Of a stretch of DNA of 64,000 nucleotides, positions 1 to 64,000 are shown piece after piece. The number at the start of each line of letters is the position of its first letter. The first letter of the stretch is position 1. The position numbers were made by a program, and so were the translations under genes. The stretch lies in NCBI RefSeq assembly GCF_002795805.1, contig NZ_CP018799.1, positions 1,791,001-1,855,000 of the forward strand, given 5' to 3'. The notes below the pieces were generated by a model that made no database searches, had not been told where the DNA came from, and worked only from the letters and a program-made list of their open reading frames with translations. The stretch comes from Mariprofundus aestuarium (lineage in GTDB: Bacteria > Pseudomonadota > Zetaproteobacteria > Mariprofundales > Mariprofundaceae).

Positions 1-355
1 AACGAGCGCCGCCACCTGCAGCACCACCAGCACCGCCACCAAGCATCTTCATTTCGTTGGCACGGATTTCAGTGGTGTACTGATCCTGCCCCTCTTTATT
101 GGTCCATTTGCGGGTTTCAATCTTGCCTTCGATATAGACGCGGGAGCCCTTGGTAAGGTACTGGTTGGCAATCTCACCCAAACGGCCCCATAGCGTGACG
201 CGGTGCCATTCGGTCTTCTCCTGCTGATTGCCATCGCGGCCTTTGAACTTCTCAGTCGTAGCAAGGCGCAGGTTGCAGACACAAGTGCCGTCCTGTGTGT
301 AGCGCGTCTCCGGATCAGCGCCCAGATTTCCAATCAACATCACTTTATTCAGCAT
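1..355 (-). CDS. ssb: Single-stranded DNA-binding protein (partial at window edge)
   Basis: SSB coats single-stranded DNA during replication, repair and recombination. Read from the ATG at 355 the protein begins MLNKVMLIGNLGADPETRYT, followed by TTEKF, EWHRVTLWGRLGEIA, GSRVYIEGKIETRKW and EIRANEMKMLGG, which is the classical bacterial OB-fold order. About 118 residues are visible. The window edge cuts the gene in the start of its Gly/Ala-rich linker, so the acidic C-terminal tail is not seen. A purine-rich ribosome-binding site (GGAGAGAGGG) precedes the start. Confidence 0.95.
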   Translation of the reverse strand, partial: MLNKVMLIGNLGADPETRYTQDGTCVCNLRLATTEKFKGRDGNQQEKTEWHRVTLWGRLGEIANQYLTKGSRVYIEGKIETRKWTNKEGQDQYTTEIRANEMKMLGGGAGGAAGGGAR

Positions 356-470
356 ATTAAACCCTCTCTCCAATAACAGGGGTGTGACACTATGATCGCC
401 CCTCTGAAATGCAATCCTGAAATTTGCTAATCAACCCGTCTCACATGCGCAATCAAACCCGATCCTGCTT

Positions 471-1187
471 CTAGTGACTGGCCAGCCACGATTCGAGTTG
501 CTCAAGGCTTCTTGGAGCTCCATTCAGGCGGCGACCGTCTACAGCAATGATGGCCGGGGTGCCCGAAATATTCAGCTTCTGCCCCAAGGCAGCAATCTCA
601 GCAACCGGTGTCTTGCATGTTGCTGCCTCAGGAACAAATCCTTCAAGCATAACCTTTTGCAGCATCTGATGTCGGTTCTTGCTGCACCAGATCGCCTCAG
701 ATTTCGCCTTGGCTTTGGGATGCAATCCCTCAAGCGGGTAGAGGAAGGTGTACACCTTCACACCCTTCAACCCCTTAAGTGTTGTTTCCAGCTTCTGGCA
801 GAAGGGGCAGTCCGGATCGGTAAATACAGCAATCTTCTGTTTGGCCTTTTTATCACCGGAAACAATCGCCTTATCCAGCGGCAGTGAATCCCAGTTAACA
901 CGATTAATATATTCCAGACGTGATCGCGTCAGATTTTTCTTCTCCTGAATATCCAGCAGGTTACCACCGGTGACCAGGTAACGTCCCGTTGCATCCGAAT
1001 AGAGGATGCTGTTTCCTATCTGAATCTCATAAACACCCGCTATAGGTGTTGTATTGATATTTACAACTGTGTCGTTGGAAAGAGCCTGGCGGATTGTGCT
1101 TGCAGTTTTCTCATCAACGCCCGAACCATCAGCCATAGCCAGGCCGGAATAGATCATCGTGATCACCAGCATGATTATTTTATTCAT
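471..1187 (-). CDS. dsbC: DsbC-type periplasmic thiol:disulfide interchange protein
   Basis: Periplasmic disulfide isomerase of 238 residues, the usual DsbC length. Residues 1-19 form a signal peptide ending in AMA. Residues 25-90 fit the DsbC dimerisation domain. The thioredoxin-fold domain carries the redox motif CPFC at 127-130 in DPDCPFCQKLE, and the cis-proline loop is GTPA near residue 214. A second Cys pair (IWCSK and ATCKT) fits the structural disulfide of DsbC. It stands alone between ssb and a thioredoxin-like gene on the same strand. DsbG is the alternative; the CPFC context and length favour DsbC. Confidence 0.88.
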   Translation of the reverse strand: MNKIIMLVITMIYSGLAMADGSGVDEKTASTIRQALSNDTVVNINTTPIAGVYEIQIGNSILYSDATGRYLVTGGNLLDIQEKKNLTRSRLEYINRVNWDSLPLDKAIVSGDKKAKQKIAVFTDPDCPFCQKLETTLKGLKGVKVYTFLYPLEGLHPKAKAKSEAIWCSKNRHQMLQKVMLEGFVPEAATCKTPVAEIAALGQKLNISGTPAIIAVDGRRLNGAPRSLEQLESWLASH

Positions 1188-1242
1188 TATTCACCCCTAT
1201 ATGTGGATATCGTTCAGTGTCGTCATTGGACAATGCAAGCAA

Positions 1243-1797
1243 TCAAGCTTCTTTCCATTTGATTGAGCAGCCGATGGTTGGATGCTGTGGCTGCGGACCA
1301 TTTTCACCAGCCACAAGCAGCTCCGCTGCAGGGATAAGCTCCTCGCGCGTCACCTGACTCTCATCCTTCCAGTAGTCATCGATACGGCCGTGGTAATGGA
1401 GCCTGCCATCAGCCCTGAACAGGTAGAGATCAGGCGTACACTGTGCATCGAATGCTTTCGCAACAGCCTGTGTCTCATCGGCCAAGTAGGGAAAGTTTAT
1501 CCCCCACTCGCCAATCTTCTCCTGCATAGCCGCCACCCCATCGGCGGGATAATCGGGGTGGATATTCGGATTCACCGCAACGGTATTGATACCCATCTTC
1601 TTTAGCGTCGCCGCATGGCGAATCAGGCGTGGCCATACTGCAATTGCATAAGGGCAGTGGTTGCAGGTGAATGCCACCAGCAGCCCCTTCTCACCCATCT
1701 GAGAGAGAAGACTGACATCACTGCCATCCACATCATTCAGATTCATATCCGGCATCTCCCAGCCGGCATCCACATGTATCGAAGCAACCAGAGCCAT
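1243..1797 (-). CDS. Thioredoxin-like (AhpC/TSA-fold) family protein
   Basis: A 184-residue soluble thioredoxin-fold protein. The start at 1797 is chosen because AGGGGTATAAGT lies just upstream, whereas the longer open frame has no ribosome-binding site and an unrelated leader. The peroxiredoxin-like core shows FTCNHCPYA near residue 45, where a Cys-x-x-Cys pair (CNHC) sits at the redox position, then VNPNIHPDYPAD and a downstream CTPDLYLF loop holding the cis-proline. This arrangement is typical of the thioredoxin family proteins annotated as AhpC/TSA-like. No signal peptide is visible, so it is probably cytoplasmic. The substrate is unknown; a general thiol reductase or peroxidase role is inferred from the fold only. 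Confidence 0.8.
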   Translation of the reverse strand: MALVASIHVDAGWEMPDMNLNDVDGSDVSLLSQMGEKGLLVAFTCNHCPYAIAVWPRLIRHAATLKKMGINTVAVNPNIHPDYPADGVAAMQEKIGEWGINFPYLADETQAVAKAFDAQCTPDLYLFRADGRLHYHGRIDDYWKDESQVTREELIPAAELLVAGENGPQPQHPTIGCSIKWKEA

Positions 1798-1807
1798 ACT
1801 TATACCC

Positions 1808-2200
1808 CTATATATTAAATAGATTCTGCCATGGCAAAACCTGCATCGTGCGTGCAACGGTAGCGACATAGGCGAAGACGCAGAGCGCAGCAATAAAACA
1901 GGTTCGTTTCAGCCATTTTCTGCGTCCATATTTCAATGCCACGGCACCGAGCACGATATAGGCCAGCAGTCCGCCAATCTTGGCCGCCAGCCAGTGTGAA
2001 TCAAGTGGGGAAATCTCCAGAACAAATGCCATTAAGATACCACTGGTGAGAAACACCGTATCGACAGAATCAGGCAGTGTCCGCCGCAGGAAGCTGTTCT
2101 TCAGAGGCCGGCCGATCCACATCATGGCTCCGCGCCAGATAAAGAGTGACACTGATATCAGTGCACAGCCAGCATGAACTGGAAACAGAATGGAGATCAT
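1808..2200 (-). CDS. SirB2-family integral membrane protein
   Basis: A 130-residue protein with four hydrophobic stretches (residues about 3-22, 50-65, 72-90 and 97-115), matching the small SirB2 family of inner-membrane proteins. Recognisable features are FPVHAGCALIS at the N terminus, the conserved RTLPDSVDTVFLTSGI segment, and a basic KYGRRKWLKR loop. The molecular function of SirB2 is not established. Its start overlaps the stop of the class II aldolase gene by 4 bases (ATGA), so the two are probably translationally coupled. The functional link between them is not obvious. Confidence 0.8.
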   Translation of the reverse strand: MISILFPVHAGCALISVSLFIWRGAMMWIGRPLKNSFLRRTLPDSVDTVFLTSGILMAFVLEISPLDSHWLAAKIGGLLAYIVLGAVALKYGRRKWLKRTCFIAALCVFAYVATVARTMQVLPWQNLFNI

Positions 2201-2754
2201 AACGTACCTGCTTGCTTAGCGATAAATGCGGTTTTTGCTGAGAGCTCGAGTGAGCAGGTCCATTTGTAGGCCAAGTTCAGTGTCTCACCCCATGCATAGA
2301 CGCCATGTCCACGTACAATGCAGACCGGATGTTCAGCCAGAGTAGCCGCTACCCTCGCTGCCGCCTCTTCAAAGTAAACATCATAAGGCACCGTAATGAC
2401 CGGCACCCTGGGGAAGTAGAGCTGGCCTTCAAAATCGGGTGGCACAAAATCTTCACCATTGAGTGTCAGCGCCACGGCATGCGGGCAATGTGAGTGGATG
2501 ATTGCACGGGCCTTCGGGTTCTGGCGATAAACATCCCGGTGCAGGTTGGCATCACCGGATGCACCCACTAGCGGCGCTTCATCAAGCATGCAGCCGACAA
2601 AATCCATCGCCTCCAACGTATCGGCACAGGCACCTGTAGGTGTCACCCAGAACATATCACCATCACGGCCGGAGATGTTTCCGGAGTGCGAATCGTTATA
2701 TCCATACTGCCGCAACCAGTGATAATATTTAACCAGTTCCTCACGACGATCCAT
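2197..2754 (-). CDS. Class II aldolase/adducin family protein
   Basis: A 185-residue class II (zinc) aldolase/adducin-fold protein. The start at 2754 has a good AGGAGAGG site; the longer open frame upstream lacks one. Metal-binding and phosphate-loop features are visible: SHSGNISGRDGDMFWVTPTG near the N terminus, the zinc His pair in IIHSHCPHA, and RGHGVYAWG with the third His. These are shared by fuculose-1-phosphate and ribulose-phosphate aldolases/epimerases and by methylthioribulose-1-phosphate dehydratase (MtnB). The sequence alone does not tell me the substrate. It is coupled by a 4-base overlap to the SirB2-like gene. Confidence 0.82.
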   Translation of the reverse strand: MDRREELVKYYHWLRQYGYNDSHSGNISGRDGDMFWVTPTGACADTLEAMDFVGCMLDEAPLVGASGDANLHRDVYRQNPKARAIIHSHCPHAVALTLNGEDFVPPDFEGQLYFPRVPVITVPYDVYFEEAAARVAATLAEHPVCIVRGHGVYAWGETLNLAYKWTCSLELSAKTAFIAKQAGTL

Positions 2755-2877
2755 GCATCCTCTCCTGCTCCGGGTAAAAATTCCGCTTTTATGTAACTTG
2801 CAGATTCCAAGATCTGTACTATATTCCATCCACATCGGCAATCCAGCCGGTTTTATTTAATCTGGGAGGAAATAATT

Positions 2878-3759
2878 ATGAAACACATTGCACTCGCAAT
2901 GGCTGCCGGCTTCATGCTGGCCTCTCCGGCTTTCGCCGGTGATCATGGCCATGACAGTCATGGTAAATCAGAGGCTCACGCTCCGGTTGGCGACGATGTA
3001 ATCGCCGGTCAGCGCAAAGCACTCGCAAAAAGCACCGATGGAGCAGGTTTCGGCCCGCAGTCGCCACGTGATATTGATGCCAAAGCCGGCAACAATGCCC
3101 GTCTCTTCAGTTCGGCGCCTGCATACACAGAAATGAACCTTTGCAACATCCATTTCCACAAAAACGCTGAGCACAAAGGTGGCGAATTCACCACTTATGC
3201 CGGCAATGGCGATGGTCATGGCTACCTGAGTGGCTACAAGTATAACGGCTCACTGACTGCAGCTGAACTGGCTCCAGTAAAACATGAGATCTGCCCAAGT
3301 GCACATGGTGCCCTCTCTCCAGGCGATACCATCGAAGTTCACTATGTTCACTCAACTGCTGACATCACCCCTGGCGCAACCCTGGGTTCTTGCCTGAGCG
3401 AATCTATTGGTAACCCACAGCTGCGCGTAGAGACTCAGGTATATGTACTGGTTAACGACAAGCATGCGCTCGACTTCGGTAAACTGACCGCCATTTCAAC
3501 AAAAGGTAAAGGCGCTCAGGCAACTGGCATCCCTTCCAACACCGGTGCACCTATTCAGTACACAGGCTCTACCACTGGCCCTGGCTACAACGAGAAAGGT
3601 TCTCCTTACCAGGTTTCCTGGAGCGTTCGCCCTCAGGTTGCCAAGGTTAACATCGACACTGTTGGCAAATGGTGCAAAGGCAACACCTTCAAGGAAGACC
3701 ATGCACACGGCGTACGTAACCTTGTACAGAACCCTGACCTGCTCTCTGCAATCAAGTAA
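2878..3759 (+). CDS. Secreted delta-class carbonic anhydrase
   Basis: A 293-residue exported protein. A signal peptide (residues 1-20, ending PAFA-GD) leads to a His-rich segment GDHGHDSHGKSEAHA, then a core with NLCNIHFHKNAEHKGGEF around residues 87-104. Closely spaced His residues in an H-x-H...E-H arrangement are the zinc-site signature of bacterial delta-class (diatom-type) carbonic anhydrases. Several Cys residues (NLCN, HEICPS, GSCLS, KWCKG) suggest periplasmic disulfides, consistent with the nearby dsbC. The predicted role is interconversion of CO2 and bicarbonate outside the inner membrane, useful for carbon supply in an autotroph. The ribosome-binding site is GGGAGGAAA, and the gene is monocistronic with its own terminator. 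Confidence 0.82.
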   Translation: MKHIALAMAAGFMLASPAFAGDHGHDSHGKSEAHAPVGDDVIAGQRKALAKSTDGAGFGPQSPRDIDAKAGNNARLFSSAPAYTEMNLCNIHFHKNAEHKGGEFTTYAGNGDGHGYLSGYKYNGSLTAAELAPVKHEICPSAHGALSPGDTIEVHYVHSTADITPGATLGSCLSESIGNPQLRVETQVYVLVNDKHALDFGKLTAISTKGKGAQATGIPSNTGAPIQYTGSTTGPGYNEKGSPYQVSWSVRPQVAKVNIDTVGKWCKGNTFKEDHAHGVRNLVQNPDLLSAIK

Positions 3760-3791
3760 TACCTGATTCTCTGGCAACAGGTTTTAAGCAT

Positions 3792-3824
3792 AAAAGCCGT
3801 CTCCTTCGGGAGGCGGCTTTTTCT
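3792..3824 (+). terminator. Rho-independent terminator after carbonic anhydrase
   Basis: A perfect hairpin AAAAGCCGTCTCC / GGAGGCGGCTTTT (one G-T pair) with a TTCG tetraloop is followed by a T-rich tract. It lies 32 bases downstream of the delta carbonic anhydrase stop. Confidence 0.92.
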
Positions 3825-3890
3825 TTCCCTGTCGGAATCTCGCCCGACCAGCCCCCTTCATTCAGGGGCAGCTTTGCATCAAAATATTAC

Positions 3891-3919
3891 TTGACTATTT
3901 TGCTCGGTTATTGTATTTT
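3891..3919 (+). promoter_or_regulatory. Sigma-70-like promoter of the 46-aa membrane peptide gene
   Basis: TTGACT (3891-3896) and TATTTT (3914-3919) are separated by exactly 17 bases, about 40 bases upstream of a strong ribosome-binding site. Identified by consensus matching only. Confidence 0.5.
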
Positions 3920-3960
3920 GATTCATCCAATTGGCAAAAAGTCAGAAGGAGGTAGAAAGA

Positions 3961-4100
3961 TGAGCAAAGACAAAGTATTCACAGAGATCAAAAATTTAGA
4001 AAAAGAGTTCGAACACTTGATACGTGATGATGACAAAGTAACGACCAATATAATCATCATAGCGTTTGCCGGGGTAATGCTCTTCGTTGCTTCTCTTTAG
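3961..4100 (+). CDS. 46-aa tail-anchored small membrane protein, unknown function
   Basis: I do not recognise this gene. ATG 3961 follows a near-perfect ribosome-binding site (AAGGAGGT, 7 bases upstream), which is the main argument that it is real; a longer reading upstream would bypass that site. The product has a charged, probably helical N-terminal half (residues 1-28, MSKDKVFTEIKNLEKEFEHL...) and one hydrophobic segment at the very C terminus (IIIIAFAGVMLFVASL), so it looks like a tail-anchored inner-membrane peptide with its charged part in the cytoplasm. A plausible promoter lies just upstream. It is monocistronic, and the next gene starts almost 300 bases later. Confidence 0.6.
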
Positions 4101-4392
4101 AGCCCCAAGCCAGACGCAATATTTCCGGATAGAAGCGTTGGTTATTCATTCCACGGAACCATCCCAATTCAGAGGCCATCTATCTTCCAATTAAACATCA
4201 GGTCAAAATCTTGAATAACTGCTTGCTCATCCCTTCGGCTAGTACAGGTGTGGTTGCCAATCCGAAACAGATTAGACCGACAATCGGAATATGAATTCAG
4301 GCAAACAGCTTGCCCTAGTTGCAGGAAAGGGTCAGGCGTTGTCATACCTCAGATATTCAGCAATGGGCCACATCCTGTGCTAAACTAATGAT

Positions 4393-5805
4393 ATGGTGAA
4401 ATCACTCTCCATAGTAACCAAGATCAATCTTGTCATCCTGCTGGTACTGGCAGTTACGATGTCGTTTATCTTCTACCTAGCTATTGAGGCAGAGCAAGCT
4501 CATGACGAGGAGATGTTCATGATGCAGGCTACAGGACTTTTCCAGCAGATTGAGATCGCCCGCCACTGGAACTCCCGACAGGGCGGCGTTTATGTTTATA
4601 AGAAACCCGGCATGAAACCCAACCCTCACCTCTACAAAACCCGCCCCGCTGCCGGCAAGGCACGAGTCATCGAACCGGAGATTACCGACAGCAAGGGGCG
4701 CAAACTGATCCTGAAGAACCCCGCCTGGATGTCCCGTGAAATTTCCGAGCTCTCCAAAAGCGAACAGAAGGTGATCTACCACCTGACCAGCCTTAACCCG
4801 ATCAATCCGGATAATGCACCGGATGATTTCGAGAGAATGGCGCTGAAATCATTCGAAACTGGTAACAAAGAGGCACACAAATTATACCAGAATGGCGATG
4901 CACCCTTCTTCCGTTACATGGCACCTTTGAAGATCGAAGAGAGCTGCCTGTCCTGTCACGGCTTCCAAGGGTATAAGGTCGGCGATGTTCGTGGCGGCAT
5001 CAGTGTCGAGATCCCAATAGCACAGCATATCGGCCATGCCGATGAGCGGATGCTTCGGATTGCTGCTTATGCCTTAGTAACCTACCTTATTCTTGCCCTG
5101 ACACTAACTCTCACAGTGCGCAGGTTTGTATCGAAACCAATGAAAAAAATGATCGAATTTACCAATGGCCTAGAGATCGAAAATGAAGCGCTGCTCCCCT
5201 CCGAAGGCCAGAGTGATGAGGTCGGCATCCTTGCGCGATCCCTGTCAGAAACAAGAAAGAGAATTCAGCACCAGCAGATGACACTGCGGGAAAAGGCAGA
5301 AGAGCTCGATCTTTCGCGCCGCACCGACCCTTTGACCGGAGCCAATAACCGCCAGCACTTTATTCTGGAGATGCCAAAAATCGTCGCACGTGCCAATCGC
5401 GACAACTCACCGACCAGCATCCTGATGGTCGATATCGACCACTTTAAAGAGGTCAATGACACCTATGGCCACGCCATTGGCGATCGGGTACTGCAGCAGA
5501 TGGTTGAGCATATGATTCAGGAGACCCGTAGTTACGATATGCTCGTACGATATGGTGGCGAAGAGTTTCTGGTGGTCATGCCTAATACGGAGAACCAGCA
5601 TGCGGTTGTGATTGCCGAGCGTATCCGCAAGAGCATGGAGGCTTGCCACTGTGTTACAGCAGGAGATAAAACGGTCCTCTACACAGTCAGTATCGGCGTT
5701 TATACCACGCTGCAGGAGGAGATCGACCAGATGCTGATCAAGGTGGATGATGCAATGTACCGCGCCAAAGAGGGTGGCCGCAACAGGGTTCAGAACAGCG
5801 AGTGA
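4393..5805 (+). CDS. Membrane diguanylate cyclase with Tll0287-like haem-binding sensor domain
   Basis: A 470-residue protein with a transmembrane helix (about 8-28), a periplasmic Tll0287-like (DUF3365) sensor domain, a second helix (about 220-240), a HAMP-like linker and a C-terminal GGDEF domain. The sensor holds ESCLSCHG with a covalent haem-c motif CxxCH at residues 185-189. The cyclase has RYGGEEF near residue 388 and an intact RxxD inhibitory site (RSYD) five residues before it, so it should make c-di-GMP under product feedback. Haem ligation suggests redox or gas sensing; this is inferred from the family. It is convergent with phoR, their 3' ends overlapping by 16 bases. Confidence 0.88.
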   Translation: MVKSLSIVTKINLVILLVLAVTMSFIFYLAIEAEQAHDEEMFMMQATGLFQQIEIARHWNSRQGGVYVYKKPGMKPNPHLYKTRPAAGKARVIEPEITDSKGRKLILKNPAWMSREISELSKSEQKVIYHLTSLNPINPDNAPDDFERMALKSFETGNKEAHKLYQNGDAPFFRYMAPLKIEESCLSCHGFQGYKVGDVRGGISVEIPIAQHIGHADERMLRIAAYALVTYLILALTLTLTVRRFVSKPMKKMIEFTNGLEIENEALLPSEGQSDEVGILARSLSETRKRIQHQQMTLREKAEELDLSRRTDPLTGANNRQHFILEMPKIVARANRDNSPTSILMVDIDHFKEVNDTYGHAIGDRVLQQMVEHMIQETRSYDMLVRYGGEEFLVVMPNTENQHAVVIAERIRKSMEACHCVTAGDKTVLYTVSIGVYTTLQEEIDQMLIKVDDAMYRAKEGGRNRVQNSE

Positions 5806-6976
5806 CTATTCAACTCATCTATCTCAGCTGGCAGTGTAATCCTGACTGAAAGGCCATGTGGAGTAACATTGCTAAGCTCAAGTGTGCCGTCATGCATCTC
5901 CAGCATCTCCTTAACGATCGCCAACCCCAAACCATGGCCTCCGTCTTTCCTTCTCCTGCGTGCCTGGTCAACGCGGTAGAAGCGTTCGGTTACCTTGTGA
6001 ATATCCGCTTCGGGGATGCCTGCCCCCTGATCCTCAACAACAACTGCAGCCGCATCACCGACCATAGACAGAGCAACTCTGATCGTACCCTCTTCAGGTG
6101 AATATCGCAGTGCATTCTCCAGCACATTGGTGAACACCCGCTCAAAATCGTGCTCGGCAATAAGTACAGGTTTCATCTCATCACTCTGGATCAGTTCAAT
6201 CGAAAGAGACTTGGCGAGAAGCCGGGGGCCAGGGCATCCTTCACCTTATGGAAAACAGACAGTGGATCGGAAGTACCGATCTCGTGCCGATTTGTAAATT
6301 CGATCTGATCCAGTGTCAGTAGTGAATCAAGCAGCTGGTTCACATATTTTGCCTCATCGGCAATGATTCTGGATGCCTCCAGCCGGAAGTCGGGGTCGTG
6401 GCCAAAACTCTCAAGACTGCGGGCATAACCGAGCAGTGAGGTCAGCGGCGTTTTCAGGTCATGTTTCAGGTTGGAAAGAAACTGCCGCTGCTGCCTCTCC
6501 TGTCTGTTTCTTTCTGTCACATCCATGCAGAGCAGTAGCGCCTGATCCCTGCCCAGAAAAGCAAGTCTTGGAGCAAGTACGTGTTGCCCCACCTCAATAT
6601 CGGGGAGTTGAATATCACTCTGCTGAAGCTTCAACGCGGTTGAGAATGCTCGATACCAGTCAGGGTCACGGATAAACACCAGCATCGACTGTGGAAGCTC
6701 GGGGCCCACATCCATTCTGAAGAGTTCGCTAGCCCTGCGGTTTGCTGATATCACGCGGCCAAGCTTATCGACACGCATCACAGCCTCACTGACCGATGAG
6801 AGCAATACATCCAGTCGTCGCCCGCGATCTGCAAGAGACTCTTGCAGTCCACCGGATGCTTCGCTCAACCTGGAGAGTTCAGCCCGGCATTCAGTAAGCT
6901 CCTGCCGCATGCGCTGAGCAGATACAATCCAGACCGAGATGATCCCGATAATCAGTAAGATAAATCCGGCAATCAT
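5790..6976 (-). pseudogene. phoR: PhoR-type phosphate sensor histidine kinase, interrupted by a frameshift
   Basis: Sensor kinase partner of PhoB. The N-terminal part (6976 to 6191) has a transmembrane helix at residues 1-18, a PAS-like domain, and the phospho-acceptor box FLSNLKHDLKTPLTSLLGYA. The frame then stops. The catalytic half continues in another frame (IAEHDFERVFTNVLENALRY, VEDQGAGIP, GHGLGLAIVKEM) to 5790. Restoring one C in the C run at 6224-6228 joins both halves as DALAP-RLLAKSLSIELIQ-SDEMKPV, so a single-base deletion is the simplest explanation. Either a sequencing error or a real null that would uncouple PhoB. Its start overlaps phoB by 4 bases (ATGA). Confidence 0.85.
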
Positions 6977-7728
6977 TCAGCGGGAGGAATAAAGCGATAG
7001 CCCATGCTGCGCACAGTCTCGACACATTTCTTGCGGCCAATCTGCTTCATTGCCTTACGCAATCGCTTGACCGTAACATCAACCGTGCGTGCCTCAACAA
7101 AGACGTCCCTTCCCCAGACATGGTCGAGCAGATACTCCCTGCTGCGGGTTTTGCCCGGCTTTTCCATCAGGATTTTGAGCAGCTTGTACTCCATCGGACG
7201 CAACTCAACACGCAAATCACCCTCAAACACAACAGGAGTATCCGGGTCGAGCTGAATTGGATTTTTAACCGCTGTTCCTTTCTCTACGAAACGGTTTCGC
7301 CTGAGCAGTGCCTTGGCCCGGGCCACAAGTTCGGCAGGTTCAAATGGCTTGGCGAGATAGTCGTCCGCCCCCTCGTTCAGTCCATGCACCCGTTCGGATG
7401 GCTGACTGAGTGCAGTGACCATCAGCACAGGCACATTGGCATGTGTCGATGACTTGCGAATTTTGCGCAACACCTTCATGCCGCTTGCGCCGGGCATCAT
7501 GCGATCAAGAATCACCAGAAGCCATTTGCCATCGCGAATGCACTCCAGCGCGCTATCGCCATCTCCACAGCAATAGGTGGAGAAACCGGCAGCCTGCAGA
7601 TGCAGGTTCATCAGCCGTGCGATCGACTCCTCATCCTCAACAATCAGGATGTCAGCGCCGTCTTTGAATTTATTTTTATCAGTCATCAACTCGTGATACT
7701 GAAAGGAGTGCTCACCAACCTCAAGCAT
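6973..7728 (-). CDS. phoB: Phosphate regulon response regulator PhoB (OmpR family)
   Basis: A two-domain regulator: a receiver (ILIVEDEES, phospho-acceptor Asp in VILDRMMPGASG, switch Lys in LAKPFEPAEL) followed by an OmpR/PhoB winged helix (SREYLLDHVWG, RTVDVTVKRLRKAM, VRSMGYRF). It is predicted to activate genes carrying Pho boxes; several lie in this window. The start at 7728 overlaps the upstream cNMP-domain gene's stop as TGATG, suggesting translational coupling. An internal ATG at 7686 (MTDKNKFKDG) is a possible alternative, closer to the usual PhoB length. Gene order is cNMP-domain protein, phoB, phoR. Confidence in the start is lower than in the identity. Confidence 0.9.
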   Translation of the reverse strand: MLEVGEHSFQYHELMTDKNKFKDGADILIVEDEESIARLMNLHLQAAGFSTYCCGDGDSALECIRDGKWLLVILDRMMPGASGMKVLRKIRKSSTHANVPVLMVTALSQPSERVHGLNEGADDYLAKPFEPAELVARAKALLRRNRFVEKGTAVKNPIQLDPDTPVVFEGDLRVELRPMEYKLLKILMEKPGKTRSREYLLDHVWGRDVFVEARTVDVTVKRLRKAMKQIGRKKCVETVRSMGYRFIPPAE

Positions 7729-8240
7729 CAGTAATGCTCCGCAGTTACAAATTCATGCATCTCTGCATATTCATGCTCGAACCTGAGTGCTTTGCTTGAG
7801 AGCAGGTGAAACATAAATCGCAACATCCGGTTCCCCAGTTGAGGCTCCTCCAGCGTAATAAGATTGAAGTAGGCCCGGTTTATCGTCAGCAGTTCCAGAT
7901 CACTGGCTGCTTTCACGGTTGCAGAATGCATCCGCTGATCATCAAGGAAGGTGAAGAGACCAAAAAGATCACCCTCCCCCAACTGCGAATAGATATTGTT
8001 TCCTGGTGTGGAAACTGCAGCTCTGCCGGCAGTAATCAGGTATATAGTCTGATTTGACGGACTGTTTGCCTCATAAATTGTCGTTCCGGCTGCAATGTTG
8101 AGCTGTTCCATACATGCGAAAATCCGCACCGTTTCATCATCATCCAGTGCATTGCAGGCATGCAGATCGCGAAACCGGCGATACTGCGAATTTGATATAA
8201 CAGATGCCTCAAAGGCGTAATTCAGTTGTTGTGTGCCCAT
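7728..8240 (-). CDS. Cyclic-nucleotide-binding-domain protein in the phoBR operon
   Basis: A 170-residue protein with a Crp-like cyclic nucleotide-binding fold (residues about 35-135: AGTTIYEANSPSNQTIYLI, LGEGDLFGLFTFLDDQRMHSATV) but no recognisable helix-turn-helix, so it is not a complete Crp/Fnr regulator. The usual phosphate-binding cassette (G-E-x-x-x-x-R-x-A) is degenerate, with FGLFTFLDDQRMHSAT in its place, so nucleotide binding is uncertain. It is the first gene of the phoB-phoR unit, overlapping phoB as TGATG, and lies downstream of a Pho-box pair oriented toward it. A role in tuning phosphate signalling is inferred from position only. Confidence 0.75.
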   Translation of the reverse strand: MGTQQLNYAFEASVISNSQYRRFRDLHACNALDDDETVRIFACMEQLNIAAGTTIYEANSPSNQTIYLITAGRAAVSTPGNNIYSQLGEGDLFGLFTFLDDQRMHSATVKAASDLELLTINRAYFNLITLEEPQLGNRMLRFMFHLLSSKALRFEHEYAEMHEFVTAEHY

Positions 8241-8290
8241 TCACACTCCTCTCTTTCTCATCGTTTAGTGCGGGCAATATGAAGTGGGAT

Positions 8291-8308
8291 TGTGACACCA
8301 TCGTGACA
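8291..8308 (-). promoter_or_regulatory. Pho box between phoBR operon and porin 1
   Basis: Two repeats 11 bases apart: TGTGACA (8291-8297) and CGTGACA (8302-8308). On the minus strand this reads TGTCACG-4-TGTCACA, the PhoB-site format, facing the cNMP protein-phoB-phoR operon. It suggests PhoB autoregulation and could also serve the divergent porin. Confidence 0.7.
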
Positions 8309-8468
8309 TCACAGCTGGCGAGAGGGCGCACGCATGAATTGTGGCAACCAGCTACTCTCTGCGCTCAATATAAGTTACATAATGTGGACGATCGTTTCAG
8401 AAACGCTAAACTGCCGCCCACTCCGCGAGGGAGAAATAGATGCATGTCCGTGCATGGGAGAGAATATA

Positions 8469-9602
8469 TTGAAAACAACGATTAAATCTATTGCAGCGGC
8501 TGCAATGTTTGCAGCTGCAACCCCGGCATTTGCCGGTGGTGTAACTGTTGCCGAAGAGGGTGAGAGTAAACTGAAGCTGGAAGCACTGATGTTCCTGAAC
8601 ACCTACCACCAGAAGGCTGACACGATTACTGCAGCAGGCACCACTACCACCAAATCCATAGGTATGGCCGTTGACCGCGCCTACTTCACCGCCAAATACT
8701 TCTTCAACGACGACTGGATGATGCGTATTACGCTCGATGCCGGTAACGACCAGAGCCTGGGCGGCAAAAAACAGAACGTATTCCTGAAAGCAGCCTATGT
8801 TGAAGGCAAGCTGCTTGGCGATGCTGCAGTGCTGCGTGTAGGCCAGTCACATACCCCTTGGATCGATTATGAGCAGGGACTGTGGAAACACCGCTATGTC
8901 TCTCAGGTTATGACTGACCGATATAAATTCGACGACTCATTCGATCTTGGCCTTGGCCTGAAAGGCACGCTGGCTGATGGCATGATCAAGTACTTCGTCA
9001 CCGAGACCAATGGCTCCGGTTACGCCGATGCCAAGCGTACTGCACACCTCGACCTTAATGCCCGCATCGGCATCTACCCTGTTGAAGGGCTGACCCTGGA
9101 CTTCCAGTTCCGTGATGGCCGTCGTGCCACGCGTGTGTCTACGGTCTCTCGTGGCATCAAGACCAGTCTGATGCAGGCAATGCTCACCTACGGTACCGAC
9201 GACTTCCGCGTTGGCGGAAACTACGTTGCCAACAAGGATAAAGCAGTGGGCACTACAACAGCCACTATCAGCCATGGCGGTGCAGTTAGCAGTGGTTATG
9301 GCTTCAACACCCTCGTTGCTGGTGATCAAGTGAAGAGCAATGCTTACGGATTGTGGGCATGGGCCAAGCTTCCTGCCAACTTCGGCGTATTTGCCCGTTA
9401 CGAAAACATGAACAACAAGCTTAACGCTGGTGCAGTGAAAGAGAAGATGACCCGTTACATGGGCGGCATCGAGTACACCGAGATCAAGGGCGTGAAGTTT
9501 GCACTCGTGGTTGACACGAACAAGCTGACAAACCGTGCAGGTGTTACCACCGACTCCCGCAAGGATACCCGCTTTGGCCTCTACTCCGAGGTTAAGCTGT
9601 AA
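8469..9602 (+). CDS. Outer-membrane porin, paralog 1 of the phosphate island (TTG start)
   Basis: A 377-residue predicted beta-barrel porin. The TTG at 8469 is chosen because GGGAG sits 8 bases upstream and translation then begins directly with a signal peptide (LKTTIKSIAAAAMFAAATPA, ending AFAGG); the longer open frame has a non-signal leader. The mature protein alternates short amphipathic strands (VDRAYFTAKYFFNDDWMMRI, LRVGQSHTPWIDYEQGLW) and ends RFGLYSEVKL. It is clearly homologous throughout to the porin at 9794. The neighbourhood (phoBR, pst) and the Pho boxes suggest a phosphate channel; this is contextual, since substrate specificity cannot be read from the sequence. Confidence 0.82.
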   Translation: MKTTIKSIAAAAMFAAATPAFAGGVTVAEEGESKLKLEALMFLNTYHQKADTITAAGTTTTKSIGMAVDRAYFTAKYFFNDDWMMRITLDAGNDQSLGGKKQNVFLKAAYVEGKLLGDAAVLRVGQSHTPWIDYEQGLWKHRYVSQVMTDRYKFDDSFDLGLGLKGTLADGMIKYFVTETNGSGYADAKRTAHLDLNARIGIYPVEGLTLDFQFRDGRRATRVSTVSRGIKTSLMQAMLTYGTDDFRVGGNYVANKDKAVGTTTATISHGGAVSSGYGFNTLVAGDQVKSNAYGLWAWAKLPANFGVFARYENMNNKLNAGAVKEKMTRYMGGIEYTEIKGVKFALVVDTNKLTNRAGVTTDSRKDTRFGLYSEVKL

Positions 9603-9622
9603 GATCCAAACTGCGTATCATC

Positions 9623-9654
9623 AAAAGGCCCGCTGGTTGCGGGCCTTTTTTTTT
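9623..9654 (+). terminator. Rho-independent terminator after porin 1
   Basis: Hairpin AAAAGGCCCGC / GCGGGCCTTTTT with a 5-base loop followed by nine or more T residues. Confidence 0.93.
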
Positions 9655-9690
9655 ATGCTCGAACCAAGAAATCCGCAACCACACTCACCA

Positions 9691-9730
9691 TGTCATAATG
9701 GTGTCACAACAATGTCATAACGATGTCATA
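9691..9730 (+). promoter_or_regulatory. Double Pho box upstream of porin 2
   Basis: Four direct repeats in strict 11-base register: TGTCATA (9691), TGTCACA (9702), TGTCATA (9713), TGTCATA (9724). This is two adjacent canonical PhoB sites and the clearest Pho-box cluster in the window. It ends 63 bases before the porin start. Confidence 0.9.
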
Positions 9731-9793
9731 CTGGTCTCCTAGCGTGCGCCGCAACCCAAATAAATCACGGGAACGAACACACAGGAGACAATC

Positions 9794-10942
9794 TTGAAAG
9801 CAACAATCAAAACATTTGCTGCAGCTGCAGCAATGACCGCATTCGCAGCACCAGCCATCTCTGGCGGCGTAAATGTATACGACGACGGTGAAAGCAAACT
9901 GAAACTGGAAGCACTCTTTTACCTGAACAGCTATGCTCAGACTGACGACCGTATCACTGCCGGTAACAGCGTTAAAACCAAGACCGCTGGCTTGGCCGTT
10001 GATCGTGCCTACTTCACTGCCAAGTACTACTTCAACAGCGATTGGATGATGCGACTGACTACCGACATCGGCCACGAAAGCACCCTGAGCAAGAAGCAGA
10101 ACGTTTACCTGAAGTATGCATACCTTGAGGGCAAGCTGGCAGGCAAGGCAGCTGTACTGCGTGTAGGCCAGTCTCACACCCCATGGATCGACTATGAGCA
10201 GGGCCTCTGGAAGCATCGTTATGTTGCTAAGGTGATGTCTGACACCTACAAATTCGACACCTCTGCTGACCTCGGCCTTGGCCTGAAAGGCAAAGTTGCT
10301 GACGGCATGGTTGACTACTTCGTTACCGCAACCAATGGCTCTGGTTATGGCAATGGCGCACGTACCGCAGGCGCTGACTACAGTGCACGCCTTGGCTTCC
10401 ACCCAATTGATGGCCTGGATATCGACTTCCAGTACCTCAATGGCCTTCACGGCACCAAGACTTCCGTAACCGGCGCTGGTTCTGCCGGCATCAAGTCCAG
10501 CCTGGCTCAGGCCATGATCTCCTATGGAACCAAAGAGTTTCGCGTAGGTGGCAACTACCTGATCAACAAGGATAAGGCTCAATCTGCTGCTGCATCGTCA
10601 ACTCACGGTGGCAATGCAAGCGCCGCATTCAAAACTGCAGCTATCGGGGACGAAGTGAAGTCTACCGGTATGGCACTGTGGGGCTGGGCGAAACTGTCTG
10701 ACACTCCGTTTGGTGCATTCGGTCGCTTTGAGTCTCTGAAGAACCAGATGTCTACTGCTGGCGTTACCAACCCAACTAAAGAGAAGGTAACCCGTTATGT
10801 TGCAGGTCTGGAATACAGCCCTATCAAGAATATCACCTTCGCTGCTGTTGTTGACGTAACCAAGCTGACCAACCGTGGTGGTGTTACCACTACTACTGAC
10901 AAAGACACCCGCTTCGGCCTCTACTCTGAGGTTAAGCTGTAA
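9794..10942 (+). CDS. Outer-membrane porin, paralog 2, Pho-box controlled (TTG start)
   Basis: A 382-residue predicted beta-barrel porin starting at TTG 9794, with AGGAG 6 bases upstream and a signal peptide ending in AISGG. It aligns end to end with the porin at 8469, sharing VDRAYFTAKY, LRVGQSHTPWIDYEQGLWKH, LGLGLKGK, and the identical C terminus RFGLYSEVKL; main differences are in extracellular-loop-like stretches. Four PhoB repeats directly upstream make it a strong candidate phosphate-starvation porin feeding the adjacent Pst system. Specificity for phosphate or polyphosphate is inferred from context. The protein does not end in the aromatic residue usual for porins. Confidence 0.85.
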   Translation: MKATIKTFAAAAAMTAFAAPAISGGVNVYDDGESKLKLEALFYLNSYAQTDDRITAGNSVKTKTAGLAVDRAYFTAKYYFNSDWMMRLTTDIGHESTLSKKQNVYLKYAYLEGKLAGKAAVLRVGQSHTPWIDYEQGLWKHRYVAKVMSDTYKFDTSADLGLGLKGKVADGMVDYFVTATNGSGYGNGARTAGADYSARLGFHPIDGLDIDFQYLNGLHGTKTSVTGAGSAGIKSSLAQAMISYGTKEFRVGGNYLINKDKAQSAAASSTHGGNASAAFKTAAIGDEVKSTGMALWGWAKLSDTPFGAFGRFESLKNQMSTAGVTNPTKEKVTRYVAGLEYSPIKNITFAAVVDVTKLTNRGGVTTTTDKDTRFGLYSEVKL

Positions 10943-10970
10943 GTTACTCGTAACAAGTCAGTACAAACAG

Positions 10971-11003
10971 AAAGGCCGGGAGTTATTCCTGGCCTTTTTT
11001 TTA
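10971..11003 (+). terminator. Rho-independent terminator after porin 2
   Basis: AAAGGCCGGGA pairs with TTCCTGGCCTTT around a short loop (one G-T pair), followed by an eight-T run. Confidence 0.88.
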
Positions 11004-11044
11004 TACGCTTAAAAAGTAAACCACACCAACGCAATTCAATCCTT

Positions 11045-11082
11045 TGTGACATCTGTGTGACAACCGTGACCTGATTGTGACA
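11045..11082 (-). promoter_or_regulatory. Two Pho-box pairs upstream of pstS (inverted orientation)
   Basis: TGTGACA (11045), TGTGACA (11056), CGTGACC (11065) and TGTGACA (11076) form two pairs, each with 11-base spacing. On the minus strand they read TGTCACA-type half-sites. Together with the forward site at 11103 they form a dense PhoB platform before pstS. Confidence 0.7.
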
Positions 11083-11102
11083 CGCGCCTATCCCAGCATA
11101 TT

Positions 11103-11120
11103 TGTCACATACCTGACATA
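11103..11120 (+). promoter_or_regulatory. Pho box upstream of pstS
   Basis: TGTCACA (11103-11109) and TGACATA (11114-11120), 11 bases apart, forward orientation, 107 bases before the pstS start codon. Confidence 0.65.
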
Positions 11121-11227
11121 AATCACAAACAGTATTCGGTCCGTTAACAATAAACAAAAGGACGGGTCTGTAGCCCTAACCTTTCAAAAATACATGACCT
11201 CTATCAAGAATAGGAGTACAACCTCAA

Positions 11228-12283
11228 ATGAAGAAAATCATCCTGGCAACCACAGCACTGCTGATTGGCGCCAATGCAGCACAGGCTGGCGGCGACCAGA
11301 CTCACATCGTCGGTTCATCCACCGTTTACCCATTCTCCAGCTACGTGGCTGAAGAGCTGGGTGCTACCACCAAGTTCAAGACCCCCGTTGTTGAGTCCAC
11401 CGGTTCCGGCGGCGGCATGAAGCTGTTCTGCGCTGGCAATGGCATGGACACCCCTGATATCACCAACGCTTCACGTCGCATGAAAGAGAAGGAATATGCA
11501 ACTTGCCAGAAGAATGGCGTTAAACACATCACTGAAGTTGTTGTAGGTTACGACGGTATTGCACTGGCTCAGAGCACAGATGCAGCTCCAATGAACCTGA
11601 CCCGTAAGCAGATTCTGCTTGCTGTTGCTGCAGAGGTTCCTAATAAAGAGGGCACTGCCCTGATTGCCAACCCTTACCACTTCTGGAATGAAATCGACTC
11701 CAGTCTGCCGCACCGCAAGATCACCTTCTACGGCCCTCCAACCTCATCCGGTACCCGCGATGCATTTGAAGACCTGACCATGAAGGCTGTTGCCAAGAAG
11801 ATGGATGTATATACCAATCTCTACAAGGCTGATCAGAAAGCGAACAAGAAGTACAAAAAGTATCATGAAGTTCGTCAGGACGGCGTTTATGTTCCATCCG
11901 GTGAAAATGACAACCTGATCGTTCAGAAGTTGACCAAAGACGCTGATGCACTCGGCATCTTCGGTTACAGCTACCTGGCTGAAAATGCTGACCGTATTGC
12001 AGCTGCAACAGTTGCAGGCGTTGCTCCATCTCCTGAAGCAGTTCAGGACGGTTCATACAAGCTTTCACGTAGCCTCTACTTCTACATCAAGAAGTCCCAC
12101 ATCGACAAGGTTCCTGGCATGAAAGAGTACATCAACCTCTTCACCTCTGAGCAGATGATCGGTGATGACGGTGCCTGCACCGAGATCGGCCTGATTGCAC
12201 TGCCGGAAGCAATGCGTGCACAGTACCGTGCGCAGGCAGAAAACCTGACCAATATGAAACCTGAAGATTTGAAAAAGAAATAA
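11228..12283 (+). CDS. pstS: Phosphate ABC transporter substrate-binding protein PstS
   Basis: Periplasmic phosphate-binding protein of 351 residues. A signal peptide (1-20, NAAQA-GG) precedes HIVGSSTVYPFSSYVAEELG, ESTGSGGGMKLFCAG, DITNASRRMK and SSGTRDAFEDL, which carry the phosphate-contacting Ser/Thr/Arg/Asp residues of the PstS family. It starts the pstSCAB-phoU cluster and lies behind three Pho-box pairs. The ribosome-binding site (AGGAGT) is followed by a 13-base spacer, which is slightly long. A terminator-like hairpin after the gene probably makes PstS more abundant than the membrane components. Confidence 0.95.
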   Translation: MKKIILATTALLIGANAAQAGGDQTHIVGSSTVYPFSSYVAEELGATTKFKTPVVESTGSGGGMKLFCAGNGMDTPDITNASRRMKEKEYATCQKNGVKHITEVVVGYDGIALAQSTDAAPMNLTRKQILLAVAAEVPNKEGTALIANPYHFWNEIDSSLPHRKITFYGPPTSSGTRDAFEDLTMKAVAKKMDVYTNLYKADQKANKKYKKYHEVRQDGVYVPSGENDNLIVQKLTKDADALGIFGYSYLAENADRIAAATVAGVAPSPEAVQDGSYKLSRSLYFYIKKSHIDKVPGMKEYINLFTSEQMIGDDGACTEIGLIALPEAMRAQYRAQAENLTNMKPEDLKKK

Positions 12284-12301
12284 GTTCCATCCCAAATGAT
12301 G

Positions 12302-12336
12302 AACTGGCCGGAGAATCTTCGGCCAGTTTTTTCTAT
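12302..12336 (+). terminator. Terminator/attenuator between pstS and pstC
   Basis: AACTGGCCG / CGGCCAGTT hairpin with a 9-base loop followed by TTTTTTC. It sits inside the pst cluster, so partial readthrough would set the ratio of PstS to PstCAB. Confidence 0.85.
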
Positions 12337-12401
12337 TTTACAGATGTGTTATATATGGAGAAAAGTTTGTTCATTCTAGATAGACATACAGCAGGCCAGC
12401 A

Positions 12402-13646
12402 ATGATATATTCTGACCTGTTTTTCTGGCTTTTTGGCGGCTTAATTCCCCTGGGAGTCACCGCATTCATGGTCGCGCGCAGTAAAGCGCTGGGCTCTGAG
12501 AAGGACGGCTCACGCCTGCACTCCCTGCCCGGTTATTACGGCTGGTATGCAGTCATCTGGCTGGCCCTGCCTGCGATGCTCAGCGGCATTGTTTTCAGCT
12601 TCACACACATGTTCGGCCTCTTCTCCATCCCGGCACCTATGCTGCTGGGCGCCATGTTCACCATTGGTGGCGCAGGACTCTGGTATGGACTTCGTCATAT
12701 CAATGTGGACTTCCGGGCTCGTGAAAAGGTAGAGAAGGTCACAACCGGCATGCTCGTCATCGCTGCCAGTATCTCCGTTCTAACCACACTCGGCATTGTT
12801 CTCTCCGTCGTCTTTGAATCGGTGAATTTCTTTCAGGCCATCTCATTCTGGGATTTCATCACCGGCACCAAGTGGGAGCCTGATACTGCCTTCCTAATTG
12901 GCGCTGGCCGCGACACTGCGGGAATGACCCCACCTGCATTCGGCGCGGTGCCGATCTTTGCCGGCACCTTTATGATTACCGCCATTGCCATGATGGTTGC
13001 TGTACCTGTCGGCCTCTTCTCTGCGATCTATATGTCAGAGTACGCATCACACAGCGCCCGTGGCAGGCTCAAGCCGATGCTGGAGATTCTGGCTGGCATC
13101 CCTACCGTGGTTTATGGCTTCTTCGCAGCCATTACCGTCAGCCCGCTGATCGTAAAAGCCGCCCATGCCTTAGGTCTGGAAGCCGATTACACCAATGCAC
13201 TGGCACCGGGTTTAATCATGGGTGTAATGATTATCCCGTTTGTCTCATCGCTCTCCGATGATGTTATCACTGCCGTTCCACAAGGTTTGCGCGATGGTTC
13301 ATTGGCACTCGGCACCACCAAAGCTGAAACCATTCGCCATATTGTACTGCCGGCCGCGCTTCCAGGCATCGTAGCCGCCTTCCTGCTGGCCACGTCCCGT
13401 GCCATTGGTGAAACCATGATTGTGGTGATGGCAGCTGGCCTGCGTCCAAACCTGACTGCCAATCCGCTGGAAGGGATTACCACAGTTACCGTAAAGATCG
13501 TGGAAGCTCTGACCGGTGATCAGGAATTTGACTCCGCCTTTACTCAGTCGGCTTTTGCCCTCGGCTTTGTACTACTGCTGATCACACTGGTTCTGAATAT
13601 TGTCTCAAGCATTGTCGTACGCAAATTCAAGCAGAGGTACGAATAA
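12402..13646 (+). CDS. pstC: Phosphate ABC transporter permease PstC
   Basis: A 414-residue inner-membrane permease. An extended N-terminal region has two or three extra hydrophobic segments (residues about 5-25, 45-68 and 75-95) before the canonical permease core. Features of the family include MVAVPVGLFSAIYMSEYAS, LEILAGIPTVVYGFFA, and the EAA-type loop LPAALPGIVAAFLLATSRAIGETM. With PstA it forms the membrane channel for phosphate delivered by PstS. It is followed by pstA with only a one-base gap. At 414 residues it is longer than the roughly 320-residue E. coli protein; long-form PstC proteins are known in other proteobacteria. Confidence 0.93.
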   Translation: MIYSDLFFWLFGGLIPLGVTAFMVARSKALGSEKDGSRLHSLPGYYGWYAVIWLALPAMLSGIVFSFTHMFGLFSIPAPMLLGAMFTIGGAGLWYGLRHINVDFRAREKVEKVTTGMLVIAASISVLTTLGIVLSVVFESVNFFQAISFWDFITGTKWEPDTAFLIGAGRDTAGMTPPAFGAVPIFAGTFMITAIAMMVAVPVGLFSAIYMSEYASHSARGRLKPMLEILAGIPTVVYGFFAAITVSPLIVKAAHALGLEADYTNALAPGLIMGVMIIPFVSSLSDDVITAVPQGLRDGSLALGTTKAETIRHIVLPAALPGIVAAFLLATSRAIGETMIVVMAAGLRPNLTANPLEGITTVTVKIVEALTGDQEFDSAFTQSAFALGFVLLLITLVLNIVSSIVVRKFKQRYE

Positions 13647-13647
13647 G

Positions 13648-14817
13648 ATGTCCCAGAATAAATTTCAAGCCGATGCCCGCAAACGCAAACGTGACAGGGC
13701 TGACAAACGTTTCAAATTCTACGGTTTTGCTGCCATCACCTTCGCCCTGGCATTCCTTGTCTTCTTTTTCGTAGACATCATCGGCAAGGGTTTGCCTGCC
13801 TTCCAGCAGGCGGAGATCAAGGTCAACGTTCACTACAGTGAAGCGACCATGAACAACTACAACAACGCCGTCGACAGACAATATAAGACACTGGTCAGTA
13901 AGACTTGGCTGCGTCTGGTGCCCAACCAGATGCGCGACAACCCTGAGTTGATGGGGGTGGATCGTGAGGAGTGGGTACTGGCAGAGAATCGTGTTGATCA
14001 GTTCCTCAAAGGCAACGATGGGCACCGCCTGAAAACAAAGTATCAGAAGCTGATCAACCAGATGCAGAAAGATGGGACCGTTCGCCTTGTCTTCAACACC
14101 GGTTTTTTCAGCAAGGGTGACTCAAAACTGCCGGAGAATGCAGGCATTCTCGCTTCAGCAATTGGCTCAATACTGGTGCTACTGCTGACCATGTTATTCG
14201 CTGTACCTATCGGCGTGATGACAGCCATCTATCTGGAGGAGTTTGCCCCGGATAACAAGCTCACCCAGATCATCGAGGTGAATATCAATAACCTGGCAGC
14301 CATCCCATCAATTCTTTACGGCCTGCTAGGGCTGGCAATCTTTATCAATTTCATGGGCGTACCACGATCATCCGCTCTGGTGGGTGGCCTCACCCTGGCC
14401 TTGATGACACTACCGGTGATCATCATTGCCACCCGAGCTGCGTTGCGTGCTGTGCCTGACTCAATCCGCGAAGCTGCATACGGGCTAGGTGCATCCAGCC
14501 TGCAGGTTGTTTGGCATCATGTACTGCCACTGGCAATGCCGGGTATCCTGACCGGCTCGATTATCGGTCTTGCCCAGGCCATGGGCGAAACCGCCCCGCT
14601 GCTGATTGTCGGCATGATGGCCTATATCCCCGAGGCGCCGGGGTCTATCTTTGAAGCAACGACAGTGCTGCCTGCCCAGATCTATACCTGGTCATCGGAA
14701 TCACTGCGCGCTTTTGAAGAGAGAACTGCTGCAGGCATAATGGTGCTGCTGGCTGTGCTGCTGACCCTCAATGCAGTCGCTGTTAAGTTTAGAAATCGTT
14801 CTGAGAACACGTGGTAA
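13648..14817 (+). CDS. pstA: Phosphate ABC transporter permease PstA
   Basis: A 389-residue inner-membrane permease. The start at 13648 directly follows the pstC stop; an alternative start inside pstC would add an implausible leader. A basic N-terminal tail ([13 protein letters not shown]) precedes the first transmembrane segment, then a large hydrophilic loop (residues about 50-150), then the permease core with [29 protein letters not shown], and the EAA loop [23 protein letters not shown]. Family length is usually near 290, so the large soluble insert is notable but matches long-form PstA proteins. Confidence 0.93.
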
Positions 14818-14824
14818 TGACATC

Positions 14825-15598
14825 ATGAATAAGACAACCGTAGAAAATACTATCACCGTCCGGGATCTGAAGCTCTGGTATGGCGACTATGAAGCCCTGC
14901 ACGGCATCGACCTGGACATCCAGAAAGGCAAAGTGACCGCATTTATCGGTCCCTCAGGTTGTGGCAAGTCCACCTTCCTGCGCACCCTCAACCGCATGAA
15001 TGACCGCATTCCGGGATGCCGTGTTGAGGGTGAGATTCTGCTCAATGGCCAGGATATCTATGCCCCATCTGTTGATGTTGTGCAGCTGCGAAGCTACGTC
15101 GGCATGGTTTTCCAGAAACCCAACCCGTTCCCCAAGAGTATTTATGAAAATGTTGCGTATGCCCCGCGCATTCACGGCATGGTCAAAGATGGCCCTGAGA
15201 TGGATGAGCTGGTCGAGTCTGCCCTCAGACGCGCCAGCATCTGGGACGAGGTAAAGGATAAACTGCAGCAGCCGGGCACCGCCCTCTCCGGTGGCCAGCA
15301 GCAGCGTCTCTGCATCGCCCGCACAATTGCTGTGAAACCTGAAGTGATCCTGATGGATGAACCATGTTCTGCGCTAGACCCAATCGCCACAGCCAAGATT
15401 GAAGAGCTGATGGATGAGCTGAAAGAGGAGTACACTATCGTCATTGTAACCCACAATATGCAGCAGGCAGCGCGTGTTTCCGATTACACCGCTTACTTCT
15501 ACCTTGGCGATTTGATGGAGTTCAACGACACCCACACCATTTTCACAGCTCCTGCGAACCAGAAGACTGAAGACTATATTACCGGCCGCTTTGGATAA
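14825..15598 (+). CDS. pstB: Phosphate ABC transporter ATP-binding protein PstB
   Basis: A 257-residue ABC ATPase. ATG 14825 is 7 bases after the pstA stop. Visible motifs are Walker [10 protein letters not shown], the Q-loop VFQKPNPFP, signature LSGGQQQR, Walker B VILMDEP with DPIA, and the switch His in [10 protein letters not shown]. The [12 protein letters not shown] segment after the Q-loop is specific to PstB among ABC ATPases. It powers phosphate import through PstCA and, in the usual model, takes part with PhoU in signalling phosphate status to PhoR. Confidence 0.96.
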
Positions 15599-15607
15599 GG
15601 AATGATT

Positions 15608-16312
15608 ATGAAAACACACACGATTAAACGATTTGAAGATGAAATGAACGAGTTAAAAGAGAAGGTGCTCGCCATGGGTGGCCTGGTTGAGAAGGCCACC
15701 AAGCGCTCCATGAACTCACTGATCAAACATGATACCAAACGCGCCTACAAGGTTATTGAACGTGATCAGGCGATTAATGCTCTGGAGATAGAGATTGATG
15801 AGATGACCCGCACCATACTGGCTCTGCGTCAGCCTGCCGCCAGTGACCTGCGTTTTGTCATGACAACTATCAAGGTGGTGACTGATCTTGAGCGCATGGG
15901 TGACCTGGCCGAAGGTATTGCCGAGCTCATGCTGGAGACTCAGGAGCACCCGTTGATTCATGTATCTTCACTGGAATCCCTTTCCGATCAGGTGTTCACC
16001 CAGACAGCTTTAGCACTCAATGCCTTTGCCAAAGCTGACCTTGATGCAGCCATCGCCTGCCTGCAAAACCATGATAAAGTTAACGGTAAATTCAAATCGA
16101 TGCAGCGAGAATACCTCACCTATATGATGGAGGATGCACGCCAGATCACAGCCGGTCTGATCTCCACCAATATTGCAAGAAACCTGCAACGCATTGGTGA
16201 TCATGCCGTTAATATTGCCGAGATGGTGATCTATATGATTAAAGGCCGCGATGTCCGCCATATTGATCACTCTGAAGCCGCTGCCCTGGTTACCGGAAAC
16301 CAGCAGAAATAA
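15608..16312 (+). CDS. phoU: Phosphate signalling complex protein PhoU
   Basis: A 234-residue all-alpha protein with two PhoU repeats (EMNELKEKVLAMGGLVEKAT in repeat 1; RNLQRIGDHAVNIAEMVIYM in repeat 2) and both metal-ligand motifs (DLERMGDLAEGIAE and RIGDHAVNIAE). It mediates Pst-dependent inhibition of PhoR under phosphate sufficiency. The start at 15608 is preferred: AAGGA lies 7 bases upstream, while the ATG at 15602 is too close to it. It ends the pst operon. Confidence 0.95.
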   Translation: MKTHTIKRFEDEMNELKEKVLAMGGLVEKATKRSMNSLIKHDTKRAYKVIERDQAINALEIEIDEMTRTILALRQPAASDLRFVMTTIKVVTDLERMGDLAEGIAELMLETQEHPLIHVSSLESLSDQVFTQTALALNAFAKADLDAAIACLQNHDKVNGKFKSMQREYLTYMMEDARQITAGLISTNIARNLQRIGDHAVNIAEMVIYMIKGRDVRHIDHSEAAALVTGNQQK

Positions 16313-16334
16313 GATTTCTAAAAAGTTCTGATAA

Positions 16335-16370
16335 AAAAAAGCAGGGGCATAAAACCCCTGCTTTTCTTTT
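16335..16370. terminator. Bidirectional terminator between phoU and pit
   Basis: AAAAGCAGGGG / CCCCTGCTTTT with a 7-base loop. It is flanked by an A run on one side and a T-rich tract on the other, so it can serve phoU (+) and the convergent pit gene (-). Confidence 0.88.
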
Positions 16371-16425
16371 CTCCCCTCCACTTCCTCTGCTTCTAAATAT
16401 GAAACAAATAACGCGCCTGTACGAT

Positions 16426-16468
16426 TTTTCCACCCCATGATTAATATTTCATAACATGGGGTGGAAAA
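16426..16468. repeat. Long perfect inverted repeat downstream of pit
   Basis: The 14-base arms TTTTCCACCCCATG (16426-16439) and CATGGGGTGGAAAA (16455-16468) are exact complements around a 15-base AT-rich spacer. No T run follows on either strand, so it does not look like an ordinary terminator. Possible roles are 3'-end mRNA protection or a protein-binding palindrome. Confidence 0.7.
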
Positions 16469-16479
16469 TTCAATGTGCG

Positions 16480-17745
16480 TTAGCTGAATGCGCCTTTGAA
16501 GAAGAAGAAGAACAGAATTGACAGAATAGCACCTGCCGGAAGCGTGATGATCCATGACAGGAAGATCGTCTGGATCACACCCATATTCAAAGCACCAATA
16601 CCACGTGCCAGACCAACACCGATCACCGCCCCCACCAGTGTATGGGTAGTGGAGATCGGCAGACCTGTGCCGGAAGCCACAACAACGGTCGTAGCTGCAG
16701 CAAGTGTTGCGGCAAAGCCGCGACTTGGAGTCAGCTCACTGATACCGGAACCAACTGTTGCAATCACCTTATGTCCGTAAGTCGCCAGACCAAAGACAAT
16801 ACCGCCGCCACCAAGCAGAAGAATCCATACAGGCGTTGCTGATTTAGAGGCAATTTCACCGGCACTACTAACAATGCCGACAACGGCTGCAACCGGACCA
16901 ATAGCATTGGCCACATCGTTGGAGCCGTGGGCAAAGGCCATAGCAATAGCCGTGAAGATCATCAATACACCGAAGATCTTCTCCATATTGGTATAATGGA
17001 ACTTCTTATCCTCTTTCTTGGAGAACTTCAGTCGCTTGATCATGAATGTGCCGATAACCGCAAAAATCACACCAATAAGCGCAGCGTAAATCATATTCTG
17101 GTCAAACGGCAGCTTCACACCGACATGTTTCAGACCTTTGAGCAGGGTCACCATCGCCATGATAAAACCAACCAGGAAGATGTAATAAGGTACATACTTC
17201 TTGGCTTTTTCAAGTGGGTCTTCAGTATCAATAATCAATTTCTGGATACTTCTGAACAGGGCAAAGCCGATTGCACCAGCCATAAGCGGAGAAGTAACCC
17301 AGCTCAGTGCGATGGTACCTACCTTGCCCCACTGCACAGCCTCCATGCCGATACCGACAGCGCCGAAACCGACGATGGCACCGACAATGGAGTGAGTAGT
17401 AGAGACAGGCCAGCCCATGCGGGTAGCAACCAGAAGCCAGATACCAGCAGCCAGCAGGGATGCCAGCATACCGTAAACAAGAAGCTCGGGCGTACTACCC
17501 AGTGATGAGACATCGACAATGCCTTTACGGATGGTTTTGGTTACCTCACCACCTGCAAGAACAGCACCGGCACATTCGAATATGGCAGCAATGATCACTG
17601 CCTGCTTAAAGGTCAGCGCACCTGAGCCGACCGATGTCCCCATGGCGTTGGCGACGTCGTTCGCACCGATACCCCAGGCCATAAACAGGCCGAAAACAAC
17701 GGCCATGCCAATTAATATAGTTGAATTTGCAACAAGAATGTCCAC
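16480..17745 (-). CDS. pit: Inorganic phosphate transporter, PiT family
   Basis: A 421-residue inner-membrane transporter with about ten hydrophobic segments and the duplicated PiT signature: GANDVANAMGTSVGSGALT near the N terminus and GSNDVANAIGPVAAVVG in the second half. The PISTTHTLVGAVIGVG and PVSTTHSIVGAIVGFG segments are the other family hallmark. It probably moves metal phosphate with protons or sodium as the low-affinity route beside Pst. It lies 12 bases after the DUF47 gene in one operon, the usual Pit/accessory pairing. Confidence 0.94.
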   Translation of the reverse strand: MDILVANSTILIGMAVVFGLFMAWGIGANDVANAMGTSVGSGALTFKQAVIIAAIFECAGAVLAGGEVTKTIRKGIVDVSSLGSTPELLVYGMLASLLAAGIWLLVATRMGWPVSTTHSIVGAIVGFGAVGIGMEAVQWGKVGTIALSWVTSPLMAGAIGFALFRSIQKLIIDTEDPLEKAKKYVPYYIFLVGFIMAMVTLLKGLKHVGVKLPFDQNMIYAALIGVIFAVIGTFMIKRLKFSKKEDKKFHYTNMEKIFGVLMIFTAIAMAFAHGSNDVANAIGPVAAVVGIVSSAGEIASKSATPVWILLLGGGGIVFGLATYGHKVIATVGSGISELTPSRGFAATLAAATTVVVASGTGLPISTTHTLVGAVIGVGLARGIGALNMGVIQTIFLSWIITLPAGAILSILFFFFFKGAFS

Positions 17746-17757
17746 GATTATCTCCCC

Positions 17758-18438
17758 TTATCGTGCCAGTAACAGTTCAAGGCGGGCGCCAACGCGTTGA
17801 GCGATATCGGCTACCTCACCTACATTTTGAATCACGCGATAGAGGAACACTGCATCGATCGGATCCAGATTCTTTTCGATGACAAACAGTGCGTTATTGA
17901 TCTGGGTACCAAGCTTATCGGCACCATACTCGATATCATCGAGGTCATTGATCATCTCTTCCACCGTGTTCACTTCACGACCACGGAAACCGACCTCAAC
18001 CAGCTCATCGAGTTCATTGACAATCTTTTTGGCCTGACGGGAAGAGGCGACACTCTGTTTGACCAGCTCAACCAGCAAATCTGCAAGCTCTTCGGGAATA
18101 GCCATCTGACGACCAATCACGTAACCGGCAATCTCCTTGGATTTGTTGGCCAGTCGATCCTGATTTAATACGATATCCAGGATACGTTCGCGTGGCATCG
18201 GCATGAAAAGTGAATTTGGCAGTTGGATACGAAGCGAATGTTTCAGATCATCTGCTTCTACTTCCAGTCTGTGAATCTCCCGCTCCAAAATAGCAGCCTG
18301 CTCGTAATCTTTTGCAATCACAGCCACAAAGAATGGCTCGAGTTTTTTCACAGCTTCATGAGCCTTGCTGATATGTTCCTGCAGCGGTTTGATCGGCGAA
18401 CCGGCAAACATATTTGAAATTGGACTTCTTCTAACCAT
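17758..18438 (-). CDS. DUF47/PhoU-like Pit accessory protein (TIGR00153 family)
   Basis: A 226-residue helical PhoU-like protein of the DUF47 family that usually precedes pit genes and is thought to regulate Pit transport. It shows MFAGSPIKPLQEHISKAHEA, REIHRLEVEADDLKHSLR, LFMPMPRERILDIVLNQDRL and the C-terminal VAQRVGARLELLLAR-type helix (here IAQRVGARLELLLAR). The start at 18438 is chosen because GGGAG lies 5 bases upstream; upstream TTG and GTG codons overlap that site. A Pho-box pair sits about 67 bases upstream, making this operon a likely PhoB target. Confidence 0.9.
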   Translation of the reverse strand: MVRRSPISNMFAGSPIKPLQEHISKAHEAVKKLEPFFVAVIAKDYEQAAILEREIHRLEVEADDLKHSLRIQLPNSLFMPMPRERILDIVLNQDRLANKSKEIAGYVIGRQMAIPEELADLLVELVKQSVASSRQAKKIVNELDELVEVGFRGREVNTVEEMINDLDDIEYGADKLGTQINNALFVIEKNLDPIDAVFLYRVIQNVGEVADIAQRVGARLELLLAR

Positions 18439-18504
18439 ATTCACTCCCAATATTTAGACCCTAAGCGGCCTGTTCATTAAAACGGATACATTATATATGT
18501 CATT

Positions 18505-18522
18505 TGTGACATTCATGTGACA
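18505..18522 (-). promoter_or_regulatory. Pho box upstream of the DUF47-pit operon
   Basis: TGTGACA at 18505-18511 and 18516-18522, 11 bases apart, read as TGTCACA-4-TGTCACA on the minus strand toward DUF47-pit. A looser forward pair of GTCA cores (18528 and 18539), also 11 apart, adjoins it. Confidence 0.8.
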
Positions 18523-18578
18523 TTTAAGTCACTTATATGTCATCCTTTTCTCAACAGTACCTTTATTGATTATGGCAC

Positions 18579-18614
18579 AAAAAAAAGCACCCGGAAATCC
18601 GCGCGCTTTTTTTT
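18579..18614 (-). terminator. Terminator of the 84-aa coiled-coil gene
   Basis: AAAAAAAAGC and GCTTTTTTTT arms enclose an inner CGGA-AA-TCCG hairpin. On the minus strand it lies about 28 bases past the stop of the 84-aa gene and ends in a T run. Confidence 0.8.
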
Positions 18615-18642
18615 CAATAAATCCTGTTTTAAACGGCTTAAC

Positions 18643-18897
18643 TCATGCCTCTGGCTTTTCTCTAATCCTGGCAAGCAGTTCAGCGCCTTTCCTGGTCTGT
18701 GATACAATAACACTTAACTCCTGCTGCAGCAGTTCGCGCTCATCATCATCTGTTTCAGAGCTAATCTCTGCCTTGAGCATTGCCTCTTTCTGCTGAAGTT
18801 TTTTGATCACCTTGCTGAGCCCCTCTTCTGACTCCTTAAGCTGACCCGCATGCGCATCAAAAAAGTTAAGTCGCTTTAGTAACTTCTTCAGTTTCAT
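18643..18897 (-). CDS. 84-aa coiled-coil protein, paralog A, partner of NptA-type cotransporter
   Basis: I do not recognise a named family. The product is a highly charged helical protein with heptad-like spacing (LKKLLKRLNFF, EEGLSKVIKKLQQKEAMLKAEIS, RELLQQELSVIVSQTRKGAELL). It is clearly paralogous to the 90-aa protein encoded at 20936-21208: both contain EEGLSKV-KKL-KKE/QKE, an acidic DDDERE/DEDVRE turn, LxQELxVxxSQxRKG and a LLxxxR end. Each lies just downstream of a Na/Pi cotransporter gene. There is no signal peptide or membrane segment. I infer a cytoplasmic coiled-coil partner of the cotransporter's PhoU-like domain; this is untested. Confidence 0.7.
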   Translation of the reverse strand: MKLKKLLKRLNFFDAHAGQLKESEEGLSKVIKKLQQKEAMLKAEISSETDDDERELLQQELSVIVSQTRKGAELLARIREKPEA

Positions 18898-18972
18898 TCC
18901 CGATTCCCCTCACCTATCATGTTACCGCATAAGAGCTCTCATCGCTGCGTACCATAGAGGCTACAACCCGAT

Positions 18973-18990
18973 TGTGACATCTATGTGTCC
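18973..18990 (-). promoter_or_regulatory. Weak Pho-box-like pair before the 84-aa gene
   Basis: TGTGACA (18973-18979) and TGTGTCC (18984-18990) are 11 bases apart. One half-site is poor. It lies 76 bases upstream of the 84-aa coiled-coil gene and could give it a separate phosphate-responsive promoter. Confidence 0.35.
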
Positions 18991-19014
18991 AAAAAGGGGG
19001 CTGATGAAACTTTA

Positions 19015-20844
19015 TCAGCGACGCTCAGCAGCCTCCCGCTCATCACTGAGTACTGAATTGATCTCCTCTCTGTTCAGGGCAATCAGATGCTCAGCCTCTG
19101 TCTCTGATCCCTCTTCAGATTTCAGGTGGTTGTGGTTAATCTGAATCAGGCTATTGATGATGCTATAGGTATAGTTACTGTCGTTCATCAGGGAGATCGC
19201 CATATCCGCTGATATGTGACCCTCACGAATCAGCTCATCCAGACGGCCATGCAGCAGACTCATGTTTTTCTCCAGCGTCAGCTTCAGGGCATCGAGTGAG
19301 AGAATAGATGTAGATGTAGCCGTAACCTCCTGACTGCGAATATTCTCCAGCCTGCGTATCACCTTGGCAATTCGCTGACGCAAACGATTGTATTCAGCAC
19401 TGATATGCGGATTTTCCGAATCGATATAGAGCAACATATTCTTCTGCAGATGTTTCACATCTTTAAGTGTGATCAGGATCGACTGATTGGCCAGGCGAAT
19501 CCGGCTGACCTGGCGTGATGTGGCCTCATCGACAGAGAGCCTGTTGGTATAATCGAGAATTGCACTGCAGAGGCTCTTGATTTCATGTTCGTAAACCTCA
19601 TCAATATCATATTCGACCGCTTTATCATGCGCCTTGATCACCTGCTTAAGTTTGGCATCGGAGAGAATATCCTGTTTATCCAGAGACAATCCTTTGGCAA
19701 TCACCCCGATCGCTTTCTCATAGATCCGCGCTGTCTCCTTGCGTAGTGCTTCAAGTGCGGTATCACCGAACTCAAGTGATGCTTCATTGAGATACATCGG
19801 TTGAGCGTGAATATCCGGCTCAGATTTAAATAGTCGAGTCACCAGCCCAATCAACGGATTGATCAGTGGCACCATAATAATCACACCGATCACATTGAAG
19901 ATGGTATGGAAAACAGCCAGTTTCATGGTGTAGTCATCATCTGCCAGGCCAATCACAGAAGAGATGCCATCAACCAGTCCCATCATCGGCTGCATAAACA
20001 GAATAAACAGGATACCCGCACACACCTTAAACAGCACATCTGCCAAAGCCAGTCGCTTGCCGACAACGTTTGATGAGAGTGCACCAAGCACCGCTGTAAT
20101 CGTCGTGCCCACATTGGCACCGATCGCCAGTGCCAGTGCATTATCATAGGTGATCTGCTGCACGGAGAGCGCGGTGATAATAAGCACCAGCGTGGCGTGA
20201 CTTGATTGCATGATGATCGTGGCAATGATACCGATCAGGGTAAAGACCAGAATACCTGCCATCCCCTCCATCGCATAAGCGGTCAGATCAAGGCTATTCT
20301 GGAACGCCTCAAAACCCTCTTTCATATGATGAATACCGAAAAACAGGAAACCAAGACCGACCAGAATGTAACCTACACCCTTCATCGACTTCGATTTCTG
20401 GAATATCAGCATCACACCGAACACCAGCATCGGCATGGCATAGGCGGATATCTTCACCTTCAAACCAAACCCGGCGATCAGCCAGGCACCTGTCGTGGTT
20501 CCCACATTGGCACCAAAGACAATTCCCAGCCCCTCAACCAGCCCGATCATCCCGACACTTAAAAATGAGATGGTGATAACAGAAACCAGCGAACTCGACT
20601 GCATCACGGTTGCCGCAGTAAAGCCGAAGGTGAGGCTTTTCCACATTTTATTGGTACTTTTTTTGAGTATCTTCTCAAGCACACCACCGGTAAATGCCCT
20701 AAACCCCTCCTCAAGCGCCAGCATGCCAAAGAGAAAGATTGCTACGCCCGCAGAGATCTCTTTAAAGTCAGGGCTGACCCAGAATCCGTAAGCCAGAATC
20801 AGCATAATCGAAGGCAGAATCACCTTTCGCAGTGTGTTTCTCAT
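19015..20844 (-). CDS. Na/Pi cotransporter family protein with C-terminal PhoU-like domain (copy 1)
   Basis: A 609-residue NptA-type (PF02690-like) phosphate:sodium symporter. The N-terminal membrane half has two inverted repeats carrying the QSS signature (MQSSSLVSVITISFL and MQSSHATLVLIITAL) with GANVGTTTGAW and GANVGTTITAVLGA. The cytoplasmic C-terminal half (about 330-609) is helical and PhoU-like (EFGDTALEALRKETARIYEKA, DVKHLQKNM). The start at 20844 has AAGGA upstream; a longer frame has none. It is a close paralog of the gene at 21221-23050. Direction of transport and regulation are inferred from the family. Confidence 0.9.
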   Translation of the reverse strand: MRNTLRKVILPSIMLILAYGFWVSPDFKEISAGVAIFLFGMLALEEGFRAFTGGVLEKILKKSTNKMWKSLTFGFTAATVMQSSSLVSVITISFLSVGMIGLVEGLGIVFGANVGTTTGAWLIAGFGLKVKISAYAMPMLVFGVMLIFQKSKSMKGVGYILVGLGFLFFGIHHMKEGFEAFQNSLDLTAYAMEGMAGILVFTLIGIIATIIMQSSHATLVLIITALSVQQITYDNALALAIGANVGTTITAVLGALSSNVVGKRLALADVLFKVCAGILFILFMQPMMGLVDGISSVIGLADDDYTMKLAVFHTIFNVIGVIIMVPLINPLIGLVTRLFKSEPDIHAQPMYLNEASLEFGDTALEALRKETARIYEKAIGVIAKGLSLDKQDILSDAKLKQVIKAHDKAVEYDIDEVYEHEIKSLCSAILDYTNRLSVDEATSRQVSRIRLANQSILITLKDVKHLQKNMLLYIDSENPHISAEYNRLRQRIAKVIRRLENIRSQEVTATSTSILSLDALKLTLEKNMSLLHGRLDELIREGHISADMAISLMNDSNYTYSIINSLIQINHNHLKSEEGSETEAEHLIALNREEINSVLSDEREAAERR

Positions 20845-20868
20845 GTTATATTCCTTATTGTTGTTTAT

Positions 20869-20900
20869 AAAAAACAGCGCCCGGGAAAACCAGGGCACTG
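20869..20900 (-). terminator. Terminator between the 90-aa gene and cotransporter copy 1
   Basis: On the minus strand CAGTGCCC / GGGCGCTG (one G-T pair) with a 10-base loop is followed by TTTTTT. It separates the 90-aa coiled-coil gene from the downstream cotransporter, which may need readthrough or its own promoter. Confidence 0.75.
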
Positions 20901-20935
20901 CGTTTGAAGCAGGGTTTTAGGGCAGTGTAAACTTT

Positions 20936-21208
20936 TTATTTACTAACTTTCTTACGCAGAGAGGAGAGCAGTGTGATGCCCTTCTTACGTTGTGAGTGGA
21001 CCACATTTAACTCCTGCTCCAGCATCTCGCGCACATCTTCATCACGCTCAGCAGCAATTAATGCCTTAAGGTGTTTCTCTTTCTTTTTAAGCTTTTTAAG
21101 CACTTTGGAGAGGCCTTCATCTTCCTGCTGCAACTGTTCAGCCTCTGCATTCATGTACGATTTAAGTTTCTTCAACAGCTTCTTTTTCAACGCATTGTCA
21201 AATTTCAT
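20936..21208 (-). CDS. 90-aa coiled-coil protein, paralog B, partner of NptA-type cotransporter
   Basis: Unnamed family. A very basic, helical 90-residue protein (FDNALKKKLLKKLKSYM, EDEGLSKVLKKLKKKEKHL, REMLEQELNVVHSQRKKGITLL). It aligns over nearly its whole length with the 84-aa protein at 18643-18897. It starts 12 bases after the stop of cotransporter copy 2, so it is almost certainly co-transcribed with it. It has no signal or membrane segment. The conserved cotransporter-plus-coiled-coil arrangement, present twice in tandem, is the main evidence that the pairing matters. Confidence 0.72.
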   Translation of the reverse strand: MKFDNALKKKLLKKLKSYMNAEAEQLQQEDEGLSKVLKKLKKKEKHLKALIAAERDEDVREMLEQELNVVHSQRKKGITLLSSLRKKVSK

Positions 21209-21220
21209 ACTAATCCCCGT

Positions 21221-23050
21221 TCACCCTTTCTCTGCAATTTCCCGATCATCTGCCAGCACAGTGCCGATCTCTTCCCGGTTCAAAGCGATCATATGTTCTG
21301 CCTCTGTCTCAGACCCCTCTTCGGATTTCAGATAGTTATGGTTAATCTGAATCAGGTTATGGATTATACTATAGGTATAATTACTGTCATTCATCAACGA
21401 TATCGCCATCTCTGCTGAGACTTTGCCATCACGAATCAATTCATTCATACGCTCATGCAACAGGCCCATATTTTTCTCCAGCGTCAGCTTCAGCGCATCC
21501 AGCGAAAGAATGGATGTCGCACTCGTCTCACCACTGGCACGAATCTTCTCCAGTCGGCGCATCACCTTGGCGATACGTTGACGCAGTCGGTTATATTCAC
21601 CACTGATCTCCGGATTATCCGAAGCGATATAGCGCTGCATATTCTTCTGCAGATGTTTTACATCTTTGAGTGCGATCAGGATTGACTGATTAGCCATACG
21701 GATTCGACTAATCTGTCTGGCAATGACTGGGTCAGCAGAGGATAATTTATTGGTGTAATCCAGAATCGCACTGCACAGACGTTTGATCTCATGTTCATAG
21801 ACATCATCTATATCATAATCAATCGCACGAGCATGCTCCGCAATCACCTGTTTGAGTTTAGCATCAGAGAAAATCTTCCTCTTATCCAGAGAGAGTCCTT
21901 TTGCGATAACATCGGTTGCTTTACCGTAAACACGTGCAGTCTCCATACGCAGTGCTTCAAGTGCGGCATCACCAAACTCTAACGCTGATTCATTCAGGTA
22001 TTTCGGCTGCGCATATTTATCCGGCTCCGACTTGATCACCCTCTCCAGAAAACGTACCAGATGATTGGTAAATGGAATCATCACCACAATGCCGATCAGA
22101 TTAAACAGAGTGTGGAATACCGCCAGCTTCAATGTGTAGTCTGCTTCAGCAATACCGACGTAGGAGCTGATCAGATCCACAGCCACCAGCAGTTGATGAA
22201 TAAAGGCGATCGCAATCAGACCGGTAATCACATTGAAAATTAGATGTGCGCCTGCCAACCGTTTACCCAACTCATTGGAGCTCAGTGCCCCAAGGATAGC
22301 TGTAATCGTTGTGCCCACATTGGCACCGATAGCCAGCGCCAGAGCATTTTCATAAGAGATCTGCTGAGCAGCCAGTGCGGTAATAATCAGAACCAGTGTG
22401 GCGTGACTCGATTGCATCACCACCGTGGCAAAAATGCCTATCAGGGTAAACAGGAAGAGTCCGGGATATCCGGCCACCGCATATTCAGCCAGATCAATCG
22501 CCGATTTGAAGGTCTCAAAACCCTCCTTCATATGGTGGATACCCAGAAAAAGGAACCCGAGGCCAGTAAGGATATAACCGATGCCTTTAAGGTGACGTGA
22601 CTTCTGGAATATCATAATCACGCCAAATACCAGCATCGGCATCGCATAAGCTGAGATCTTCACCTTCAGACCGAAACCGGCCACCAGCCATGCTCCAGTT
22701 GTCGTGCCAAGGTTGGCACCAAAGATGATGCCGATACCCTGAGAAAGGCCAATCAACCCTGCGCCCAGGAATGATATGGTAATGACCGAAACCAGCGAAC
22801 TGGACTGCATGATACTCGTTGAAACAACACCGAAAGAGATGCTCTTCCATAATTTATTCGTGGTTTTTTTCAGGATTTTCTCAAGTGTTCCACCGGTAAA
22901 GGCTTTAAAGCCCTCCTCCAGCGCCAGCATGCCGAACAGGAATATCGCTACGCCGGCAGCAATCTCCTTAAAATCCGGACTGATCCAGAAACCGTAGGCC
23001 AGAATCACCAGAATGGTTGGTAACATTACTTTTTGAAGGGTGCCTTTCAC
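21221..23050 (-). CDS. Na/Pi cotransporter family protein with C-terminal PhoU-like domain (copy 2)
   Basis: A 609-residue paralog of the cotransporter at 19015, the same length and collinear throughout. The start is GTG at 23050 with AAAGGA upstream. It has QSS repeats (MQSSSLVSVITISFLGAGL and MQSSHATLVLIITALAAQQ), GANLGTTTGAW and GANVGTTITAILGA. The C-terminal PhoU-like region holds LEFGDAALEALRMETARVYG and ends in ALNREEIGTVLADDREIAE. It is predicted to be a sodium-coupled phosphate transporter of the inner membrane. The leader is unusual, with a 10-base-arm hairpin and a GCGCTG-T9 element. It lies downstream of the first PPK2 gene on the same strand. Confidence 0.9.
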   Translation of the reverse strand: MKGTLQKVMLPTILVILAYGFWISPDFKEIAAGVAIFLFGMLALEEGFKAFTGGTLEKILKKTTNKLWKSISFGVVSTSIMQSSSLVSVITISFLGAGLIGLSQGIGIIFGANLGTTTGAWLVAGFGLKVKISAYAMPMLVFGVIMIFQKSRHLKGIGYILTGLGFLFLGIHHMKEGFETFKSAIDLAEYAVAGYPGLFLFTLIGIFATVVMQSSHATLVLIITALAAQQISYENALALAIGANVGTTITAILGALSSNELGKRLAGAHLIFNVITGLIAIAFIHQLLVAVDLISSYVGIAEADYTLKLAVFHTLFNLIGIVVMIPFTNHLVRFLERVIKSEPDKYAQPKYLNESALEFGDAALEALRMETARVYGKATDVIAKGLSLDKRKIFSDAKLKQVIAEHARAIDYDIDDVYEHEIKRLCSAILDYTNKLSSADPVIARQISRIRMANQSILIALKDVKHLQKNMQRYIASDNPEISGEYNRLRQRIAKVMRRLEKIRASGETSATSILSLDALKLTLEKNMGLLHERMNELIRDGKVSAEMAISLMNDSNYTYSIIHNLIQINHNYLKSEEGSETEAEHMIALNREEIGTVLADDREIAEKG

Positions 23051-23123
23051 GTATTCAATATCCTTTAATTCAATATAAAAAAAAACAGCGCTCCAGCCAT
23101 GCAGTTGAGCCAGGATGGAAATG

Positions 23124-23152
23124 ATAACTCCCCGTAAATTCGGGGGAGTTAT
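23124..23152 (-). repeat. Hairpin between PPK2 copy A and cotransporter copy 2
   Basis: ATAACTCCCC (23124-23133) and GGGGAGTTAT (23143-23152) are perfect 10-base arms around a 9-base loop. It lies 13 bases past the ppk2 stop on the minus strand without a strong T run. It may be a weak terminator or a leader structure. Confidence 0.6.
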
Positions 23153-23164
23153 ATGTTATCAAAA

Positions 23165-24076
23165 TCAGCCGATAAATTTACCACTTCTCAGGCGCTGCTT
23201 ATTCATCAGCTCAATCTCTCTGGCACCGGAGATCACCACCTTGTCATCAGGTACAAAATCCAGTGCCTCGTTATAACCCTCATAATCCACCGCATTGAGG
23301 ATGGTTTTAATGGCATTAAGTCTGCATTTGTGTTTGTCCATCGAACGAATCACTGTCCATGGCGCTGCTGCGGTATGGGTGCGTTTAAGCATCTCATATT
23401 TTGTCTTGGTGAAGTCGTCCCAGCGCTCTTGCGCCTGCATATCCACCTCAGAGAGCTTCCACTGCCTCAGCGGATCCGTGGTACGCCGGTCAAAGCGGGC
23501 CTTCTGGGCATCCTTGGTAACGCTGAAGTAGAGTTTCACCAGTATGGTTCCCTGACGGATAAGATCCTTCTCAAAGCCGACCACACCTTTCATAAAGTTT
23601 TTATATTCGCTTTCACTGCAAAAACCGAAAACCGGCTCCACCATCGCCCGGTTGTACCAGCTGCGATCAAACAGCACGACCTCGCCACCATGTGGAAACT
23701 GGGATACATATTTCTGGAAAAACCACTGACTGCGCTGCTCTTCGGTCGGTTTGCCCATGGCAATAATACGGTAATGTTTCTCATTCATGTAACGGGTTAC
23801 ACGGCGAATGGTGCCACCTTTGGCTGCAGCGTCGCGTCCTTCAAAAAGGATAACCATGCGCTGCTGTGTTCTATCCAGATGCTGTTGCAGCTTGATCAAC
23901 TCGGCCTGATAGGGTTTGAGCTCTTTTTCCTGCAAATATTTGGTGATGATGCTTTCTACTTTGTTGTCGCTTAGTCCATGCTCTTCTATGAGTTGTTCAT
24001 AGCAGGGAGGATTTTCTTGCGGCATGACCTCCGGGCCCTCATCCAGGGTAACCTCAGGGTTTGCCAACAGATTCAT
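23165..24076 (-). CDS. PPK2-family polyphosphate kinase, paralog A (altered P-loop)
   Basis: A 303-residue PPK2. Family enzymes transfer phosphate between polyphosphate and nucleotides. Conserved blocks are ILFEGRDAAAKGGTIRRVTR, GKPTEEQRSQWFFQKYVSQF, DRSWYNRAMVEPVFGFC (Walker B), a lid region with RFDRRTTDPLRQWKLSEVD, and TPWTVIRS-like APWTVIRSMDKHKCRLNA. Oddity: the Walker A loop reads GRDAAAKGG, with Ala in place of the Gly before the catalytic Lys that both sister copies keep (GRDAAGKGG). The start at 24076 has AGGAGAAG upstream. It is first in a four-gene minus-strand run with the Na/Pi genes. Activity of this copy is uncertain. Confidence 0.88.
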   Translation of the reverse strand: MNLLANPEVTLDEGPEVMPQENPPCYEQLIEEHGLSDNKVESIITKYLQEKELKPYQAELIKLQQHLDRTQQRMVILFEGRDAAAKGGTIRRVTRYMNEKHYRIIAMGKPTEEQRSQWFFQKYVSQFPHGGEVVLFDRSWYNRAMVEPVFGFCSESEYKNFMKGVVGFEKDLIRQGTILVKLYFSVTKDAQKARFDRRTTDPLRQWKLSEVDMQAQERWDDFTKTKYEMLKRTHTAAAPWTVIRSMDKHKCRLNAIKTILNAVDYEGYNEALDFVPDDKVVISGAREIELMNKQRLRSGKFIG

Positions 24077-24214
24077 CTCTTTCTTCTCCTTATAGTTTCG
24101 CTATATCCCCCCTGGCACTCCAAATCACCAAAAGGACATGGCATTATACATAAAAGTAGCCCTTTTGAAATATTGAAGTAACTGATGCAACTATTTAATG
24201 CAGATGAAAGGGGC

Positions 24215-24238
24215 AAAAAAAGGGCGGTAAAACCGCCC
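24215..24238 (-). terminator. Terminator of PPK2 paralog B
   Basis: On the minus strand GGGCGGT-TTT-ACCGCCC is followed by TTTTTTT, 9 bases after the ppk2 stop. Confidence 0.9.
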
Positions 24239-24246
24239 TCTTCTCT

Positions 24247-25194
24247 TTATTCTGACTGATCCTCTTGCGGCAGATCATCCGCCACTTTTTTTCTACTCTT
24301 GTTGCGCAGGCGATCCCTCTGCATCAGTTCAATCTCACGTGCCCCTGAGATCACAACATTGTCGTCAGGCACATAATCAAGTTCCATGTTCACTTTGTCA
24401 TAATCGACAGAATTGAGGATCACCTTGATCGCATTCAGACGTGCCCGATGTTTGTCCATTGAGCGAATCACCGTCCACGGTGCGGATGCGGTATGGGTGC
24501 GGCGCAGCATCTCATATTTAACCTTATCGAAATCGTCCCAGCGCTCCTGCGCCTGCACATCCACTTCAGAGAGCTTCCACTGACGCAGTGGATCATCCTT
24601 ACGACGATCAAAACGTTTCTGTTGCACATCCTTGGTCACACTGAAGTAGATCTTCACCAGAATGGTACCCTGACGCACCAGATCCTTCTCGAAACCGCCA
24701 ACACCCTTCATGAAATTTTTATACTCGGCATCGGAACAGAAGCCGAATACCGGCTCCACCATCGCACGGTTGTACCAGCTGCGATCAAACATGGCGATCT
24801 CACCACCATGCGGAAACTGGGATACATACTTCTGGAAAAACCACTGTGTGCGTTGTTCTTCGGTTGGCTTGCCCAATGCAATAATACGATAGTGCTTCTC
24901 ATTCATGTAACGGGTCACACGACGGATAGTGCCGCCCTTACCTGCAGCATCCCTGCCCTCAAAAAGAATAATCATGCGCTGATTGGTTTTTTCCAGATGC
25001 TTCTGCAGATTGATCAGCTCCGCCTGAAACGGCTTAAGCTCCTGCTCCTGCAGGTATTTGGTGAGAACCTTCTTCACCTTCTCTTCAGTCAGTCCATGCT
25101 TTTCAACCAACCGATCATAACATTTGGCCTGCCCGCCTGAGCCCTCGGCTTCATCTGCTTTAGGGGTGGAATCACTGTTAACCAAGGTACTCAT
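24247..25194 (-). CDS. PPK2-family polyphosphate kinase, paralog B
   Basis: A 315-residue PPK2 with intact Walker A (EGRDAAGKGGTIRR), Walker B (FDRSWYNRAMVEPVFG), lid segment (RFDRRKDDPLRQWKLSEVDV) and C-terminal VVISGAREIELMQR. The start at 25194 is preferred, since GGAG lies 6 bases upstream; the TTG at 25206 overlaps that site. Compared with the copies on either side it has a longer Gly/Glu-rich N terminus (about residues 9-24) and a basic tail (RLRNKSRKKVADD). It has its own terminator, so it is probably transcribed separately from paralog A. Whether it makes nucleotides from polyphosphate or the reverse cannot be told from the sequence. Confidence 0.9.
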   Translation of the reverse strand: MSTLVNSDSTPKADEAEGSGGQAKCYDRLVEKHGLTEEKVKKVLTKYLQEQELKPFQAELINLQKHLEKTNQRMIILFEGRDAAGKGGTIRRVTRYMNEKHYRIIALGKPTEEQRTQWFFQKYVSQFPHGGEIAMFDRSWYNRAMVEPVFGFCSDAEYKNFMKGVGGFEKDLVRQGTILVKIYFSVTKDVQQKRFDRRKDDPLRQWKLSEVDVQAQERWDDFDKVKYEMLRRTHTASAPWTVIRSMDKHRARLNAIKVILNSVDYDKVNMELDYVPDDNVVISGAREIELMQRDRLRNKSRKKVADDLPQEDQSE

Positions 25195-25336
25195 TGTATT
25201 CTCCAAGGATTGTATTACTCATGCAGAGAGGTTTCGCAAGAGGGGTAGCATTATACACACCCTGAACAAATCTTGAAGTCTAAGATTGTAGTAAGGCAGT
25301 TTTTTACAACAGCAAACGTAAACCGTTTCAAACAGA

Positions 25337-25360
25337 CAAGGGGCGGAAAACCGCCCCTTG
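25337..25360 (-). terminator. Hairpin terminator of PPK2 paralog C
   Basis: Perfect 10-base arms CAAGGGGCGG / CCGCCCCTTG around AAAA, 23 bases past the stop of paralog C on the minus strand. The following sequence is only moderately T-rich (TCTGTTTG). Confidence 0.65.
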
Positions 25361-25382
25361 CTTATCAATATAGCCAGTCAGA

Positions 25383-26282
25383 TCACTCTCTGTTTTTGCC
25401 CTTATTGCTCAACTTCGCCTTCTGCATCAGTTCAAGCTCACGGGCACCGGAAATGACAACGCTGTCATCCGGGACAAAATCGAGTTCCTGATTGTTGCCA
25501 TCATAGTCCACCGCATTGAGAATGACCTTGATCGCGTTAAGGCGAGCCAGGTGTTTATCGGCGGAACGGATTAGCGTCCATGGTGCAGCTGCGGTGTGGG
25601 TATGTTTGAGCATCTCATATTTAACCTTATCGAAATCGTCCCAGCGCTCCTGCGCCTGCACATCCACTTCAGAGAGCTTCCACTGGCGCAAAGGGTCATT
25701 CTGACGGCGCTCGAAGCGTTTTTTCTGGATTTCCTTGGTCACACTGAAGTAGATCTTCACCAGGATGGTTCCCTGACGCACAAGATCCTTCTCAAAGCCG
25801 ACCACCCCCTTCATGAAGTTGTTATACTCCTCATCCGTACAGAAGCCGAACACCGGCTCCACCATCGCACGGTTGTACCAGCTGCGATCAAACATCACGA
25901 TCTCGCCACCACGAGGAAACTGGGATACGTACTTCTGGAAAAACCACTGCGTGCGCTGCTCTTCGGTCGGCTTGCCCAGCGCAATGACACGGTAGTGTTT
26001 CTCGTTCATATAACGCGTCACACTGCGAATGGTACCACCCTTGCCCGCCGCATCTCTGCCTTCAAAGAGGATGATCATCCGCTGCTTGGTCGCTTCAAGG
26101 TGCTGCTGAAGATTAATCAATTCGGCCTGAAACGGCTTGAGTTCCTGCTCCTGCAGGTAGGAGGTGATGATTTTCTCAACCTTGCTATCGTCAAAGCCAT
26201 GTTTATCGATCAATGCATCGTAAGAGCGTTCCTGTGACGCTTCTACCTGCTGATCTCCACTATTTGCCAGTGCATCCATCAT
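25383..26282 (-). CDS. PPK2-family polyphosphate kinase, paralog C
   Basis: A 299-residue PPK2 starting at ATG 26282 (GGGAG 5 bases upstream; the second ATG follows immediately). Walker A EGRDAAGKGGTIRSVTR and Walker B FDRSWYNRAMVEPVFGFC are intact, and the lid reads RFERRQNDPLRQWKLSEVDV. It is close to paralogs A and B across the entire catalytic core, with variation mainly in the first 40 residues. Three tandem, individually terminated copies suggest separate regulation or substrate preference. It is divergent from ppx with about 143 bases between, in which I see no Pho box. Confidence 0.9.
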   Translation of the reverse strand: MMDALANSGDQQVEASQERSYDALIDKHGFDDSKVEKIITSYLQEQELKPFQAELINLQQHLEATKQRMIILFEGRDAAGKGGTIRSVTRYMNEKHYRVIALGKPTEEQRTQWFFQKYVSQFPRGGEIVMFDRSWYNRAMVEPVFGFCTDEEYNNFMKGVVGFEKDLVRQGTILVKIYFSVTKEIQKKRFERRQNDPLRQWKLSEVDVQAQERWDDFDKVKYEMLKHTHTAAAPWTLIRSADKHLARLNAIKVILNAVDYDGNNQELDFVPDDSVVISGARELELMQKAKLSNKGKNRE

Positions 26283-26425
26283 GCATACTCCCTGAATATA
26301 GTATCGCCCCGCCAATGTGCAGAGGACGAACTATTCTACATTGCAAATCCGGAATATATACAGCGCTATATGAAGTGTGCTGAAATTAGATAGCGATTTT
26401 CAAATCATCACGGCAGCATAAGCAG

Positions 26426-27979
26426 ATGGAACTGACCAGTCTTATTGCAGATGATGCACTGCCCGACCACAGCGCTCTGGTCGCCGCTATTGATGTCGGC
26501 TCCAATGCCATGCGCCTTGGCATCGCCATTCGCGATGCCGCAGGCACACCTACACTGGTTCAACGCTACAGGGAACCTGTCCGTCTTGGCCATGACGCCT
26601 TTACCAGCGGCACCTTCAGCCCGCAGACCATAGAGGATGCACTGGAGGCATTCCGGCAGTTTCGCCGCATCCTTGATCAGCATCAGATTGAGAAATACCG
26701 TGCCACAGCCACAAGTGCGATGCGTGACTCTAGGAATGGCAAGGAGCTGGCCAAACGTATTTTGGATGAGACAGGTATCGACCTGCACCTGATCAGCGGT
26801 GAAGAGGAGGCGCGACTGGTGCACTACTCGATCAGCCGCCGCGTGGATCTGGATGATAAATTCACTGTACTGATCGACATGGGTGGCGGCAGCGTGGAGG
26901 TCACCATATGTGATGATGGTGAGGTGATCGCCGCCCAGAGTTTTAAGATCGGCACGGTTCGTCTGCTGGAGATGCTCGGTCAGGAGGGTGACTTCAACAC
27001 CCTGCTATCGGAGTACCTTGATGGTACGCGTAAAAAGCTGCGTGAGCAGATCGGACGCCGCAAGGCAGATCTCTGCGTTGCAACCGGCGGCAATGCATCG
27101 GCTATCGGCGAACTCGCATTTCAGATACTGGACACTGAATCGGCCACCTCCATCAGCCGCAAGCAATTGAAAAAACTGATCAAAAAACTCTCCAAACTCA
27201 GCTTTGAGGAGCGAATTCGCGATCTGGGGCTGAGACCTGATCGCGCCGATGTGATCCTACCAGCTGCCATGGTGTTCCATGAGATCATGAAGCTTTCACA
27301 GGCAAAGGAGATGGTAATGCCCGATGCCAGCCTGATGGATGGTATCGTGCTGGATATGATGGACAGTGAAGATCTCACCTTCCACTCACAACGCCGCAAT
27401 CTCATCGCCTGGGCCCGTAGCCTGAAAAGCAAATACCATGTGGATCGCAAATATGGCAAAGAGGTTGCCGGTCTGGCACTGGTGCTGTTTGATCAGAGTC
27501 GCGAACTGCATGCCCTGAATCATCGTGATCGCCTGCTGCTTGAGGTCGCTGCCATGGTGCATGAGATCGGCATGTATGTGCGTGTTGGTGGCCATCACCG
27601 CCATGCCTCCTATCTGATCTCGGTGGCACCGCTTCTTGGTCTGAACGACAACGAAAAAAGTCTGCTCGCTCAGCTTGTGCGCTATCAGCGCAAAGGCCCT
27701 CCCTCTGACTCACATAAAGAGTTCTCTGAACTCTCAAAAAGTGCCCAGCTGAAGGTGTGGCAACTCAGCGCCCTGCTGCGCTTGGCCATCGCCCTGAACA
27801 AGGAGCGCCGCAACCGCATCAGCCGCCTCAGTTTGACTGTTGCGCCGGAAACTGCAGCCCTGCATATCGAAGGAAGCGGTGACATGCTGCTGGAACGCTG
27901 GGCAGCCCTTCAGACCGCAGACTATTTCAAAGAGGCCTTTGGCCTCTCACTGCACATCGACCTCGAACAGTCGAACTGA
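26426..27979 (+). CDS. ppx: Exopolyphosphatase, Ppx/GppA family, long form with HD-like C-terminal domain
   Basis: A 517-residue protein. The N-terminal ASKHA phosphatase core shows AAIDVGSNAMRLGIA, ATATSAMRDSRNG, ISGEEEARLVHYS, LIDMGGGSVEVTI and ATGGNASAIGEL, which are the Ppx/GppA motifs. The C-terminal third resembles an HD-type helical domain (VAAMVHEIGMYVRVGGHHRH). It releases phosphate from polyphosphate chains (or acts on pppGpp). It is convergent with ppk1, only three bases separating their stops, so synthesis and degradation genes share a 3' junction. The length matches E. coli Ppx (513 residues) better than the short 316-residue homolog at 62514. Confidence 0.88.
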   Translation: MELTSLIADDALPDHSALVAAIDVGSNAMRLGIAIRDAAGTPTLVQRYREPVRLGHDAFTSGTFSPQTIEDALEAFRQFRRILDQHQIEKYRATATSAMRDSRNGKELAKRILDETGIDLHLISGEEEARLVHYSISRRVDLDDKFTVLIDMGGGSVEVTICDDGEVIAAQSFKIGTVRLLEMLGQEGDFNTLLSEYLDGTRKKLREQIGRRKADLCVATGGNASAIGELAFQILDTESATSISRKQLKKLIKKLSKLSFEERIRDLGLRPDRADVILPAAMVFHEIMKLSQAKEMVMPDASLMDGIVLDMMDSEDLTFHSQRRNLIAWARSLKSKYHVDRKYGKEVAGLALVLFDQSRELHALNHRDRLLLEVAAMVHEIGMYVRVGGHHRHASYLISVAPLLGLNDNEKSLLAQLVRYQRKGPPSDSHKEFSELSKSAQLKVWQLSALLRLAIALNKERRNRISRLSLTVAPETAALHIEGSGDMLLERWAALQTADYFKEAFGLSLHIDLEQSN

Positions 27980-27982
27980 AGC

Positions 27983-30070
27983 CTACTCCTTTAGCGTACC
28001 CAGCTTTCTCATCAACATCAGCTGGGCACTTTTCGGCTGCGCACGCGTTTGTACTCGCTGGTAAGAGCCGTCCGCTTTCAGTTGCCATGCACCAACATTA
28101 TCCGAAAAATATGGGGTTAGCCCTGATGCAATCAGTTCCTTTTTCAGCACCTCGTCACGCACAGGAAAACAGGTCTCCACGCGTCTGAGAAGATTGCGAC
28201 TCATCCAGTCCGCACTGGCACAAAATAGTTCCGTCTCACCGCCATTATGAAAATAGTAGATACGTGTGTGTTCAAGAAAACGCCCCAATACCGAACGCAC
28301 ACGGATATTCTCGGAAATTCCGGCAATGCCCGGACGCAAACAGCAGATGCCGCGCACAATCAGATCGATTTTTACACCTGATTGGGAAGCGCGATAGAGC
28401 GCCCTGATCACCTCAGGCTCTTCAAGCCCGTTGACCTTGGCGCGAATCCTGGCCTCGCCTCCGGCACGCGCTGTTTCCGCCTCGCGGTCAATACGTTCAA
28501 TCAACCCCTTATGCAAAGTGAACGGTGCCGACAGCATCGCCTTCAGACGCGTAGCTTTACCAAGCCCGGTCAGCTGCTGGAACAGCTTATGCACGTCCTC
28601 ACCCAGTTCCGGATCACAACTGAGCAGGCCAAAGTCGGTGTAAAAACGACTGGTGACGGTGTGGTAGTTACCTGTACCCAGATGAACATAACGGCGCAGT
28701 TTACGACCTTCGCGGCGCACCACCATCAGCATCTTGCAGTGCGTTTTGTAACCAACAACCCCGTACACCACCTGCACGCCGGCAGCTGAGAGCTTGTTTG
28801 CCAGAGCAATATTCTCCTCTTCGTTAAAGCGCGCCATCAGCTCGATAACTGCCACCACCTCCTTGTTGGCACGCGCCGCCCGCACCAGAGCATCCACCAG
28901 CGGAGAATCGGGCACCACCCGGTACATCGTCTGCTTAATCACCAGCACATTAGGATCTGAGGCAGCCTGATTGAGCAGTTCAACCACCGGAGAAAAGCTC
29001 TGGAAAGGGTGGTGCAGCAGCACATCACCCTGCTGAATCATCTCAAACACGCTGGACTCTTCATCGCGCAACTGCGCTGGCACGCCCGCTTCAAATACCG
29101 GGTATTTCAGATCGGGCCTGTCGACCTCATTATAAATGGCTGCAAGTCGATAAAGGTTAACCAGTCCATCCACGCGGTAGAGATCACCCTGCCCCAGTCC
29201 GAATTGATGCAGAAGAAAATCCACCAACTCCTGTGGACAGCGCTGTGACACCTCCAGCCGCACCTCCTTACTGAAGCGACGCTCCAGCAACTCACCGGCA
29301 ACCGCCTGCTTCAGATCTACAAGCTCCTCCTCATCCACTAGCAGGCCACTGTTACGTGTAATACGGAACTGATGACATGCTTTGGCCTCCATGCCGGGAA
29401 AAAAGTCGCCGACATGAGCATGAATGATCGAGGAGAGCAGTACAAAATGATCTCCAGAACCGGCAATCTCTCTGGGCAACCGTATCACGCGGGGCAGTGA
29501 GCGCGGCGCCTGCACGATGGCGTAGTGGGACTCGCGACCAAAGGCATCCTTACCCTCCAGCGAGACAACGAAATTGAGAATCTTGCTCAGCAGGCGTGGA
29601 AATGGATGCGCCGGATCCAAACCGATCGGGGTCAGCAGAGGCAACAGTTCACGGCGGAAAAAGCGGCGAATCCAAACAGCCTGCTCTTCACTCCAGTCAC
29701 TGCGGCGTAGAATCCGGATGCCTTCCTCCTCCAGTGCCGGTAGCAGTGCATCATTGAGCAGTTGATACTGATCCGTCACCAGTGCATCCACACGGCCGCG
29801 CACCTGCGACAGAATCTCACCGGCGGTCAGCCCATCTGCAGCCTTAGAGAGAGACCCCATGGCAAGACGATGTTTTTGGGCGGCTACCCGCACCTCGAAA
29901 AATTCATCCATATTGGTACTGCTGATACAGAGGAATTTCAGACGTTCCAGCAATGGAATACCCAGGTCACAGGCCATCTCAAACACACGCCGGTTGAACT
30001 GCAGTATGCTCAAGTCACGGTTCAGATAGAGACCTTTATCTTCAAGCGGCAGGGCTGGTTGTTCAGTCAA
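27983..30070 (-). CDS. ppk1: Polyphosphate kinase 1
   Basis: A 695-residue enzyme that builds polyphosphate from ATP. Visible features are the N-terminal YLNRDLSILQFNRRVFEMA, ISSTNMDEFFEVRVA, the phospholipase-D-like catalytic regions with the phospho-acceptor His in GYKTHCKMLMV, RYVHLGTGNYH, and the second-domain IDLIVRGICCLRPG. ADWMSRNLLRRVE completes the C-terminal signature. Length is typical. The upstream gap of about 135 bases carries three Pho repeats that point away from ppk1 toward a 55-aa gene, but they could affect both. Convergent with ppx. Confidence 0.96.
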   Translation of the reverse strand: MTEQPALPLEDKGLYLNRDLSILQFNRRVFEMACDLGIPLLERLKFLCISSTNMDEFFEVRVAAQKHRLAMGSLSKAADGLTAGEILSQVRGRVDALVTDQYQLLNDALLPALEEEGIRILRRSDWSEEQAVWIRRFFRRELLPLLTPIGLDPAHPFPRLLSKILNFVVSLEGKDAFGRESHYAIVQAPRSLPRVIRLPREIAGSGDHFVLLSSIIHAHVGDFFPGMEAKACHQFRITRNSGLLVDEEELVDLKQAVAGELLERRFSKEVRLEVSQRCPQELVDFLLHQFGLGQGDLYRVDGLVNLYRLAAIYNEVDRPDLKYPVFEAGVPAQLRDEESSVFEMIQQGDVLLHHPFQSFSPVVELLNQAASDPNVLVIKQTMYRVVPDSPLVDALVRAARANKEVVAVIELMARFNEEENIALANKLSAAGVQVVYGVVGYKTHCKMLMVVRREGRKLRRYVHLGTGNYHTVTSRFYTDFGLLSCDPELGEDVHKLFQQLTGLGKATRLKAMLSAPFTLHKGLIERIDREAETARAGGEARIRAKVNGLEEPEVIRALYRASQSGVKIDLIVRGICCLRPGIAGISENIRVRSVLGRFLEHTRIYYFHNGGETELFCASADWMSRNLLRRVETCFPVRDEVLKKELIASGLTPYFSDNVGAWQLKADGSYQRVQTRAQPKSAQLMLMRKLGTLKE

Positions 30071-30204
30071 AATAACTCCTCGAGCTGTATCCTCTTACAA
30101 TTCATACTGAATATAGCGACAGAGGAGTATAGTAAGATGAAGCAGGAAAAACAGGCCGTCATTGTTTCACAACACAGCCATGCCAGCCATCAAACATCCA
30201 CTCT

Positions 30205-30233
30205 TGTCACAGAAATGTCACTTCCCTGTCACA
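30205..30233 (+). promoter_or_regulatory. Triple Pho repeat upstream of the 55-aa gene
   Basis: TGTCACA (30205), TGTCACT (30216) and TGTCACA (30227) are in strict 11-base register. A TATCAT -10-like hexamer (30254-30259) follows 20 bases downstream and the 55-aa start codon lies at 30288: a compact PhoB-dependent promoter layout. Confidence 0.85.
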
Positions 30234-30287
30234 ACAACCACACAATCCCCTCTTATCATGCCGCTCAAAATCGCAAGGAGGATAACC

Positions 30288-30455
30288 ATGTTCAATGAAG
30301 ACCAGAAGAGACCTAAAGAGGAGTTGGATCTGCCTAAAATGATGAAGGTCATTGCGATGATGAACCCGCACATTGCCCACTCAGAGATCGCCTTTCTCAT
30401 GGGTATTGATACTGATCTTGGATGTGAAAACCGTGCTGTACTGGGTCACGATTAA
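30288..30455 (+). CDS. 55-aa Pho-box-controlled small protein, unknown function
   Basis: I do not recognise this protein. ATG 30288 follows AAGGAGGA by 5 bases, an excellent ribosome-binding site, and lies behind three PhoB half-sites, so it is probably expressed on phosphate starvation. A longer open frame upstream would run through the Pho boxes and is rejected. The product starts MFNEDQKRPKEELDLPKMMK and continues VIAMMNPHIAHSEIAFLMGI, then a short tail with one Cys. It is soluble, mostly helical, with no membrane segment. It sits between ppk1 and xseA; a regulator or partner of polyphosphate metabolism is a guess from position. Confidence 0.65.
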   Translation: MFNEDQKRPKEELDLPKMMKVIAMMNPHIAHSEIAFLMGIDTDLGCENRAVLGHD

Positions 30456-30507
30456 ACCTGTATCAATCCTTTGTTGACCACCGGGTGAAGCACGACACAA
30501 TGTCCGT

Positions 30508-31920
30508 GTGACTCCACATTCAGATGACACTGTATTATCCGTTACCGAACTGACCGCCCGTATCAAACAGATGCTGGAGCAGGGCTTTGCCAGGGTAGAA
30601 GTAACTGGCGAGGTATCGAGGCTCACACGCCCCGCTTCCGGGCACCTCTATTTCACCATCAAGGACGCACATGCTGCCATTTCAGCTGTGGTCTGGCGCT
30701 CAGCAGCCCTGCGACTGAAACAGATGCCTGAAGAGGGCGGCGAATTTATCTTTACTGGTCACCTCAGCCTCTACGAGCCGCGCGGCACCTACCAGCTTGT
30801 AGTAACGCGCGTTGAAGCCGCCGGCGCAGGCCGTCTGGCTGCAGAATTCGAGCGCCGAAAACAGGAGTATGCCAAACGCGGCTGGTTCGACCCCAGCCGC
30901 AAGCTGACCCCGCCTCCACTTCCCACCCATATCGGTATTGTCACATCCCCGACCGCAGCCGCATTTGAAGATGTCAAAAAGATACTGGCGACCCGTCCGG
31001 CATGGCTGCAGTTGACCCTCTCCCCCTGCCTCGTGCAGGGAAGCAGCGCCCCGGCAACCATTGCAACGGCCATCAGAAAACTCTCCACGATGGCCTCACC
31101 TCCAGAGCTGATCCTTCTGGTGCGCGGTGGTGGCAGCATTGAAGACCTGTGGTGTTTCAACGATGAGGCCACAGTCAAAGCCATTGTCGATTGCCACATT
31201 CCGATCATCTCCGGGATCGGCCATGAGATTGATACCACGCTGGCCGATTTTGCTGCAGATCATCGCGCCGCCACCCCTTCCAATGCAGCTGAGTTGTGCT
31301 GCCCTTCCAGAGAGGAGCTTCGTGAGCGACTACCGCGACTCACTTCCCTAGCCAGTCTGCTTCGTCAGCGCCTGAACAGATTCCATCGCGAGATTGATTC
31401 GATGTGTAGAAGAGAGGTCTCTGCATGGCAGCGAAGCCTGGATTCTCGCTACCATATCAGCGAACAGACGCGCTCGCGCCTGAACCATGCCGCGCATGCC
31501 AATGTCAGTCGTCTGCGTTCACCACTGCGTTTAATAGAGAAGCGTCTAACCCCCCTGCAACCGGGAGAGCGCCTGCAGCAGCAGCGCTCTGACTGGTCAA
31601 ACAGAGAGATCGCCCTGAAACAGTCTCTGCGCAACACCCTGCAACAGAAAAAGCAGTCACTCGATCTTCACCTGCGGAATCTGAAAAACCAGCAACGTCA
31701 GGTTGAGCTGAAACGTCATCGTTTCGAACTACTTAACAGCAAACTCAATGAGCTTGATCCGACCGGCGTGCTCAAGCGCGGTTACAGCATGAGCTACAGG
31801 CAAGATGGAAGGCTGATCACCTCAGCAGCCGATCTTGCGATAGGAGACAGCATGCGGGTCCATTTCCATGATGGAACTGCGCAAACCGAGGTCAAATCTC
31901 TAGAGAGGAAAAACCCATGA
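30508..31920 (+). CDS. xseA: Exodeoxyribonuclease VII large subunit
   Basis: A 470-residue large subunit of the single-strand nuclease ExoVII. The N-terminal OB-fold has VTELTARIKQMLEQGFARVEV and SGHLYFTIKDAHAAISAVVW. The catalytic region shows HIGIVTSPTAAAFEDVKKIL, LLVRGGGSIEDLWCFNDE and ISGIGHEIDTTLADFAADHR. A long coiled-coil follows (residues about 290-410) before TGVLKRGYSMSY. The GTG at 30508 gives the correct N terminus; no good ribosome-binding site is seen. xseB is not in the window. Its stop overlaps the next start as ATGA. Confidence 0.93.
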   Translation: MTPHSDDTVLSVTELTARIKQMLEQGFARVEVTGEVSRLTRPASGHLYFTIKDAHAAISAVVWRSAALRLKQMPEEGGEFIFTGHLSLYEPRGTYQLVVTRVEAAGAGRLAAEFERRKQEYAKRGWFDPSRKLTPPPLPTHIGIVTSPTAAAFEDVKKILATRPAWLQLTLSPCLVQGSSAPATIATAIRKLSTMASPPELILLVRGGGSIEDLWCFNDEATVKAIVDCHIPIISGIGHEIDTTLADFAADHRAATPSNAAELCCPSREELRERLPRLTSLASLLRQRLNRFHREIDSMCRREVSAWQRSLDSRYHISEQTRSRLNHAAHANVSRLRSPLRLIEKRLTPLQPGERLQQQRSDWSNREIALKQSLRNTLQQKKQSLDLHLRNLKNQQRQVELKRHRFELLNSKLNELDPTGVLKRGYSMSYRQDGRLITSAADLAIGDSMRVHFHDGTAQTEVKSLERKNP

Positions 31921-32723
31921 AATATCTGCTTGGTATCCTGCTCCTGACTGCCTGCTGCGCAGGCACGGCAAATGCAGCAACATGGCAGGCGGTTCAAGGC
32001 AATGTGGTCACCGTTGAGGCGACAGTTACGACGGAGCATCTGCGGCTCTGGTGCTTTGGCAAAATGTGGCCGGTCAAAAAACTTGGAAATGGCACCTGGC
32101 GGGGCTGGATCGGTGTCGATTTGAAAAAGAAACCGAGCGATTACCCGATTGAGTGGTCGAATGGCAAACAGGTCATGGCCAGAGATTCCCTGTCGGTCAC
32201 CGAAGGCAAATTCCGTATTTCTCATATTCAGGTCACTAAAAAGATGGCTGAGTTCGACACCGCCACACTGGCCCGCATCCGCAGTGAAGTGAAGGCGCTG
32301 AAAGCCACCTATGTGGAAAAAGTTGCAGCAGCACCTGACGTCAGAATGTTTGGCAGGCCAACCGTCGGAATCGAATCAACCCCCTTCGGGGCTCAGCGTT
32401 ATGTCAATGGCGAGGCGCGTTCGCCCCACTCCGGCATTGATATCGCTGCACCTGCGGGAACGTTGATCGAAACACCGCTGGCGGGAAAGGTTCTGCTGGT
32501 GGCGGATATGTACCTTAACGGTAACACTGTAGCCATCGGCCATGGAAATGGTTTAGTCTCTGTTTTTTCACATATGCAGTCTGCAAGTGTGAGAAAGGGT
32601 GAGTGGGTAGATACCCATCAGGTGATTGGAAAGGTTGGCTCCACAGGAAGGGCAACCGGCCCGCATCTGCACTGGGGGGTACGGTTTAATACGGCTCGCG
32701 TGAATCCAGATAGCCTGCTATAA
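31917..32723 (+). CDS. M23-family metallopeptidase (secreted LytM-type)
   Basis: A 268-residue periplasmic peptidase-like protein with a signal peptide (1-19, ending ANAA) preceded by a Cys-Cys pair that is not a clean lipobox. The LytM domain (about 150-268) contains all zinc-site motifs: H-S-G-I-D in SPHSGIDIAAP, and H-x-H in ATGPHLHWG, plus VSVFSHMQS with the catalytic His. An N-terminal beta-rich region (25-110) is likely to contact substrate. It probably cleaves peptidoglycan cross-links. It overlaps xseA by 4 bases. Confidence 0.9.
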   Translation: MKYLLGILLLTACCAGTANAATWQAVQGNVVTVEATVTTEHLRLWCFGKMWPVKKLGNGTWRGWIGVDLKKKPSDYPIEWSNGKQVMARDSLSVTEGKFRISHIQVTKKMAEFDTATLARIRSEVKALKATYVEKVAAAPDVRMFGRPTVGIESTPFGAQRYVNGEARSPHSGIDIAAPAGTLIETPLAGKVLLVADMYLNGNTVAIGHGNGLVSVFSHMQSASVRKGEWVDTHQVIGKVGSTGRATGPHLHWGVRFNTARVNPDSLL

Positions 32724-32776
32724 TCAGGTAAGTCGATTCGGGCCCATACAGAGCTTTGCTGGCAGAGGGAGAAAGA

Positions 32777-33160
32777 ATGGAATTAAAAGCACTTATTATT
32801 GATGATGAAGATAGTGTTCAGAGTATCCTGACTGCTTTCCTTAACCGGTATGTCAGTGAAAAAGGGAAGCAGAGTAACATCACAAGCATGAGTGATCCGG
32901 TACAGAGTCTTTTTGAACTGACCACCCATGGTGACCAGTACCAGCTTGTCCTGCTGGATGTGCGCATTCCAAAACTGAGTGGTGATGAGATATACAGTTC
33001 TCTTGAACAGGTAAACCCCGAAATTCTGAACCGCATTCTGTTTGTTACCGGCTACCCTGAAGACCTGCATGACCGTTTCCCCGACAACACGTTCAATATC
33101 CTGCAAAAGCCGTTCCGCTATAACAGCTTTTCTGAAAAACTGGATGAAATGTTCGGCTAA
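32777..33160 (+). CDS. Stand-alone response-regulator receiver domain
   Basis: A 127-residue CheY-like single receiver: acidic pair in LIIDDEDSVQSIL, phospho-acceptor Asp in LVLLDVRIPKLSGDEIY, switch Thr in LFVTGYPED, and Lys in ILQKPFRYNSF. There is no output domain. The start at 32777 follows GAGGGAGAAAGA; an upstream TTG would add 7 non-conserved residues. It lies between an M23 peptidase and a SPOR protein; no cognate kinase is adjacent. Confidence 0.85.
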   Translation: MELKALIIDDEDSVQSILTAFLNRYVSEKGKQSNITSMSDPVQSLFELTTHGDQYQLVLLDVRIPKLSGDEIYSSLEQVNPEILNRILFVTGYPEDLHDRFPDNTFNILQKPFRYNSFSEKLDEMFG

Positions 33161-33175
33161 AGAAGAGTAACCCCC

Positions 33176-33763
33176 ATGACAGAACAGACAACCTGGCAGG
33201 CATCGGCCATTGAACATCGTTCAGCATGGATTTTTGCTCTCTGCTGCCTGCTTCTTATTCTGATAGCCTCTCTTAAGCCCGATCTGTTTGAATTCTCACA
33301 GGAAGAGGTGGCTCTGCCTGAGCAGGTTGAGGATACGGCAAGAGATTCAGACGCTCTGGCTGAACGGATTGCACCACCTGTTGAGGAGCCGGCCGAAGCA
33401 GTAAAATCGACCCCCGAGATCGAGCAGCCTAAAGCTGTGGTTATCCCAGCAAAACCTGTCACATCGAACAGGGTGATTACAAAGAAACCGGCAGTGAAGG
33501 CTGTGAGCAGCAAAACCAGCTCTACCCCAGCCTCTGGTTACTATGTCCAGCTGGGCGCATTCGGCGAAAAACCTCGAGCCCAGGGGCTGGTCGACCAGCT
33601 TAAACGTCAGGGCTGGAATGCCGTCATCTCAGCAAAACCAAATGGCCTGCATGCAGTCTGGGCCGGGCCGAAAAAAGATCACGCTGAAGCTGAAAAGCTA
33701 CAGAAGGCGATTGAAAAGAAAATGAAAACCAAAGGTTTTATCGTTCAGCAGAAAGGCGCATGA
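33176..33763 (+). CDS. SPOR-domain membrane protein
   Basis: A 195-residue bitopic inner-membrane protein: a short cytoplasmic N terminus, a transmembrane helix at about 18-35 (WIFALCCLLLILIASL), a Pro/Glu/Ala-rich linker (about 45-115) and a C-terminal SPOR domain (about 118-195) beginning GYYVQLGAFGEKPRAQGLV. SPOR domains bind denuded glycan strands at division septa. Together with the upstream M23 peptidase it suggests a cell-division or peptidoglycan theme. The stop overlaps the gamma-glutamyltransferase start as ATGA. Confidence 0.88.
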   Translation: MTEQTTWQASAIEHRSAWIFALCCLLLILIASLKPDLFEFSQEEVALPEQVEDTARDSDALAERIAPPVEEPAEAVKSTPEIEQPKAVVIPAKPVTSNRVITKKPAVKAVSSKTSSTPASGYYVQLGAFGEKPRAQGLVDQLKRQGWNAVISAKPNGLHAVWAGPKKDHAEAEKLQKAIEKKMKTKGFIVQQKGA

Positions 33764-35364
33764 ACAGGGACAGAAAGGGCATGGTTGCAGCCGGCCATCC
33801 GGCTACTGCAGAAGCGGGTGCAGCCATTCTGAAAGAGGGCGGCAACGCCGTTGATGCCGCTATTGCAGCCATCACCACCTCATTTATTGCCGAACCTGTC
33901 CTGACTGCACCGGGTGGCGGTGGATTCATGCTGATCGCCGACACTTCAAATCGTTCCATCCTCTACGACGGCTTTGCCCACATGCCTCTGGGGTCGGCAC
34001 TCACCGGTATCAAGCCTGAACTCAAAGCCGTTCCAATCGATTTCGGCGATACAACTCAAACCTTCCATGTCGGTCAGGGTGCGGTCGGCACACCTTCACT
34101 TTTGGCGATGCTGTTTCACGCCCATAAAGAACATGGCAAGTTGCCGCTTGCCGAGGTGCTGGCTCCCGGAGTCGATGCAGCCAGAAGCGGCATTCGCCTT
34201 AATCACCTACAGGCTTCATTTGTCAAACTCCTCAAACCCATTCTCACCGACACCCCTGAATGCCGCTCGCTCTATGCCCCTGTGCAACAAGGCACCCAGA
34301 TCAGCGAACTTTGGCGTGAGGGTGACTCCTTTCGCAATCCCGACCTGGCCAACACTCTGGAGATGCTTACCATAGAAGGCATCAAAGAGATGTACCATGG
34401 CGACCTGGCAAAAGAGATCGTCAAGGCATGCACGCCCTACGGACTGCTAGGTATGGAGGATATGCGTGCTGAGCAGGTACATATTCGCAAGCCTCTGGCC
34501 ATAGAGGTGCTCGGCGGCACCCTGCTGACCAACCCGCCCCCCTCATCAGGCGGCCTTCTGATTGCATTTGCTACGGCGGTGCTCGACCGCCTGATGCAGG
34601 AAACATCGGATATGCCGTGGCCGATACTGGTGGCTGAAGGGCTTCGTGCTGCGAGCCTGTTGCGCCGAGAAGGGCTGGATAGTCGCATTCACGATCTCCA
34701 GATCAGCGAACAGATACTCGAGCCCAAGCACCTGATAGAGGCTATAGCGAAAATCCACAACCGTTTCCTGACCCTCAATGATGATGAGGAGGTGAGAGAA
34801 CCGGACAACCGCCACGGCAGTACAACCCACATCAGCGTAGTCGATAGAGACGGCATGGCGGTCTCCATGACCAGCAGCAATGGCGAGGGTTCAGGCATTG
34901 TCGTCCCGGGCACCGGCATCCACCTCAACAACATGCTTGGCGAAGAGGATATCAACCCGCTCGGCTTCCATGCCTTGGCCGGTGGTGCCACACTCTCATC
35001 GATGATGGCACCCTCAATCTTTCTGGAAAATGGCAAACCTTCGCTCGTCCTTGGTAGCGGTGGCTCCAACCGGCTGCGGGGCGCCATCCTGCAGGCGCTG
35101 CTGCGTTACAGGCTACTGGGTCAGGATATCGAGTCGGCCGTTCATGCACCGCGCCTTCACAATGAAGGTTGTGAGCTGGATATCGAGCCTGGATTTCTCG
35201 GCGACCATGAGCGGGAGCTACTAATCTCACTCGGCTGGCGGCTGCGCGACTGGCAGAAGCCGAGTGTCTATTTCGGTGGCGTGCATGCCATCATTCGCAA
35301 TCCGACCGGCAATCTGCACGGCTGTGGCGATCCGCGCCGTGGCGGCGCCATCGCCTTCGCATGA
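33760..35364 (+). CDS. ggt: Gamma-glutamyltransferase family protein (no signal peptide)
   Basis: A 534-residue Ntn-hydrolase precursor of the gamma-glutamyltranspeptidase family. It begins MVAAGHPATAEAGAAILKEG with GNAVDAAIAA, then PGGGGFMLI. The self-cleavage and catalytic Thr lies in RHGSTTHISVVD near residue 354. The small-subunit half has GSGIVVPGTGIHLNNMLGEE, SSMMAPSIFL and GSGGSNRL. Unlike classical periplasmic GGT, no signal peptide is visible, so it is probably cytoplasmic, acting on glutathione or a related gamma-glutamyl amide. It is coupled to the SPOR gene (4-base overlap) and to folK (4-base overlap). Confidence 0.88.
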   Translation: MNRDRKGMVAAGHPATAEAGAAILKEGGNAVDAAIAAITTSFIAEPVLTAPGGGGFMLIADTSNRSILYDGFAHMPLGSALTGIKPELKAVPIDFGDTTQTFHVGQGAVGTPSLLAMLFHAHKEHGKLPLAEVLAPGVDAARSGIRLNHLQASFVKLLKPILTDTPECRSLYAPVQQGTQISELWREGDSFRNPDLANTLEMLTIEGIKEMYHGDLAKEIVKACTPYGLLGMEDMRAEQVHIRKPLAIEVLGGTLLTNPPPSSGGLLIAFATAVLDRLMQETSDMPWPILVAEGLRAASLLRREGLDSRIHDLQISEQILEPKHLIEAIAKIHNRFLTLNDDEEVREPDNRHGSTTHISVVDRDGMAVSMTSSNGEGSGIVVPGTGIHLNNMLGEEDINPLGFHALAGGATLSSMMAPSIFLENGKPSLVLGSGGSNRLRGAILQALLRYRLLGQDIESAVHAPRLHNEGCELDIEPGFLGDHERELLISLGWRLRDWQKPSVYFGGVHAIIRNPTGNLHGCGDPRRGGAIAFA

Positions 35365-35963
35365 GCAAAGCTTTCATCGCCTTCGGCGGCAACCTCGGTG
35401 ATGTTAAAGCCGCATTTATTTCCGCCCGCAGTATGATTGAAGCATTGCCTGACACGAAGCTCATCCAATCATCCCTGCTCTATCGAACCCCGCCAGTGGG
35501 GCCTACCGGCCAGCCGGACTACCTCAATGCGGTGATCGCCATCGAGATAGGCTTGGCGCCCCTTGAGCTGCTTGATGCACTGCAGGCCATTGAACTGGCG
35601 CATGGAAGGAGGCGTAAAGAGCACTGGGGAGCACGCACCCTTGACCTCGACATCATCGCTATAGACACGGAAACCATTGAGATGGAACGGCTAACTGTTC
35701 CGCACCCGTTTATGTTCGAGCGCCAGTTCGTGTTACGCCCCCTTTGCGATCTGGCTCCGGAGTGGCAACATCCAGAACTTGGACAGACAGTAGCCGAACG
35801 ATTGAAGGAAGTGATCGCCGCCGGTGAAGTGCCACTATCCGGGGGGATGCATGGTAACAGTGATGGATGGACGTTTTGGCAAGAGGCCACTGGATCAATG
35901 CCATATTGCTATCGAGGGCGCTATCGGCGTTGGCAAGACCACGCTGACCCGGAAGCTTGCTGA
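35361..35963 (+). CDS. folK: 2-amino-4-hydroxy-6-hydroxymethyldihydropteridine diphosphokinase (3' end doubtful)
   Basis: Folate-pathway pyrophosphokinase (HPPK). Diagnostic motifs are AFIAFGGNLGD, SLLYRTPPVGPTGQPDYLNAV, the ELAHGRRRKEHWGARTLDLDII block and PHPFMFERQFVLRPL. The family averages about 160 residues, but this frame runs to 200, and its last 113 bases overlap the next gene out of frame, encoding a non-conserved tail. If one G is missing at 35823-35824, the frame would instead end ...VIAAG-stop after about 155 residues with no overlap. I therefore trust the N-terminal 155 residues and doubt the end. Confidence 0.85.
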   Translation: MSKAFIAFGGNLGDVKAAFISARSMIEALPDTKLIQSSLLYRTPPVGPTGQPDYLNAVIAIEIGLAPLELLDALQAIELAHGRRRKEHWGARTLDLDIIAIDTETIEMERLTVPHPFMFERQFVLRPLCDLAPEWQHPELGQTVAERLKEVIAAGEVPLSGGMHGNSDGWTFWQEATGSMPYCYRGRYRRWQDHADPEAC

Positions 35964-36522
35964 AAAACTTGGGACCGCCACCTTTTTCGAGCAGGTTGAT
36001 GACAATCCCTTTATCGAACTCTTCTACCAGGACCCATCCCGTCATGCACTCTCGGTGCAGCTCTCCTTCCTCTTTTCGCGCCTGAAGCAGTGGCAGTCGC
36101 TGCATCAGCAGGATCTGTTTACCCAGGGCATTGTCAGTGACTACCTCTTCGCCAAGGATCATATCTTCGCCACAGTCACCCTCTCCGACGAAGAGCTGGG
36201 GCTGTACGAGCAGGTGGCCAAACTTGTAACGGTTGACCTGCACAAACCCGATCTGGTGATCTACCTGCAGTCTGACCCGCGTGTAATTATGGATCGCATT
36301 CGCGGCCGCAACCGCCCGATAGAGCGCGGCATTCAATCCGACTACCTGCAGAAGGTCATTGCTGCCTACGATCAGTTCTTTTTCCATTATCAGGAAACCC
36401 CGCTACTGGTTGTGCAGACCGACCGCATGAATTTCGCCGAAAACGATGATGCGATTGATGAGCTGATCAAACGAATTGGCAATATGCATTCACAAACTGA
36501 ATTCTGGGCCAGTTACTCCTGA
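35851..36522 (+). CDS. Deoxynucleoside kinase (deoxyadenosine/deoxycytidine kinase family)
   Basis: A 223-residue dNK-type kinase phosphorylating deoxynucleosides. P-loop IAIEGAIGVGKTTLTRKLAE, substrate-binding EQVDDNPFIELFYQD, the base-recognition/Walker-B-like DLVIYLQSDPRVIMDRI and the lid RGRNRPIERGIQSDYLQ are clear. The start at 35851 (MVTVMDG) gives a short leader before the P-loop; GTG 35824 and ATG 35863 are alternatives. It overlaps the annotated end of folK; the folK-dNK-panB-panC order is common in proteobacteria. Confidence 0.88.
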   Translation: MVTVMDGRFGKRPLDQCHIAIEGAIGVGKTTLTRKLAEKLGTATFFEQVDDNPFIELFYQDPSRHALSVQLSFLFSRLKQWQSLHQQDLFTQGIVSDYLFAKDHIFATVTLSDEELGLYEQVAKLVTVDLHKPDLVIYLQSDPRVIMDRIRGRNRPIERGIQSDYLQKVIAAYDQFFFHYQETPLLVVQTDRMNFAENDDAIDELIKRIGNMHSQTEFWASYS

Positions 36523-36538
36523 TCCTGACAAAGTGGCG

Positions 36539-37213
36539 ATGACCCCATCCCTCTTTCTCGTTGCACACCGCGGCGATCATGAACATGAAATCGAAAACAC
36601 ACTTGCCGCTTTCGATGCGGCAGCAAAAGCAGGAGCGCTCTATATCGAGTGCGATATCCAGTTCACTAAAGATTTCATGCCGGTCATTGTCCATGACAGC
36701 CGTTTAGAAACCGGAAGGGTATCCGAGCTGGCACGGAATGAACTTCCCCCGCACATCCCAACATTCGATGCAGTGCTGAAGTGGCTGGAGCATTCACCGG
36801 CGATCACCCTGTTCATCGAGATCAAGTTGCCGGTCCTGCAAAGGCGATCGGCCAGATCCGTCGCCAGAACCCTACACACCATGATTCCGGAACCCCTGCT
36901 GAAGCGGATTGTCCCGATCAGCATGTCGGCAAAGCTGGTTGAGGTGTGCAGTCGGGAGTTCAATGGTTCGGCCGGCTGGGTTATGGAGTCGGGTCGGTCC
37001 CCCGAGGGCCCCTTCACATACCTCTTTTTTCCATGGCAAAATAGCGACCAGGCAAGGCAGTGGCATCACCGGGGAGTCAAGACCGTGGCTTATACAGTAA
37101 ACAGTCCGGAACAGGCATCAGCCTTGCACGCAGGCGGCATCGACCTGATCGAAACCAATCACTTCTCTCGCCTTCAAAGGGCACTGCAAAAGAGCGGCTC
37201 CACGCCGAAGTGA
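36539..37213 (+). CDS. Glycerophosphodiester phosphodiesterase family protein
   Basis: A 224-residue GDPD-fold enzyme. LFLVAHRGDHEHEIENTLAAF carries the catalytic His-Arg pair and metal-binding Glu; ALYIECDIQFTKDFMPVIVHD contributes the metal ligands Glu/Asp and second His. The C terminus has VKTVAYTVNSPEQASALHAGGIDLIETNH. It hydrolyses glycerophosphodiesters to glycerol-3-phosphate, which fits phosphate scavenging. No signal peptide, so probably cytoplasmic. The start at 36539 is preferred because the domain begins almost at once; an upstream frame overlaps the kinase gene. Confidence 0.86.
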   Translation: MTPSLFLVAHRGDHEHEIENTLAAFDAAAKAGALYIECDIQFTKDFMPVIVHDSRLETGRVSELARNELPPHIPTFDAVLKWLEHSPAITLFIEIKLPVLQRRSARSVARTLHTMIPEPLLKRIVPISMSAKLVEVCSREFNGSAGWVMESGRSPEGPFTYLFFPWQNSDQARQWHHRGVKTVAYTVNSPEQASALHAGGIDLIETNHFSRLQRALQKSGSTPK

Positions 37214-37326
37214 AATAGCAATAACCTGAGCGGTTTGCGCGAACCCCCGCAAATACCTACCATACGCCGATCCTGAAAGACGGTACCCCCCTCTGAACGA
37301 GACGGACCGAAGCAGAAAGGAATGAG

Positions 37327-38115
37327 ATGACAAACAATAAACCTGTCACCGCAGCGACGCTCTTGCGCGCCAAGCAACGTGACGAAAAAACTGTATGGCT
37401 GACAGCATCCGATGCTACATCAGCCGCCATCGCCGAGAGGGCCGGATGCGACGTGCTGCTGGTCGGTGATTCGCTCGGCATGGTATCACTGGGTTTCGAC
37501 TCCACCCTTCCCGTCACACTCGATCAGATGATCCATCACACAGCCGCAGTTGTGCGCGGCCGTAAGCATGCATGGGTGGTCTGTGATCTCCCCTTCGGCA
37601 GCTACCAGAAATCCGCTGAACAGGCCTTTGACTCAAGTGTATCTGTACTGCAGCAGAGTGGCTGTGATGCCGTGAAGATCGAGGGTGGCGAGCACATGGC
37701 TGCGACCATCCGTTTTCTGGCCGAGCGCGGCATTGCCGTGGTGGCCCATATCGGACTAACGCCCCAGTCGGTAAAAAAATTCGGCTCCTACGGCAAACGT
37801 GGCAAAAGCGAAGGCGAACAGGTTCAACTGCTTGCCGATGCAAAAGCGGTGACAGATGCAGGTGCGGTAGCACTGGTGCTGGAAAACATCCCGGCTGAGC
37901 TTGCAACAGCCATCACATCACAGGTGGATATCCCGACCGTTGGTATCGGTGCAGGCAGCGACTGCGACGCCCAGGTACTGGTCTTCAATGATCTTGTCGG
38001 CATCTCCGAATCCAATCCGCCGTTTGCTCCTGCCTATGCCAATGTGCGCGAGGTCATGAGTGAAGCTATCTCCCGCTGGGCCTCTGACGTTAAATCAGGC
38101 TCTTTCCCGAAATGA
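37327..38115 (+). CDS. panB: 3-methyl-2-oxobutanoate hydroxymethyltransferase
   Basis: A 262-residue PanB, first step of pantothenate synthesis (ketoisovalerate to ketopantoate). Motifs are MLTA-like WLTASDATSAAIAERAGCD, LLVGDSLGMVSLGFDSTLPV (Mg ligands Asp), VVCDLPFGSY, VKIEGGEHM, VAHIGLTPQSV and GIGAGSDCDAQVLV. Length is typical. It has AAAGGAATGAG before the ATG. Its stop overlaps panC as ATGA. Confidence 0.96.
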   Translation: MTNNKPVTAATLLRAKQRDEKTVWLTASDATSAAIAERAGCDVLLVGDSLGMVSLGFDSTLPVTLDQMIHHTAAVVRGRKHAWVVCDLPFGSYQKSAEQAFDSSVSVLQQSGCDAVKIEGGEHMAATIRFLAERGIAVVAHIGLTPQSVKKFGSYGKRGKSEGEQVQLLADAKAVTDAGAVALVLENIPAELATAITSQVDIPTVGIGAGSDCDAQVLVFNDLVGISESNPPFAPAYANVREVMSEAISRWASDVKSGSFPK

Positions 38116-38966
38116 GGGTAGCTCACACCACAGCTGAAATCCGTCGCCAGCTTAAACCGCTGCGAGGTCGCAAGACGATCGCCTTTGTTCCCACTATGGG
38201 GTGCCTGCACGAAGGCCACCTGAGCCTGATCCGCAAGGCAAAAAACCTTGCCGATATCGTCGTTGTCAGCATTTATGTTAATCCGCTGCAGTTCGGTCCC
38301 AATGAGGACCTGGATAGCTACCCACGCACCTTTGATGAGGATGCAAGGCTATGTGCCGCCGAGGGTGTTGACCTCATCTTCCATCCGACGTCGCTCTACC
38401 CCAAGAGCGGACCAAAAATCACGCTGAAAGCGACCAAACTTTCCGACTGCCTCTGTGGTGCGTCACGACCAGGCCATTTCGATGGCGTGGTTACTGTAGT
38501 GAATATCCTTTTCAATATCGTGCAGCCCGACATCGCCATCTTCGGTGAAAAGGACTGGCAGCAGCTGGCAATTATCGGCCGCATGATCAGCGACCTGCAG
38601 ATGCCAATTGAGGTTGTCGGCTGCCCCACCCTTCGCGAAACCGACGGGCTGGCGATGAGCAGTCGCAACCGCCACCTCTCGGATGAAGAACGCACCGCGG
38701 CCATTTGCCTGTCGCAATCGCTTATTGCCATGCAGAAGCTGGCCCTCAACGGCGAATCCGATGTGGATTCACTCAAGCGTGCAGCAATGACCATCCTCAC
38801 CGATGCGGGCATTTCGCCCCTCTATCTGGATGTGCGTTCTGCACGCTCACTTAAAGCCAAACGTAAACTCAATACCAGCCAGCCAGCCCGGGTATTTATC
38901 GCGGCAAAGCTTGGTGACACACGTCTGATCGATAATATGCCGCTGCAGCTAGCGCAGCAGCCCTGA
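38112..38966 (+). CDS. panC: Pantothenate synthetase (pantoate-beta-alanine ligase)
   Basis: A 284-residue PanC. Nucleotidyltransferase motifs [19 protein letters not shown] (HxGH), [50 protein letters not shown] and the KMSKS-like [10 protein letters not shown] are all present. It joins pantoate and beta-alanine using ATP. It overlaps panB by 4 bases and is followed 14 bases later by panD, forming a complete panBCD operon. Confidence 0.97.
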
Positions 38967-38980
38967 ACGGAGGAGTTCTG

Positions 38981-39358
38981 ATGAAACTCACCATGCTTAA
39001 ATCCAAAGTCCATCGTGCCACGGTTACACACGCCGAGCTCGACTATGAAGGCTCCTGCGCCATCGACCAGAACCTTCTGGATGCAGCCAATATTCTTCCG
39101 TTCGAACAGCTGCACATTTATAACGTTGCCAATGGTGAACGGTTTACCACCTATGCCATCACAGCCCCACGTGGCTCCGGCACCATTGGTGTCAACGGCG
39201 CTGCAGCCCATAAGGCGAATCCGGGCGACCTGCTGATCATCTGCACCTATGCCGAACTGGATGCTAAAGAGGCAGAGCACTTCAACCCGGCGTTGGTTTA
39301 TGTGGATAGTGATAATGCCATCACCCACACCAGCCATGGCCACCTCGCAGCAGCCTGA
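38981..39358 (+). CDS. panD: Aspartate 1-decarboxylase
   Basis: A 125-residue pyruvoyl enzyme precursor supplying beta-alanine. The self-cleavage site Gly24-Ser25 sits in DYEGSCAID, exactly at the family position, and it has [21 protein letters not shown] and the [17 protein letters not shown] signature. GGAGG precedes the ATG by 6 bases. It completes the panBCD cluster. Confidence 0.96.
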
Positions 39359-39371
39359 GAACAGATCCTAA

Positions 39372-40985
39372 GTGCTCTATGCCATCTCCAATGTTCAGGT
39401 CGGGCTTGATGAAAGCGAAAGCGAAGTAATCCACCGACTGGCAAGCCAGTTGAATCTGACTGTTTATGACATCCAGACATCGACCTGCTCCCGCCGCGCC
39501 ATTGATGCCCGTAAGAAGAGCAATATCCATTTCGTCTGCACCTATGAAGTCGAGCTGAAGCTACCGCTTGATGTAGTGCCGAATAACTGTCGTCTAATGG
39601 AACGCTCGAGCCTCTTCCCTGAACCTCCTGAGGTTTTTTCCAGAAAGGCTTCAGTCGAGAGCCATGCCGTGGTGATCGGCGCCGGTCCTGCCGGCCTTTT
39701 TGCAGCCTTAGCACTAGCCGAGTCAGGCATTCGCGTTACGCTGCTGGAGCGCGGTAGGCCTGTAGAGACGCGCATGCGCGATATCGGTCGTCTGCGTTCA
39801 CGCGGTGAACTGGATCCTGAAAGTAACATCTGTTTTGGCGAAGGTGGTGCCGGCACCTATACCGACGGAAAACTCTACACACGCATCAAACACCCCTTCC
39901 TGCGCTGGGTACTGCACTCCTTTGTTCGTTTTGGTGCCAGAGAAGACATTCTCGTTGACGCACATCCACACCTGGGTACGGATAAACTGGTACGCATTGT
40001 ACGCAATATGCGTGAAGCACTGATCAAACTAGGTGTTGATTATCGATTTGAAACGCGTGTTGATGACCTACTAATCGAAGATGGAAAAGTAACGGGTGTG
40101 CGCATCAACAGCGGTGAAGAGATCACTGCCAGGCACGTGGTTCTCGCCACCGGCCACTCAGCCCGCGATACCTTCGAACGGCTGCAACAGCTCGGTATCC
40201 GAATGGAAGCCAAGGCCTTTGCCGTGGGTGTACGTGCCGAGCATCCGCAAGCTTTGATCGATTCCATCCAGTTCGGCAATGCTGCGGGCCATGAAAAGTT
40301 ATCCGCTGCAGAGTATTCGCTCACTCATCAGGTGGCCGACCAGTATCTTGGCAAACGCGGGGTTTACAGCTTCTGCATGTGTCCGGGAGGCCTAATTGTG
40401 CCCTCGCCCACTGAAGAGGGTGCCATGGCGGTCAACGGCATGAGTAATGCCAAACGGGCCGGCCAGTGGGCCAACTCCGGCATTGTTGTTCAGGTCACAC
40501 CTGAGGATATCTCCCGTCACGGCATCAAAGAGAGTCCACTGATGGGTATCGCCTTCCAGCGCGAACTTGAGGCTGCCACATTCAAGGCAGCAGGCGAGAA
40601 GTACGCCGCCCCTGCCATGCGACTTACCGATTTTGTAAACAGGAAGGCAACAGGCACCCTTGCCGCCACCCGCTTTAAACCTGAAGCCATCCCCACCGAT
40701 CTGTGGGAACTTCTACCGCACTGGGTCGCCAAGCCACTGGCTGAAGGACTACAGGGTTTCGATCGCAAGATGCGCGGTTATGTGACAGAAGAGGCCAACC
40801 TTCTGGCTAGCGAGACCCGCACCAGCTCACCTATCCGCATTGAGCGCAATGATGAGATGCAGTCGGTTAATGTCTCAGGTCTCTATCCTGTCGGCGAAGG
40901 CGCAGGGTATGCCGGTGGCATCGTCTCGGCGGCAGTAGACGGCCTTAAAGCAGCGGCTGCGATTATTGAGCGGAGTCACAGTTGA
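39372..40985 (+). CDS. FAD-dependent oxidoreductase, COG2509 type
   Basis: A 537-residue putative flavoprotein. An N-terminal domain of about 90 residues leads to the FAD dinucleotide fold (VVIGAGPAGLFAALALAESG, with LLERGRPVETRM), SNICFGEGGAGTYTDGKLYT, HVVLATGHSARDTF and the C-terminal GLYPVGEGAGYAGGIVSAAV. This order matches the widespread uncharacterised FAD-dependent COG2509 family. The substrate is unknown. The start is GTG at 39372, 14 bases after panD. The 3' end reaches to within 30 bases of the next start. Confidence 0.85.
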   Translation: MLYAISNVQVGLDESESEVIHRLASQLNLTVYDIQTSTCSRRAIDARKKSNIHFVCTYEVELKLPLDVVPNNCRLMERSSLFPEPPEVFSRKASVESHAVVIGAGPAGLFAALALAESGIRVTLLERGRPVETRMRDIGRLRSRGELDPESNICFGEGGAGTYTDGKLYTRIKHPFLRWVLHSFVRFGAREDILVDAHPHLGTDKLVRIVRNMREALIKLGVDYRFETRVDDLLIEDGKVTGVRINSGEEITARHVVLATGHSARDTFERLQQLGIRMEAKAFAVGVRAEHPQALIDSIQFGNAAGHEKLSAAEYSLTHQVADQYLGKRGVYSFCMCPGGLIVPSPTEEGAMAVNGMSNAKRAGQWANSGIVVQVTPEDISRHGIKESPLMGIAFQRELEAATFKAAGEKYAAPAMRLTDFVNRKATGTLAATRFKPEAIPTDLWELLPHWVAKPLAEGLQGFDRKMRGYVTEEANLLASETRTSSPIRIERNDEMQSVNVSGLYPVGEGAGYAGGIVSAAVDGLKAAAAIIERSHS

Positions 40986-41013
40986 AAAAATCTATAGTGG
41001 CAGGATATGGCGA

Positions 41014-41415
41014 ATGAGAAGTACCATGAGGTCATTCAAGCGCACATTCATACTTTTGCTCTTTGTGGCACTGGGCAGCTGCAGCGTCGCTCACTCCAGC
41101 TCCACTAGCGGTCACAAACTTACCGTCACCGCCAGTGCCTACAACTCGGTCAGGTCACAGACCCAGGGTAACCCCTCCATCGGCGCATGGGGCGATCGTC
41201 TTAAACCCGGCATGAAGGTGATCGCCGTATCCCGCGATTTGCTCAAGATGGGTTTGAAACATAATACGAAGGTGAAAATCGAGGGGCTTCCCGGCTACTA
41301 TCTGGTCAAAGACAAGATGAACAAACGCTGGAGCCGCAAGATCGATATCTACATGGGTACCGACATCAAAGCCGCCCGCAAATGGGGTAAACGCAAAGTC
41401 ACCATCAGCTGGTAA
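41014..41415 (+). CDS. 3D-domain lipoprotein
   Basis: A 133-residue envelope protein. Residues 1-26 form a signal with a lipobox-like VALGSC, so it is probably lipid-anchored. The rest is a 3D-type double-psi beta-barrel domain: LTVTASAYNSV, AWGDRLKPGMKVIAVSRDLL, LPGYYLVKDKMNKRWSRKID and IYMG. Related 3D and RlpA/MltA-type barrels cleave or bind peptidoglycan. ATG 41014 is chosen over 41026 for the better upstream site and full signal; both are possible. Confidence 0.8.
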   Translation: MRSTMRSFKRTFILLLFVALGSCSVAHSSSTSGHKLTVTASAYNSVRSQTQGNPSIGAWGDRLKPGMKVIAVSRDLLKMGLKHNTKVKIEGLPGYYLVKDKMNKRWSRKIDIYMGTDIKAARKWGKRKVTISW

Positions 41416-41499
41416 CCCTTATCCGGCACAGGCAGCAAGACACATTATTACATTATCAATCATTAATAAGTTTTCATTGTCAATTAACTAACCTCTAAC

Positions 41500-41610
41500 C
41501 GAAGGGGGCTATTGTTTGAGCTGTCCGGAGCGGACACCCTCCCCCTCCCTCCCTTAGTTCCTCCGGACACAGTTCAACAAAAGGGCCCCTTCCGGGGCCC
41601 TTTTTCTTTT
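41500..41610 (+). other. GC-rich structured intergenic element ending in a terminator (possible small RNA)
   Basis: The 41416-41897 gap (482 bases) has no convincing gene. Within it a GC-rich island holds GTCCGGAG (41523-41530) and CTCCGGAC (41561-41568) as an 8-base inverted repeat enclosing a pyrimidine-rich stretch, followed by the perfect terminator at 41579. An open frame through this stretch has no ribosome-binding site and low-complexity coding. A small RNA or long 3' leader is possible; no known family is recognised. Confidence 0.35.
41579..41610 (+). terminator. Strong Rho-independent terminator
   Basis: AAAAGGGCCCC / GGGGCCCTTTT around TTCC, then a T-rich tract. It lies 163 bases past the 3D-domain gene, so it ends either that transcript or a separate RNA. 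Confidence 0.92.
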
Positions 41611-41819
41611 CCATCCAAATTGAAGACCTATCTTAGTCAGTTATTCTGCTTTTTTTCGCGCTCCCCCGGTCCGGACAAATCATCAGGACAGATAATTTGC
41701 AGTGTTACGTCCGAAGGGTGAAGACCATGAATGGGCTGAATAATAAAACAGGGCATCACTGGAATGGGTGATTCATATCAACTTCCAACTGACTCAAACC
41801 AGTCAGATGCAGCCATCTG

Positions 41820-41848
41820 TTCAAATTAACGATTATTGTTGCTACAAT
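41820..41848 (+). promoter_or_regulatory. Sigma-70-like promoter of the two-CW protein gene
   Basis: TTCAAA (41820-41825) and TACAAT (41843-41848) are 17 bases apart, 50 bases before the start codon at 41898. Confidence 0.45.
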
Positions 41849-41897
41849 AGTAATGCTAAGGAGCTATTGTTTAGTTAGAAGCCGATTGGAGAAAGAC

Positions 41898-42107
41898 ATG
41901 GAACAATGCTATGAGTACTTAGGTTGTCACAATGTAGATTGCCCAATGCATAGACTGAAAGCGCCCATTCGCTGCTGGGAAGTAGAAGACACATTATGCA
42001 ACAACCATGGTATTGAGCTTGAAAGGGATCGTCGCCCAGACGCAAAGAAAGAAGATGTGTGTGCGCTTGGCTGCATCTACTACCATGAAGCAAAGGGTAG
42101 GGTATAA
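41898..42107 (+). CDS. Small Cys-rich two-CW-domain-like protein
   Basis: A 69-residue cytoplasmic protein. Start 41898 follows GGAGAAAGAC. Two C-[WY]-E-x-x-x-x-C repeats are visible: QCYEYLGCHNVDCPMH and IRCWEVEDTLCNNH, plus a third Cys pair in DVCALGCIYYH. This pattern matches small proteins named two-CW domain proteins. The eight Cys and several His residues suggest zinc or iron-sulfur binding. Function unknown. It begins an AT-richer accessory zone. Confidence 0.7.
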   Translation: MEQCYEYLGCHNVDCPMHRLKAPIRCWEVEDTLCNNHGIELERDRRPDAKKEDVCALGCIYYHEAKGRV

Positions 42108-42187
42108 ACTCCCAATTCAGTAGCCTTTAAATTTAATTATGGCCGCAAGCAGTCATTCAACTCAGTTAGTTCGAGTGACTCAAGGCT

Positions 42188-42275
42188 CCCCAGTCCAGAC
42201 AAATCTGGGCACCACTGGATTGACACTATCGCTCTTGCATTCTGACCGTCTTAGAACGGCCAAAATCGGTCATTC
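42188..42275 (+). repeat. 88-bp direct repeat, copy 1
   Basis: Begins CCCCAGTCC and ends CGGTCATTC. It is identical to 43664-43751 except at three bases. The preceding 50 bases are recognisably related to those before copy 2 (ATTATGGCCG...TTCGAGT), so the homology extends upstream in diverged form. It flanks the diguanylate cyclase gene on its 3' side. Confidence 0.9.
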
Positions 42276-42318
42276 AAATAGGCCAGCTCCAGCTTTGTTG
42301 ATTAGTAGTTTCTTATGA

Positions 42319-43461
42319 TTAAGCCATACAGATTTGGTTCCTACCTTTCTCTTTTGCACGATAGAGAGCTTGATCTGCTTTGGAGATGAGGTCATCAGGA
42401 GACTGGCTGGCATTTGGGATAATAGACGCAACACCTACACTAATTGTAACGTGATCAGCTGCATCTGATTCTGGATGAGGAATCCTCTGTTTTTTTAGTG
42501 TACGCTGAAGAACATCAACCCTGTTTTTTGCCCCCTCTTCATCTGTAAACGGAAATATATATGCAAACTCTTCTCCACCATATCGTGAAACACTATCAAT
42601 TGGACGCTGTAAAATACTGCTCATGATTTCTGCCACTTGTCTTAGGCAGTTATCCCCAGCCTGATGACCAAGCGCATCGTTATATTTTTTGAAATAATCA
42701 ATATCACATAGCACTAAGGAAATTGGTGTCTTAGCTCTCAAAGCATGAGCCCATTCATTTGACAAAGTCTCATCAAAGAAGCGACGGTTTGGAATTCCGG
42801 TTAACTTATCGTAAGTGGCCATTCTTTCTAAGTTCTTACTAAGAAGCCGCTCTTTTTTATGATGTATGATGGTATACCTAATTACGAATGCATATAATAA
42901 AATAGAGATGAGTAAAATTGCATAATCGGTTGTTTTTTTAGATGCTCGCTCAGATGCAAGATAGAGCAATAATGAGTTTTCAACTTCATCGGCACTCTTA
43001 AAAATACTTTCAAATGTTTGATCAAAGCTATGATCAAGTGGACTGCCAGCCATAGCTCCATTAGTTACTGAGAGGCGCTGTTTTATTTTCTTTTGAATGC
43101 TGGCAATTCCATCTAGGACTTTAAAAACTTTCTTTCGCAAGACTTCCTGATTAAGAGCTAAATAAGTGCCTTCTGAATTTTGGCCACCAAAAAGCATCGC
43201 TTCCGCATACCACTTCGAATTATCAATATGAGCATATACTTGATCTAGAGTTGCTGTTTTATCACCCGCCAGATGCTCTTCAAAGTTCAAATGAGCCAAG
43301 GTCAATTCTAATTTTACTTCCATCGCGGCATCAATTAAAGGTGCATCAATTTCTGTTAACACGTGAGAAGATTTTATCGAATACGCAAAAAGAGAAATTA
43401 TTATCAAGGCAGATACAACTAACACTGAAATAAATATATGGTAGCCAACTCTCTCAATCAT
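42319..43461 (-). CDS. Membrane-anchored diguanylate cyclase (GGDEF)
   Basis: A 380-residue protein: transmembrane helices at about 7-28 and 175-195 bracket a helical periplasmic sensor-like region of about 145 residues; the GGDEF domain fills the C-terminal half. RLTG-like KLTGIPNRRFFDE, LVLCDIDYFKKYND, RYGGEEFAYIFP and VTISVGVAS are present. The RxxD feedback site (RPID) lies five residues before GGEEF. The start at 43461 follows GAGGTG; a longer upstream frame lacks a site. Base composition is visibly more AT-rich than the housekeeping genes, and two near-identical repeats flank it. Confidence 0.87.
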   Translation of the reverse strand: MIERVGYHIFISVLVVSALIIISLFAYSIKSSHVLTEIDAPLIDAAMEVKLELTLAHLNFEEHLAGDKTATLDQVYAHIDNSKWYAEAMLFGGQNSEGTYLALNQEVLRKKVFKVLDGIASIQKKIKQRLSVTNGAMAGSPLDHSFDQTFESIFKSADEVENSLLLYLASERASKKTTDYAILLISILLYAFVIRYTIIHHKKERLLSKNLERMATYDKLTGIPNRRFFDETLSNEWAHALRAKTPISLVLCDIDYFKKYNDALGHQAGDNCLRQVAEIMSSILQRPIDSVSRYGGEEFAYIFPFTDEEGAKNRVDVLQRTLKKQRIPHPESDAADHVTISVGVASIIPNASQSPDDLISKADQALYRAKEKGRNQICMA

Positions 43462-43663
43462 ATTCGACACCTCAATTAAGCACCAGATCTTGTATATACA
43501 AAAGACAATATACACATATTGTCTCTTAGCAATGCGAGGACAAAGTTACTGTTTCCCGATGTCATTAACACTATTTTAAAGAGGACTGCCCCTCGTGCTG
43601 TTGAATGGCTTATTATGGCCGGAAGCTGCCACTCATACATATCTTTTCGAGTCCCTACTGCAT

Positions 43664-43751
43664 CCCCAGTCCGGACAAATCTGGGCACCACTGGATTGAC
43701 ACTGTCGCTCTTGCATTCTGACCGTCTTAGAACGGCCAAAATCGGACATTC
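43664..43751 (+). repeat. 88-bp direct repeat, copy 2
   Basis: 85 of 88 bases match 42188-42275. It lies in the 353-base gap between the divergent diguanylate cyclase and hybrid kinase genes; apart from this repeat and the kinase ribosome-binding site I see nothing else there. The CCAGTCCGGACAAAT segment also has a partial third match near 41668-41682. Confidence 0.9.
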
Positions 43752-43814
43752 GCTTTTTTTGAAAGAAGGCTCATAATAGGAATGTCTTAGCGGGAGTATT
43801 GGAGGTCGTTGGAT

Positions 43815-46017
43815 ATGAGCACCATTGACATTTTCCCCGGCCTAATTGCCACTGCGAACATTGAAACGGGATATTTCATAGAATGTAATGAAGCTGTGAC
43901 AGATATTCTAGGTTATTCAGTTGAGGAATTCACTTCAAAACCATTGGTAGAATTTATCCACCCAGATGACAGACAAAGAACAATCGATGAAATAAATCGG
44001 CAGTTACAGAGCGGTTTGACAATATGCTTTCAAATCCGCTATCAGTGCAAGGATAACTCTTACAAATGGCTATCATGGCAAGGCACAGCTGCTGATGAAG
44101 ACGGGAAGGTTTATGCTGTTGCCACTGATATTACTGAATTTAAACAGGCCGAAGCTGATCTGGAAGTCAGTGAAAAGAAATTCCGCTCCACTGTAGAAGG
44201 GATCAGCGATGGGTTCTTTATCTTGAAAGATGAAGATCTAATTCTCACTTACTTCAACTCTTCTGCAGAAGAAATATTGGGCCGTGAAGCAAAAGACGTT
44301 TTGGGAAAACCTATCTTTGATGCATTCCCTGAGGCAAAGGGCTCTATATTTGAAAAACAATATCGAAGGGCTTTCGATACAAAAGTTGCCACTTCTTTTG
44401 AAACTTATTTTGGCATAGCGCCATATGCGAACTGGTTTGATGTTCGTGTTCACCCTGTGGATGATGGTATCTCTGTTTTCTTCCAGAGAACCACCGAACG
44501 CAAGCAGGCTGAAGAAAAAACGCGCAAATTGTCTCAAGCAGTAGAACAGGCTGGCGAATCTGTGATTATTACAGATGCGGAAGGCTCAATTGAATACGTA
44601 AATCCTTCTTTTACTAGGATGACGGGGTATTCAGCTGAGGAAGTGTTGGGAGAAAACCCAAGAATCCTTAAGAGTGGCAATCAATCGGATGAGTATTACA
44701 AAGAACTATGGAATACCATTACAGATGGGCGAGTTTTTAATAGCTCGATTATCGATCGTCGCAAAGATGGCAGCCAGTACCCTGCAACTATGTCTATTGC
44801 TCCAATCCTGAATGATGAAGGGTCAATTAGTCATTATGTGGCTCTCCAGCAGGATATGACAGATCATGACATGCTTGAGGAACAATTCCGGCAGTCTCAG
44901 AAAATGGAAGCACTTGGCACGCTGGTTGGTGGTATTGCACACGATTTCAACAACATGCTGGCAGGGATTACGGGCAATTTATATCTGGCCAAACAGTCCT
45001 CAGAGGGAAACCCCAAGGCAATAGAAAAACTGAGAAATATAGAAGGCTTTTCTTATCGTGCCGCTGATATGATTCAGCAGCTACTTACCTTTGCCCGTAA
45101 AGATCGGGTTAGCATGAAGCCATTTCCATTCACTCCATTCATTAAGGAAACAATCAAATTATTGCATTCATCTATTCCTGAAAATATTACTTTAGGAGAG
45201 GATGTTTGTGCTGATGAATTGATTGTTAAAGGTGATGCTACTCAAATTCATCAGGTATTGTTGAATCTGGTTAACAACGCATGTGATGCACTCGAATGGA
45301 GTACAGAACCACGCATTACCATCAGGCTTGAAGCACTTCAGGTTGATGAGACATTCATTGAAAAGCATATGGGTTTTGCAACAGGGGTTTATGCTCATTT
45401 GAGCGTGCAAGATAATGGTTGTGGTGTTCCAGAAAACAGAACTAGTCACCTTTTTGAACCTTTTTTCACCACCAAAGAAGTTGGCAAGGGAACAGGACTT
45501 GGTTTAGCCATGGTGTTTGGCTCAGTAAAAAGTCACCACGGGTTTGTCGAAGTGGAGAGTGTTGAAGGTGAGGGTGCCACTTTCCATATCTACCTGCCGC
45601 TGGTCGATTCTGAAAAGATTGCTGATTCATCGAAACAGGATGGAGAAGTCACTGAAAAGGGTCAGGGTGAGACTATTCTGTTTGTTGATGATCAGGAAGG
45701 CATTATTGATACAGGCAAAGAAGTGCTGGAATCAATGGGTTATCAGGTGATGACTGCTTCAAATGGCCAGCAGGCTGTTGATCTGTTCAAAGAGCACCCT
45801 GAAGCGATTGATTTATTATTATGGATGTCGTCATGCCCGTGATGTCTGGTGATAAAGCTGCTCAGCATATTCGCCAGATTGATCCGAGCATAAAAATAAT
45901 TTTTTCCACTGGTTATGATAAATGCCCTCAGATTGAGATGAGTAATGAGATTATTGTTAACAAACCATTTTCTATAGAAAAGTGAGCCAATTGATTCGCC
46001 AAACAATTGATACTTAA
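43815..46017 (+). pseudogene. PAS-PAS-PAS hybrid sensor histidine kinase with receiver, frameshifted twice at the 3' end
   Basis: Cytoplasmic kinase without membrane helices. Three PAS domains (about 1-115, 120-240, 245-365; for example FIHPDDRQRTIDEIN and NPSFTRMTGYSAEEVLGENP), HisKA box GGIAHDFNNMLAGITGN near residue 375, ATPase motifs LVNNACDAL, DNGCGVP and GKGTGLGLAMV, then a receiver starting ILFVDDQEGI. The frame breaks at the T run 45812-45814; with one more T it reads IIMDVVMPVMSGDKAAQ. A second lost T at 45983 truncates NKPFSIEK, after which LSQLIRQTIDT-stop would complete the protein at 46017. GGAGG lies 9 bases before ATG 43815. Confidence 0.82.
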
Positions 46018-46282
46018 ATGTTAAATCAGTAACTGCGCGATTGATTTCAAGGTAATTAGAATTTTGTGAGTGTCTTCTTTTGGCCGACTATTGCCGGTCG
46101 CCGGCTCTCTATCCCCCGTTTCAGTAACACGGGGGGCTATAAATACATCCATACCCATTCCCGCACCCTTCAGTATAGGTCAATCTTTCCTATTCACAAA
46201 TCCATCAAGAATGATTCTGTTGACATTCGCGCAAAACTTAGACTAAGTTTCGGTTAAAGTTCATGCGACACTTGGAGGCGAA

Positions 46283-46675
46283 ATGAAGGCCAGTGATTTA
46301 ATCAGCATTTGGGAAGCACCAGATAATAGTAGGCTTACACCTAAACAATTCTCACTACGTTTGCCTGTTCATGTTGCTGCCAGAGTCTCTGCTCTGTGCG
46401 ATATGTACCCAAACAAGACCAGAACAGAGATCATTGGTGACTTGTTGTCTAGCGCACTGGATCAGCTCCAAACCTCTTTTCCCGAAGTGAAAGGAAAGCA
46501 AACAGATCATATTTCGGAACAAGGTGTTGAGATTGATATTTTCGAAGACCTTGGGCCAACCAACCGTTTCTATAGCCTAGCTAACAAACACTATATTGAC
46601 TTGGAACAAGAACTGGGCAACGAAAATCCAGCACCATTGTTTTCAGACAAAGTAGTGATAATAGAAGAAAAGTAA
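46283..46675 (+). CDS. Ribbon-helix-helix-like DNA-binding protein of the integrative element
   Basis: A 130-residue protein. GGAGGCGAA precedes ATG 46283. Residues 20-60 (TPKQFSLRLPVHVAARVSAL, then CDMYPNKTRTEIIGDLLSSA) fit a beta-helix-helix repeat of the CopG/Arc type: a hydrophobic strand followed by two helices split by NKTRTEI. The C-terminal half is acidic and unmatched. It lies 4 bases before the Rep-like gene. A copy-number or transfer regulator is the likely role; this is inferred from fold and position. Confidence 0.6.
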   Translation: MKASDLISIWEAPDNSRLTPKQFSLRLPVHVAARVSALCDMYPNKTRTEIIGDLLSSALDQLQTSFPEVKGKQTDHISEQGVEIDIFEDLGPTNRFYSLANKHYIDLEQELGNENPAPLFSDKVVIIEEK

Positions 46676-46679
46676 GCAT

Positions 46680-47753
46680 ATGAGTTCCTCCTTCCTTCTC
46701 CACGGCCATGATACAATCCAGTGTGCCTATTTTCTCAGGCCGGACATGGACGCTGGAATTGATTTTGAATGGCTAGCAACTGAGAAGGAAAAACTAAGGC
46801 AGAGTAAAACCAGAGACCCAAAGCATATCAACCTGGGCGGAACTTCTTTTCTGTTTTACCCTTATGGAAGCTCATCCGGATTCCCTTTCGTAATGTCGAA
46901 CCAAGATTTCAAAATTGAATTTGGGGAGTTCAATGATCCGCCTTTCTTCGTGACGTTCCTTAGTGAAGCTCTATGGCGAGAGTCTGCGGAAGTTCTTCAT
47001 TCAAAGTTTCTGGATTGGGCTAACGGCTTGGGCTTTATGGGGTACAAGCCAGAGTCCCTATCTCGGGTAGACTTCAGCTTTGACTATCAAATCCCAGAAG
47101 TGGATTTTGATGAGGACTCATTCGCAAGTCGCTCTGCTAAGGACAGTAAACATAGGGATAACGGTAAAGATCAAACTTTCACCTTTGGCAAAGGTGACAT
47201 TGTCCTACGCGTATATGACAAGATCGCGGAAATTAACCAGCAGAGCCAAAAGACTTGGTTCTTCGGCCTCTGGGGATGTGATGAAAATGTTTGGCGTGTT
47301 GAATGGCAGGTCAGAAAAGATGCACTTAGAGATCACGGCATCAGAACATTCAGCCAACTTAAAGAAGGGCAAGGGTCACTACTCAGCTATCTAGCAGAAA
47401 AGCATGACACTTTACGCATTCCAACTACTGACAAGAACCGCTCTCGGTGGCCTCTGCACCCAGTCTGGATAGACCTTCAGAAACGCATTGAAGAACAAAA
47501 CCTTGGGGAGATTGAAAAGGAGTTGGATTCAGCTTCGACATTAGAAGAAAGAAGGTACCGGATTGCTATCAGCGTTTATGGATACCTGAAGCGCTTTGCG
47601 GCGATTCAATGCCTTTTAGAAAATGAACCAATGTTCTCAAAAGATGAAACCTTTGCTGACCTCAAGAGTTGGATTTCAAAGGTAGACGATCCTCTAACAT
47701 GGGAAAGTGAAGTAGAAAAACGAGCAACAGAAATGAGGCTTGGGAAGTGGTAA
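46680..47753 (+). CDS. Rep-like replication initiation protein (Rep_trans/RstA-like)
   Basis: A 357-residue protein resembling rolling-circle initiators of the Rep_trans/phage replication type. Two recognisable blocks are LSRVDFSFDYQ (about 127-137), the R-x-D strand motif, and IVLRVYDKIAEI (about 174-185), the R-x-YDK motif; VWRVEWQVRK follows with a conserved Arg-x-Glu. A C-terminal helical region (about 255-357) is element-specific. Tyr180 in VYDK is a candidate nicking residue. If correct, the element can replicate as a circle or be mobilised. The identification rests on motif pattern, not on a search. Confidence 0.6.
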   Translation: MSSSFLLHGHDTIQCAYFLRPDMDAGIDFEWLATEKEKLRQSKTRDPKHINLGGTSFLFYPYGSSSGFPFVMSNQDFKIEFGEFNDPPFFVTFLSEALWRESAEVLHSKFLDWANGLGFMGYKPESLSRVDFSFDYQIPEVDFDEDSFASRSAKDSKHRDNGKDQTFTFGKGDIVLRVYDKIAEINQQSQKTWFFGLWGCDENVWRVEWQVRKDALRDHGIRTFSQLKEGQGSLLSYLAEKHDTLRIPTTDKNRSRWPLHPVWIDLQKRIEEQNLGEIEKELDSASTLEERRYRIAISVYGYLKRFAAIQCLLENEPMFSKDETFADLKSWISKVDDPLTWESEVEKRATEMRLGKW

Positions 47754-47929
47754 TCCTCTCCCAAGTTATGGCGCTGGTGAACAAGCCAATGACGCAAGTG
47801 CTACTTGTGGCTGAGTCATCATTGTCTGAATCACAGTTCAGAGCCTTCCGGAAGTTGGCTTTGGATGCATTTGGAAAAAACGGACTGGAGAAAGAGCTGA
47901 AAGAATTGTTCGATCAGCAGGAAAGGTAA
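47747..47929 (+). CDS. Small element-encoded protein, 60 aa, unknown
   Basis: Not recognised. It reads from GTG 47747, overlapping the Rep stop by 7 bases, with GAGG 8 bases upstream; an alternative ATG at 47768 would give 53 residues. The product is a helical, charged protein (SESQFRAFRKLALDAFGKNG, then LEKELKELFDQQER) without a membrane segment. Position between Rep and the recombinase suggests an accessory or excision-control role; there is no direct evidence. Confidence 0.45.
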   Translation: MVILSQVMALVNKPMTQVLLVAESSLSESQFRAFRKLALDAFGKNGLEKELKELFDQQER

Positions 47930-47968
47930 GGGTCGGGCAGGAATACACTATGCACAGGTGTTTTATGC

Positions 47969-48118
47969 TTGAACAAGGAACAAGACTATAATGTATCAAT
48001 CAGCTTTAACGATGAGCTGCTGGAAGATATTTGCGAAGAGGAGCTAGGCATCCTTCATGCAATGCTTCCTGATCTCATCAGGGACACGCTGATCCAGATT
48101 GAACTAGAAAAGGAGTAA
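47969..48118 (+). CDS. 49-aa acidic small ORF upstream of recombinase (TTG start)
   Basis: Not recognised. An open frame from TTG 47969 (AGGTG about 13 bases upstream) gives a very acidic protein: NKEQDYNVSISFNDELLEDI, then CEEELGILHAML and IRDTLIQIELEKE. Its end contains the recombinase ribosome-binding site (AAGGAG), and only 3 bases separate its stop from the recombinase ATG, so coupling is likely. It could be a small partner or DNA-mimic-like acidic protein; this is speculative. Confidence 0.4.
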   Translation: MNKEQDYNVSISFNDELLEDICEEELGILHAMLPDLIRDTLIQIELEKE

Positions 48119-48121
48119 GCC

Positions 48122-49729
48122 ATGGCTGTAGCTCTCTATGCACGAGTATCAACTGCAAGACAGGCTGAGAAGGACTTATCTATTCCAGACCAGCTCAAAC
48201 AGATGCGAGCTTGGTGTAAATCGCAGGGCTATACGGTTGCCATGGAGTACGTCGAAGCAGGAGCGTCTGCCACTGACGACAAGCGGCCAGAGTTTCAGCG
48301 CATGATTGGAGATGCCACACACTCTCCGACCCCATTTGAGGGCATCATCGTTCACAGCCTCTCCCGCTTCTTTCGTGATTCTCTGGAGTTCGGCCTTTAC
48401 GAACGCAAGCTGAACAAGGCTGGCGTAAAGCTCGTATCAATCACGCAGCAGACTAGCGACGACCCATCGGGCGAAATGGCACGCAAGATTTTCAACGTGT
48501 TCGATGAGTATCAGAGCAAAGAGAATGGAAAGCACACCCAGCGAGCCATGAAGGAGAATGCTCGGCAAGGATTCTGGAACGGTTCAACGCCTCCCTTTGG
48601 CTACCGGACTGAGGAAGTGCCTCTCCAAGGTCGCAGGGGTAATAAGAAACGTCTACGTCTTGATCCTGCGGAATCAAACATCGTTAAAAAGATATTCAAC
48701 CTGTACCTCAACGGCCACCGCGGAACAGCGCTGGGGCTTCGCTCTATCGCTACCCATCTGAATGAACGTGGACTTCTCAAGCGAGGCAAGTCATGGGGGA
48801 AAACTGAAGTCTGTAACGTGCTCTCCAATCCAATTTATAAGGGAGAGTATTACTTCAATAAACGCGACTCCAAATCCAAGAAACTCAAGCCTGAGATTGA
48901 GTGGATTAAGCTGGAAGTGGATAAGGTTGTCTCGGCGAAGCTCTTCGATCGGGCGAGAGCACGCTCCGCGGCGCGCGCACCGGCGAAAGTGCCGCCGAGA
49001 CTGGTCAACACTCCCACTTTGTTAACTGGATTTCTTAAGTGCGGCTGTTGTGGTGGAAGCATGACGTTGGCAACAGGCAAAGGCGGCAAGTATAAATACT
49101 ACAAGTGCACCACACGCATCAACAAAGGAACTAAAGCCTGCAACGGTCAGAGCGTTCCCATGGAGAATCTGGATGCACTGATTCTTGAGAGAATGGCTGA
49201 CAAAATCCTGATCCCTTCTCGCATAGAGATGCTGCTCAAAGAAATGAGGCAAAAACAAACGGCATCCAGAACAACAGAGAAGGAAGAAATCGGGAAGCTT
49301 ACTGCTGAACTCAAAGACTTGGAGAAGAAGCGCAATCGACTGTTTGCAGCCGTTGAAGAAGGAATCCTTCCGCTGGATGGTTCACTAAAGAGACGAGCAC
49401 ATAAGCAGCAAGTTCGCCATCAAGAGATTCTCACCGAGATTGCAGGATATCGGCGTTCACAATACATGCCTCTCAAAGCAATTCATTCAAAGCACATCGA
49501 AAACTTTAGTGTTGCCATGAGGCAGAGGCTTCTGAACAGGGAAAGCTGCCTCGGAAAGGAATATCTGAAACTGCTGGTGGATAATATCATTGTGGACGGA
49601 AAGGTCGCCACAATCTCAGGAAGTTACTCAGCCTTAGCCAATGCATTAACCCAAACGACAGGTGGAGTGCCCAGTTTTGTCCCGAACTGGCTCCCCAAGC
49701 AGGACTCGAACAAAAGGACTGGGGAGTGA
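48122..49729 (+). CDS. Large serine recombinase (site-specific integrase)
   Basis: A 535-residue large serine recombinase. The catalytic domain starts ALYARVSTARQAEKDLSIPD with nucleophile Ser10; FQRMIGDATH, HSLSRFFRD and the helix-E region follow. A recombinase domain (about 160-270, with PPFGYRTEE and GKTEVCNVLSNPIYKGEYYF) leads to a zinc ribbon (CGCCGGSM...KYYKC...AC, about 301-340) and a coiled coil (about 380-430). It is expected to catalyse integration and excision. Its last codons (PNWLPKQDSN) read through a tRNA-like 3' end on the opposite strand, a pattern seen where an attachment site overlaps an integrase gene. Confidence 0.9.
   Translation: MAVALYARVSTARQAEKDLSIPDQLKQMRAWCKSQGYTVAMEYVEAGASATDDKRPEFQRMIGDATHSPTPFEGIIVHSLSRFFRDSLEFGLYERKLNKAGVKLVSITQQTSDDPSGEMARKIFNVFDEYQSKENGKHTQRAMKENARQGFWNGSTPPFGYRTEEVPLQGRRGNKKRLRLDPAESNIVKKIFNLYLNGHRGTALGLRSIATHLNERGLLKRGKSWGKTEVCNVLSNPIYKGEYYFNKRDSKSKKLKPEIEWIKLEVDKVVSAKLFDRARARSAARAPAKVPPRLVNTPTLLTGFLKCGCCGGSMTLATGKGGKYKYYKCTTRINKGTKACNGQSVPMENLDALILERMADKILIPSRIEMLLKEMRQKQTASRTTEKEEIGKLTAELKDLEKKRNRLFAAVEEGILPLDGSLKRRAHKQQVRHQEILTEIAGYRRSQYMPLKAIHSKHIENFSVAMRQRLLNRESCLGKEYLKLLVDNIIVDGKVATISGSYSALANALTQTTGGVPSFVPNWLPKQDSNKRTGE
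49688..49711 (-). other. tRNA(Asn)-like 3'-end fragment (attachment-site candidate)
   Basis: On the minus strand: G53, T-loop TTCGAGT, T-stem strand CCTGC, acceptor strand TTGGGGA, discriminator G, then CCA, every segment at exact tRNA length. The discriminator G with a terminal A in the acceptor strand suits tRNA(Asn). The adjoining sequence (TTTTG where the T-stem partner should be) does not pair, so only a 3' fragment is present. It lies in the end of the recombinase gene. Confidence 0.65.
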
Positions 49730-49771
49730 TCATCACTTGCCGGGGAGATCGAACGCTGTAACGGTTCGGTG

Positions 49772-50285
49772 ATGATCGACAGAGGTTTCCCCTACTCCGC
49801 GAACAGGGATGCAAAGATTCTGATTCTTGGCTCCATGCCGAGCCGGAAGTCGATTGCGGCGGACCAATATTATGCGCATCCACAGAACGGCTTCTGGCCA
49901 ATTATGGGAGAGCTATTCGGATTTACTGCGAGTCTGGAGTACGAAGAGCGGCTGGCACAACTACGCAAGAACGGCGTGGGGCTCTGGGATGTGGCCCACC
50001 AGTGCGTTCGGCCGGGAAGTCTGGATTCCGCAATCGAGATCGAATCGTGGTTGCAACGATTTCGAGTCTTTCTTTAAAACGCATTCGCATATCCGAGTTG
50101 TTTTCTTTAACGGGCGAAAGGCCGAAGAACTCTATCAAAGGCTGGTATTTGCAAACCTTTCACCGGAGTTTCAGAAAATAGAAAGGCACCTTCTCCCCTC
50201 CTCCAGCCCTGCCAATGCCGGGATGAAACGGTCGCAAAAACTGGAAGTGTGGAAAATTGTACCCCAGACCCTTGAAATCGACTAA
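49772..50285 (+). pseudogene. DNA-deoxyinosine glycosylase (MUG-like), frameshifted
   Basis: Uracil-DNA-glycosylase-fold enzyme excising deaminated bases. The N-terminal part has ILILGSMPSRKSIAADQYYA, HPQNGFWPIMGELFG, GLWDVAHQC and RPGSLDSAI. The frame then stops at 50076, while the rest (NDFESFFKTHSHIRVVFFNG, LLPSSSPANAGM) continues in another frame to 50285. The break lies at about 50045-50060; two lost bases or one extra base would restore it. The ATG at 49772 lies 42 bases past the recombinase stop, so the chromosome-element boundary is probably just upstream. Confidence 0.75.
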
Positions 50286-50353
50286 GGGCGACCCCATTAA
50301 AGCAATTCAACAATTTATGAATCACCCCATTTGAATAAATTTGAGGAGAAAAC

Positions 50354-52245
50354 ATGACTGCAACAAAAGAGACACGCGCCTTTCAGACTGAGGTAAAACA
50401 GCTGCTGGATCTGATGATTCACTCGCTCTACTCCAACAAAGAGATTTTCCTGCGTGAGCTGATCTCCAATGCATCGGATGCAGCCGACAAGCTGCGTTTG
50501 AGGCAACCACCGATGATGCCCTGTTTGAGGGCGATTCCGACCTGCATGTTTTTATCGATCTGGATAAAGAGAACCGCACCATCACCATCCGCGATAACGG
50601 TATAGGCATGAGCCGTGATGAAGTGATCTCCAATATCGGCACCATCGCCCGCTCCGGAACCAAGGAATTCTTCGGCCAGCTCTCCGGTGATCAGGAAAAG
50701 GATGCACACCTGATCGGTCAGTTCGGTGTTGGCTTCTACTCCTCCTTCCTTATTGCAGACAAGGTGACATTGACTACCCGCCGTGCAGGCCTTGAACATG
50801 AGCATGGCGTACGCTGGGAATCTGCTGGTGACGGTGAATATGAGCTGGAAACAGTTCATAAAGAGAGTCGCGGCACCGAGATCATCCTGCACCTGCGTGA
50901 AGAGGCTGATGAGTACCTTGATGACTGGCGCCTGAAAACCATTATCCACAAATATGCCGATCATATCCCTTTCCCTATCCGTATGATGGGTGCACCTGTC
51001 GGCGGCGAAGATGGCGAAGAGATCAAACCTGCTGAAACCGTGACCGTGAATCAGGCATCGGCCCTCTGGACACGTCCTAAATCAGAGATTTCTGAAGAGG
51101 AGTATGGCAACTTCTATCAGCATATCGGGCACGACTTCGATGACCCGCTGGCGCGCCTGCACCAGCGCCTTGAAGGTAAGTACGAATATACCCTGCTGCT
51201 TTATCTTCCTAAGCGCGCTCCATTCGACCTCTGGCAGGCTGAAGCCAAACATGGCGTAAAGCTTTATGTGCGCCGCGTATTCATCATGGAAGCCAATGAA
51301 GAGCTGCTGCCACGTTACCTGCGTTTTGTACGCGGCGTAATGGACACCAATGATCTGCCGCTGAATGTATCGCGTGAGATTCTGCAGAAGAGCCCTGCGA
51401 TGGATGCGATGAAGAAGGGGGCAACCAAGCGCGTGCTTGGGCTGCTTGAAGAGCTGGCAAAGGATAAGCCGGAAGATTACGCCACCTTCTGGAGCGAGTT
51501 CGGAAGCTGCCTAAAAGAGGGTGTGATCGAAGATTCCAGCAATAGTGACAAGATTGCTCCCTTGCTGCGCTTCGCCAGCACCGAGTCTGATGAGCAGAAC
51601 GTCTCACTGGCAGACTATGTTGGCCGCATGAAGGAAGGGCAGGATACCATCTATTTCATCACAGCCGAGTCACTGGCAGCTGCCAAACACAGCCCTCACC
51701 TGGAGATATTCCGCAAGAAAGGAGTCGAGGTTGTACTGCTGCACGATCGTATTGATGAGTGGCTGACCTCCCACCTGACCGAGTTCGACGGCAAGAAGCT
51801 GAAATCCATTGCCAAGGGTGAGCTTGATCTCTCGGCTATCGGTGATAATGCCGAGGAAGAGAAAAAAGAGCATGAAGAGAAGGCTAAAGCTGCTGGACCT
51901 GCCGTGGAAAAGATCAAAGAGGCGCTCGGAGAGAAGGTGAAAGATGTTCGCATTTCTGATCGTCTGACCGAATCTCCGGCATGCCTGATTTCCGACACCT
52001 TCGACATGAGCAATAACCTGGAGCGTATTCTCAAACAGGCGGGTCAGGATGTTCCGGACATGAAACCGATCCTTGAGATCAACCCGGACCATGAACTGAT
52101 TCAGCGTCTGATTAAGATGCGTTCCAAAGAGAAAATCGAGGACTTCGCCAGCATTTTGTTTGATCAGGCCGTGCTGGCAGAAGGCGCTCTGCCGGAAGAT
52201 CCGGCCGGATTTGTTCGCAAGATTAACGCACTGCTGGTGAAGTAA
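50354..52245 (+). pseudogene. htpG: Molecular chaperone HtpG (Hsp90), frameshifted near the 5' end
   Basis: Bacterial Hsp90, about 630 residues. N-terminal ATPase motifs: [39 protein letters not shown], then, in another frame, [27 protein letters not shown] and GQFGVGFYSSFLIAD. The middle and C-terminal domains continue intact to 52245 (VRGVMDTNDLPLNVSREILQ). The shift is at the T run 50497-50499: with one more T the sequence reads [20 protein letters not shown], the normal Hsp90 sequence. GAGGAG precedes ATG 50354. A sequencing error is likely, as the rest is well conserved. Confidence 0.9.
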
Positions 52246-52418
52246 ACTAACGGGGCGGCCTTACCTCCCCCTCCCCTCAATATCTGACCCGACCTGTTCG
52301 GAAAACTCAGATATGGGTGAGGTCGCCCTGCTTTGTTTTGTTTGAGTTTCTACGCCAGTAGCCAATAACCAATAGCGTCTGAAACATGAAGCCTCAGAGA
52401 AGCGACTTTCGCTTCTTG

Positions 52419-52889
52419 TTACGAGATGGAAGCTTTTCCACTGCTGTTGTAAAAGAGCTGCTCGTCAGTCAATCGAAGGCGACGGCTGATCTCACGGCCA
52501 ATATTCATCTGGATAATCGTGAACTGCTCCAGATTCTTCCGATAGAGCTCGAACAGGCTCGCCTGACCAACCTCGATGGCGTGACAGCAGCTGGTCGCCA
52601 TGATCGATGAGCTGCGCGGATAGAGATCGAGCAGCGCCATCTCCCCGAAACAGTCACCCTCACCAAGCTCCCTGACCAGATGTGTTTTACCATCGCGCAC
52701 CTTGAGCACGGAAACGGCGCCACTCTCAAGCACAAACATTGATGTCGCAGAATCACCCTCGTGAAAGAAAAACTCACCTTTATTCAGCGTCATCTCGGTT
52801 GCCCGTTCAATCAGGAACATGACTGTTTCACAGCTGACACCACCGAACACCGGCATCGACTGCAGCAACTTACAGCGGGAGGAGTCCAT
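52419..52889 (-). CDS. Cyclic-nucleotide-binding-domain protein without DNA-binding domain
   Basis: A 156-residue Crp-like sensory protein. Residues about 20-135 form the cNMP fold (NKGEFFFHEGDSATSMFVLE, LGEGDCFGEMALLDLYPRSS), with a phosphate-binding cassette GEMALLDLYPRSSS close to the cAMP consensus (G-E-x-A-L-x-x-x-x-R-x-A/S). No helix-turn-helix follows; the C-terminal 30 residues are helical. It may act as a ligand-responsive partner rather than a transcription factor. It lies immediately downstream of sucB on the same strand (18 bases), possibly in that operon. Confidence 0.78.
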   Translation of the reverse strand: MDSSRCKLLQSMPVFGGVSCETVMFLIERATEMTLNKGEFFFHEGDSATSMFVLESGAVSVLKVRDGKTHLVRELGEGDCFGEMALLDLYPRSSSIMATSCCHAIEVGQASLFELYRKNLEQFTIIQMNIGREISRRLRLTDEQLFYNSSGKASIS

Positions 52890-52907
52890 GCAGCAGCTAC
52901 TGATAAC

Positions 52908-54017
52908 TCAGAGGTCGAGGCTTAAACTTGCCGGATATTCCAACGCCTCTTTCACAGTAACCAGAAAGCGAACCGCCTCAGAACCATCGATCAGGCGATG
53001 ATCGTAGGAGAGCGCCAGATACATCATCGGCCTGATAACAATGGTATCGTTCTCAACCACGGCCCGTTTCTGGATATTGTGCATACCAAGAATGCCACTC
53101 TGCGGAGGATTAAGAATCGGGGTTGAAAGCATGGAGCCAAAAATGCCTCCATTGGTGATCGAAAAGGTGCCGCCCTTCAAGTCATCCGGACTTAAGCCAC
53201 CGCTGCGTGCCTTGTCTGCAAGATCAACGATCCCCTTCTCTATCTCGGCCAGGCTTAACAGATGCGCATCGCGCAGCACCGGTACGACTAACCCCCTCTC
53301 ACTACTCACGGCTATGCCGATATCCACATAATCGTGATAGACGATATCGTCACCCTCGATATAGGCATTAAGCGCCGGATATTTCGAGATCGCATGACTG
53401 ACCGCCTGCACAAAGAAGGACATAAAACCAAGCTTTACTCCATGTTTTTTCTTAAATGGCTCTCCGTAATGGCTGCGCAGATCCATCACTGCCTGCAGGT
53501 TCACCTCATTAAAGGTGGTCAACATTGCCGCCGTGTTCTGCGCGCTCTTTAACCGTTCAGCGATGCGAAGGCGAAGCCTGCTCATCGGCACCCGCTCCTG
53601 CTTTCGTCCCGCAGAGGTGGCGGCAGCTTTTACAGAAGCCTCGGCAACCTGCTTCACAGGTTTGGGCTCCACTGGCGCAGTTATAACCGCCTCAACCGGG
53701 ACCGCTTCGGCCACCTTCTTCACAGGTTCTTCGGCTGTGGTGGCATCAATGGCGGTGGAAGCCCCTGCAGCTGGCTGCACACTATCATCGATATAAGCGA
53801 TCACCTCGCCAGGCTCGACAATATCCTCAACCTTTTTCAGCACCCGTGTCAGCACACCGCTATCAAGGGCTGTGATCTCCATGGTGATCTTGTCACTTTC
53901 GATCTCTGCCAGCACATCATCAACAGCAACGGCTTCACCCTCCTGCTTCAGCCAGGTAATCAGTGTCGCTTCGGTCTCGGACTCTCCGAGGCTAGGTACC
54001 TTGATCTCAATTTCCAT
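52908..54017 (-). CDS. sucB: 2-oxoglutarate dehydrogenase E2, dihydrolipoyl succinyltransferase
   Basis: A 369-residue E2. The lipoyl domain (1-75) has Lys43 in ESDKITMEI, the lipoylation site. An Ala/Val/Pro-rich linker (about 80-138) leads to the catalytic domain ([33 protein letters not shown], and the active-site [15 protein letters not shown]). The E3-binding peripheral domain normally between linker and catalytic domain is not recognisable, which explains the shorter length (family about 400). It follows sucA by 12 bases. No lpd gene is in the window. Confidence 0.92.
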
Positions 54018-54029
54018 CGTTTACTCCCG

Positions 54030-56870
54030 TCATACCAGCAGACCCTCTGTTCCTTCAGCGAAGGCGGCATTCAGTAGCGCCTCTAGCTCTTGTTTATGCC
54101 GCTTCAGCGACCCGACAGCCGGTGCTGCCGATTCAGGGCGACTGACACCGAAAATCTTCTGGTCAGGAGAGAGTATCTGGCGAATCGGACTATTCAGGAA
54201 CGGCCATGCACCCTGATTCGCGGGCTCTTCCTGAACCCAGAAAATCTCATGTGTTGAAGCGTAAGGCTCAAGTTCAGTTTTAAGCTCTGCGGCAGGGAAT
54301 GGATAGAGCCGTTCGATCCGCAACAGTACAATATCCTGAATCTCCCGCTTCTGCCGTTCAGCAAGAAGGTCGTAATAGACCTTGCCTGAGCAGAGAATAA
54401 CACGCCGCATCAGGGCAGGCTGCAGATGCCTCTCACCCATCACCGGCAGGAACCTGCCATGTGTGAAATGCTCCAGCTTTGAGAAGGAGAGCTTCTGGCG
54501 CAACATGCTCTTGGGCCCCATCATAATCAGCGGCTTACGCACTTTGCTCATCAACTGGCGCCTGAACAGGTGGAACAACTGTGCTGGCGTAGTCGGATAG
54601 ACCACCAGCATATTATCCTCAGCACAGAGCTGCAGGAAGCGCTCCAGCCGTGCGGATGAGTGCTCCGCACCCTGTCCTTCATAACCATGCGGCAACCAGA
54701 GCACCAGTCCGGACATGCGATTCCACTTTGTCTCGCCTGCAGCGACAAACTGATCCACCACCACCTGAGCCATATTAGTAAAATCGCCGTACTGCGCCTC
54801 CCAGATGACAAGCGCTCTCGGCTCGGCCACCGAATAGCCATATTCGTAGCCCATCACCGCCATCTCGGAAAGCATGCTATCGACAACAATAAAGTGGGAG
54901 AGAGGCCCGTTCTCTACCTGCCGTAGCGGAATCATGTTTTTACCTGTAACCTGATCATAAACCACGGCGTGGCGATGGAAGAATGTACTGCGCCCGGAAT
55001 CCTCTCCGGTCAGGCGCACCCACCCCCCTTCACTTACCAGCGAGGCATAAGCCATCACTTCACCACAGCCCCAATCCACGGGCAGCTTGCCATCCATCAT
55101 CTGGATACGGTTTTCATAGATCTTCTCTACCTTGGGATGCATTGAGAACCCGGCAGGCAGGCGGTGAACCCTGTGGGCCAGGTCGGCCAGCAATTCACCA
55201 CTGAGCGCCGTATCCGGCTCTTCAGCTCCCTCAAAAACAAACCCGTTCCAGCGTCCCTGCAGGCTGTTTGCAGGACTGGGTGCGCTGCGGTCATTGGCCC
55301 TGCGTACCTTATCAAGGCAGTCGCGATAGTTGGTAATCATATCGTCACAGGCCTGCTCGCTGAGGATACCATCGCTAATCAAGCGATCGCGATAGATCTG
55401 TTCGACTGTCGGGTGTTCGTTAATGCGGCGATACATCACCGGCTGCGTCACCTCAGGTGAATCGGTCTCATTATGCCCGTGCCTGCGGTAGCAGATCAGG
55501 TCAATGACGATATCTTCGTGGAAGGTGTTGCGATACTCGACCGCAATCTCAGCAGCCAGGCAACACGCCTCCGGGTCATCTCCGTTCACATGCAGAATCG
55601 GTGCCTGCACGATCTTGGCGATATCAGTGCAGTAGGTGGTTGAACGCGCATCGAAAGGATTAACGGTAAAGCCGATCTGATTGTTGACGACGATATGAAT
55701 CGTGCCGCCAATACGGAACCCCCGCAACTTGGAGAGCTGCAGTGATTCGGCTACAACGCCCTGCCCGGCGAAGGCAGCATCGCCGTGTATCAACACGCTC
55801 ATCACTTCGGTTTTGGCTTTATCCTTACGGCGGCACTGCCTGGCCCGCACGCTTCCCAGCACGACAGGCGTAATAATCTCAAGATGGGATGGGTTAAAAC
55901 CAAGCGAGAGGTGAACGATGCCGGAAGGGGTAGTCACATCAGAGGAGAATCCCATGTGATACTTCACATCACCCTGCCCCTGCGCCGCCTCTTCGAACTG
56001 AGTTCCCTCAAACTCGGAGAAGATGTCGGTAAGTGCCTTGCCCATAATATTGGCCAGAACATTCAACCGCCCTCGATGGGCCATGCCCATAATAATCTCT
56101 TTGACCCCGTTTCTACTCGCCCGCCGAATCAGGGCATCAAGCATAGGAATCAGACTCTCACCACCCTCAAGGGAAAAACGTTTCTGCCCCACATAACGAG
56201 TGTGCAAAAACCGCTCCAGCTCCTCCGCATGCATGATTTGTCCGAAGATATGCCTGCGTGTATTGGCATCATAATTGGCGCGGGAGTGGATACGTTCAAG
56301 ACGCGACTGAATCCAGTGACGGCGCGCCGAATCGGTAATATGCATAAACTCCGGCCCGACATGACCACAGTAGGTCTGCTTAAGCAGAGCGATAATATCA
56401 CGAAGTGGCATCTGGCGGTCGCCGGTAAGATCACCCGTCGGGAACTCGGTATCCAGATCGGCCTCGGAAAGTCCGTAATAACCCAGCTCCAACTCCGGGC
56501 TTGTTAGGCGCGGATCAAGCTTCAGCGGATCAAGTTGGGCATGCAGGTGGCCGTGCATACGGTAAGCCTGAATCAGATAGATGGCCCGTGACGGATATTC
56601 AATGTCACCACGGTCGGAGAGCGCGGGAATATCATCGAAATAGCGTTTGGCAGCAGCTGTCTGGGGCCGCATCCTCTCCAGCATCGACTGATGCGTTACT
56701 GGAGGTGCCTCGCCGGAGACCTCTACCAGATCAGAGAAGTAGGCTACCCATTGTGGAGCAAGCGACTCAGGATCCCTGAGGTACTGCTCATAAACCTGCT
56801 CCAAGTATGCACTACCGGCACTGAACAGTTCATCCTGAATCCTGGCATCATCTGGCTTTGACTGACTCAC
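54030..56870 (-). CDS. sucA: 2-oxoglutarate dehydrogenase E1 component
   Basis: A 946-residue thiamine-diphosphate enzyme decarboxylating 2-oxoglutarate. It starts SAYLEQVYEQYLRDPESLAP, then IYLIQAYRMHGHLHAQLDPL, FLHTRYVGQKRFSLEGGESL, MGMAHRGRLNVLANIMG, VVNNQIGFTVNPFDARSTTY (ThDP/Mg site), HVNGDDPEA, YRRHGHNETDSP, EAQYGDFTNMAQVVVDQF and LPHGYEGQGAEHSSARLERF. Length and order are those of OdhA/SucA. It forms an operon with sucB. Confidence 0.96.
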   Translation of the reverse strand: MSQSKPDDARIQDELFSAGSAYLEQVYEQYLRDPESLAPQWVAYFSDLVEVSGEAPPVTHQSMLERMRPQTAAAKRYFDDIPALSDRGDIEYPSRAIYLIQAYRMHGHLHAQLDPLKLDPRLTSPELELGYYGLSEADLDTEFPTGDLTGDRQMPLRDIIALLKQTYCGHVGPEFMHITDSARRHWIQSRLERIHSRANYDANTRRHIFGQIMHAEELERFLHTRYVGQKRFSLEGGESLIPMLDALIRRASRNGVKEIIMGMAHRGRLNVLANIMGKALTDIFSEFEGTQFEEAAQGQGDVKYHMGFSSDVTTPSGIVHLSLGFNPSHLEIITPVVLGSVRARQCRRKDKAKTEVMSVLIHGDAAFAGQGVVAESLQLSKLRGFRIGGTIHIVVNNQIGFTVNPFDARSTTYCTDIAKIVQAPILHVNGDDPEACCLAAEIAVEYRNTFHEDIVIDLICYRRHGHNETDSPEVTQPVMYRRINEHPTVEQIYRDRLISDGILSEQACDDMITNYRDCLDKVRRANDRSAPSPANSLQGRWNGFVFEGAEEPDTALSGELLADLAHRVHRLPAGFSMHPKVEKIYENRIQMMDGKLPVDWGCGEVMAYASLVSEGGWVRLTGEDSGRSTFFHRHAVVYDQVTGKNMIPLRQVENGPLSHFIVVDSMLSEMAVMGYEYGYSVAEPRALVIWEAQYGDFTNMAQVVVDQFVAAGETKWNRMSGLVLWLPHGYEGQGAEHSSARLERFLQLCAEDNMLVVYPTTPAQLFHLFRRQLMSKVRKPLIMMGPKSMLRQKLSFSKLEHFTHGRFLPVMGERHLQPALMRRVILCSGKVYYDLLAERQKREIQDIVLLRIERLYPFPAAELKTELEPYASTHEIFWVQEEPANQGAWPFLNSPIRQILSPDQKIFGVSRPESAAPAVGSLKRHKQELEALLNAAFAEGTEGLLV

Positions 56871-56939
56871 AAACCCTCCAGAAATATTATACCCATTTAT
56901 AGACCCCTGAAACCGGATTGGCCAGAACTGTTTAAACCA

Positions 56940-57710
56940 TTAAATCCACTTCTTTGCCCTGTACCAGAATGTGCCTAAATATTCATGCAGCGCATCACAG
57001 CTCTCTGAAAAAACGTCCCAGCGAGGCAGGGCACTGCGCAGATCATAACCCCTGCGGCTCGCCTTGAAATCGCATGGAGCAGCTATCACCCTAATGCCGT
57101 GGGCTTTAAATGAAGCAACAGCACGCGGCATATGCCATGCCGTGGTCACGAGAATAACAGTAGAAATGTTTTTTTCAGCGAGCATCACTTTCATGTTGGC
57201 TGCATTTTCCCATGTATTGCTGGAAGAAGCCTCGACATGGATAGCCGATTCAGCAACCCCGAAGCGCTTCAGCCAGCGTTGCATCACCACCCCTTCTGGC
57301 TCGATATTTTCTGTGAGCACAGTGCCCCCGCTAACATACACATCAAGCCCGGTTCTTCTAAACAGATCCGCAGCATACAGGGTACGCATCATGGCCATAG
57401 GTTTTAGTGCGTCAGCACCGCCATACTCTGGCGCCTTCTCATAAACACCGGCTCCCAACACTGCAATAACAACCCGCTCACCCCGTGGCAGGTGCTCAAG
57501 TTTAAGCTGGGGATGGGCCTGCTCCAGCGGGATAAGCAGGATATCCCGAATAGGCTCCATGGAGAGTAGCCAGAAGGCTGCAAGGGAGAGGAGAATCAGC
57601 AAACGCCCCAGAAACCGCTTATGAAACAGCAGCCCAAGAAATGCCAGCAGGATCAATCCTCCCGGAGGAAGGATAAGCTGGGACAATGATTTGGTGAGAA
57701 GAAGTGTCAT
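56940..57710 (-). CDS. YdcF/ElyC-family (DUF218) membrane protein
   Basis: A 256-residue protein with two hydrophobic N-terminal segments (about 13-27 and 33-48) and a DUF218 domain: VVIAVLGAGVYE, LYAADLFRRTGLDVYVSGGT, EASSSNTWENAANMK and ILVTTAWHMPRAVASFKAHG. DUF218 proteins such as ElyC and SanA act in envelope biogenesis, but the reaction is not established. Its start and the CBS gene's stop share one base (TAATG). It is the last gene of the DUF1538/P-II-like operon; sucA begins 69 bases downstream on the same strand. Confidence 0.85.
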   Translation of the reverse strand: MTLLLTKSLSQLILPPGGLILLAFLGLLFHKRFLGRLLILLSLAAFWLLSMEPIRDILLIPLEQAHPQLKLEHLPRGERVVIAVLGAGVYEKAPEYGGADALKPMAMMRTLYAADLFRRTGLDVYVSGGTVLTENIEPEGVVMQRWLKRFGVAESAIHVEASSSNTWENAANMKVMLAEKNISTVILVTTAWHMPRAVASFKAHGIRVIAAPCDFKASRRGYDLRSALPRWDVFSESCDALHEYLGTFWYRAKKWI

Positions 57711-58117
57711 TAAACGAGATTCATCAAACCCTTCATCACCATATCGGTATGGCTGATAATACCGACAATCATGCCATCGCCATTAACGACCGGCGCGCGT
57801 GAGATATGAAAGCGGGCAAACAACGCACTGGCATAGCGGATATCCATATCCGGATGAACCGTAATCGCAGGTTTGGTCATTACCTCATAGATACTGATCC
57901 GATCCGAAGAGCGATTGGCCGCCAGAACTTCACGGGCAATATCAGAGAGCAATACGATGCCGTACTCATCATGCTCATGCCGTTTGTCCACGATCAGGCA
58001 TTTGGTTTCGACATAGCGCATCACTTCAAGCGCCTGCCGAACCGTAGCCACCCCATCAACGATATCGTAGTTCTCTTTCATGACATCGCGTACGGTAATT
58101 AATGACTGTCTGCTCAT
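57710..58117 (-). CDS. CBS-domain pair protein
   Basis: A 135-residue protein made of two CBS motifs: first at about 10-65 (VRDVMKENYDIVDGVATVRQ, LIVDKRHEHDEYGIVLLSDI), second at about 80-135 (YEVMTKPAITVHPDMDIRYA, FHISRAPVVNGDGMIVGIIS). CBS pairs bind adenine nucleotides and regulate transporters or enzymes. It is coupled by 4-base and 1-base overlaps to the P-II-like gene and to the YdcF gene, so these proteins probably act together on the DUF1538 proteins; this is inferred from the operon. Confidence 0.85.
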   Translation of the reverse strand: MSRQSLITVRDVMKENYDIVDGVATVRQALEVMRYVETKCLIVDKRHEHDEYGIVLLSDIAREVLAANRSSDRISIYEVMTKPAITVHPDMDIRYASALFARFHISRAPVVNGDGMIVGIISHTDMVMKGLMNLV

Positions 58118-58464
58118 AACTGATCCTCCACTTCATCCAACAGGCACATAATCTGCCCTCCCATTCCAATCGCATCTTCCACATCCACCTGAAATGCTAC
58201 GCCCGAACCGGGATTCTCTTCGAAACCCGCCTCCTCAGCGATTCGCTCCAGAATTTTCCGGCTCAGATGCTCCTCAACCAGAAAAAGCAGCATATCCCGC
58301 TGCGACTCAAGCGTCAGGCCGAAGAAGGTCTTCTTCGGATTTAACCCTTCACCGCGTGCATCACCAACCACAGTGGCTCCCGTAGCACCGGCTTCCCTCG
58401 CCACACGCATGATCTCATCGGTCTTATCGTCCGCGACAAGCGCAATCAACAGTTTAAAACGCAT
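58114..58464 (-). CDS. P-II-like signalling protein
   Basis: A 116-residue P-II-superfamily protein. The start at 58464 follows AGGAGGAGAAG directly; a longer frame is rejected. It begins [20 protein letters not shown], has EAGATGATVVGDARGEGLNP leading into a T-loop-like KKTFFGLTLESQRDML, and ends GGQIMCLLDEVEDQL. GlnB-specific sequence (such as the uridylylation Tyr) is absent. P-II-like proteins usually control a neighbouring transporter; here it overlaps a DUF1538 gene by 11 bases and a CBS gene by 4. Confidence 0.85.
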   Translation of the reverse strand: MRFKLLIALVADDKTDEIMRVAREAGATGATVVGDARGEGLNPKKTFFGLTLESQRDMLLFLVEEHLSRKILERIAEEAGFEENPGSGVAFQVDVEDAIGMGGQIMCLLDEVEDQL

Positions 58465-59263
58465 CTTCTCCTCCTTTTTCTGCATGCCTGCGCTTTTCGA
58501 GCCAGCGACTGATCTGGGCATAACCCATCACACTCATGATTGGAAAAACACTGGCAAACGCAATCAGGCCGAAGCCATCAATCAATGGACTTCGCCCCGG
58601 AATCGTCGCCGCCAGCCCCAGCCCAAGGGCTGCAAGCAACGGAACGGTTACGGTTGAAGTCGTCACACCGCCGGAGTCATAAGCCAGCGGAATAATCATT
58701 TTTGGTGCCCGCAACGTCTGTAGGATTACGACGACATAGGCCACAACAATATAGAGCCAAAGGTCGGTTCCGGTCACAATGCGGAAACAGCCAAGGGCGA
58801 CACCAGCGGCCACACCGAACGACACTGCAAGCCTGAGCCCCCATGCGGAGATCGCACCACCGGACACCTGCTGTGCTTTCATGCCTACAGCAATCAATGA
58901 TGGCTCAGCAAGCGTAGTTGCAAGGCCAATGGCAAAGGCAAACACATAGACCCATGTATAATCCTGCCAGCTAACCGCTTCGAGCACTGTGATGCCCTCT
59001 TGATACAACTCACCATATAGAAAAGCAGGGTTGGTCAACTGCGCAGCCATCACCTCACCGAGTGGGAAAATGGCCTCCTCAAGCCCCATCAGGAATAGTG
59101 CCAGCCCCAGCAACACATAGATAAATCCACGCAGCACCCGCCATACATGGGCAATCCTCTGCCGCAGAACAAACAGTTGAAAGCCAACCAGCACGGCAGC
59201 AATCGGAATCACATCGCGCAGCGTCGACTGCATCGTCTCCAGAAACAGTTCAATATGACTCAT
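58454..59263 (-). CDS. DUF1538 membrane protein (second of pair)
   Basis: A 269-residue DUF1538 integral membrane protein with about seven hydrophobic segments. The family block is [20 protein letters not shown] and [20 protein letters not shown], followed by [20 protein letters not shown]. It is homologous to the next gene throughout (both have FPLGE, TTxAEPxLIAV, [10 protein letters not shown] and [10 protein letters not shown]). DUF1538 proteins are presumed transporters of unknown substrate. It overlaps its neighbours by 4 and 11 bases. Confidence 0.88.
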
Positions 59264-60000
59264 ACAGTCAAAATCCCGAAGAGCATCACAAAGATCATCG
59301 GCAGCAGGGAAGCAAATGCGATCAGGCCGAAACCGTCCAGCATCGGGTTGCGTCCTCGAATCGAGGAAGCCAGCCCCACACCGAGTGCAGTTACCAGTGG
59401 CACCGTAATTGTCGAGGTCGTAACACCACCGGAGTCGTAAGCGATACCGATAATCTCATCCGGGGCAAAGTAGGTCATGATCACGACAACAAAGTAGCCG
59501 CCAATAATGCAGAAGTGCAGAGGCCATCCTTTAAGAATTCGAAGTACACCAAGCACAATGGCTATACCCACAGAGAGGGCGACAGTCATTCTCAACCCGT
59601 TGGCATAACCATCCATCGCCTCGGCTGTTGCATCAATTACACCACCCTGCGCCGCGATTTCAGCCGCCTTGCCAACAACAGCAATCAGCGCTGGTTCTGC
59701 AACCGTGGTGCCAAATCCGAGCAGGAATGCAAACAGCAGCAACCAGAAGACATTACCCTTTTTCGCAAAGGCAAAGGCCATCGATTCACCGAGGGGAAAA
59801 AGACCGATCTCAAGGCCGCGCACGAAAAGAGCAAGCCCGAGCAACACCATGACCAAGCCGGTTAACATCTCTTGCATATTCGGGATCGGCTGCTTGAGCA
59901 CCAGCTCCTGAAAAAAGAGAATGACCAGAATAATCGGGGTCAGATCACGCGCAGCTTCAAACAACGGGCGAAGCTGCGACAATAGATTGCGAATATTCAC
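59260..60000 (-). CDS. DUF1538 membrane protein (first of pair); start uncertain
   Basis: A DUF1538 membrane protein, 246 residues from the GTG at 60000 ([20 protein letters not shown]). It has [40 protein letters not shown] and [18 protein letters not shown]. The GTG has only a weak site. A much better one (GGGGAG) precedes ATG 60029, which opens an 11-codon frame ending at that same GTG. One lost base there would make ATG 60029 the true start ([15 protein letters not shown]). It overlaps the downstream DUF1538 gene by 4 bases (ATGA). Confidence 0.85.
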
Positions 60001-60029
60001 AGATCCGCTCGAATTGTCTGCTGAGTCAT
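59997..60029 (-). CDS. 10-aa leader ORF or frameshifted 5' end of DUF1538 gene
   Basis: ATG 60029 has a near-ideal ribosome-binding site (AAGGGGAG, 3 bases before the ATG) and encodes [10 protein letters not shown]-stop. The stop TGA overlaps the GTG of the DUF1538 gene (GTGA). Either a coupling leader peptide or the real N terminus separated by a one-base deletion. Confidence 0.4.
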
Positions 60030-60218
60030 GATCTCCCCTTCTGATAGAAAAACTGCTTTCATATAATATCGCAAGCTCTGTTTTGGCGCAATATTGACGC
60101 CCGGGAAACCTCGGCACTTTACATCTGTTTATCCAGCACAAAGTGACCCCTATCTGGATTACACTCATAACCATCCGAAATCATTTGAAGGCAACCAGCC
60201 ATTGCGTATCATGGCTGC

Positions 60219-61256
60219 ATGAAAAACATTCCTGTCGCTATACTTGGAGCAACCGGCTATACCGGTGCTGAACTGATTCGGCTTATCGAAGCCCACCCCC
60301 ATTTTGAGGTCGCCCACCTGGGCGCTCACTCGCAGGCTGGCAAGCTTGCAGGTGAAGTACTGCCCGGTGTCAGCGGTCGCATTGCGGCCATGACGCTGGC
60401 GGCGGCCGATGCCACGCTGCCGCTTAATGTGGAACTGGTGTTTACCGCCCTGCCGCATGGCGCTGCCGCAGGCAGCGTTTTTTCAGCCCTTGAGGCAGGT
60501 AAAAAGGTCGTCGATCTCTCAGCTGACTTCAGGCATAAAACTCATGCTGTCTACAGAGCAGCGTATCAAGCCGATCACCCACATCCCGAACTCTTTGATG
60601 AGGCGGTATATGGGCTGACAGAACATGCCCGTGACCAGTTGGCTAGTGCAAGGCTGGTTGCCAACCCCGGCTGTTACCCGACCTCCGTACTGCTGCCTCT
60701 GATTCCACTACTGAAAGCGGGCGTGATAGACACCTCGTCTTCGATTATTATCGACTCTAAATCAGGCGCATCAGGTGCTGGCCGGAGTGCTAAAACCGAC
60801 CTGCTCTACTGCGAACTTAATGAATCGGTGAAAGCCTATGGTCTGCCAAGGCACAGGCATGCCTGGGAGATGGAGGAGTGGGCTCTGGGTTTTGCAGGTA
60901 GCGAAACAAAGGTTCGTTTTGTACCTCATATCCTGCCGATGAACAGAGGCATGCTCAGCACGCTGCACCTCTCCGGCAACAGCAGTGAAAGCTGGCTTGA
61001 TATTCTGCAGCAGGCATATGGAGATGAGCCATTTATAAAGCTGCTGCCGCAGGGGACATTGCCTTCCACCGCCGGCATCAGCGGCAGCAATCGCTGCGAC
61101 ATTGGCATTTCTCTGCTCAGTGAAACTGAAGTCGTGATTGTCAGCTGTATTGATAACCTGCTTAAAGGTGCAGCCGGTCAGGCGATCCAGAACGCCAACC
61201 TGATGTTTGGACTGGATGAAACCGAAGGTCTAGCCACCCACGCACTCTGGCCCTGA
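60219..61256 (+). CDS. argC: N-acetyl-gamma-glutamyl-phosphate reductase
   Basis: A 345-residue arginine-pathway enzyme (NADPH reduction of acetylglutamyl phosphate). It starts PVAILGATGYTGAELIRLIE (NADP fold), has VFTALPHGAAAGSV, VVDLSADFRHK, VYGLTEHAR, the active-site Cys in VANPGCYPTSVLLPL (near residue 150), SKSGASGAGR, and HRHAWEMEE. Length is typical. No strong ribosome-binding site is seen before the ATG. It stands first in a short plus-strand run. Confidence 0.96.
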   Translation: MKNIPVAILGATGYTGAELIRLIEAHPHFEVAHLGAHSQAGKLAGEVLPGVSGRIAAMTLAAADATLPLNVELVFTALPHGAAAGSVFSALEAGKKVVDLSADFRHKTHAVYRAAYQADHPHPELFDEAVYGLTEHARDQLASARLVANPGCYPTSVLLPLIPLLKAGVIDTSSSIIIDSKSGASGAGRSAKTDLLYCELNESVKAYGLPRHRHAWEMEEWALGFAGSETKVRFVPHILPMNRGMLSTLHLSGNSSESWLDILQQAYGDEPFIKLLPQGTLPSTAGISGSNRCDIGISLLSETEVVIVSCIDNLLKGAAGQAIQNANLMFGLDETEGLATHALWP

Positions 61257-61269
61257 CCAATTGGCCTTC

Positions 61270-62022
61270 ATGAAATCACTGTATGAAGCATTTAATGCCC
61301 CCATACACTTCAATCTCAGTCAGCTGAATGGAAAACGCTCATTAAGCTTTCATCTCTATCCGATTGTGCTGCTGCTTGTGGCGGGCCTGCTCTTCATCAT
61401 CATCTCAGTGGCCATCATCACAGCGTTAGCCACCGATAAGCTGACTCTCTTCTCACAGCAGAGTCAGACCAGTGAACTGCAGCAGAAGCTGAAACGCCTG
61501 CAGCAGAAAAATGCGGAGACCGAAGTCTTTCTCTCGCTGCGTGATGCTCAGATTGATGCCATGAAACAGGAGATTGAACGGCTTCAACATGAAAGGTCAG
61601 ATATGCAGAAACGCCTTGAGATGTTCGATGAGGTTCTGGCCGCCCGCAAGGTAAAGGGCGTGCATATGCTCAGGCCATCAGCCCAGTGGCAGAACAACAA
61701 CCTGATCAGTTACAGCCTGATTCTGGTTAAGGGTGAAAACTACCCGCGCTGGAGAAAGGGGACCCTGCAGTTTTCAGTCAAAACAGCTGAGGAGAAGCTG
61801 CTACAACTGCAAACAGAAAGAGGTAAAAGCAGCAAAAAGTTTGAAATGACCACGCAGGAGTTTGTCACCGGCTCACTGGCATGGCCTGGTCCGTGGAAGC
61901 CGGAAACCCTGATCATCACCATGTTTAACGAAGCGGGAAAACAGACCGGTGAGGTTACCATTCCCATCCTGAACCACGCCTTGATCGACACCGATGCGAA
62001 AAAGGAGAAGCCAAATGATTAA
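61270..62022 (+). CDS. Membrane protein with coiled coil (DUF6776-like)
   Basis: A 250-residue bitopic protein: a cytoplasmic N terminus (about 1-30), one transmembrane helix (about 33-55, PIVLLLVAGLLFIIISVAII), a long periplasmic coiled coil (about 62-125, QQKLKRLQQKNAETEVFLSL) and a C-terminal beta-rich domain (about 130-240, HMLRPSAQWQNNNLISYSLI). This order fits the uncharacterised DUF6776-like proteins of beta- and gammaproteobacteria. Function unknown. ATG 61270 is used; an in-frame TTG at 61261 is possible. The stop overlaps the gamma carbonic anhydrase start by 8 bases. Confidence 0.7.
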   Translation: MKSLYEAFNAPIHFNLSQLNGKRSLSFHLYPIVLLLVAGLLFIIISVAIITALATDKLTLFSQQSQTSELQQKLKRLQQKNAETEVFLSLRDAQIDAMKQEIERLQHERSDMQKRLEMFDEVLAARKVKGVHMLRPSAQWQNNNLISYSLILVKGENYPRWRKGTLQFSVKTAEEKLLQLQTERGKSSKKFEMTTQEFVTGSLAWPGPWKPETLIITMFNEAGKQTGEVTIPILNHALIDTDAKKEKPND

Positions 62023-62524
62023 ACCCTATTTGCACTGGAATCCTGAGATCGCCGATTCAGCCTTCATTGCTGAAACTGCCGATGTGATCGGCCGTGTTAA
62101 AATCGGTGCCGATTCAAGCATCTGGTATCAAGCCGTACTGCGCGGCGATGTCCACGATATCGAGATTGGTGAGCGCTCCAACATCCAGGATCACTGTATT
62201 CTGCACACCAGTGGCGGCGTATCCCCCTGCATTGTCGGCAACGACGTCACTGTCGGACACCGTGTTATCCTGCATGGCTGCGAGATTCAGGATCGCTGCC
62301 TGATCGGCATGGGGTCAATCATCATGGATAGGGCTGTACTTGAAGCGGGCTGTTTTCTTGCCGCTGGTTCGCTTGTCACTGAAGGCAAGGTTCTGCGTGG
62401 CGGTTACCTCTATGCGGGCAGCCCTGCTAAAGAACGCCGGGAACTCACCCAGGAGGAGAAGGATTTCCTCAACAGTGCCGCCAGAAACTATGTTGAAGTC
62501 TCAAAAAATCACGATGACAGCTGA
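62015..62524 (+). CDS. Gamma carbonic anhydrase family protein
   Basis: A 169-residue left-handed beta-helix protein. It starts WNPEIADSAFIAETADVIGR and shows hexapeptide repeats with the metal His residues in IQDHCILHTSGG and VGHRVILHGCEI. Length and sequence fit the short YrdA/CaiE/PaaY group, of which some members hydrate CO2 and others do not. AAAGGAG lies 6 bases before ATG 62015. It forms a chain of overlapping genes with the coiled-coil protein upstream and Ppx/GppA downstream. Confidence 0.88.
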   Translation: MIKPYLHWNPEIADSAFIAETADVIGRVKIGADSSIWYQAVLRGDVHDIEIGERSNIQDHCILHTSGGVSPCIVGNDVTVGHRVILHGCEIQDRCLIGMGSIIMDRAVLEAGCFLAAGSLVTEGKVLRGGYLYAGSPAKERRELTQEEKDFLNSAARNYVEVSKNHDDS

Positions 62525-63464
62525 AGTGAACTGCGCCTCCATTGATATCGGCTCCAACACCTTTCGTCTGCTCATTGCCAAGCCATCAGATGGCCCTCTG
62601 CCCTGGCAACGGATCGATTATGCCCACCGCATCACCCGCCTGGGTGAAGGACTGCATCACACAGGACGCCTCTCAGAAGCGGGCATGGATCGCGCCCTGA
62701 CAACTTTCAGCGAGTTTGCCTCTCTGCTAAGCAAACACGATGTCTCAGCAGAGCACACCTTTGCCGCTGCCACCGCCGCTATGCGTGATGCTGAAAACGG
62801 CCAGGCATTTGCTGAACGTGTAAAAGCTGAAGCCGGTATTCATATCCGGATTATCAGCGGTGTCGATGAAGCTCGCATGTCACTCAATGGTGCCTGCTCT
62901 GTCCTCAACAACGCTACACAAGAGGATATGATGCTCTTTGATATCGGTGGTGGCAGCACCGAATTCATCCGCGCCCGAGATAAAAATCGCATTGATGATA
63001 TCAGCCGCAAACTCGGCGTGGTTCGACTGGTTGAAGCACACCTGCACTCCGATCCGCCATCAGAGCATGATTACAACGCCCTTAAAGCGGCCGCCAACGA
63101 ACATCTGCAGAGTGTTGAAGGCCACTGGCCTGACCATCGCGTCCCAAAGCATCTGGTCGGCACAGCAGGCACAGTCACCACACTGGCTGCAGCAGCACTT
63201 GATCTATATCCCTATGATGCCGAGACGATCAACAACTACCGCATGAGCAGAGCCGACTTCTCCGCCCTTCGTGATCGTCTGCTCTCCATGACTCACGAAC
63301 AGCGCCAGAAGATTCGCACCATCGAACCAGGCCGAGCCGACCTGATCATTGCCGGCCTGGCCATTGTTGATGCAGTCATGCAACGCTGGCATTACGATGA
63401 ATTAATCACTGTAGACGCAGGCCTTCTTGAAGGCCTTTGGCTTCAGGTCGCCAACAAGGCTTAG
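62514..63464 (+). CDS. Ppx/GppA phosphatase family protein, short form
   Basis: A 316-residue ASKHA phosphatase: SIDIGSNTFRLLIAKPSDGP, AATAAMRDAENGQAFA, ISGVDEARMSLNGA, LFDIGGGSTEFIR, LVGTAGTVTTLAAAAL and GRADLIIAGLAIVDAVMQRW. It lacks the C-terminal HD-like domain of the 517-residue ppx at 26426. Short forms can be exopolyphosphatase or pppGpp phosphatase; I cannot decide. ATG 62514 gives the core start; ATG 62490 is the alternative. It overlaps the gamma carbonic anhydrase by 11 bases. Confidence 0.85.
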   Translation: MTAEVNCASIDIGSNTFRLLIAKPSDGPLPWQRIDYAHRITRLGEGLHHTGRLSEAGMDRALTTFSEFASLLSKHDVSAEHTFAAATAAMRDAENGQAFAERVKAEAGIHIRIISGVDEARMSLNGACSVLNNATQEDMMLFDIGGGSTEFIRARDKNRIDDISRKLGVVRLVEAHLHSDPPSEHDYNALKAAANEHLQSVEGHWPDHRVPKHLVGTAGTVTTLAAAALDLYPYDAETINNYRMSRADFSALRDRLLSMTHEQRQKIRTIEPGRADLIIAGLAIVDAVMQRWHYDELITVDAGLLEGLWLQVANKA

Positions 63465-63689
63465 ATACCTTCTTTTTCACCAAGAAGAGGTTTTCGCGAA
63501 TGCCTGCTACCGACCGTAATCAGCCGTTAACCAACAAGTGATTAATCCAAAAGCATTCTATCAGCTGCCGGTTGGCTTCGGGAAATAGCTGACACTCTGA
63601 AATCATTTAAAGTTAGTTTATAGTGCGGCCACTTTGTGGGAAATCCACGCAGATGCACAACCAAGTTTGCAGTTAAGGGAAGCTTATTA

Positions 63690-64000
63690 ATGACAGATTC
63701 AAGAGCACTTGCTACATCCAGCGAAGGCTGGGTGATTGAAATCATGGATGCATACCAGGATGCCAAAGCAGCCATTCCATTTGCTGAGGCTGCAGGTAAA
63801 ACGATGTCAGAAGCAGATCTGTTTCACATGGCGCCACTGGTCTGCGTCAAATTTCGCAATCTTTTAGGTTCCGAAGAGAGCCTGACAAATGCACGGAACG
63901 CTGCCATCGGCAGCTATATCGCCAATCAGGAAGCGGGTAATAGAAACCTCAACGATCCGATCATGGCATTTTCCTTCTGTTATATTCTTGCCCATTACGG
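63690..64000 (+). CDS. Unrecognised protein, 5' part only
   Basis: Reading from ATG 63690 (AGGGA upstream) the frame stays open to the window edge for 103 codons. The product begins MTDSRALATSSEGWVIEIMD and contains AKAAIPFAEAAGKTMSEADL and CVKFRNLLGSEESL, then FSFCYILAHYG. It is mostly helical with a mildly hydrophobic end, and has no signal peptide. I do not recognise a family. Codon use matches neighbouring genes, supporting a real gene. Confidence 0.6.
   Translation, partial: MTDSRALATSSEGWVIEIMDAYQDAKAAIPFAEAAGKTMSEADLFHMAPLVCVKFRNLLGSEESLTNARNAAIGSYIANQEAGNRNLNDPIMAFSFCYILAHY

What the first reader, a model, noticed from the sequence alone, without database searches (positions are those of the whole stretch)
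18643..23050. Tandem duplicated module: Na/Pi cotransporter plus small coiled-coil protein
Two 609-residue cotransporters are each followed by a small, charged coiled-coil protein (84 and 90 residues) that are paralogs of one another. Duplication and retention of the whole pair suggests a functional partnership. I know of no described coiled-coil subunit for NptA-type transporters. The small protein could bind the PhoU-like C-terminal domain.
Basis: partly seen in the sequence, partly recalled or inferred. Interest (0 to 1): 0.72.

Follow-up and report, generated by a model that had tools for sequence, protein, structure and literature searches.

The report
Phosphate transporter with small docking partner
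An iron-oxidising marine bacterium carries two copies of a phosphate transporter, each followed by a small hairpin-shaped protein that travels with this kind of transporter across many bacteria, is once fused to it, and probably clips onto the transporter's tail to regulate it.

Summary
In this Mariprofundus-type genome two NptA-type Na/Pi cotransporters (72% identical) are each followed by a paralogous small helical protein (84 and 90 aa). I found this small family, absent from Pfam and NCBIfam, beside 69 of 76 testable close transporter homologues from Pseudomonadota and a few other groups. In one Mariprofundus it is fused in frame to the transporter. Of 31 family hits in 399 genomes, 25 lie beside or within an NptA gene, 5 beside pst/phoU genes and 1 beside neither.

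New here: transporters with a partner end in a conserved acidic tail (AE[RH]xxALxxxExxxxVL). Transporters without the tail come from genomes without the small gene, and the two were lost together at least three times. AlphaFold2 of the natural fusion makes the small part a helical hairpin and orders the tail only when the hairpin is present. One tail/hairpin residue pair shows a charge-compensating change (A/Q to E/K) in two clades.

Best reading: a dedicated accessory subunit that docks on the tail after the PhoU-like domain and tunes transport or phosphate signalling. Docking is well supported by inference; the regulatory role is not tested.

The parts
21221..23050 (-). NptA-type Na/Pi cotransporter, copy A (609 aa)
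   Evidence: PF02690 1.5e-48, two repeats; NF037997 Na/Pi symporter above cut-off
21254..21304 (-). C-terminal tail motif of copy A (EAEHMIALNREEIGTVL, residues 583-599), proposed docking site
   Evidence: conserved in partner-bearing transporters and lost with the partner
20936..21208 (-). small helical-hairpin partner, copy A (90 aa)
   Evidence: family A1; dN/dS 0.08-0.19
20978..20992 (-). QRKKG motif of small protein A (residues 73-77; K76 invariant in A1)
19015..20844 (-). NptA-type Na/Pi cotransporter, copy B (609 aa)
   Evidence: PF02690 3.3e-44; 72% identical to A
19048..19098 (-). C-terminal tail motif of copy B (EAEHLIALNREEINSVL)
18643..18897 (-). small helical-hairpin partner, copy B (84 aa)
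   Evidence: 52% identical to the A partner; family A1; dN/dS 0.23-0.31
18685..18699 (-). QTRKG motif of small protein B (residues 67-71)

Best explanation
Each small protein is a dedicated accessory subunit of the NptA-type Na/Pi cotransporter encoded beside it. It folds as an antiparallel, usually basic, two-helix hairpin. It docks on a short acidic amphipathic tail that follows the PhoU-like cytoplasmic domain (consensus AE[RH]x[IL][AS]L[DN]x[DE]E[ILM]xx[VIL][LM]), with the hairpin's QRxKKG region near the middle of that motif. By holding the tail it sets the state of the PhoU-like domain and so the transport rate or the phosphate signal, matching Pi uptake to storage (the window locus also carries Pst, Pit, PPK1, PPX and three PPK2 genes). 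Shown by sequence: pairing, breadth, natural fusion, tail/partner co-loss. Inferred from prediction and covariation: the docking site. Inferred only: the regulatory effect.
For: Small gene adjacent in 69 of 76 testable homologues: 67 downstream with median gap 16 bp, 1 fused, 1 upstream. Three of the exceptions with a tail (L050, L061, L033) have a family member elsewhere in the genome; L062 is from the same assembly as L061. The natural in-frame fusion L013:6001-8097 has no stop and no start codon at the junction. Tail score against partner is 86/1 and 4/9 (Fisher 4e-9, not corrected for relatedness); on the tree tail and partner change together, mostly 4 of 4, in three clades inside the family plus the outgroup boundary. 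AlphaFold2: hairpin helices 619-661 and 665-697; tail blocks 581-590 and 591-600 have pLDDT 77/75 with the hairpin and 56/64 without, while nearly all other blocks shift by 8 or less; pTM 0.68 against 0.54. The top covarying pair is tail A589 with Q of QRxKKG, including E with K in two separate clades. Tails are acidic (median -7) and hairpins basic (median +17).
Against: No coordinates or PAE were available, so contact was never measured, and the two AlphaFold runs used different row sets. The paired phylogenetic sign test has too few events (p 0.125). The tail's covariation excess is borderline (p 0.06). A second, about 30% identical NptA subfamily has the small gene but not the tail motif, and the pst-linked cases have no such transporter, so tail docking is not the only mode. 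L088 keeps a degenerate tail and has no partner. L196 has a weak partner hit and no tail. Small protein B is nearly neutral, so electrostatics cannot be all of it. No regulatory effect was tested.
Confidence: 0.6

Rival explanations
1. The hairpin is an assembly or stability factor: it protects or folds the PhoU-like domain or dimerises transporters, without acting as a switch.
For: Constant pairing, tail-dependent docking and one natural fusion fit this equally well. Small helical hairpins such as YscE-type co-chaperones work this way; 3 of 53 members match TIGR02501 weakly, best E 2e-4.
Against: A Mariprofundus clade and two other lineages keep a full-length transporter with its domain but lack both tail and partner, so neither is needed for folding in general.
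Confidence: 0.25
2. The hairpin senses or binds a ligand such as polyphosphate or a nucleotide through its lysines and reports it to PhoU-like proteins in general, in both NptA and Pst systems.
For: Lysine is 26% of the family at the median and net charge is +17; pst/phoU-linked members in Magnetococcia-type genomes; polyphosphate kinase genes near several loci; polyphosphate bodies seen in M. ferrooxydans (PMC3179512).
Against: Small protein B is nearly neutral; no ligand-binding site was identified; the basic charge may simply match the acidic tail.
Confidence: 0.1
3. The small gene is only co-transcribed and has no direct contact with the transporter.
For: No complex was observed experimentally, and no PAE was available.
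Against: Fusion protein, shared loss with a transporter tail, and conserved immediate adjacency across distant groups.
Confidence: 0.05

Closest known systems
PhoU-like domain of NptA (S. aureus), PMC13170248
   Same: C-terminal helical domain on an NptA-type transporter that regulates Pi homeostasis; the transporter here has the same overall layout
   Different: No separate small subunit is described there; the paper's main text has no occurrence of 'coiled'
PitR (DUF47) with Pit transporters
   Same: A dedicated accessory protein encoded beside one Pi transporter family; also present in this window at 17758-18450
   Different: PitR is a roughly 230-aa PhoU relative; the hairpin is about 73-95 aa with no detectable relation (an insensitive test)
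SCO1846 beside pitA (PMC13170248)
   Same: A small uncharacterised protein linked to a Pi transporter gene
   Different: Described as a membrane protein beside Pit; the present family is soluble-looking, helical and beside NptA
GlnK/PII with AmtB (own knowledge)
   Same: A small soluble protein paired with one transporter that gates it
   Different: PII is a trimeric alpha/beta protein that plugs the pore; no relation in sequence or fold

Membership tests
NptA-type Na/Pi cotransporter (PF02690 / NF037997) | two Na_Pi_cotrans repeats above the curated cut-off | tested here: met
   164.8 and 150.7 bits against 29.1, two stretches each; NF037997 162.9 and 153.4 against 50
NptA-type Na/Pi cotransporter (PF02690 / NF037997) | C-terminal PhoU-like domain (the S. 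aureus NptA type; not all members have it) | tested here: inconclusive
   six long helices predicted after the membrane part, but PhoU is not among the 25 most-matched Pfam families, and local hhalign failed its own positive control, PhoU against PitR
NptA-type Na/Pi cotransporter (PF02690 / NF037997) | Na-dependent Pi transport | not testable with these tools
   needs an uptake assay
PhoU/PitR accessory regulators (for the small protein) | PhoU-type sequence and six-helix size | tested here: not met
   about 73-95 aa two-helix hairpin; no PhoU match listed in Pfam
YscE-type T3SS co-chaperone (TIGR02501) | match to the family and type III secretion neighbours | tested here: not met
   3 of 53 members at best E 2e-4, P0002 none and P0001 not listing it; window neighbours are phosphate genes
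Any described Pfam or NCBIfam family (for the small protein) | match above the curated cut-off | tested here: not met
   no match near a cut-off for P0001 or P0002; across 53 members only scattered weak matches

The most novel reading that the evidence does not exclude
The hairpin family is a general phosphate-homeostasis accessory protein, unrelated in sequence to PhoU and PitR, that plugs into PhoU-like regulators: through a dedicated tail motif in one NptA subfamily, and in other ways in a second NptA subfamily and in the pst/phoU operons of Magnetococcia-type genomes.
Probability: 0.35. Interest if true: 0.8.

Novelty: new variant of a known kind. Interest (0 to 1): 0.63.

Why it matters
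PhoU-like regulators are widespread, yet how they sense phosphate and pass the signal to transporters is unresolved. A small partner with a defined docking motif, natural presence/absence pairs within one genus and a natural fusion gives a handle for testing how the PhoU-like domain of NptA works. A 2026 survey of 926 genomes that sorted phosphate accessory proteins into three clades (PMC13170248) did not report this protein in the parts I read.

Tried and rejected
Alignment of transporters, fusion and single small proteins together (A2) put the small rows in the wrong place; replaced by A3, which adds neighbouring gene pairs read in one frame through the stop. Foldseek of the whole fusion model against PDB gave no match under 0.001. 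hhalign of the domain against PhoU and PitR was uninformative because the positive control failed. Sequence search of PDB gave only SLC34A2 as a meaningful match for the transporter and nothing for the small protein. Covariation over the whole domain is noisy (Neff 47); the tail excess is borderline. Recent duplication or repeat artefact rejected: 72% identity, orthologues of both copies in other species. Widening the survey with class of G045 and G054 returned one class of only 48 genomes. Text searches found no description of the small protein.

Full report
WHAT IS THERE. The window lies in a 2.54-Mb single-contig genome whose nearest named relatives are Mariprofundus, marine iron oxidisers. 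On the minus strand between 18643 and 23050 lie transporter A (609 aa), small gene A (90 aa), transporter B (609 aa) and small gene B (84 aa). Both transporters hit PF02690 twice, far above cut-off. The transporters are 72% identical; the small proteins 52% over 71 residues. The two units sit about 2206 bp apart with 74-82% DNA identity. Around them is a phosphate and polyphosphate island with PstA, PstB, PhoU, Pit, PitR, three PPK2 paralogues, PPX and PPK1 (names by recognition, used as queries). A third Na/Pi paralogue at 1.538 Mb, about 37% identical, has no small partner.

THE SMALL GENES ARE GENES. Comparisons of small gene A with orthologues in three related genomes give dN/dS 0.08-0.19, and of small gene B with two orthologues 0.23-0.31. 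A and B orthologues group by copy in both small proteins and transporters, so the whole pair was duplicated once, before these species split, and both pairs were kept.

HOW WIDESPREAD. I took the 80 best homologues of transporter A from the GTDB collection, built a profile of the small family and looked beside each. Of 76 loci where the neighbour can be seen, 67 have the small gene directly downstream (median gap 16 bp, many overlapping), 1 has it fused, 1 upstream and 7 not adjacent. Of those 7, L050, L061 and L033 have a member elsewhere in the genome, and L062 is from the same assembly as L061. L015, L017 and L088 have none. The hosts include Zeta-, Gamma- and Alphaproteobacteria, and MAGs labelled Campylobacterales, Verrucomicrobia and others. 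In 399 genomes of the phylum the family gives 31 matches. Comparing positions and reading the loci, 25 lie beside or within an NptA-type gene, 5 beside pst genes (pstS in G054 and G064; two tandem copies by pstS and one behind pstB-phoU in G057, PhoU confirmed by Pfam) and 1 (G060) by neither. No member matches a Pfam or NCBIfam family convincingly.

FUSION. In Mariprofundus OFTM252 (L013:6001-8097) the transporter runs on in frame into the small protein, 698 aa in all. The junction has no stop and no start codon at the small part. It comes from a metagenome assembly, so it rests on one contig. The same genome holds a second transporter with neither tail nor partner (L140).

THE TAIL. Transporters with a partner end in a conserved acidic motif after the helical domain, AE[RH]x[IL][AS]L[DN]x[DE]E[ILM]xx[VIL][LM]; one leucine is invariant in 48 rows. 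I scored each tail with a profile built only from rows under 75% identical to it. With a threshold of 5 bits, 86 of 87 rows with an adjacent partner have the tail and 9 of 13 without lack it (Fisher 4e-9; relatedness not corrected). Of the 4 tail-bearing rows without an adjacent partner, L050 and L061 have one elsewhere in the genome, L062 shares L061's assembly, and L088 has a degenerate tail and no partner. The tail-less genomes L015, L016 and L017 have no partner anywhere, nor do the genomes of L190 and L191. On a tree built without the tail columns, tail changes coincide with partner changes, mostly 4 of 4, with three losses inside the family (a Mariprofundus clade, L190, L191). The sign test cannot reach significance with so few events, p 0.125.

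STRUCTURE. AlphaFold2 on the natural fusion, with an alignment that includes neighbouring pairs read through the stop in frame (A3), gives mean pLDDT 82.8 and pTM 0.68. The small part is a hairpin, helices 619-661 and 665-697, pLDDT mostly 78-89. The tail forms two short helices. As a control I predicted the same protein cut at residue 608 with transporter rows only (A4): pTM 0.54, and tail blocks 581-590 and 591-600 fall from 77 and 75 to 56 and 64, while nearly all other blocks fall by 8 or less. The hairpin therefore orders the tail in the model. I had no coordinates or PAE, and the two runs differ in row set, so this is support, not proof.

COVARIATION. Across 85 pairs (Neff 47) the highest-scoring pair between domain and hairpin is tail residue 589 and the Q of QRxKKG. 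All 5 pairs with K at that hairpin site have E at 589, in two separate clades (L060/L067 and L068/L069/L072), a charge-compensating change; 2 other rows have E with Q. The pair was picked from thousands and the tail's overall excess is borderline (p 0.06), so I treat it as suggestive.

MECHANISM. Shown by sequence: dedicated pairing, fusion, joint loss. Supported by prediction: docking of the hairpin on the tail that follows the PhoU-like domain. Inferred: that this tunes transport or Pi signalling. Deleting the PhoU domain of S. aureus NptA changes growth under high Pi and Pho signalling (PMC13170248), which makes regulation more likely than a purely structural role, but the stability rival stays open. 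The second NptA subfamily lacks this tail and the pst-linked members sit by no such transporter, so the family probably has more than one way of binding.

COMPARISON AND NOVELTY. The kind of thing, an accessory protein dedicated to one Pi transporter family, is known (PhoU, PitR, the PhoU domain of NptA; SCO1846 beside Pit). The hairpin matches none of them by the tests I could run, though the PhoU/PitR profile comparison was insensitive. I found no description of it (open-access literature only, supplements not readable).

Noticed in passing
window 23165-26315: Three PPK2-type polyphosphate kinase genes in tandem (minus strand) directly upstream of the transporter pairs; relatives carry one to three copies.
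   Followed up: partly
L157 4718-6139; L173; L177; L185: In Magnetococcia-type genomes small-family members sit beside pstS or behind pstB-phoU, with two tandem copies in G057.
   Followed up: partly
L046 96-2192, L061 11198-13291, L141 4477-6696, L142: A second NptA subfamily (about 30% identical) also has a small-family gene next to it, downstream or upstream, without the tail motif.
   Followed up: partly
window 18643-18897: Small protein B has lost most of the family's positive charge (near neutral by its sequence; family median +17), suggesting the B pair has diverged in role.
   Followed up: no
L015 5980-7791 and the 8-row clade: A Mariprofundus clade (M. micogutta and others) keeps the same phosphate island but has lost both tail and partner: a natural comparison set.
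   Followed up: partly
L176 1465-1758: One small-family match (G060) lies between a response-regulator gene and a polysaccharide-export-like gene, not by a phosphate gene.
   Followed up: no

Follow-up and report, generated by a model that had tools for sequence, protein, structure and literature searches.

A 55-codon frame between ppk1 and xseA of Mariprofundus aestuarium is a real gene and belongs to a previously unnamed family of small acidic proteins, confined, as far as searched, to the Zetaproteobacteria (Mariprofundus and its relatives) and strongly supported by its promoter sequences as being under Pho control. An earlier note, made from the letters of the window (the whole 64,000-nt stretch of DNA analyzed here), had proposed a new Pho-box-driven small protein at this place, and homology, purifying selection and a recurring phased array support the proposal at the sequence level. 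Very probably, the small gene contributes a new regulatory component to the phosphate-starvation response. Bacterial small proteins are under-annotated, and to our knowledge there are few, outside model species, whose environmental trigger is clear. In the present case, a class of marine iron-oxidizing bacteria retains an orphan family that is linked to the phosphate switch; the common promoter points to the condition in which the function may be sought, and the family profile allows such genes to be annotated.

The small gene and its neighbors

The three TGTCAC repeats in 11-base phase, the -10-like hexamer, the Shine-Dalgarno site and the 55-codon frame described in the earlier note were all found where it had placed them. 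The following features were distinguished at the locus:

27983..30070, minus strand: ppk1, polyphosphate kinase (NCBIfam TIGR03705), the divergent neighbor
30137..30199, plus strand: 21-codon remnant (MKQEKQAVIVSQHSHASHQTS), the 5' end of a receiver-like gene
30205..30232, plus strand: Pho-box array of three exact TGTCAC units (30205, 30216 and 30227) in 11-bp phase
30254..30259, plus strand: -10 element TATCAT, 27 nt from the start of the last TGTCAC repeat
30275..30282, plus strand: Shine-Dalgarno site AAGGAGGA
30288..30455, plus strand: the small gene, 55 aa from ATG 30288 (MFNEDQKRPKEELDLPKMMKVIAMMNPHIAHSEIAFLMGIDTDLGCENRAVLGHD), with homologues, a low pN/pS and a predicted helical hairpin
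30508..31920, plus strand: xseA, exonuclease VII large subunit (NCBIfam TIGR00237), the downstream neighbor

The longest mechanically called frame at this place starts at TTG 30162, comprises 97 aa and spans the Pho array. Since relatives, such as those of genomes G004 and G009, carry an in-frame stop just 5' of the ATG, ATG 30288 is the likely start. In G005, G008 and G009 (loci L127, L134 and L135), the receiver-like gene is longer and open; there it occupies the space between ppk1 and the small gene, and TGTCA/TGACA sites of its own precede it.

About 135 bp separate the array from the start of ppk1 on the opposite strand, so that the array might be thought to serve ppk1, with the small frame as a mere passenger; moreover, TGTCA/TGACA sites just upstream of ppk1 in G005 and G008 suggest that ppk1 itself may be a Pho gene. 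We consider this explanation very unlikely, given that the repeats and the -10 element of the window locus face the small gene, that the small frame is selected as a protein (see below), that the small gene retains its own array in G005, G008 and G009, where the receiver-like gene separates it from ppk1, and that the array is also retained by paralogues far from ppk1, similarly spaced from the ATG of each. The Pho array belongs to the small gene, and ppk1 may share it.

Pho arrays of the window and of the genome

The window also contains a pst/phoB cluster, in which the following genes were recognized:

6191-7728: phoB-like and phoR-like genes together
6973-7728: PhoB-like regulator (best match TIGR02154, 239.7 bits, below the cut-off of 296.2)
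8334-9602 and 9794-10942, plus strand: two porin-like paralogues with phased TGTCA/TGACA sites upstream
11228-16312: pstS, pstC, pstB and phoU
16480-18450: DUF47-PiT pair

The labels "porin" and "PiT" are our reading of the sequences, and neither porin-like protein had a match in Pfam or NCBIfam with an E-value of 0.001 or below. The phoR-like histidine kinase gene is apparently split (6191-6976 and about 5780-6240, both on the minus strand): the first frame breaks off behind the HisKA domain, and the stretch VLENALRYSPEEG...GHGLGLAIVKEM, which is ATPase-like, continues in another frame. The gene may really be split, or the break may come from a frameshift or an assembly error.

Single TGTCAC hexamers are no commoner in the window than expected by chance (38 vs. 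33), and the information is therefore carried by the phasing. The exact pattern TGTCAY-N5-TGTCAY-N5-TGTCAY occurs at two loci only in the 2,537,610-bp genome, upstream of the small gene and of the pst-cluster porin whose frame starts at 9794 and which is preceded by a four-unit TGTCAY array, while the reversed control pattern has no match in the whole 2.54-Mb genome. The pstS gene, both porin genes and the DUF47-PiT pair of the window are all preceded by the same TGTCAY/TGACA sites (TGTCA/TGACA) in 11-bp phase; thus, the style of Pho box seen at the undoubted phosphate genes of this genome is also that of the small gene's array. Unlike the small gene, these genes encode transport proteins or the partners of such proteins. 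Pho boxes can replace the -35 element of a promoter, as established for PhoB of Escherichia coli. Membership of a Pho regulon is recognized by phased TGTCAY direct repeats that stand upstream of the -10 element in place of the -35, which were found at the small gene, and by a phoB gene with like arrays at the pst genes, both of which are present in the genome.

The promoter across the family

Of the 62 family members, 47 have, in the 150 nt upstream, at least two TGWCA (TGTCA/TGACA) sites that keep an 11-bp phase, a count made with an earlier start for the G058 member, whose correction leaves the picture unchanged, vs. 17 of the 309 control genes, several of which are neighbors sharing arrays or are Pho genes themselves. 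Spacings of 11 bp (57 cases), 22 bp (32) and 33 bp (10) prevail among the sites, with all others occurring at most 5 times each. Measured from where the last exact unit begins, TANNNT hexamers are most frequent at offsets of 15-16 and 26-27 nt; the latter offset is that of the window gene and of four other genomes of its clade. Two such -10 registers, one helical turn apart, would arise if the final unit of some arrays were degenerate. Nearly all homologues carry an AGGAGG-like Shine-Dalgarno site. The remaining 15 members, including the paralogue of the window genome (G000b), have no exact phased pair; the weaker ones, G000b among them, have one exact site, in some cases with near-matches in phase, and the sole site of G041 is weak, as it depends on reading TGTCAC at the edge of the region.

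The earlier note had drawn its case for a phosphate-starvation protein from the position beside ppk1. This position is true of one orthologous clade but does not define the family, since members located elsewhere keep the array. On the evidence of these upstream regions, the hallmark of the family is the phased Pho promoter and not the adjacency to ppk1.

Distribution and phylogeny of the family

When the 55 residues were used for the homologue search beside ppk1 that the earlier note had called for, relatives of 37-66% identity turned up in the same genus, and many of them also lie between ppk1 and xseA and carry the same array. A first profile gathered about 60 members from 8 genera, and a fuller one gave matches in 48 of 78 Zetaproteobacteria genomes (9 of 18 genera), with up to five copies per genome. 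The note's gene is real, but what it described as one gene is a member of a lineage-wide family, often with several copies in one genome.

The 320 genomes sampled from the phylum outside the Zetaproteobacteria yielded no homologue, and all 48 matching genomes among the 398 sampled from the phylum belong to the window's own family or order. A DNA-pattern search of 84,980 species for close relatives of the single protein found none; a DNA scan of the same number of species with the alignment of the W-S-E-R-N group found 18 loci, whose titles refer to Mariprofundus (ferrooxydans PV-1, erugo and others), Mariprofundaceae or Zetaproteobacteria, except for one that reads only "uncultured proteobacterium." No paper on this family in Mariprofundus was found in the literature searched.

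In a family tree built from a short alignment, in which the window gene's own copy sits on a long branch, the clade of the window gene (11 genes beside ppk1 and the G018 gene) has 100/99 support. The orthologues of the window gene form this one clade and lie nearly all between ppk1 and xseA, and the other family members occupy many different intergenic places, usually alone, with the Pho array kept. The window genome carries a second copy (G000b, or G000:C1) starting at about 50636. Two genomes, G019 and G007, have a tandem pair whose rear member (around 821-982 of locus L184 and around 850-1043 of locus L185) is the more diverged and is preceded by TGTCA/TGACA sites of its own. The family is not essential in the genus, since G011, a genome of the same genus that is 99% complete, has no recognizable member.

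Selection and protein features

The earlier note would have given up the gene at a synonymous/nonsynonymous ratio near 1. Over 22 pairs of matched close copies, which share lineages and are thus not independent, the pooled pN/pS is 0.16, and every pair lies below 0.35; no separate rate could be obtained for the copy in the window, given its divergence from the nearest relative. By this measure, purifying selection acts on the frame throughout the family. The locus is a short, intergenic and apparently strongly controlled transcription unit, as would suit a small RNA with an incidental frame. Such an RNA is scarcely credible, because the amino-acid motif persists in 9 genera, synonymous change greatly exceeds non-synonymous change, and the homologues almost always have a Shine-Dalgarno sequence.

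The members are 47-65 aa long. Most share the core W-[IV]-S-x-R-N-x-H-[IV]-P-x-[SD]-[DE]-L-[AE]-[FY]-[LM], which in the clade of the window gene reads NPHIxxS[DE]IAFLM, and most end in an Asp/Glu-rich tail of variable length and sequence. The family is acidic, with a median net charge of -9 (K+R 5.7% vs. D+E 21.7%). AlphaFold2 models the window protein (mean pLDDT 69) with helices at residues 15-25 and 31-37, a confident core and a disordered tail, and a relative with a like arrangement and a longer first helix; both models are of middling confidence (mean pLDDT 69-71) and name no partner. The product is thus predicted to be a small acidic two-helix hairpin. Neither a signal peptide nor a membrane segment was evident on inspection of the sequences, nor is there an evident enzyme-like motif.

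Searches of Pfam, NCBIfam, PHROGs and the sequences of the PDB gave no credible match to the family, and those with Foldseek gave structural matches at chance level only. Several likenesses were discarded: the structural one to RpnA-S (Z up to 4.2) is not meaningful for a helical hairpin, the similarity of "EIAFLLG" to an AraC-type helix-turn-helix was not borne out, with no AraC family among the Pfam matches at E up to 1, and a recurrent frame of about 880 aa in many genomes gave weak, non-significant matches (E 0.03 or worse).

Two short predicted helices joined by a turn could form a minimal helix-turn-helix peptide that binds DNA or RNA and tunes Pho promoters or mRNAs, the more so as some small DUF1127 proteins bind RNA (PMC12501420). 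This is unlikely for a family so strongly acidic (median net charge -9), and the Pfam helix-turn-helix families match single members only, at chance-level E-values.

Comparison with known small proteins

Small PhoB-controlled proteins are a known kind of thing, and it is the family itself that is new to the libraries searched. In phosphate-starved E. coli, the small protein YtfK (DUF1107, PF06526) binds to SpoT and switches on the stringent response; PhoB induces its gene, which carries two Pho boxes (PMC8600398). The window protein resembles YtfK in being small and encoded by a gene with Pho boxes; the PF06526 profile finds nothing in the window genome, while a control search recovers YtfK in E. 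coli, and the family members give no PF06526 match at E up to 1.

Small DUF1127 proteins (PF06568; YjiS and the SDPs of Agrobacterium) bind PhoR and restrain phosphate uptake (PMC12501420). They are likewise very small, with two predicted helices and several paralogues in some genomes, but are arginine-rich and basic, whereas the family described here is acidic. Kinship with DUF1127, suggested by a likeness of the helix-LSD-helix-G type, was rejected after profile comparison (hhalign probability 0.2%). Family members gave no PF06568 match at E up to 1 (motif L..LSDR.L.DIG.SR), and a search of 15 Zetaproteobacteria genomes for DUF1127 detected it in none.

Proposed role

The promoter of the small gene has no usual -35 element; a PhoB-binding array in 11-bp phase would stand in its place, upstream of the -10. 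When phosphate is exhausted, phosphorylated PhoB would bind this array and switch the small gene strongly on. Both the binding and the strong induction in phosphate starvation are highly likely from the arrangement of the promoter.

The cytoplasmic hairpin would then bind a partner protein and alter its activity during starvation. Among the possible functions, partner binding is the most likely because the hairpin is small, soluble and apparently not an enzyme, and carries polar residues that are strongly conserved; by analogy with YtfK acting on SpoT or DUF1127 proteins acting on PhoR, we give a partner-binding regulator an even chance. The hosts are iron oxidizers that precipitate iron oxides, which bind phosphate. 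In this setting, and with an Asp/Glu-rich tail in most members, the product might instead be an acidic peptide that spares phosphate or handles metals and is not a regulator; we regard this as improbable, as it is the helical core that is conserved, while the tail varies in length and sequence. Taken as a whole, the reading that we favor, and hold to be reasonably probable, is that of a PhoB-induced cytoplasmic regulator which binds a partner and is unrelated to YtfK or DUF1127.

The likeliest partners would be PhoR/PhoB or the enzymes of ppGpp and polyphosphate metabolism. More tentatively, and with the balance somewhat against it, this lineage-specific family of acidic hairpins, expanded into paralogues of which most retain the Pho switch, may be the phosphate-starvation effector or feedback arm of the Zetaproteobacteria, setting PhoR/PhoB output or redirecting polyphosphate/ppGpp metabolism through a mode of partner binding unrelated to YtfK, DUF1127 and PhoU. 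Co-occurrence of the family with pstC or phoU is uninformative, since both genes are nearly universal in Zetaproteobacteria. PhoU was not found in four genomes of the same genus (G014, G018, G020 and G021), in which pstC is present and three of which are at least 90% complete. All four keep the small gene, which makes PhoU slightly less likely as an obligatory partner.
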